From the IMG/VR virus record IMGVR_UViG_3300025093_000818, positions 1 to 20,409 of that record: a stretch of 20,409 bases of DNA; one strand, written 5' to 3'. A program made the position numbers and the translations under genes. Positions within the stretch are counted from its first letter, which is position 1. Every line of letters starts with the position of its first letter. The DNA is from a virus. Positions 1 to 20,409 of the stretch are shown piece by piece. The notes under the pieces were generated by a model, which was given only the letters and a program-made list of their open reading frames with translations, did not search any database and was not told the origin of the DNA.

Positions 1-119
1 CTGTTACTTCTGTCAGTGTTGATGAATTGGCTATGGCTTCAAGAAAGGCGAAAGAGATAGAAGATAGCTTGCCTCCTATGCCTAGTCTACCAGAGGGGCT
101 GATAATTGACGACGAATGA
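1..119 (+). CDS. C-terminal end of an unidentified gene upstream of terminase (partial)
   Basis: A reading frame enters from the left edge (first full codon at base 3) and stops at TGA 117-119. The 38 visible residues end in a Pro-rich, acidic tail (PEGLIIDDE). The frame overlaps the terminase start by 14 nt, which suggests translational coupling. By position it could be the small terminase subunit, but nothing in the visible tail is diagnostic, so this is inference from gene order only. The other two frames are closed in this stretch. Confidence 0.6.
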   Translation, partial: VTSVSVDELAMASRKAKEIEDSLPPMPSLPEGLIIDDE

Positions 120-1818
120 TGTAATATCAAAAGAAGATTTATTGCTATACAAGCAATCTCCTATAGCCTTTGCTAAGTCTGGTCATGTAAGAATACACGA
201 CGCAAGAACAAAGCGGTGGGTTACATTTGAACCATGGGATATTCAGTTAAATCTTCTTCACGCCATTCATAATAATGGCAAGGTGGCTTGCTTAAAGTCT
301 CGGCAGTTGGGTGTAACGTGGGTGTGTCTTGTTTATATCCTGTGGCGTTGTATATTTGACCCTGTTGCTCACTGTGCAATCTTCTCTCTGACGGGTAGAG
401 AGGCCAAAGAAGCCGCCAAACGTTTAAGGGGTATGTATAAACGTCTACCGCAACAAATGCGCCCCTATCGTGTTACAAAGAGTGACAGCGTGAATGGTAT
501 CTGGCAACTTAGTAATCCTGACGGAAGCGATGAGGGAAGTATTGTTTACTCATTGCCAATAACGGGTGGGGAATCATTAACACTGAACACTGTGTTGTTT
601 GATGAGGCTGGTCGGGTCAAAGGTTACGAAGATTTACTGAATCGTGTTATGCCAGCCGTTGAGGATAGCATCAATAATGGGACTGGCCGTGTTATGGCAG
701 TTGGTATTTACGATAAAAAGCAAAGAAATAAAATGTTTGCCCAACAAATACGCGATGGTCAAGATGGTGTTAATGGATGGACATCGTTATTTTTCCCGTG
801 GTATGGTAGACCTGACAGAAACATCGAATGGTTCAAAGCCAAGAAAAAAGAGATGTTCGAGCAGAATGGGTATAGTGATGATGCAAGAAAGCAACAATAT
901 CCAAGTACAATAGATGAGGCATTATCACCACCAGAAAGTGGTATGCGAATCTCTGGCAGATTGCTAAAAAAAATCTACAAGGAGACTCGTCCTCTGGTAA
1001 AAAACGGGAACTACATCGGAAATTGTATCGTTACAAAGGCAGGTATTTTGAATGACAAGTTGATCTCGGAAAAAGAGCGTGGTAACTTGTTGGGTGTGTG
1101 GGATAATAGTGGTTACGGTGATACGGCCGAATTCGAGACTGTTATAGATTGTCCGTTCCCTGACCATCTATGGAGGCCAATTCATCCCGCTTATGATGGT
1201 ATGCCTAAATATCCTGATGTTACTATATATGAGTTCCCAGAAGAAGATAAAGAATATATAGCAACGGCCGATCCCGCACAAGGTACGCCGAGTAGTGACA
1301 ATAGTGTGACGATGATTGGGGAGAAGGCAACAGGTAGGCAAGTGGCGTTTTTGTGTAGTAAAACGAAACCAAGTTTACACGCACAACGGTCATACGCACT
1401 ATGCAAGTACTATAATGGTGCGAGTATATTACCTGAGAGGAATAACCACGGTTTTGCATTTATAGACAGTTATGAGTTTGAGATAGCAAAAGAATCATCT
1501 TATTCTGAAATGAGGATTATCGAGGGTAAGGATTCCACACCGACAAATATAAAGATGGGCTGGTTTACATCAAGAAAGGCAAAAGAGGAGATGTATCATA
1601 CATTTGTGGAGTTTGCATCTGCATCTTCGACACCAATAATATTAGATAAGCAGACTAGGGACGAGCTAGAAACAATTGATGCGAATACACTAAAATGCCC
1701 GCCAGACCAAAAGGGTGCTAATGTTAGAGAGTCTTTTGACGACTTGGCAGTTGCTATGGCATTGATACCTTGTGCGATAGAACTAGACAAGCCAAGGGTG
1801 GGGGCGACAACGATTTGA
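106..1818 (+). CDS. terL: Terminase large subunit (DNA-packaging ATPase/nuclease)
   Basis: This is the motor that cuts and pumps phage DNA into the procapsid through the portal. The 570-residue length is typical. The N-terminal ATPase carries a Walker A-like loop KSRQLGVTW (residues 64-72). The usual P-loop lysine is replaced by Val and a Lys sits at the front of the loop, a variant seen in many phage terminases. Walker B is VLFDEA (163-168). The C-terminal RNase H-like nuclease shows TADPAQG (Asp389), PERNNHG (Glu444) and FDDLAVA (Asp545/Asp546), the expected acidic metal-binding set. The start is taken as TTG at 106 because AGAGGGG at 92-98 lies 7 nt upstream and no in-frame ATG is near. 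The TGA stop overlaps a TTGACA promoter box. The portal gene follows. Confidence 0.95.
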   Translation: MTTNDVISKEDLLLYKQSPIAFAKSGHVRIHDARTKRWVTFEPWDIQLNLLHAIHNNGKVACLKSRQLGVTWVCLVYILWRCIFDPVAHCAIFSLTGREAKEAAKRLRGMYKRLPQQMRPYRVTKSDSVNGIWQLSNPDGSDEGSIVYSLPITGGESLTLNTVLFDEAGRVKGYEDLLNRVMPAVEDSINNGTGRVMAVGIYDKKQRNKMFAQQIRDGQDGVNGWTSLFFPWYGRPDRNIEWFKAKKKEMFEQNGYSDDARKQQYPSTIDEALSPPESGMRISGRLLKKIYKETRPLVKNGNYIGNCIVTKAGILNDKLISEKERGNLLGVWDNSGYGDTAEFETVIDCPFPDHLWRPIHPAYDGMPKYPDVTIYEFPEEDKEYIATADPAQGTPSSDNSVTMIGEKATGRQVAFLCSKTKPSLHAQRSYALCKYYNGASILPERNNHGFAFIDSYEFEIAKESSYSEMRIIEGKDSTPTNIKMGWFTSRKAKEEMYHTFVEFASASSTPIILDKQTRDELETIDANTLKCPPDQKGANVRESFDDLAVAMALIPCAIELDKPRVGATTI

Positions 1819-1843
1819 CAGTAATAAGTTTTTGTGCTACTAT
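1815..1843 (+). promoter_or_regulatory. Sigma70-like promoter at the terminase stop codon
   Basis: TTGACA (1815-1820), a 17-bp spacer, then TACTAT (1838-1843). The -35 box is a perfect match and overlaps the terminase stop. The predicted transcript would start near 1850 and meet the terminator-like hairpin at 1935-1958 after about 110 nt. The leader has two mutually exclusive small dyads, GGCTT/AAGCC (1875-1893) and TTAACC/GGTTAA (1878-1902). Read by eye; not tested. Confidence 0.5.
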
Positions 1844-1934
1844 TCTTGCTATGTGCATAATCCTCTATGTGCTAGGCTTAACCCACACAAGCCGTTGGTT
1901 AAATGACACAGAGAACATTTTCATTACTCCTATC

Positions 1935-1966
1935 GAGCATGGTCACTTGACTATGCTCATTTTTTT
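1935..1966 (+). terminator. Intrinsic terminator before the portal gene
   Basis: GAGCAT (1935-1940) pairs with ATGCTC (1953-1958). Inside, GTCA (1942-1945) pairs with TGAC (1948-1951), with one G/T wobble between the two arms. Seven T residues follow at 1960-1966. The dyad also contains the -35 box of the next promoter in its right arm, so it may double as an operator. Confidence 0.7.
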
Positions 1967-1974
1967 CATATACT
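1947..1974 (+). promoter_or_regulatory. Sigma70-like promoter placing its start at the portal ATG
   Basis: TTGACT (1947-1952), a 16-bp spacer, then TATACT (1969-1974); a second TATACT follows at 1975-1980. Transcription normally starts about 7 nt after the -10 box, which falls on the A of the portal ATG at 1981. There is no SD between the promoter and that ATG, so a leaderless mRNA is possible. Confidence 0.6.
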
Positions 1975-1980
1975 TATACT

Positions 1981-3540
1981 ATGGCAACAAAAAATCACCC
2001 AAACAGAGGAAATGCCAACCAAGGGCAATTCTTGGAACTTCCCGGAGGGAAGAAACATTTAATACCAGACCCGTCACTCAAGGAGATTGCGAGATGGTAC
2101 ACCGATCACCCTATGCACAATCGGAGTGGTGGCGTTACACAATTCTCACCTAAGAGAAATGAGCATCGTGGGTTTATAGAAATGCCTCTGCTTGGTAGTG
2201 GGTATGATGACGTGTTCTTGAGTGCTATTGTTAAGGGTACTATTCATGGACAAGGGTTAACCCCTGTTATTGATGGTGAATTGTCGGGTGTGTTAAGACG
2301 TTTTCAAATGATGACACATGATTGGATAACTATGATGAAGTCATCCTTTGAAAGCCCAATGAATAACCTGAACAATTTCTTAGCTATGGCTGAAGGTGGA
2401 GAAGGTATAAACAAGTTTATCAGTAACGCCACAGGGGGGTTGCTGAGTCAGAACTCGGGTTTTATATTTGCACAGTTGCCATTGCATAGACCAGTTGAAG
2501 AGTGGTCGGATTGGGGTGGTCGAGTAGAACCTTTACTGGATAGAAATGGGAATGATACTGGCCGATATATTTTCGACATAGACGCTAATGACTATATGAG
2601 AGAACGTGCGTTGTGGAGTCTGGACAATATTCAAATAGACCCTACTGGTGATCCAGAGTATCCGTTCTGGATACGAAAAGTAAGTGATAATGATGTTGAC
2701 AGAGATGTAAAAGAGTTTCCGATAAGAGCCACAAATAGCAAGAAGTCAAGAAGTGAAGAGATGTGGATATTGATCCACAAAAATTATGGAACGCAGATTG
2801 TTGGTGAGGTTGGTTCAGTTTCTTACGATATGGCAGGTTACTGGTCTTGCCCATCGTACACATATTTTGGCGATATGGGCGTTATGAATGCAATGGTTAT
2901 GGAGTATAACCAAGAGGGGTTCTTTAATAGCCCCCCTGAAGGGCTGGTTGTCTTGACCGGTGCTGATGATAGTGAGCAATTCGGCCGAATAATGACTGAG
3001 CATATAAGGGACAGGGAAGCTAACAATAGCCTGTACTATCCGGGCGTTCTGTGGATGAGCGTCAAGAATACACAGGGTAAAGTGTTCAGCGTGCCATTTA
3101 AACAGCCAAAAGAGACATTTAATCACGAGGAGTTTATTCGATTAAAGCAAAGACGCTTGGCATTGGCTTTTGGGCTTTCTCTGAACTTTGTTACCCTAGA
3201 GATTGGGGTTGGTGCTGTGCATCAAGCCAATGTCGCTGATAACATTGCTGAGATAACAGGTATTAGCTTTGTAAAAAACAAAATACAACAAATGGTGAAC
3301 ACTACAATTGCGCCACGCAGAGTGTTGGTTCAGGTTTCGATACCATCATCAAGCGCAAGAGCGCAACAGGCCACAATGTTAAACAACTTGGCAAATGGTA
3401 TAAGGCAATTACAAGATGCTGGTGCTGGTTTGTCAAGTAATCAAGTTGTTATGCTTACGGAGAAGATAATGGGGATAACTGTACCTACAGACGAGGAGGG
3501 TGATTTGAGTATTGAGTCAAGTCAAGGAGAGATTGAATGA
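1981..3540 (+). CDS. Portal protein
   Basis: The portal forms the dodecameric ring at the capsid vertex that docks the terminase and lets DNA in and out. I assign it from its place directly after the large terminase, its length (519 residues) and its C-terminal half. That half has an Arg/Lys-rich helix, then LALAFGLSLNFVTLE, then a helical region (HQANVADNIAE, then KNKIQQMVNTTIAPR). This layout resembles the clip/wing region of HK97/SPP1-type portals, where the residues after an 'AFGxP/S' motif precede long helices. The C-terminus is acidic. ATG 1981 has no SD. An in-frame TTG at 2032 with AAGGG at 2021-2025 is an alternative start that would remove 17 residues. The stop overlaps the next start (ATGA). 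I see no single diagnostic motif, so the call rests mainly on context. Confidence 0.75.
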   Translation: MATKNHPNRGNANQGQFLELPGGKKHLIPDPSLKEIARWYTDHPMHNRSGGVTQFSPKRNEHRGFIEMPLLGSGYDDVFLSAIVKGTIHGQGLTPVIDGELSGVLRRFQMMTHDWITMMKSSFESPMNNLNNFLAMAEGGEGINKFISNATGGLLSQNSGFIFAQLPLHRPVEEWSDWGGRVEPLLDRNGNDTGRYIFDIDANDYMRERALWSLDNIQIDPTGDPEYPFWIRKVSDNDVDRDVKEFPIRATNSKKSRSEEMWILIHKNYGTQIVGEVGSVSYDMAGYWSCPSYTYFGDMGVMNAMVMEYNQEGFFNSPPEGLVVLTGADDSEQFGRIMTEHIRDREANNSLYYPGVLWMSVKNTQGKVFSVPFKQPKETFNHEEFIRLKQRRLALAFGLSLNFVTLEIGVGAVHQANVADNIAEITGISFVKNKIQQMVNTTIAPRRVLVQVSIPSSSARAQQATMLNNLANGIRQLQDAGAGLSSNQVVMLTEKIMGITVPTDEEGDLSIESSQGEIE

Positions 3541-3938
3541 GAGAGCCAAAGGATATATCACTTATGCAAATAATGCGACTAATTCACACAAGAATGTGTG
3601 AACATGTCGATGGTACAGACAGTGAACATTATGCCAACTTTTCTATATTGGGGATAGACTTTACCCTATGCCCCCAATGTTACAAGGAGCTATTTGAACA
3701 AATGAAAAGAAATTTGCCAGAAGAGCCAAAAGAAGTCAAAACCACAGTCACACTATGCAAAAACTGCCATCGCAGACATGGGGGAGAGGTTGCAGATACG
3801 GAGCATATTTCTTGGCGGTGTAAGAAATGTAAGTGGCACAATTCAGGAAAGGTCACTCATGGAGTATATGTTTCAGGGAAGTGTTATAGTGGCGATATGA
3901 AAATAAGAGATAATGTCTACAATACGTCTAAAAAATAA
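3537..3938 (+). CDS. Small zinc-ribbon-like protein
   Basis: This 133-residue soluble protein starts in the ATGA overlap with the portal stop, so the two are probably translationally coupled. It has four Cys clusters: Cys21 with His22, CPQC (45-48), CKNC followed by His78 and His81 (74-77), and CKKC (95-98), plus Cys116. Paired CxxC knuckles of this kind bind Zn2+ in zinc-ribbon proteins. The N-terminal half is helical. Its function is unknown; the position suggests a packaging or head-assembly accessory, or a nucleic-acid-binding protein. It is the last gene before a long non-coding gap. Confidence 0.75.
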   Translation: MREPKDISLMQIMRLIHTRMCEHVDGTDSEHYANFSILGIDFTLCPQCYKELFEQMKRNLPEEPKEVKTTVTLCKNCHRRHGGEVADTEHISWRCKKCKWHNSGKVTHGVYVSGKCYSGDMKIRDNVYNTSKK

Positions 3939-3939
3939 C

Positions 3940-3967
3940 TTGAATATCTAGGGACTTATGGTAAAAT
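3940..3967 (+). promoter_or_regulatory. Weak sigma70-like promoter, unit 1 of the 3.9-4.2 kb gap
   Basis: TTGAAT (3940-3945), a 16-bp spacer, then TAAAAT (3962-3967). The -10 box lies inside a short palindrome, ATGGTA-AAA-TACCAT (3958-3972), which could be an operator or a small hairpin. The predicted start near 3974 gives about 58 nt before the T-tract at 4027-4032. Confidence 0.4.
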
Positions 3968-3999
3968 ACCATTGAAATAGATAATTGTTCATAATAAAA

Positions 4000-4032
4000 C
4001 CGTCAAGTATCACGTTTACTTGGCGGTTTTTT
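4000..4032 (+). terminator. Intrinsic terminator, unit 1
   Basis: CCGTCAAGT (4000-4008) pairs with ACTTGGCGG (4018-4026), with one wobble and a 9-nt loop. Six T residues follow (4027-4032), and AAAA precedes the stem. Only one base separates the T-tract from the next -35 box. Confidence 0.85.
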
Positions 4033-4033
4033 C

Positions 4034-4062
4034 TTGACAAAGAGTTTGTGGTTTGGTATACT
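4034..4062 (+). promoter_or_regulatory. Strong sigma70-like promoter, unit 2
   Basis: TTGACA (4034-4039), a 17-bp spacer, then TATACT (4057-4062). This is a near-consensus promoter placed immediately after the unit 1 terminator. The predicted start near 4069 gives about 62 nt before the next T-tract. Confidence 0.75.
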
Positions 4063-4094
4063 AATTCTATCCACAAGGGAAAATTGATAAAGTT

Positions 4095-4131
4095 AAGAGC
4101 CACTCTTTTTACCAGATTGAGTGGCTTTTTT
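4095..4131 (+). terminator. Intrinsic terminator, unit 2
   Basis: GCCACTC (4099-4105) pairs perfectly with GAGTGGC (4119-4125) around a 13-nt loop. The stem can extend through AAGA / TTTT with one wobble. Six T residues follow (4126-4131). Confidence 0.8.
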
Positions 4132-4140
4132 CTTCCCCAC

Positions 4141-4169
4141 TTGACAAAACTCATACACCAATATAAAAT
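4141..4169 (+). promoter_or_regulatory. Sigma70-like promoter, unit 3
   Basis: TTGACA (4141-4146), then TAAAAT (4164-4169) after 17 bp; TATAAA (4162-4167) after 15 bp is an alternative -10. The -35 is perfect and the flanks are very AT-rich. The predicted start near 4176 gives about 50 nt before the T-tract at 4222-4228. Confidence 0.65.
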
Positions 4170-4195
4170 AAAGTATATATTTACTTAGCGTACAG

Positions 4196-4228
4196 CACCC
4201 GTACCATTTTATGGACGGGTGTTTTTTT
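4196..4228 (+). terminator. Intrinsic terminator/attenuator directly ahead of the capsid module
   Basis: CACCCGT (4196-4202) pairs with ACGGGTG (4215-4221), with CCAT/ATGG pairing inside, followed by seven T residues (4222-4228). The T-tract continues into ATTTTAAGGT, which supplies the SD (AAGG, 4234-4237) of the gene at 4245. Any promoter upstream must read through it, so it would act as an attenuator or as a 5' stabilising hairpin. The block TTTTTTTATTTTAAGGT recurs identically at 17160-17176. Confidence 0.8.
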
Positions 4229-4244
4229 ATTTTAAGGTCAACAT

Positions 4245-4556
4245 ATGCCACAAAATACAAATTGCGTAACAGACTTGACATTCCCGTGTTGTACTAGAAC
4301 TGATGAACTTGACTGCCTGACAGAAATTGTCGCTCAGTGCGGTTGCCCTGTTTATCCTACTTGGGAGTTGTTTCAGGAAACGTTAGATAATGCCACTATT
4401 ATTACGAACTTGGAGACAGATGGGAATTACACATCTGTAGAGTTACTTGATAAAGCAACAGAGGCTCAAGTTTTAGCGGTAACTGGAATTGGCCCGGCTT
4501 CACTTGCGGAACTTCAAGCTGCAATGGGCGTTTATAACCTACAGATTAATCCATAA
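4245..4556 (+). CDS. Small Cys-rich protein with a C-terminal helix-hairpin-helix motif
   Basis: The protein has 103 residues. The N-terminal third is Cys-rich (Cys7, 15, 16, 24, 32, 34), which may indicate metal binding or disulfides. The C-terminus (about 66-97) reads as two helices around VTGIGPASLAEL. The GIGPAS hairpin (81-86) is the signature of non-sequence-specific DNA-binding helix-hairpin-helix folds such as those of RuvA, although here it could also be a protein-protein module. SD AAGG lies 7 nt upstream, and the TAATG stop/start overlap with the protease gene implies co-translation. It is the first gene of the capsid module, so a capsid-associated role is inferred. The function is unknown. 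Confidence 0.75.
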   Translation: MPQNTNCVTDLTFPCCTRTDELDCLTEIVAQCGCPVYPTWELFQETLDNATIITNLETDGNYTSVELLDKATEAQVLAVTGIGPASLAELQAAMGVYNLQINP

Positions 4557-5770
4557 TGAGCAAGAAAAAAACAAGTGTCAAGTTAGTTGTATCACAACCT
4601 GTTAAATCCAGTTTCGCCAACTTAAGGGTGAATGGGGTAAGTGTTGATGATAGTAAAAAGTGGAATGAGTATGTTTCATTTCTGTCGAATGATTTAGGTA
4701 TGAATTTAGTCAGTGGTTTTGGTTGGGATCACCAACTAAGACGTATGGCTAATGAGGGTCTAGTATCAGCGATAGAGTTTGATGCAGTCACATTCATTCA
4801 AGGCGAGAACGCCAATAGTGTTGGTTTTCTTGATGAAGAATTAGATGATTTTGCAGAAAGTTTTGTAAATGATCCGTTTCTGAGAAATCACCAACAACAC
4901 TTAATAGAAAAGCGTGATGGCACAATTCTTGAGTCAAGAAATCAGAATGGTGAATTTATTCAGAAGATAAAGATTACCACAGAAGAAGGAATTCGGGATT
5001 TCTCGCAAGGGAGAATCGACAGATTTAGTATTGGCTTTCATTCTAATAACTTAACATGTTCTGTCTGTGGGTTAGATTACTACAGTTATGATTGTACGCA
5101 CTTCAGAGGTCGTGAATACGGCGAGTTAGGTAAATGTATTGTTATTTTTAATAAGCCCGAAGGTGTTGAAACTTCGGCGGTAAATGTTCCGGCCGTTGCC
5201 GGGACACACATTTTATCCTTGTCAGAAATTGATGACAGAAAACAGGAGGTTTTTATGGATAAAGAAGAGGATGTGATGGAACAAGATAATCATGTTCTGT
5301 CTACCGACGAGGTTGATAATACCTCAGAAGAAACTAACAAGTTAGAAGAAATTGCAAAAGAATTGCATTTAGGCGATATTGACCAACGAATTGGTGCTAT
5401 TGAAGAATTGCTTAACTCTTTTGTTCCGACTTTTGACGCTTTAGCTGAAAAAGTTGCTCAATTAGAAGATGAAAAAAATGAATTGGCAATACAATTAGCT
5501 AAGTTTAACGGCGATTTGCCACCTCAGTATGAAGCTGTAAGTCAAACGGCTAAACGATTATCTTGGGGTAGTTATGGTGGTAGCAAGTTGAATATCAACG
5601 GAACTACGCCAATGCCTGATCGTGAAGTTCGCGAACCACAAGCGTTGAAAAGATCGGTTGAGGCTGAGTATCGTCAAATAAACAAGATTGAATTACCTGA
5701 AAATGCACCTAAACGGATCAAACGTGGTGCAGGGTTGCTAAATAACTTGCGTACACAGGAGGGTAAATAA
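4556..5770 (+). CDS. HK97-type prohead protease fused to capsid scaffold domain
   Basis: This is a prohead maturation protease (S78-like herpesvirus/HK97 fold) that cleaves scaffold and capsid precursors inside the procapsid. Residues 1-220 hold the protease: NHQQ (His112) in the position of the family 'nHd' histidine, IDRFSIGF with nucleophile candidate Ser158, and the closing strand VETSAVNVPAVAG (204-216), matching the usual 'EVSxVxxPA'. An insertion, CSVCG...CTH (Cys168, Cys171, Cys180, His182), looks like a zinc knuckle. Residues 234-404 are the acidic, coiled-coil scaffold (helix about 260-320), ending in a basic tail. Start ATG 4556 overlaps the previous stop. A strong internal SD at 5244-5249 permits separate synthesis of the scaffold. 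The capsid gene overlaps the stop. Confidence 0.85.
   Translation: MSKKKTSVKLVVSQPVKSSFANLRVNGVSVDDSKKWNEYVSFLSNDLGMNLVSGFGWDHQLRRMANEGLVSAIEFDAVTFIQGENANSVGFLDEELDDFAESFVNDPFLRNHQQHLIEKRDGTILESRNQNGEFIQKIKITTEEGIRDFSQGRIDRFSIGFHSNNLTCSVCGLDYYSYDCTHFRGREYGELGKCIVIFNKPEGVETSAVNVPAVAGTHILSLSEIDDRKQEVFMDKEEDVMEQDNHVLSTDEVDNTSEETNKLEEIAKELHLGDIDQRIGAIEELLNSFVPTFDALAEKVAQLEDEKNELAIQLAKFNGDLPPQYEAVSQTAKRLSWGSYGGSKLNINGTTPMPDREVREPQALKRSVEAEYRQINKIELPENAPKRIKRGAGLLNNLRTQEGK
5244..5249 (+). promoter_or_regulatory. Internal ribosome binding site for the nested scaffold
   Basis: AGGAGG sits 5 nt ahead of an in-frame ATG at 5255, inside the protease-scaffold gene at the domain boundary. It is as strong as the SD of the capsid gene itself. 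Confidence 0.8.
5255..5770 (+). CDS. Scaffold protein made from an internal in-frame start
   Basis: ATG 5255 (Met234 of the protease-scaffold) with AGGAGG at 5244-5249 would give a 171-residue protein identical to the C-terminal domain. It is acidic at the N-terminus (MDKEEDVMEQDN) and has a predicted coiled coil. The C-terminal segment is basic (APKRIKRG), as in scaffolds that bind the inner capsid surface. The nested arrangement parallels lambda C/Nu3, where the scaffold is produced in excess over the protease from the same frame. The SD and frame are seen directly; the assembly role is inferred from family and position. Confidence 0.7.
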   Translation: MDKEEDVMEQDNHVLSTDEVDNTSEETNKLEEIAKELHLGDIDQRIGAIEELLNSFVPTFDALAEKVAQLEDEKNELAIQLAKFNGDLPPQYEAVSQTAKRLSWGSYGGSKLNINGTTPMPDREVREPQALKRSVEAEYRQINKIELPENAPKRIKRGAGLLNNLRTQEGK

Positions 5771-7524
5771 TGTCTCTTGAATACGAAAACAGTACAGTAG
5801 TATTCGGTAAATATGGTGATGTTTGCCAAGGGCCACAACTTGATTGGCGTATGAAGTGCAAGGATGAAATTATCCTTAACACACCAATTGTTTTCACGGA
5901 TTTATTCTGGAAGAACTTACCTTATGAAGCTATCATTAAAGACAGCTCTACTATTAACTTCCGTCAACCAAATCTTATGGAAGGTGGTAGTGGTGATGAT
6001 GCTTGTAAGCCTAGCACTGCAAATGTAAGCACAGAATTATGCGACTTTGTTTTACCAAATCTTCAACACATTCGTATTGGTACAGGTCGTGAAGATTACA
6101 TGCAGATGCGTGATAAATTCTGTGAAAAATTCCCTCAATTTAATGGTTTTTCTCCATTTGATAAAGTGGGCAACACAGTTGTTTTCCGCAAAGGCGATAA
6201 CAGTGAAGCAATGTTGACTTTTGCTGGTGAGAAAGCCGGTGAGTTAAGTTTTGCTAGTTGGGAACATTTGACCCGTACTTATTGGGTAGGTGAAAAAGAA
6301 AACGTTGACGAGTTTGATGGGTTCTTTGATATTTTGAGTACTGGTTTGACTGAACAAGTTGTTGGTACTTGCGACTATCCGTTAACTCCTACTACGATTA
6401 ATATTGCTGAGTACATTATCGGTATTACGGCCGTGGCCGCAGGTAGCACAGTAGGTCCCGGAGACATTGTCTTAGCCCCAACCGATCCTGACTATCCTAC
6501 AGGTGATACACCAAACGCTAACAACATCGTTACTATCCACGCTGGAACGCAATACGAAACTACATTGGACATTACAGGCTTTGATACAGTCGATTTGCTT
6601 ACCGAATGGTACAGATATATTACCGAAGAGTGGGGTGTAGCTGTATTCACTTGGTTGACTGGTATTGGTAAAGGTCAAACAAAGTGTATCGCAGAAGTGG
6701 CCGCTTGTAAACGAGCTTGCCAAGGGCAAGACTGTCGTCAGTTACTTGTTTCTGACAATCGTGATATGGCACGTTCTGAGCGTCAAGCACGATATGTAAA
6801 TCGCAAAGAAATCGAACTTTGGCCTTATGACCCAACCTTCCCGCTTATTCAATCTCCTGCATTAAAACAACGAAATGAAATCTTGTTTATGCCATGGGAA
6901 TTCGAGATGAATGGCGATAGAGCTAATTCATTGCTCTGGGTTTTTCGTGACCAACAATCTAGTAATAAAGGCTTACTCCGTGACGTTCCACCAATGCGTA
7001 GTGAAATTTTACGTGGCAACATGCCTAGCACACCACTACACAACTTGCAAGAGTTTCCCGATTTAGGTGAAGCGTTTGAAAACCGTGCTTTTGACTGGTT
7101 GATGGAGAAATTCTACAACTGCTTTGAGTGGTGGTTGAATTCAGAACAGTTACTATTACCCCAAGCACCACACCTCTGGCTGTATATTCAAGGTGTTGAC
7201 TGTAGTCAAGTGTTAGTACGTCCTTGTAATAATCCGGGTCGTCAAGAGGCAATTTTGACCTGTTCAGCGACTACACCAAATTCAGTATTCAGAGTAACCA
7301 TCGACAATGCTGGTGGAGACTTCAATTGTGCAGTTGGCAGTAAAGTTCGTATCGTGTCAGCAAATGGTAATACTAACCTTCAAGGTGAAATTACTACGAT
7401 TCATGACGATACCGATCCTGTTGATATTAGCATCACGCTTGACGAGTTAGGTCCATATGCTGATTGTACATGGGATGGCACTGCGTTGGATGCTGGCGGT
7501 AAAATTCTATACAATTTGTGCTAA
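5770..7524 (+). CDS. Major capsid protein (probable)
   Basis: The call rests on the position directly after the protease/scaffold, a strong SD (AGGAGGG, 5756-5762), TAATG coupling and a codon choice that looks smoother than that of its neighbours, as expected for the most abundant virion protein. It has 584 residues, longer than a minimal HK97-fold subunit. Two stretches look like additions: a Pro/Thr/Gly-rich segment near residues 200-265, and a C-terminal beta-rich domain of about 105 residues that could be an Ig-like or surface decoration domain. There are about 17 cysteines, many of them near the termini, which is unusual for a capsid protein. I see no short diagnostic motif, so the assignment is contextual. 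A terminator-like hairpin follows. Confidence 0.7.
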   Translation: MSLEYENSTVVFGKYGDVCQGPQLDWRMKCKDEIILNTPIVFTDLFWKNLPYEAIIKDSSTINFRQPNLMEGGSGDDACKPSTANVSTELCDFVLPNLQHIRIGTGREDYMQMRDKFCEKFPQFNGFSPFDKVGNTVVFRKGDNSEAMLTFAGEKAGELSFASWEHLTRTYWVGEKENVDEFDGFFDILSTGLTEQVVGTCDYPLTPTTINIAEYIIGITAVAAGSTVGPGDIVLAPTDPDYPTGDTPNANNIVTIHAGTQYETTLDITGFDTVDLLTEWYRYITEEWGVAVFTWLTGIGKGQTKCIAEVAACKRACQGQDCRQLLVSDNRDMARSERQARYVNRKEIELWPYDPTFPLIQSPALKQRNEILFMPWEFEMNGDRANSLLWVFRDQQSSNKGLLRDVPPMRSEILRGNMPSTPLHNLQEFPDLGEAFENRAFDWLMEKFYNCFEWWLNSEQLLLPQAPHLWLYIQGVDCSQVLVRPCNNPGRQEAILTCSATTPNSVFRVTIDNAGGDFNCAVGSKVRIVSANGNTNLQGEITTIHDDTDPVDISITLDELGPYADCTWDGTALDAGGKILYNLC

Positions 7525-7866
7525 ATGATTAGAAGATTATCAGGGTTTGTAGTGCAGTTTGTTGTACTACAAATCCTTTTCAAATTTATCTGGTTTGGTT
7601 GAGGAGGCAAGAAAGGTCGAAGCCGTGTCGCTTCCAAATCAACCAGACTAACTAAACAGAATGCTGTTGAATTAGGCATTAAAGAGTCAATTGTAATCAG
7701 TGATAAGGGTTCTTATCTGGCTATGAACAAAGAGGGAAAGACCATTTTTGCTGGTTATATGACAAGAAAAGGTTCAGGCTGGTATTATGTGATAACGGAT
7801 CATAACCAGTTAGTGACTGTGCCACAGAGAGATTATATAAAAAAGAGATTACCAAGTTGGTTTTAA
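7525..7866 (+). CDS. Small protein interrupted by an in-frame UGA (recoded, start-less or decayed)
   Basis: A coherent coding stretch (7603-7866) ends with RDYIKKRLPSWF and a TAA just before the next gene, but has no ATG, GTG or TTG before codon 7723. In the same frame, ATG 7525, directly after the capsid stop, encodes 25 mostly hydrophobic residues (MIRRLSGFVVQFVVLQ..., a likely membrane helix) up to TGA 7600-7602. The two halves together give a 113-codon protein with one UGA, reading ...IWFG[UGA]GGKKGRSR.... AGGAGG (7602-7607) overlaps the UGA but has no usual start codon at a normal distance. Possibilities are UGA readthrough (Trp fits), a non-canonical start after AGGAGG, loss of a start codon, or an assembly error. 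The first half also overlaps a terminator-like hairpin and has no SD, so it may be non-coding. The function is unknown. Confidence 0.5.
7543..7580 (+). terminator. Hairpin after the capsid gene (probable terminator)
   Basis: GGGTTTGTAGT (7543-7553) pairs with ACTACAAATCC (7566-7576): 11 bp with one wobble and a 12-nt loop, followed by TTTTCAAATTT. The T-tract is short, so termination may be partial. It lies where many phages lower expression after the capsid gene. It also overlaps the first 17 codons of the interrupted gene described next. Confidence 0.6.
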
Positions 7867-7867
7867 T

Positions 7868-8176
7868 ATGGAAGAGATGTTAATTCTAATATCAGCAATA
7901 TCACTTAACTATTTAATAGTCCTTTATTTGGTGAAGGATAACGGCCCTGCTGATGTGTTTATGAAGTTTAGGAAAGCTATTGGTGTCAATGTTCCAATTA
8001 CTGACATTGATGGCGATATTGTTGAGTACGAAAGCGATGGTACACTGGTGGCTGATATGATAACATGTCACAGGTGCTTTGGGTTTTGGAGTGGTTTAAC
8101 AGTTGGGCTAATTTGGGGATTGGGTATTCACAGTACAATTATCGTAATTGCGGGGAGTGTTTTGCTTCATGAATAA
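7868..8176 (+). CDS. Small membrane protein with a CHRCFGFW motif
   Basis: This 102-residue protein has hydrophobic segments at about 4-22 and 75-100 around a soluble middle. Just before the second segment is ITCHRCFGFWSG (Cys67, Cys70, Trp74). A membrane-proximal 'CxxCxxFW' is characteristic of small DUF1360-like membrane proteins seen in phages and bacteria; that family match is from memory and unconfirmed. It starts two bases after the previous stop, with no clear SD, so it probably relies on translational coupling. It overlaps the next gene by 8 nt. Its role in the virion or infection is unknown. Confidence 0.7.
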   Translation: MEEMLILISAISLNYLIVLYLVKDNGPADVFMKFRKAIGVNVPITDIDGDIVEYESDGTLVADMITCHRCFGFWSGLTVGLIWGLGIHSTIIVIAGSVLLHE

Positions 8177-8360
8177 AGATGAGATTATAATGGACGTAGG
8201 TGCTGTAAAACAAAAGATAGTCGAATTAGGAAACACTAATATCAGACTGCAAAACCAGATAAAGCAGAATGAGTTAGATATGGCCTACTTGCAGGGTGTA
8301 CTTGAGCTTCATACAGTGCAAGGAAAAATGGCGATAAAACAATTACCGGAGATTGATTGA
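8169..8360 (+). CDS. Small coiled-coil protein
   Basis: The 63 residues are rich in Lys, Glu, Gln, Asn and Leu, with a helix-forming heptad-like pattern across most of the length (VKQKIVELGNTNIRLQNQI). The start is taken as ATG 8169. A TTG at 8148 would extend it by 7 residues, but the purine-rich GGGGAG at 8153-8158 fits the ATG better. It overlaps the upstream gene by 8 nt and the downstream ATG by 1 nt (TGATG). Such short helical proteins are common chaperones or linkers in structural operons. No function can be assigned. Confidence 0.65.
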   Translation: MNKDEIIMDVGAVKQKIVELGNTNIRLQNQIKQNELDMAYLQGVLELHTVQGKMAIKQLPEID

Positions 8361-9217
8361 TGGCAACAACTAGTGCTAGATACCAATGCATAAAACCTGT
8401 GTGCATTACAAGCCCCTACCCTATCATATTGTGCGATGATAACGGGGAGTTTGTTGCATGGGTAAAAGAGGGTGGTATCACATATAGAGAATTAGACGGA
8501 ACTCCGTATACTCCAGTAGGAACAATAGATAGTTGCAGTACAGGATTAACAAGAGACATTGAGCAACGTCTTTTCTGTGATGATAATGCAGGGACAATAA
8601 CACCATATCTTGTTGCATATGAGTATGATGAGACAGGTGCAATAATTGGTACAACTATCACGTTAATTGATGGCGTGACACCATATGTACCAACAGGTAT
8701 TACAAGAGTGTGTGCGGGCGAAGATGGTGATGTAGAAGTTGTTCCACTGTGCGATAACGATACACCATTTATTAGACAAATAGTATTCGATAATGCTGGT
8801 GTTGTTCTAGGTACAAATGACACAACTCTGGACATGACAACACCTTATGTAACCACAGGCATAGTTAGTCCATGTGTACCAACACTTGCTGAGACAGTTG
8901 ACATATCGTTGAATGAGATAAATTTAATACCTAATGCATCCGGTGCGCCACAGTCACTAACTGTAAGCAACTTGGCTGGAGGTGTTCAGTTTGGGGCATT
9001 TCATGTAGATACTACACATGTGATATGGACAATAGAACCCGGCGGTGCGATAACGATGACATTTGACGGTACAGCACCAATTTCAGGAACTCACAGTTCA
9101 AGACTTCCTAATTCAGGTGGGGTGTGGTCAGTAGAGACAGCAGTAGCGGCCAAATTTATTCGCAGAGATTCTGTGGATGGTCAAATTGTAGCCAATCAAT
9201 TCAAGGCAAAGGTGTAA
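8360..9217 (+). CDS. Virion surface protein with three tandem LCD...TPY repeats
   Basis: The protein has 285 residues. Residues 15-172 hold three copies of a unit of about 50 residues. Each starts near LCDD/FCDD/LCDN (Cys25, 73, 131) and ends with DGTPYTPVG, DGVTPYVPTG or TTPYVTTG followed by a Cys (59, 118, 172). The paired cysteines bracket each unit. Each unit alternates beta strands and D/G turns, as in small beta-sandwich modules on phage fibres or decoration proteins. The C-terminal 110 residues are another beta-rich domain, ending in a basic strand. ATG 8360 overlaps the previous TGA; the TTG at 8357 is in frame but less likely. A virion-surface role is inferred. Confidence 0.7.
   Translation: MATTSARYQCIKPVCITSPYPIILCDDNGEFVAWVKEGGITYRELDGTPYTPVGTIDSCSTGLTRDIEQRLFCDDNAGTITPYLVAYEYDETGAIIGTTITLIDGVTPYVPTGITRVCAGEDGDVEVVPLCDNDTPFIRQIVFDNAGVVLGTNDTTLDMTTPYVTTGIVSPCVPTLAETVDISLNEINLIPNASGAPQSLTVSNLAGGVQFGAFHVDTTHVIWTIEPGGAITMTFDGTAPISGTHSSRLPNSGGVWSVETAVAAKFIRRDSVDGQIVANQFKAKV
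8420..8875 (+). repeat. Three protein-level tandem repeats inside the 8360 gene
   Basis: The units cover about residues 21-59, 71-118 and 128-172. The conserved anchors are (L/F)CD(D/N) at the start, a central Y/F-x-D-x-x-G turn, and TPY-x-(P/T)-(V/T)-G plus Cys at the end. DNA-level identity is low, so this is an old duplication kept by selection. Confidence 0.7.
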
Positions 9218-9220
9218 TTA

Positions 9221-9511
9221 ATGAGCAGTCACTTTCCCCCAGTTTTACCAGTAAATAAAATAGGTTTAATTAATACAATGCTTTCTGACGGGTCGCAGAT
9301 GGTGAATGGTGCTGAAACGCCATATCAAGTTATATCCTGTCAAATAACCCTTTGTCATGAGTATGAGGATGGTCGTGTGGTAGTGACAGATACTCCAAAG
9401 AAATTGGATTTAACTGCCTCTGATCTTTTAACCCAAGAAGAAAAAAATAGCTTATTTGCAATCATGAATAAGATTAGGGCTGATGCTGAAAGTGACTATC
9501 TAGGAACGTAA
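9221..9511 (+). CDS. Small protein of unknown function in the fibre cluster
   Basis: The 96 residues begin with a Pro-rich segment (FPPVLPVNKIG), continue with short beta strands (YQVISCQITLCHEYEDGRVVVTD) and end in a helix (TQEEKNSLFAIMNKIRADAES). The SD is AAGGTG (9209-9214). It starts three bases after the repeat-protein stop, and the fibre-like gene follows within 2 bp. It could be a chaperone or a small virion component. I do not recognise the family. Confidence 0.65.
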   Translation: MSSHFPPVLPVNKIGLINTMLSDGSQMVNGAETPYQVISCQITLCHEYEDGRVVVTDTPKKLDLTASDLLTQEEKNSLFAIMNKIRADAESDYLGT

Positions 9512-9512
9512 A

Positions 9513-10688
9513 ATGAAACGATTTTTCCAATTTGATGGGTTCTGGAATACGGAAAATGGACTTGATATATTTAATGACCACAATGTTGGTGTAAATACCA
9601 ATTTTGGAGACTTGCCAGATGCTAACCTAACAGTCAAGCATAATACTGGTCAGGTTGATAATGTATTTGAAACTTGGAATGACTCTGGATCAGTTGAATC
9701 GTTTATTTCTCCTAATGGCAGTGGCTCATTTTACAGAATGGCGATTGGGAATGATGATGGGTCATTGATAGCAAATGAATACTATCTAAACATGCTTGTT
9801 GCGCCCCCCACTTCTTATGCTGATATGGCAGGAGTTAGGGCAAATGTAAGTTCAGCAAATATCACATCATCAACATTTTTCGCTGGTGGGTATTTTTTTG
9901 TTGGTGGAAACCATACGACAGGCAATTCGGTTGTCAACATGTATGGTGTTCGTGGTCTAGCGTGGCATCAATCAGAAGGTGATGTAAATAATTTAGCTGG
10001 TGTTTATGGTGAAGTTAAGCCGGGGTTAAACAGTGAGGCGAATCAAGCAATAGGTGTTTGGGGGAATTACAAATCTGCAAATACAACTACAACGATTCCT
10101 AGTGCTATTGGTGCTAAGGGTCAAATAGCAACTGGTGCAAACACAATAACTACACATGCAAGAGGTTTGCAGGGTCAATTATTCTCCTGTAGAGGAACCG
10201 TGACAACTGCCTCTGGTCTTTATATTGGTGAATGGGGTGGCACACTAGATGCAACTGTTACGAATAAGCACTCTATCTATATTGATAGTTCTCCAGACTT
10301 GCTTTCTGGCACAAACAATTGGACTGTTCGCTCTTTAAGTACAGCCAAATCAGAACTAAGAGGTCAGCTATTAGTAACAGGTATAGCCACAGAAATAAGA
10401 ACTGTTACTGATGCTACAGATGATATTTTAGAAGATGATGGAATTATAAACGTTGATTTATCATTGAACAGCGTTCAGTTAACACTACCAGACCCCACAA
10501 CCCTAGATAGTACAGGATACGCTAGAGAGTTTTACGTTAAACTTGTTGGCGTATCTGGCGCAAATACTCTACAAGTAGACAGTTATGGTGTGGCAAACGT
10601 TGAATTTGTAGCAAATTACCCATTTAATAATGTGCTAGGTGAGGGGTATGGATTTTACACAAATGGCACGGATTGGTTTATAAAATAG
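9513..10688 (+). CDS. Tail fibre/spike-like virion protein
   Basis: This 391-residue protein is rich in Gly, Asn, Thr and Ser, with short alternating strands typical of trimeric phage fibre or spike shafts (about 90-280, with AGVYGEVKPG and AIGVWGNY style turns). A C-terminal domain (about 290-391) reads D...INVDLSLNSVQLTLPDP...GYAREFYVKLVG...NTLQVDSYG...YTNGTDWFIK. The same pattern of strands (LTLP, then a VK strand, a V-rich strand and a final NGT-W/Y strand) closes the next gene, so both probably end in one trimerisation or tip module. A short SD (AGGAA) precedes the ATG. Host-surface contact is inferred. Confidence 0.7.
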   Translation: MKRFFQFDGFWNTENGLDIFNDHNVGVNTNFGDLPDANLTVKHNTGQVDNVFETWNDSGSVESFISPNGSGSFYRMAIGNDDGSLIANEYYLNMLVAPPTSYADMAGVRANVSSANITSSTFFAGGYFFVGGNHTTGNSVVNMYGVRGLAWHQSEGDVNNLAGVYGEVKPGLNSEANQAIGVWGNYKSANTTTTIPSAIGAKGQIATGANTITTHARGLQGQLFSCRGTVTTASGLYIGEWGGTLDATVTNKHSIYIDSSPDLLSGTNNWTVRSLSTAKSELRGQLLVTGIATEIRTVTDATDDILEDDGIINVDLSLNSVQLTLPDPTTLDSTGYAREFYVKLVGVSGANTLQVDSYGVANVEFVANYPFNNVLGEGYGFYTNGTDWFIK

Positions 10689-10700
10689 GAGACAATACAC

Positions 10701-11495
10701 ATGTCACATAATTTACCAGCACTTACAGTAGACGAAAAAGCATCATTAACAAATTCACCATCGGCTCCAACAGGTGCGAATCCAGTTGCGACACAAGCTG
10801 ACTTGACCGGAACTTTAACAGATGAACAAGTTAAGGTATCGGCTGATGACACCACTACTGGATACCTGTTGTCGAAGTTGGTTGGTACAGCGAGTAAAAT
10901 TACAGCCACAGAAACAACCCCGGGCGGAAACGAAACATTAGTAATTAATATTGGCACTGATGTTTTTGATAAGACCGTAGATGACACCGATGATATTACA
11001 GAAGGTGTTACAAATCTATTCAACCAAACTCACACAGGGGATGTTACAGGAAGTGTGGCGTTAACAATTGCCACAGATGTAGTTGATAATACAAATCTTG
11101 CAAACATGGCCGCTAATACCATGAAAGGCAATGATACTGGTGGAGCGGCTGACCCGAAAGATTTGACAGTTGCAGAAGTTTTAGCACTGTTGGGAATAGC
11201 TACACCTCAATTTGCAATAAGAGGAACTGCGGCTACAGGAAATATATTGACATCTGATTTTACAGTTGTTGTTGACAGTTCTGGTGGCACAAGAACTATG
11301 ACATTGCCTACCGCCGCTAGTACATACTCAGCACCAAATGGTCAAGTTTTCAATGTAAAAAGAGAGGGTGGCAGTAATGTTACGGTAGATGTGGCTAGTG
11401 CAGGAACTATTGATGGCAGTACTACATTTGTTTTAACGGCCGATAACCAAAGTGTGCAGTTGCAATCAAATGGTACAGAGTACAAGGTGATTTAA
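10701..11495 (+). CDS. Tail fibre-like protein
   Basis: The protein has 264 residues. The N-terminus is low-complexity and Thr/Asp-rich. THTGDVTGSVALTI (about 111-124) is followed by NLANMAANTMKGNDTGGA, DPKDLTVAEVLALLGI. This pair, 'HTGDVTG' then 'LANMAxxTxKGNxTG...Dlt...v..lL', is a recurring signature of tailed-phage fibre and tail-tip proteins. The C-terminal 85 residues form the same LTLP / VK / NGT module as the preceding gene (MTLPTAASTY, FNVKREGG, QLQSNGTEYKVI). SD AGGAGA lies upstream. Function in adsorption is inferred. Confidence 0.8.
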   Translation: MSHNLPALTVDEKASLTNSPSAPTGANPVATQADLTGTLTDEQVKVSADDTTTGYLLSKLVGTASKITATETTPGGNETLVINIGTDVFDKTVDDTDDITEGVTNLFNQTHTGDVTGSVALTIATDVVDNTNLANMAANTMKGNDTGGAADPKDLTVAEVLALLGIATPQFAIRGTAATGNILTSDFTVVVDSSGGTRTMTLPTAASTYSAPNGQVFNVKREGGSNVTVDVASAGTIDGSTTFVLTADNQSVQLQSNGTEYKVI

Positions 11496-11496
11496 T

Positions 11497-11853
11497 ATGT
11501 CTCATTTACCAGAAAGGTCAAATATAACATTAAGTAATACATCTGTATCCACTAATTACAGTTTTGACGCTACAAACAAAGTTGTAACTATCAAAGATTC
11601 GGATTATTCGTTTCCTGTAACGATTACAAATCTTAAAACAGGAGATGTTATATTCAATATAAATGGCACAAACGCAGGTGATATTAAAGGTAGTGTTGTT
11701 TATTTGAGCTTTAATACAACAAGTATGAATAATGACGATCAACTTGTTATTGTTTATGTGAGAAGCGTTATGGATGACAGTATCATCTTAAATAATATAT
11801 TAAATGAATTATCAATTCAAACAGAAATTTTAAAAAGTATAGCATCTATGTAA
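11497..11853 (+). CDS. Small beta-rich virion protein
   Basis: The 118 residues are Asn/Ser/Thr-rich beta strands (TNYSFDATNKVVTIKDSDYS), ending in an amphipathic helix (DSIILNNILNELSIQTEILKS) that could mediate oligomerisation. The N-terminus MSHLPERSN resembles the MSHNLPALT start of the upstream fibre gene. SD AAGGTGAT (11485-11492) lies just ahead, and one base separates the two genes. It may be a fibre accessory or collar piece. The family is not recognised. Confidence 0.65.
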   Translation: MSHLPERSNITLSNTSVSTNYSFDATNKVVTIKDSDYSFPVTITNLKTGDVIFNINGTNAGDIKGSVVYLSFNTTSMNNDDQLVIVYVRSVMDDSIILNNILNELSIQTEILKSIASM

Positions 11854-11864
11854 GGAGATAAACA

Positions 11865-12452
11865 ATGAACTTAGTAGTTAAAGACGGGAAAGGAAAAGGA
11901 TATTCAGCCGCAGTCACAGAAGAACAAAGGTTGTCCACCGATACAACTAGCCGTAGTCGGGGGTCGTTTGTAAGTGCTGTAAAGCAAGAGAGTTATATCA
12001 TATCAAGTAACTATGTGACAACCGCCACATCTGAAGGTGGTGTTTTATATGTAAAAAACACAGACCCGCGTAATTTCCATATAACAAATATTAGAGTGTG
12101 TGCGAGATTGGCAACACCAGCCGCCGGTCACGATACTAAGTGGAGAGTGTATTTTGATGTTTCAGGTGGTACATTGGTTACAGACGCTTCAGCCGCTTTA
12201 GTAACCAATACAAATACATCTGCATCAAAAACATTCCAAGGCGATGCGTACAAAGGTGTGACGAGTGCTGAAACTATAACAGGCAGTCTATTTGAAACTG
12301 TTATTGACCATCTCCCCGGCCATAGTGTTGACTTATGGGATGGTATGCTGATTTTAGGAAAAGACAAGACAATTGCATTGTCCGCTGAACCTTCAGCTGC
12401 AGGTGAAGCATGTGCTAGAATTATTGGATACTACGAAGATTTGGAAGAATAA
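11865..12452 (+). CDS. Virion structural protein with a KDGxGxGYxAxV N-terminal motif
   Basis: The protein has 195 residues. The N-terminus (VVKDGKGKGYSAAVTEEQRL) follows a pattern found at the start of many phage collar, fibre and receptor-binding proteins, where it may anchor the protein to the particle. The rest reads as a jelly-roll-like beta domain (YVKNTDPRNFHITNIRV, WRVYFDVSGG, LWDGMLILGKDKTIALSAEP). SD AAGGAGAT lies 6 nt ahead of the ATG. The stop overlaps the next ATG (TAATG), so it is coupled to the following virion gene. The exact role is unknown. Confidence 0.7.
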   Translation: MNLVVKDGKGKGYSAAVTEEQRLSTDTTSRSRGSFVSAVKQESYIISSNYVTTATSEGGVLYVKNTDPRNFHITNIRVCARLATPAAGHDTKWRVYFDVSGGTLVTDASAALVTNTNTSASKTFQGDAYKGVTSAETITGSLFETVIDHLPGHSVDLWDGMLILGKDKTIALSAEPSAAGEACARIIGYYEDLEE

Positions 12453-13108
12453 TGATAAAAGCAATCCTTACTGATGGGAAGAATATAGTAGACATCGGAG
12501 ATGAAGGGGAAATACCTGTAACTATTCACCCTCATCCTCCAAGAAACGAATCTATATTCCCAAGTACATTTCGTCAGTTCTTTACAGATGACGGTTTATC
12601 TACAGGGGATAATGATATGCGTGTGGATGGGAGCGTGAACTCTGTCGAGTTCTGGATACCATCCGACACAAAGGCGGTAGGAAATGGTGGATTCGACAGA
12701 TTTATAAAGAAGGTCATAATTCAAATATCTGACACCGGAGCGAATTTGGATAACTTTGGGGCATTGGCAGCACTAACTAATGGGGTTGACTTTGAACACG
12801 AAACAGCGAAGTTGGGTGTATCAGTTATAGCCGATGCGATGAAAACTAATTTGGATATGTTGAAGATGGCTGGATTGTATCCAGCATTCGGGAGCGGTAC
12901 AGCTGCATTTCGAGCGGACACATCTGGTGGCGGTGCAGACACCTATTTCGCTGTTCTCGACTTTGAATCTATATTTGGGCTTCAATGGGGATTAAGACTT
13001 CGAGCAGGATTAAAAGAGAAGCTCATTATCAGAATAAACGACAATCTTTCCACTGGCATTGACGTGTTTAATGCTATTGGAACTGGATTCATACTAAATG
13101 GTGGATAA
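12452..13108 (+). CDS. Virion structural protein (FTDDG...MRVDGS type)
   Basis: The 218 residues contain FRQFFTDDGLSTGDNDMRVDGSVNSVEFWIP (about 41-71), a block I associate with structural proteins that sit beside the KDGxGxGY protein in tailed phages. After it comes an alpha/beta region with LGVSVIADAMKTN and FGLQWGLRLRAGLKEKLIIRINDNLSTG. It is beta-rich and has no signal peptide. It is coupled by a TAATG overlap upstream and downstream, between a virion gene and the holin-like gene. It is probably part of the tail tip, collar or decoration; this is inferred from the neighbours. Confidence 0.7.
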   Translation: MIKAILTDGKNIVDIGDEGEIPVTIHPHPPRNESIFPSTFRQFFTDDGLSTGDNDMRVDGSVNSVEFWIPSDTKAVGNGGFDRFIKKVIIQISDTGANLDNFGALAALTNGVDFEHETAKLGVSVIADAMKTNLDMLKMAGLYPAFGSGTAAFRADTSGGGADTYFAVLDFESIFGLQWGLRLRAGLKEKLIIRINDNLSTGIDVFNAIGTGFILNGG

Positions 13109-13350
13109 TGATAAACGCAATAAAATCCTTATTTCAATCTAGGAAATTCCTACTTGCACTATTTGCATTAATTACCAGCATTGTTGCCCACTACGCAGAT
13201 ATACCAACAGAAATATGGGTTGCATTTGATGCAGTAATTATGGTACTAATTAACGCTATTGCCAAAGAGGATGCGGCCGAGAAATCCAATCCAAACAATA
13301 ACCAATATAAACACAGTAGTAACTACACATCAACCAATAAATTCACATGA
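13108..13350 (+). CDS. Holin-like small membrane protein
   Basis: The 80 residues have two predicted membrane segments (about 14-28 FLLALFALITSIVAH, and 36-52 IWVAFDAVIMVLINAIA). These are preceded by a basic SLFQSRK and followed by a charged, Asn/Ser-rich soluble tail (KEDAAEKSN...). Small size, two helices, and an ATGA overlap with a cell-wall-hydrolase gene are the classic holin/endolysin arrangement. A holin would open the inner membrane to release the lysin, which has no obvious signal peptide. There is no sequence motif specific to holins, so the call depends on context and topology. Confidence 0.65.
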   Translation: MINAIKSLFQSRKFLLALFALITSIVAHYADIPTEIWVAFDAVIMVLINAIAKEDAAEKSNPNNNQYKHSSNYTSTNKFT

Positions 13351-16300
13351 TAAATAAAGTAGGTTTCCATACAGGCCCGGGCGGTAATCGCACTGGAATC
13401 AATGAAGATTATATACAGAAGTTGAATAGTGAAGGTGTTCAGGCTGTTATTAAGTCTGTCGATGATTATGGCCCAATATGGGAACTTATGCAATCTTCTA
13501 ACACATTGAACGTTGGGATATTTAGACTATCTCATGGTGGTTTTGACCTTCCAGATTACAATAAATCACCATGGGGAGCGGCCGTTGAGCATTGGCAAAA
13601 TATCTTATTTGCGTTACCGCCAGAATTCGACAAGCGTGTTTGGTTGGAAGTAATTAACGAACCAGACAAGAATCGCTCAGAATGGCTTGCCGATTTCTCA
13701 AAAAGCATTGCAACTATGATGCTTGAAGATGGGTACAAACCCGCGCTGTTTTCGTGGTCTAGTGGTGAGCCTGAACCAACTGATTGGACAGCCCCTAAAA
13801 TGGCAAGTTTACTGCAATGGGTTGGTGAACAGAACGGCAACGTAGCTATCGCATTGCATGAGTACGATTATGGCCGTATCGGAATGGAAAATACATACCC
13901 TAATCACATCGGCCGTTACACGAGATTAATAGATGCTTGTCGTCAGATGAACATATCTGTACCACCTATCTTAATTACAGAATGGGGATGGTCATACAAT
14001 AATATACCGCCACAAGAGCAGTGCATGACCGATATTGATTGGGCTGGCAGACTGTATGGATCAGAGACATCAATAAAGGGTGCTGGTATGTGGTATCTTG
14101 GTGGTGGAAGTAGTTGGGACAATATTTGCGACAAAGTTCAAAAACTAATAAAACCTACAGGTGAATGGTGCGTTGAAAACAGTACACCCGGAACAAATCC
14201 CCCACCGTTGCCACCACCTGATAGTGGGCAATGGCAAACAGTAGTTGATGAATGGTTTGAGGGTTACAATGATCCGCAAGGTTCCGATTGGTACGATCAA
14301 GATGGTGTGCAACAAGTGAGAAACGGGTGGGTATTGGCGTATCAGCAAGGATACAATAATGAAGTGCCACCAGAACAGCAAGAGGAAAATCAATACGGTT
14401 TAATGGAAGCAATATTTAGATGGGATGCTTTTGTTCCTCCTGAAGAATGGGACACACTATTAAACGAAAAAGGTCACGCTTACAAAGTTTTTGCACGTCA
14501 ACAGGCTTGGAATGGTGCATGGCAAGATACTGAATTACTACCAGCAGGAACTTATAGGTTAACATTAGAATATTTTGATGACAATTATGTCGACATTGTT
14601 GATGGTGCTAAAGTACCACCACCTGACCCACTTAGCTTTGAAGCTATGGTAGGAATGGGAAATGCTACAAGCTGGGACGACTCAGGATGGATAACATCAA
14701 TGTTTCAAATGGACAATGTAATACAGTTAACAATTACTACCACTGAACCAATGTCACCATTTTATAAATTACGTGGTAGATGGGCGATACTAAACCTATC
14801 TGCATGGGTGAAGAGATTTCATGTAGAACTATTGACTAGTATTCCTGAGCCACCAATCGAGCCACCTAACAATGAAGGTTGTGCAAGAGTCCCATACAAC
14901 AGGACAGTTATAGTCCCTAGTTCTGATATATCACTAAATGAATACTTGGACTTAGCTAGATTGGCGTTCAACGAAAAAGGTACAATTGGATTCAGCTATG
15001 ATGATGCTGGTATAGGATGTGGTCTATCCTCAAAAACAGCAATACTCTATGGTATATCTGAAGAAAATGAACAAACTTTCTTGGATTGGTATAATCAGTA
15101 TTATCCTAGCACCATTGTTAGATTCCGTTCTGTTCCTAAAAAAAACTTTAAGTTCACCCACTGGCCTACAGAATACAAGCAAATAACGCAAGGGTTTGGA
15201 GAAAATCCAGAAGATTATTACCCTTTGCCGGGACACGAGGGAGTTGATATGGTTGCTCCTCATGACTCGAAAATTTTCGCGGTAGCCAATGGTACAGTCA
15301 GCGACATGAGAGACTTAGGTGACAATAATCATGCTTATGGTCGGTTCGTAAGAGTATTGCACGATGATATATTACATGAAACCACTTACGCACATCTAAA
15401 TAGTATCTCTGTGGTATTAGGTCAGAGAGTCTATGGCGGTCAGGAGATTGGCAGGGCTGATAATACGGGGAATAGCCGTGGGAGTCACTTGCACTTAACA
15501 TTAAAACGTGAAGGTGCTACCACAAATGGTGAGACTGAATACCCTTACGATATAATTAACCCTGAGCCGTTTTTGGAGCCGTTGTTAGGCGATGACACAG
15601 GGAATGTTGCTTTTGGTGTTCATTGTTCCGCTACGGGCAATCTCGCAAGCGGTGAGGAGGATGTGATTAATATCGTTTCTCCAGAAATTATAAAGGTTCT
15701 CTCTTCCATGCCAGCACATGAAGTGACTCAATTGGCTACCACTCACCCTAACGCAGTATTTGTCGTGAGAGCTTTCTTGAGTTGGGGAAATAGATATATT
15801 ACGGCGCAAGACTTTTACCATTGGACATATGCAGATGTAGAAAGAACCATTGATGCAATTGGTGAAGGCCGAGAAGTATTACTGGAGATTCACAACGAGC
15901 CTAATCTAGCACTAGAAGGTTGTAATTTTGGTCAGGGTGGCTCATGGGCTAACGGACAAGAGTTTGCCACTTGGTTTATTGATGCTTTGAATCTATTTCA
16001 TGTAAGATTTGGAGATAGAGTTAGATACATGTACCCCGGCCTTTCTCCGGGGGGTAATATTAGTGGGCAAAGAATAAGTAATCAAACATTCTTTATCGAC
16101 TCTATAAACGCTTGGCAGATGGCCGATGCGTTAGGGGTTCATGCTTACTGGAATGAGGGGTTTAATCTGGACAGTGCCATTGATATTGTGAGTTGGTACA
16201 GAAATTACACTGTTAAAGATATTTATGTTACAGAGGCAAGTAATAATAGCGGTAGTGTTGATAATGTAACAAAGGGTCAACAGTATATTGAGTTTTGGGA

Positions 16301-16442
16301 TAAGTTGAAAACCATACAAGATGTAAAAGGGTTGATGTATTTCGTATTGTCTGCATTAGATGGTACATTTGATAGTGAAATCTGGGTAAAGAATGGGGAG
16401 AGTAATGGAATAGCAGAAGTGGTTTCTGGAAGAGGAGGTTGA
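13347..16442 (+). CDS. Giant multidomain lysin: glycosidase-like, beta domain, M23 endopeptidase, second glycosidase-like
   Basis: The protein has 1031 residues. Residues 1-275 form a TIM-barrel glycoside-hydrolase-like domain with clan GH-A catalytic signatures, LEVINEP (acid/base Glu105) and LITEWGW (nucleophile Glu212). A Pro-rich linker (281-294) leads to a beta-sandwich/CBM-like region (295-497). After a second Pro-rich linker and a spacer, residues 603-748 are a LytM/M23 zinc endopeptidase with GHEGVD (His630, Asp634), YAHL (His683) and GSHLHL (His714, His716), so all metal and catalytic residues are present. Residues 752-1031 are a second GH-A-like barrel with LEIHNEPNL (Glu851) and VTEASNN (Glu963). 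M23 enzymes cut peptidoglycan cross-bridges. The glycosidases may cut glycan strands or an outer polysaccharide. It lacks a signal peptide. Its place after the holin argues for an endolysin; a tail-borne enzyme is the alternative. Confidence 0.85.
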   Translation: MINKVGFHTGPGGNRTGINEDYIQKLNSEGVQAVIKSVDDYGPIWELMQSSNTLNVGIFRLSHGGFDLPDYNKSPWGAAVEHWQNILFALPPEFDKRVWLEVINEPDKNRSEWLADFSKSIATMMLEDGYKPALFSWSSGEPEPTDWTAPKMASLLQWVGEQNGNVAIALHEYDYGRIGMENTYPNHIGRYTRLIDACRQMNISVPPILITEWGWSYNNIPPQEQCMTDIDWAGRLYGSETSIKGAGMWYLGGGSSWDNICDKVQKLIKPTGEWCVENSTPGTNPPPLPPPDSGQWQTVVDEWFEGYNDPQGSDWYDQDGVQQVRNGWVLAYQQGYNNEVPPEQQEENQYGLMEAIFRWDAFVPPEEWDTLLNEKGHAYKVFARQQAWNGAWQDTELLPAGTYRLTLEYFDDNYVDIVDGAKVPPPDPLSFEAMVGMGNATSWDDSGWITSMFQMDNVIQLTITTTEPMSPFYKLRGRWAILNLSAWVKRFHVELLTSIPEPPIEPPNNEGCARVPYNRTVIVPSSDISLNEYLDLARLAFNEKGTIGFSYDDAGIGCGLSSKTAILYGISEENEQTFLDWYNQYYPSTIVRFRSVPKKNFKFTHWPTEYKQITQGFGENPEDYYPLPGHEGVDMVAPHDSKIFAVANGTVSDMRDLGDNNHAYGRFVRVLHDDILHETTYAHLNSISVVLGQRVYGGQEIGRADNTGNSRGSHLHLTLKREGATTNGETEYPYDIINPEPFLEPLLGDDTGNVAFGVHCSATGNLASGEEDVINIVSPEIIKVLSSMPAHEVTQLATTHPNAVFVVRAFLSWGNRYITAQDFYHWTYADVERTIDAIGEGREVLLEIHNEPNLALEGCNFGQGGSWANGQEFATWFIDALNLFHVRFGDRVRYMYPGLSPGGNISGQRISNQTFFIDSINAWQMADALGVHAYWNEGFNLDSAIDIVSWYRNYTVKDIYVTEASNNSGSVDNVTKGQQYIEFWDKLKTIQDVKGLMYFVLSALDGTFDSEIWVKNGESNGIAEVVSGRGG

Positions 16443-16443
16443 T

Positions 16444-16887
16444 ATGGATTGGATGACTTTGCTCGGTATTCTATTGGCTGGTGGTGGCGTTGGTGGTATC
16501 ATCACAGCATTCTCGAATTCAAGGAGAAGTAATTTAGATGGATGCTTGGAGTTAGTTAAGGAGCAACAGTCAAGAATAGAGATACTTGAGCGAGATTATG
16601 GGTTACTTAATGGCAAACTATTAGACATAATATCTCAACGTTCAACTGAAGAGCGAGATAATATAAGGGATGTGGCAAAGATGTCGTCTGAGTTGGGTCA
16701 CTTAAAAGAGAAGCTGGCTGGATATGAAACGAAGTTGCTTGAGCAAAAAACAGAGTATGAAGGCAAATTCAAGGAGCAGTCTGAGGTTATCGGCGTACTT
16801 AGAAGCAGTCTTAAAGCGGCCGAGGTTCAAATATCAGACCTGAAAAAAAAGTTATCAAAATATAAAGGACTCGTGAATGAGGAGTGA
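16444..16887 (+). CDS. Membrane-anchored coiled-coil protein (possible lysis accessory)
   Basis: The 147 residues start with one Gly-rich N-terminal membrane segment (about 4-23, LLGILLAGGGVGGIITAF), followed by SRRS, then about 110 residues of charged coiled coil (LVKEQQSRIEILERDYGLL ... AAEVQISDLKKKLSKYK). Strong SD AGAGGAGG (16431-16438) lies just before ATG 16444, one base after the lysin stop. The position and shape recall inner-membrane spanins (Rz-type). However, the basic residues after the segment suggest that the coiled coil stays in the cytoplasm, which argues against a spanin. It is the last gene before a regulatory gap. Confidence 0.65.
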   Translation: MDWMTLLGILLAGGGVGGIITAFSNSRRSNLDGCLELVKEQQSRIEILERDYGLLNGKLLDIISQRSTEERDNIRDVAKMSSELGHLKEKLAGYETKLLEQKTEYEGKFKEQSEVIGVLRSSLKAAEVQISDLKKKLSKYKGLVNEE

Positions 16888-16895
16888 AGAAAAAG

Positions 16896-16919
16896 AAAAA
16901 GCCTGTCATAGAGACAGGC
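16896..16919 (-). terminator. Minus-strand intrinsic terminator
   Basis: GCCTGTC (16901-16907) pairs perfectly with GACAGGC (16913-16919) around a 5-nt loop. The A-run before it on the + strand (16896-16900, then more A after one G) makes a U-tract for RNA read from the minus strand. On the + strand no T-tract follows, so it is oriented against all the annotated genes. Confidence 0.7.
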
Positions 16920-16959
16920 CAAAGGATATATATGACATCAATAACTTAGGTCTATAGTT

Positions 16960-16988
16960 ATGATAACATGATTATTGATTATTTGCAA
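16960..16988 (-). promoter_or_regulatory. Minus-strand sigma70-like promoter sharing a -35 box with the + promoter
   Basis: On the minus strand: TTGCAA (16988-16983), a 17-bp spacer, then TATCAT (16965-16960). TTGCAA is its own reverse complement and also serves the + strand promoter. The -10 lies in a small palindrome GTTATGATAAC (16957-16967). The predicted RNA would start near 16953 and end in the minus terminator after about 55-60 nt. Confidence 0.4.
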
Positions 16989-17011
16989 AAAGTGGTAAAT
17001 CCATATATAAT
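16983..17011 (+). promoter_or_regulatory. Sigma70-like promoter, first + unit of the 17 kb gap
   Basis: TTGCAA (16983-16988), a 17-bp spacer, then a perfect TATAAT (17006-17011). The predicted start near 17018 gives about 55 nt before the hairpin's T-run near 17070. Confidence 0.65.
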
Positions 17012-17049
17012 AAAAGGGAATTTCATAGGTTTTAGTTCACCCTCCTCTT

Positions 17050-17080
17050 AGCACCTCTTTATGGGGTGCTTTTATATTTA
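17050..17080 (+). terminator. Intrinsic terminator, first + unit
   Basis: AGCACCTC (17050-17057) pairs with GGGGTGCT (17063-17070), 8 bp with one wobble and a 5-nt loop. It is followed by TTTATATTTATT, a broken T-tract, so termination may be less efficient than at the other sites. Confidence 0.65.
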
Positions 17081-17089
17081 TTGTACAAC

Positions 17090-17118
17090 TTGACCCACAC
17101 CTATAATTATATTATAAT
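17090..17118 (+). promoter_or_regulatory. Strong sigma70-like promoter, second + unit
   Basis: TTGACC (17090-17095), a 17-bp spacer, then a perfect TATAAT (17113-17118). The predicted start near 17125 gives about 40 nt before the final T-tract at 17160-17166. Confidence 0.8.
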
Positions 17119-17136
17119 ACTTAAAACCGTACCCAA

Positions 17137-17166
17137 AGCGTACCTTGCAAAAGGTGCGCTTTTTTT
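17137..17166 (+). terminator. Intrinsic terminator/attenuator directly ahead of the tail module
   Basis: AGCGTACCTT (17137-17146) pairs with AAGGTGCGCT (17151-17160), with one wobble and a GCAA tetraloop (GNRA type, very stable). Seven T residues follow (17160-17166). The T-tract continues as ATTTTAAGGT into the SD of the gene at 17183, exactly as before the gene at 4245. Confidence 0.8.
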
Positions 17167-17182
17167 ATTTTAAGGTGACAAT

Positions 17183-17518
17183 ATGCCTACTTTTTTAAAT
17201 TGTTTCTTTGAAAACAATCCAGATTTACTAACGCAATTGGTGGCAGAAGTTCTTGCGGAGATGGCGGTTGCCAATTTCGTTAACGAAATACCTATCGGTG
17301 TTATTGATGGGATAAATACGACATTCACGCTGACTCAAATCCCTAATCCATCACAAGCAATTGTGTTGTATTTACTGGACACAGCACCGGGCGCAACACT
17401 ACTAGAACAACCCACGGATTACACCTATACACTGGTGGGTGGAACTACACCTACCCTAGAGTTAGCAATAGCACCATTAGTTACCCAAGAATTGCAAGTA
17501 TCCTATTACGCTGTTTAA
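17183..17518 (+). CDS. Small virion protein with a C-terminal beta-sandwich domain
   Basis: The protein has 111 residues. The N-terminal 35 residues are helical (LLTQLVAEVLAEMAVANFV). The remainder follows a pattern common in tail and baseplate proteins of tailed phages: GVIDGINTTFTLTQIPNP, an LYLL strand, PTDYTYTL, a LELAIAP strand, then a closing LQVSYYAV strand. That is a small beta sandwich of the 'NGxNxTFTL ... VYLNG ... DYT ... VxY' type. SD AAGG (17172-17175) lies 7 nt from the ATG, and the leader is described separately. It is the first gene of the last module; its role in the tail or head-tail junction is inferred. Confidence 0.7.
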   Translation: MPTFLNCFFENNPDLLTQLVAEVLAEMAVANFVNEIPIGVIDGINTTFTLTQIPNPSQAIVLYLLDTAPGATLLEQPTDYTYTLVGGTTPTLELAIAPLVTQELQVSYYAV

Positions 17519-17522
17519 TGCC

Positions 17523-18704
17523 ATGACTCACATCTATACACCTTGTCTTGAATATAAAGAATTAATTAAGGAGCTTTGTTTCCCTAGTGAGTGCGCGGCT
17601 TTTGGTGTAGTGGTGAAATGCGAGAAGTGCAACAAACCTGCAAGCAAATCTCTTCGAGAGTGGTGGCATAGGAATATGGAATCTGCTCAACAAGAGATTG
17701 AGGACATTATAGGGTGTCCAATTTGCCCAACTGAGATTTGTCAAGAGAAAGTTTACCTTAAAAAATGCCCCACCACTCTCAATAAGCGACCAATCGCTTA
17801 TTTGGGAAAGAAAGTTTTGATAGAGTCTCGAGAAGTGACGATTTGTTATCAAGAGCTTTCTGACTGTGGTGCTGATTTGCCATTTTATGTTGGGCCATCC
17901 TGCGATGACCAAAACGACTTGATTGGTGTAGTGGATATTATGGATTTACCTACTGATTATGACTTCAATCATGTTACTTTTAGGTATCCTGACTTTCTTT
18001 GTTACAACACTAAGCAAGTGTTGCAGTCTCCAAATTGTTTTAATGAGATAATTTGTAACGACACGGTATATGGAATAGAGGCGATTTGGCCGAAGTGCCA
18101 TCTGATACACCCGAACTGCGACAAGGCAAAATTGTCGGAGGTGGATTGTTTTTTAGAGACTATTGTTGTTGAGTTCTGGAAAATTGACGAGTCACTAGCA
18201 ATTGAAGTCCCTAACAAATGCTCTTGTGGTGGGTGCGCCTTGCCAAACTGCGGTTATGAGATTGAACTAGGCGATGCATTACAAGGCGAGGTTTGTATAA
18301 CTTCAACAGACTGCAGTTGCAAGTGTCAAGATGATTACATTTATGTTAATTATGCAATTGCTCACAACTGCGGTGATCCTGATAGAAACATGAATAGAAT
18401 GCTATCACTGTTGGCACTGTTGAAGCATGGTAACAAGAAGTTCTGTGATTGCGAGTCAGGAAACGACTATCTTGAATATATGTTAGCACTTGACCCATCC
18501 TATATCAATGCTACATCTCCATTCGATACTGTCAAAAATTTCCCGTTTGGAAAAACAAGAGCAGGAATGGAAATTAAAAAGTTGTTAGAGCAAATACAGA
18601 ATAGGCGTATAAAGCAAGGGCAAGCCAAAGTTCATAATGGTGGTATGGTGCATGGGGTTAATCCAGCAAAAAAACCGTTTAAATTTGGGAAGAGGTCATG
18701 GTGA
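17523..18704 (+). CDS. Very cysteine-rich structural protein (possible head-tail connector)
   Basis: The 393 residues include about 29 Cys (7%), many in CxxC or CxC pairs: KCEKC, GCPIC, KCSCGGC, CSCKC, CDC. The N-terminal 100 residues carry zinc-finger-like pairs (VVKCEKCNKPAS, IIGCPICPTEIC). The middle is beta-rich (REVTICYQEL, IGVVDIMDLP, VTFRYPDFLC). The C-terminus is helical and basic (MEIKKLLEQIQNRRIKQG, then KKPFKFGKRSW). The length and position ahead of a neck-like protein are compatible with a head-tail connector or collar component, but there is no family motif I recognise. The start is ATG 17523. The stop overlaps the next ATG (TGATG). Confidence 0.7.
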   Translation: MTHIYTPCLEYKELIKELCFPSECAAFGVVVKCEKCNKPASKSLREWWHRNMESAQQEIEDIIGCPICPTEICQEKVYLKKCPTTLNKRPIAYLGKKVLIESREVTICYQELSDCGADLPFYVGPSCDDQNDLIGVVDIMDLPTDYDFNHVTFRYPDFLCYNTKQVLQSPNCFNEIICNDTVYGIEAIWPKCHLIHPNCDKAKLSEVDCFLETIVVEFWKIDESLAIEVPNKCSCGGCALPNCGYEIELGDALQGEVCITSTDCSCKCQDDYIYVNYAIAHNCGDPDRNMNRMLSLLALLKHGNKKFCDCESGNDYLEYMLALDPSYINATSPFDTVKNFPFGKTRAGMEIKKLLEQIQNRRIKQGQAKVHNGGMVHGVNPAKKPFKFGKRSW

Positions 18705-19177
18705 TGGCGACTCAGGTAACGGTAAAAGTGCCAAAACTTCAGTGGTTAGGTGAATTCAGAAAAGCAAATGCTGAGTTCCTAAGTATTGCTGGTAATTTTA
18801 TTAAAAATCTAATCGAAACAAAGATAGAAAGAACATGGGATAGTCACTATCCTGTAAAAGTTCTTGTTGATTTCGAGGGATTAAGTGTTTTGGTGGTATG
18901 GGGTAGTGGTGGCGATCCACCATCTATATTGAATGAGGGTGGACCACAAACTGCAAGACTGCCTAGAGATGTTGAATCTGAGTTTATTCAAGTCTCAAAA
19001 ACGATTCCGGGGATATTAGAATCTGTAACACCTGATGCGGATTGGGTTGTAACCAATCGAGTAATAGGCACAGTGATTCCTAGAGAATTCGATAAAACTT
19101 TATTGAAAGAATTTGTAAACCGTTTCGACACGAATAAGGCTTATGCGCTTGCACTTCGGAGAGTCGGAATAAAATAA
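18704..19177 (+). CDS. Probable neck/tail-completion protein
   Basis: The protein has 157 residues from ATG 18704, chosen over ATG 18698 because the SD (GGGAAGAGG, 18687-18695) is 8 nt from 18704 but only 2 nt from 18698. It has a long N-terminal helix (WLGEFRKANAEFLSIAGNFIKNLIETKIERTW), then beta strands (VKVLVDFEGLSVLVVWGSGG), then a closing helical part (DKTLLKEFVNRFDTNKAYALALRR). This alpha-beta size and layout is like HK97 gp10-type neck or tail-completion proteins, an analogy from gene order and shape rather than from a motif. It lies between the Cys-rich protein and the truncated virion gene. Confidence 0.55.
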   Translation: MATQVTVKVPKLQWLGEFRKANAEFLSIAGNFIKNLIETKIERTWDSHYPVKVLVDFEGLSVLVVWGSGGDPPSILNEGGPQTARLPRDVESEFIQVSKTIPGILESVTPDADWVVTNRVIGTVIPREFDKTLLKEFVNRFDTNKAYALALRRVGIK

Positions 19178-19197
19178 CAACGGAGGTTATTTGAAAT

Positions 19198-20409
19198 ATG
19201 GCAACTTTAGTTAGTGACTATGTCATATACGTTCCCGAAACTGACGAACCGGGATCGTGCTTGGTAAAAGCCAAGTGTATTAAAATCGCGTCTGCACCAG
19301 AAAACCCAAGAGGGGCAAAGGTGTTCAATTGGTGCTTAAATACCACCACCAATCAGTGGGAGCCACACAGTAAAGGTGAACCACCTCCCCCAACATCCAC
19401 TATTACCATTCAAACGGCCGATAGTAGTCGAGCCGCTAAAAAAGTGCTAAGTGAGTTATTCGACATCGGTTGCGCTTGGGCAATGCAAGCTGTTGAAATT
19501 TGCGACAACACATTTCAACAGGTATTGACATTTCCCGGAATCGAAACAAACACAGCTACGCCAGACAATGGCTACGGTTTTGGTGTCCCCGGTGTGGATA
19601 CTGGTGCGGCTCCACCTGCTACCACAACCTACGAAGGGACTTGGCTAGGCCGTAAGTTCACATCTGATATTATTACAGATGGTATTCTTGAAAAAGTCAA
19701 CACTGAAGCCGGTGTACTGAATGCTCTGCTAAAGAAATTGGTATTTTGTGATATTCCTACTTGTGGCACTTGCACAAACACAAAACCGAGCAACGGCTGT
19801 CGTACTGCTTATGGTATTTTAGATGATGGTACAAATCCCATTTTGGCTGAGTATCATATTACGTTTGACGGTGTTGTTTCATTAGTAAGCACCGAAACTG
19901 TTTCTGTGAGTAACGGCATTGTTGACATTACTTGCTCAGATGGTCAAATCATTATGACCGATGGTACTTGCATCTTCACAAAATGTGGTAATCTGGGCTT
20001 CACTAAGGCCGTGTTGCCAGACGAAGTGCCAGCAGGTAGCATAAAAGGCTTGGCTAGTGCAGATGGTTACATTTACGCATTATTCAGTGTAAGTGGTGTA
20101 CTTTCTAGTACAAACGGCCGTAAATGGGTAGTGGCAATGCAAGATGGATTCTTCCCCACAGCACCACAGCAAACACGAATCAAAGCTGTTGGTAACGTTG
20201 TAGTTACAGTTGGTCTGGATAGCAGTCTGTTAATTAGTGTTAATAATGGCACGAGTTGGAATGAAGAACAAATTGATGCAACTAATGCAACAGACGATGT
20301 ATTGGATGTCGGTTTAGATTTACCTGACTTATTTAACAAGCGTCACGCTTTCTTGTACGTAGTTACCACCGATGGGACAAAAATGACCATCTATTTCAGC
20401 AATGATGAC
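19198..20409 (+). CDS. Large virion protein with Asp-box beta-propeller repeats (runs off the window)
   Basis: The 404 visible residues have no stop before the window ends. The N-terminal 60 residues are a small Cys-containing beta domain (SCLVKAKCIKI, FNWCLNTTTNQWEP), followed by EPPPPTST. A middle domain (about 70-270) has a helix-rich start, a disordered Gly/Thr/Pro stretch (120-145) and Cys-dense loops (FCDIPTCGTC, NGC). From about 280 a propeller begins. SSTNGRKW (303-310) and SVNNGTSW (346-353) match the BNR/Asp-box pattern S-x-(D/N)-x-G-x-x-W, and a third may start at the last visible residues (FSNDD). SD CGGAGG (19181-19186) is about 11 nt from ATG 19198. It may be a major tail or surface protein; the role is uncertain. 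Confidence 0.75.
   Translation, partial: MATLVSDYVIYVPETDEPGSCLVKAKCIKIASAPENPRGAKVFNWCLNTTTNQWEPHSKGEPPPPTSTITIQTADSSRAAKKVLSELFDIGCAWAMQAVEICDNTFQQVLTFPGIETNTATPDNGYGFGVPGVDTGAAPPATTTYEGTWLGRKFTSDIITDGILEKVNTEAGVLNALLKKLVFCDIPTCGTCTNTKPSNGCRTAYGILDDGTNPILAEYHITFDGVVSLVSTETVSVSNGIVDITCSDGQIIMTDGTCIFTKCGNLGFTKAVLPDEVPAGSIKGLASADGYIYALFSVSGVLSSTNGRKWVVAMQDGFFPTAPQQTRIKAVGNVVVTVGLDSSLLISVNNGTSWNEEQIDATNATDDVLDVGLDLPDLFNKRHAFLYVVTTDGTKMTIYFSNDD

Follow-up and report, generated by a model that had tools for sequence, protein, structure and literature searches.

Tandem promoter-terminator units before the head genes of an uncultivated phage as candidate read-through gates

In the lambdoid phages, the late promoter pR' is followed by an intrinsic terminator, tR', and then by the late genes, read-through of the terminator with Q (lambda Q, 21Q) being the switch (PMC6606751). 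The 21Q binding site is a direct repeat of 6 bp (PMC6606751). RNA may also be involved, as in phage HK022, where the putRNA of about 70 nt comprises two stem-loops and putL lies just downstream of its promoter (PMC9378689). In the conAn system of pLS20-type conjugation operons, an element at the operon start allows only the polymerase of that promoter to pass many terminators, and such gates can also exclude spurious transcripts (PMC8955417). Little is known of the timing of late genes in phages outside the well-studied hosts.

We have analysed here a 20,409-nt stretch of DNA (IMGVR_UViG_3300025093_000818, positions 1 to 20,409; called here the window), a partial record of an uncultivated phage. 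As at the lambdoid Q gate, promoter, short leader, intrinsic terminator and operon follow one another in the window, a layout read from sequence that stands ahead of three gene blocks. The window differs from the Q gate in its three tandem promoter-terminator (P-T) units and its several gates per genome. Moreover, its direct repeat CGTAC-N6-CGTACC lies downstream of the start, in the transcribed leader, whereas the Q site is found between the -35 and -10 elements. The leaders of distant relatives resemble HK022 put in opening with two hairpins immediately downstream of the promoter; unlike HK022 put, which serves early genes, the window's own leaders lack a two-hairpin element. ConAn differs from the window gates in being a protein and RNA system of plasmids. 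The order of structured leader, terminator, Shine-Dalgarno (SD) sequence and gene is also that of riboswitches, T-boxes and protein-binding leaders; unlike these, the stretches tested gave no Rfam leader or riboswitch at gathering score, and no antiterminator pairing is visible in the window. We regard the arrays as a variant of the promoter-proximal terminator gate that is new, and the leader RNA families of the relatives as the most interesting by-product.

The 306-nt gap ahead of the head genes

The gap (3939-4244, 306 nt) holds three P-T units, then an SD sequence and a gene, all on the plus strand, as read from the sequence and a folding scan. The earlier note had placed promoters at 3940, 4034 and 4141 and hairpins with T-tracts ending at 4032, 4131 and 4228, and all six elements were recovered at these positions. 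The promoter-like P1 (TTGAAT-16-TAAAAT, 3940-3967) scores 9/12 with an extended -10 (TG before the -10). It is the weakest element of the set and may be a chance match, sites of at least 9/12 numbering 37 in 10 kb compared to 27.1 in shuffles, so that a match of this grade is common by chance. A perfect dyad, ATGGTA-AAA-TACCAT (3958-3972), covers the -10 of P1 and is operator-like. P2 (TTGACA-17-TATACT, 4034-4062), also with an extended -10 (TG), and P3 (TTGACA-17-TAAAAT, 4141-4169) both score 11/12; an AT-rich TATATA near the +1 of P3, looked at as a -10-like pause element, is not distinctive.

The predicted intrinsic terminators are T1 (3997-4032; hairpin 3997-4029, -17.0 kcal/mol, T-tract to 4032), T2 (4097-4131; hairpin 4097-4127, -14.3 kcal/mol, T-tract to 4131) and T3 (4195-4228; hairpin 4195-4222, -16.7 kcal/mol, T-tract to 4228), the T3 stem having a probability of at least 0.995 and its hairpin ending 22 nt before the ATG of the first gene. 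The built-in terminator scan, in which loops are limited to 8 nt and other cut-offs apply, listed none of the three, and T1-T3 are therefore calls of the folding scan. Folding of each unit, as the earlier note had proposed, gave short RNAs of 59, 64 and 55 nt for units 1, 2 and 3, which fold better than 200 of 200 shuffles each (z of -5.4, -3.3 and -4.4). The direct repeat CGTAC-N6-CGTACC spans 4189-4205, its second copy falling within the 5' arm of T3. No repeated sequence was found among the three short RNAs or units, and unit-to-unit duplication as the origin of the array was ruled out, the units being without common repeats.

The P-T layout is real and clearly non-random. Three P-T pairs are observed in the gap whereas none of 1000 dinucleotide shuffles contained any, and the second array described below likewise gave 0/1000. 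The same scan detected six P-T pairs in the window and 27 in other phage and bacterial loci totalling 3.06 Mb (0.18 per 20.4 kb, or 0.23 at loci under 45% GC), counts that are strong but not blind since the thresholds of the scan were set with knowledge of the window. Same-strand stretches that contain two pairs within 400 nt occur twice in the window and once in the 3.06 Mb of other loci. On the two strands of the window taken together, there are only three promoters of at least 11/12, two in the gap and one in the second array.

Further candidate gates in the window

The P-T layout precedes three gene blocks, at the gap, at a second array (16888-17182) and between terL and the portal-like gene (P0-T0, 1815-1958). 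The second array has the order P4-T4-P5-T5 followed by a gene at 17183, again on the plus strand. The promoter-like P4 (TTTGCA-18-TATAAT or TTGCAA-17-TATAAT, 16982-17011) scores 10/12 and is followed by T4 (17050-17073; hairpin 17050-17070, -12.6 kcal/mol), and P5 (TTGACC-17-TATAAT, 17090-17118) scores 11/12 and is followed by T5 (17135-17166; hairpin 17135-17162 and T-tract, -17.1 kcal/mol), 20 nt from the ATG at 17183. At the terL end, the promoter-like P0 (TTGACA-17-TACTAT with TG, 1815-1843, 10/12) leads to T0 (1935-1966; hairpin 1935-1958 and T-tract, -14.7 kcal/mol), 22 nt from the ATG at 1981 of the portal-like gene. This plus-strand unit is weaker than the arrays, with a leader fold z of -3.15 and a P0-T0 distance of 92 nt, just beyond the limit of the cassette scan. 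As the hairpins of T0, T3 and T5 end 22, 22 and 20 nt upstream of an ATG, expression from the promoters at these three places must cross a terminator.

The two arrays have several sequences in common, among them TTTTTTTATTTTAAGGT-N4-5-ATATGCC. When up to 1 mismatch is allowed, CGTAC-N6-CGTACC matches the window only twice, at 4189 and at 17128 (17128-17144). In both arrays the second copy falls within the 5' arm of the last hairpin, and all three occurrences of CGTACC on the plus strand lie inside these repeats. The segment 4222-4249, made of T-tract, SD-like AAGGT and start, resembles 17160-17187 (89% over 28 nt, E 2.4e-5); an exact-pattern search for the shared SD region came back empty. Alignment of the two final leaders with their gene starts scores 171, compared to at most 136 in 1000 shuffles, which suggests common descent of the two leaders but not more, since for the leader part alone (P3-T3 against P5-T5) 35 of 1000 shuffles score as high. 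Paralogy of the genes that follow the two arrays is unsupported (E 0.26).

On the minus strand, a P-T pair runs from TTTGCA-18-TATCAT to a hairpin at 16920-16900 of -13.5 kcal/mol (16989-16900, from sequence and folding scan), with no evident minus-strand gene after it. Its -35 overlaps the -35 of P4.

Leader RNAs in distant relatives

The collections searched yielded no close relative of this phage or of its gap. Used as a query against phage and plasmid DNA, the gap gave no match, and single-protein scans of viral contigs with the protease, TerL, capsid and portal proteins gave no relative. More distant relatives of the protease occur in viral contigs and in MAG contigs titled Chloroflexota, Caldilineaceae, Anaerolineae or unclassified bacterium; relatives of TerL only have in most cases no other window protein in common. 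The protease-relative loci were screened for P-T pairs and for terminators just upstream of an SD sequence and start codon. A subset of these distant phages has the order promoter, leader, terminator, SD, first small gene, ahead of TerL/portal/protease or portal/protease blocks (packaging/head operons), and many protease relatives have no cassette detectable in this screen. The conservation that the earlier note had called for in related genomes thus extends to the layout, and to leader families other than those of the window, but was not found for the gap's own -35/-10 elements and stems.

The relatives' leaders fall into two covarying three-hairpin RNA families, which we regard as new candidate families, their members having been found with the covariance models R1 and R2 (11 and 7 members). 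Family b (L257, L267, L275, L278, L281, L284, L288, L294, L298, L300 and L303) has in many members a conserved internal loop with a C/C mismatch in hairpin 1, a second hairpin AGGC-GACT-GCCT and a terminator mostly beginning AGCCGCG. Family a (L250, L251, L258, L264, L282 and, twice, L290) has a first hairpin, a short weak hairpin around TCGGAAATGA and a terminator mostly beginning CCCGGCG or CCCGACG. In family b, 96.4% of cells are paired and 12 pairs are changed on both sides (34 such cells); in family a, 100% of cells are paired and 11 pairs are changed on both sides (19 cells); none of 500 shuffles did as well in either case, the pair counts being biased towards structure because each alignment had been made by fitting to its model. 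R1 had been built from a six-sequence MAFFT alignment, which led to the same verdict with fewer changes. Since hairpin 2 is nearly invariant, covariation tells little about it, and the support comes from hairpin 1 and the terminator stem. Of the 9 family b leaders checked, 8 have a -10-like hexamer 15-18 nt upstream of hairpin 1, and L290 carries one leader RNA twice (4683-4763 and 8005-8085), ahead of two different genes.

Neither family has an Rfam match at gathering score, and nothing in the phage collection matched the leaders of L278 and L290. A search with R1 at 1e-6 of 400 genomes from the phylum to which L183's genome belongs gave no match, a weak negative run without positive control. 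In three relatives (L269 408-511, L319 5859-5990 and L297 2036-2072), the terminator loop is complementary to the stretch directly after the T-tract, as in CCCGCGCCCTT with AAGGGCGCGGG, and might form a pseudoknot or an alternative fold with it. In L269 and L319, the order terminator-promoter-terminator was seen as well.

The R1 and R2 models have no significant match in the window, and no two-hairpin element is found at the 5' end of the window leaders, nor any hairpins before T3 or T5. The best unfiltered hits, at T5 (E 0.007 and 0.013) and T3 (E 0.08 and 0.019), probably reflect the terminator half. The T5 stem core GCGTACC/GGTGCGC is identical in L267 and L288, which is a suggestive detail only. 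In the absence of a significant model match, the window has the layout of the relatives in common with them, not their leader RNA.

Readings of the promoter-terminator layout

The explanation that we favour, with a probability of about one half, is that the P-T arrays gate late operons and are opened when polymerase reads through, most likely owing to a phage antitermination factor. The 306-nt gap would be the control region of the head-gene operon, with two strong and one weaker putative σ70-type promoters, each having a predicted intrinsic terminator within about 65 nt, and would be one of three gates in the fragment, all of them leading into what appears to be a structural operon or gene block. 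Unmodified polymerase would make only RNAs of about 50-65 nt, and polymerase rendered termination-resistant by the phage factor would pass the terminators so that the operon is expressed. With three units in series, the three promoters would add up once the terminators are ignored, and unmodified or upstream transcripts would be cut at each terminator. Antitermination would account for promoters placed before terminators, for their recurrence before structural blocks and for the stacked units. It presumes that the promoters are used, that the terminators work and that read-through is regulated and not merely leaky. By our analysis, three mechanisms are left: Q-like control by a trans-acting antitermination factor, put-like antitermination assisted by RNA in the relatives, and plain leakage.

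Leakage combined with insulation is possible, though rather unlikely. T1 would end the upstream operon, T2 and T3 would damp transcription, and the head operon would live on constant partial read-through with nothing switched. T1 begins about 60 nt downstream of the stop codon of that operon (3938) and could simply be its end, P3 follows directly after T2, the window bears no sign of regulation, and strong promoters could offset incomplete read-through; indeed, leaky terminators would give an identical map. Such an economy would however be wasteful for structural genes, and the relatives keep the promoter-leader-terminator order with a covarying leader in between, which mere leakage does not need. 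It is quite improbable that the P-T units serve to encode trans-acting small RNAs of 53-63 nt: every unit has all the parts of a minimal transcription unit, including a stable 3' hairpin, and the minus-strand unit leads to no evident gene, but the short RNAs have no repeated sequence in common, T0, T3 and T5 lie only 20-22 nt from ATGs, and the presence of one leader before two different genes in L290 points to action in cis.

The leader of phage T7 gene 10 is known to protect the 5' end of the mRNA and to enhance translation. A similar role for the hairpin and the U-rich stretch before the SD sequence would fit the constant 20-22-nt spacing to the ATG and the U-rich stretch before AAGGT in both arrays, but leaves unexplained the long T-tracts and T1, T2 and T4, which stand ahead of promoters and not of genes, so that we hold it very improbable as the main function. 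Least probable of all is a self-contained attenuator or riboswitch, in which refolding of the leader blocks the terminator. Terminators just upstream of genes are typical of attenuators and the relatives' leaders are structured; however, the terminator stems form at P>=0.97 in all transcripts tested (5' end at P1, P2 or P3) and no upstream stretch pairs with the 5' arm of a terminator over more than 4 bp, which together make a self-refolding leader unlikely. Concerning the earlier proposal that the terminators are conditional, the 20-22-nt spacing at three starts, together with the layout and covarying leader in the relatives, favours read-through, whereas leader attenuation by alternative folding found no support in the window.

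A more far-reaching version of the antitermination reading is unlikely, but would extend it to a broad uncultivated group with an undescribed system: in the relatives, a put-like two-hairpin RNA (the two new families) right after the promoter would carry polymerase past the adjoining terminator, and this phage would have lost the RNA, its tandem P-T units with CGTAC-N6-CGTACC forming the gate together with a trans-acting factor. The recurring P-T gate and two covarying leader families without Rfam match offer a concrete and cheaply testable handle on late-gene timing, and gates or leaders may yield new sequence-defined antitermination parts.

No antitermination factor or regulator was found among the window proteins searched, and no Q homologue was seen in this partial 20-kb record. 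By position only, a candidate regulator is the 133-aa protein encoded directly upstream of the array (3537-3938), which has CxxC pairs and a zinc-ribbon resemblance below curated cut-offs. After the array come a 103-aa protein (4245-4556) with a weak helix-hairpin-helix resemblance, all matches being below cut-offs, the prohead protease (4556-5770), with up to 54% identity over the core in L244, and the putative major capsid protein (5770-7524), assigned without family match from its position downstream of the protease, all on the plus strand. AlphaFold models of two small neighbouring proteins (pLDDT 50 and 36) were too poor for use. The plus-strand gene with its ATG at 1981 is a putative portal gene by position, and TerL (106-1818) has an extra 50-70 residues or so around residues 300-367 that are absent from aligned relatives. 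The 1031-aa protein encoded at 13347-16442 contains a metallo-endopeptidase-like region near residues 625-745. The protease is a separate gene in the window, and in L126, L174, L183, L119 and L116 it forms one frame with a long downstream part that was labelled capsid-like by eye.
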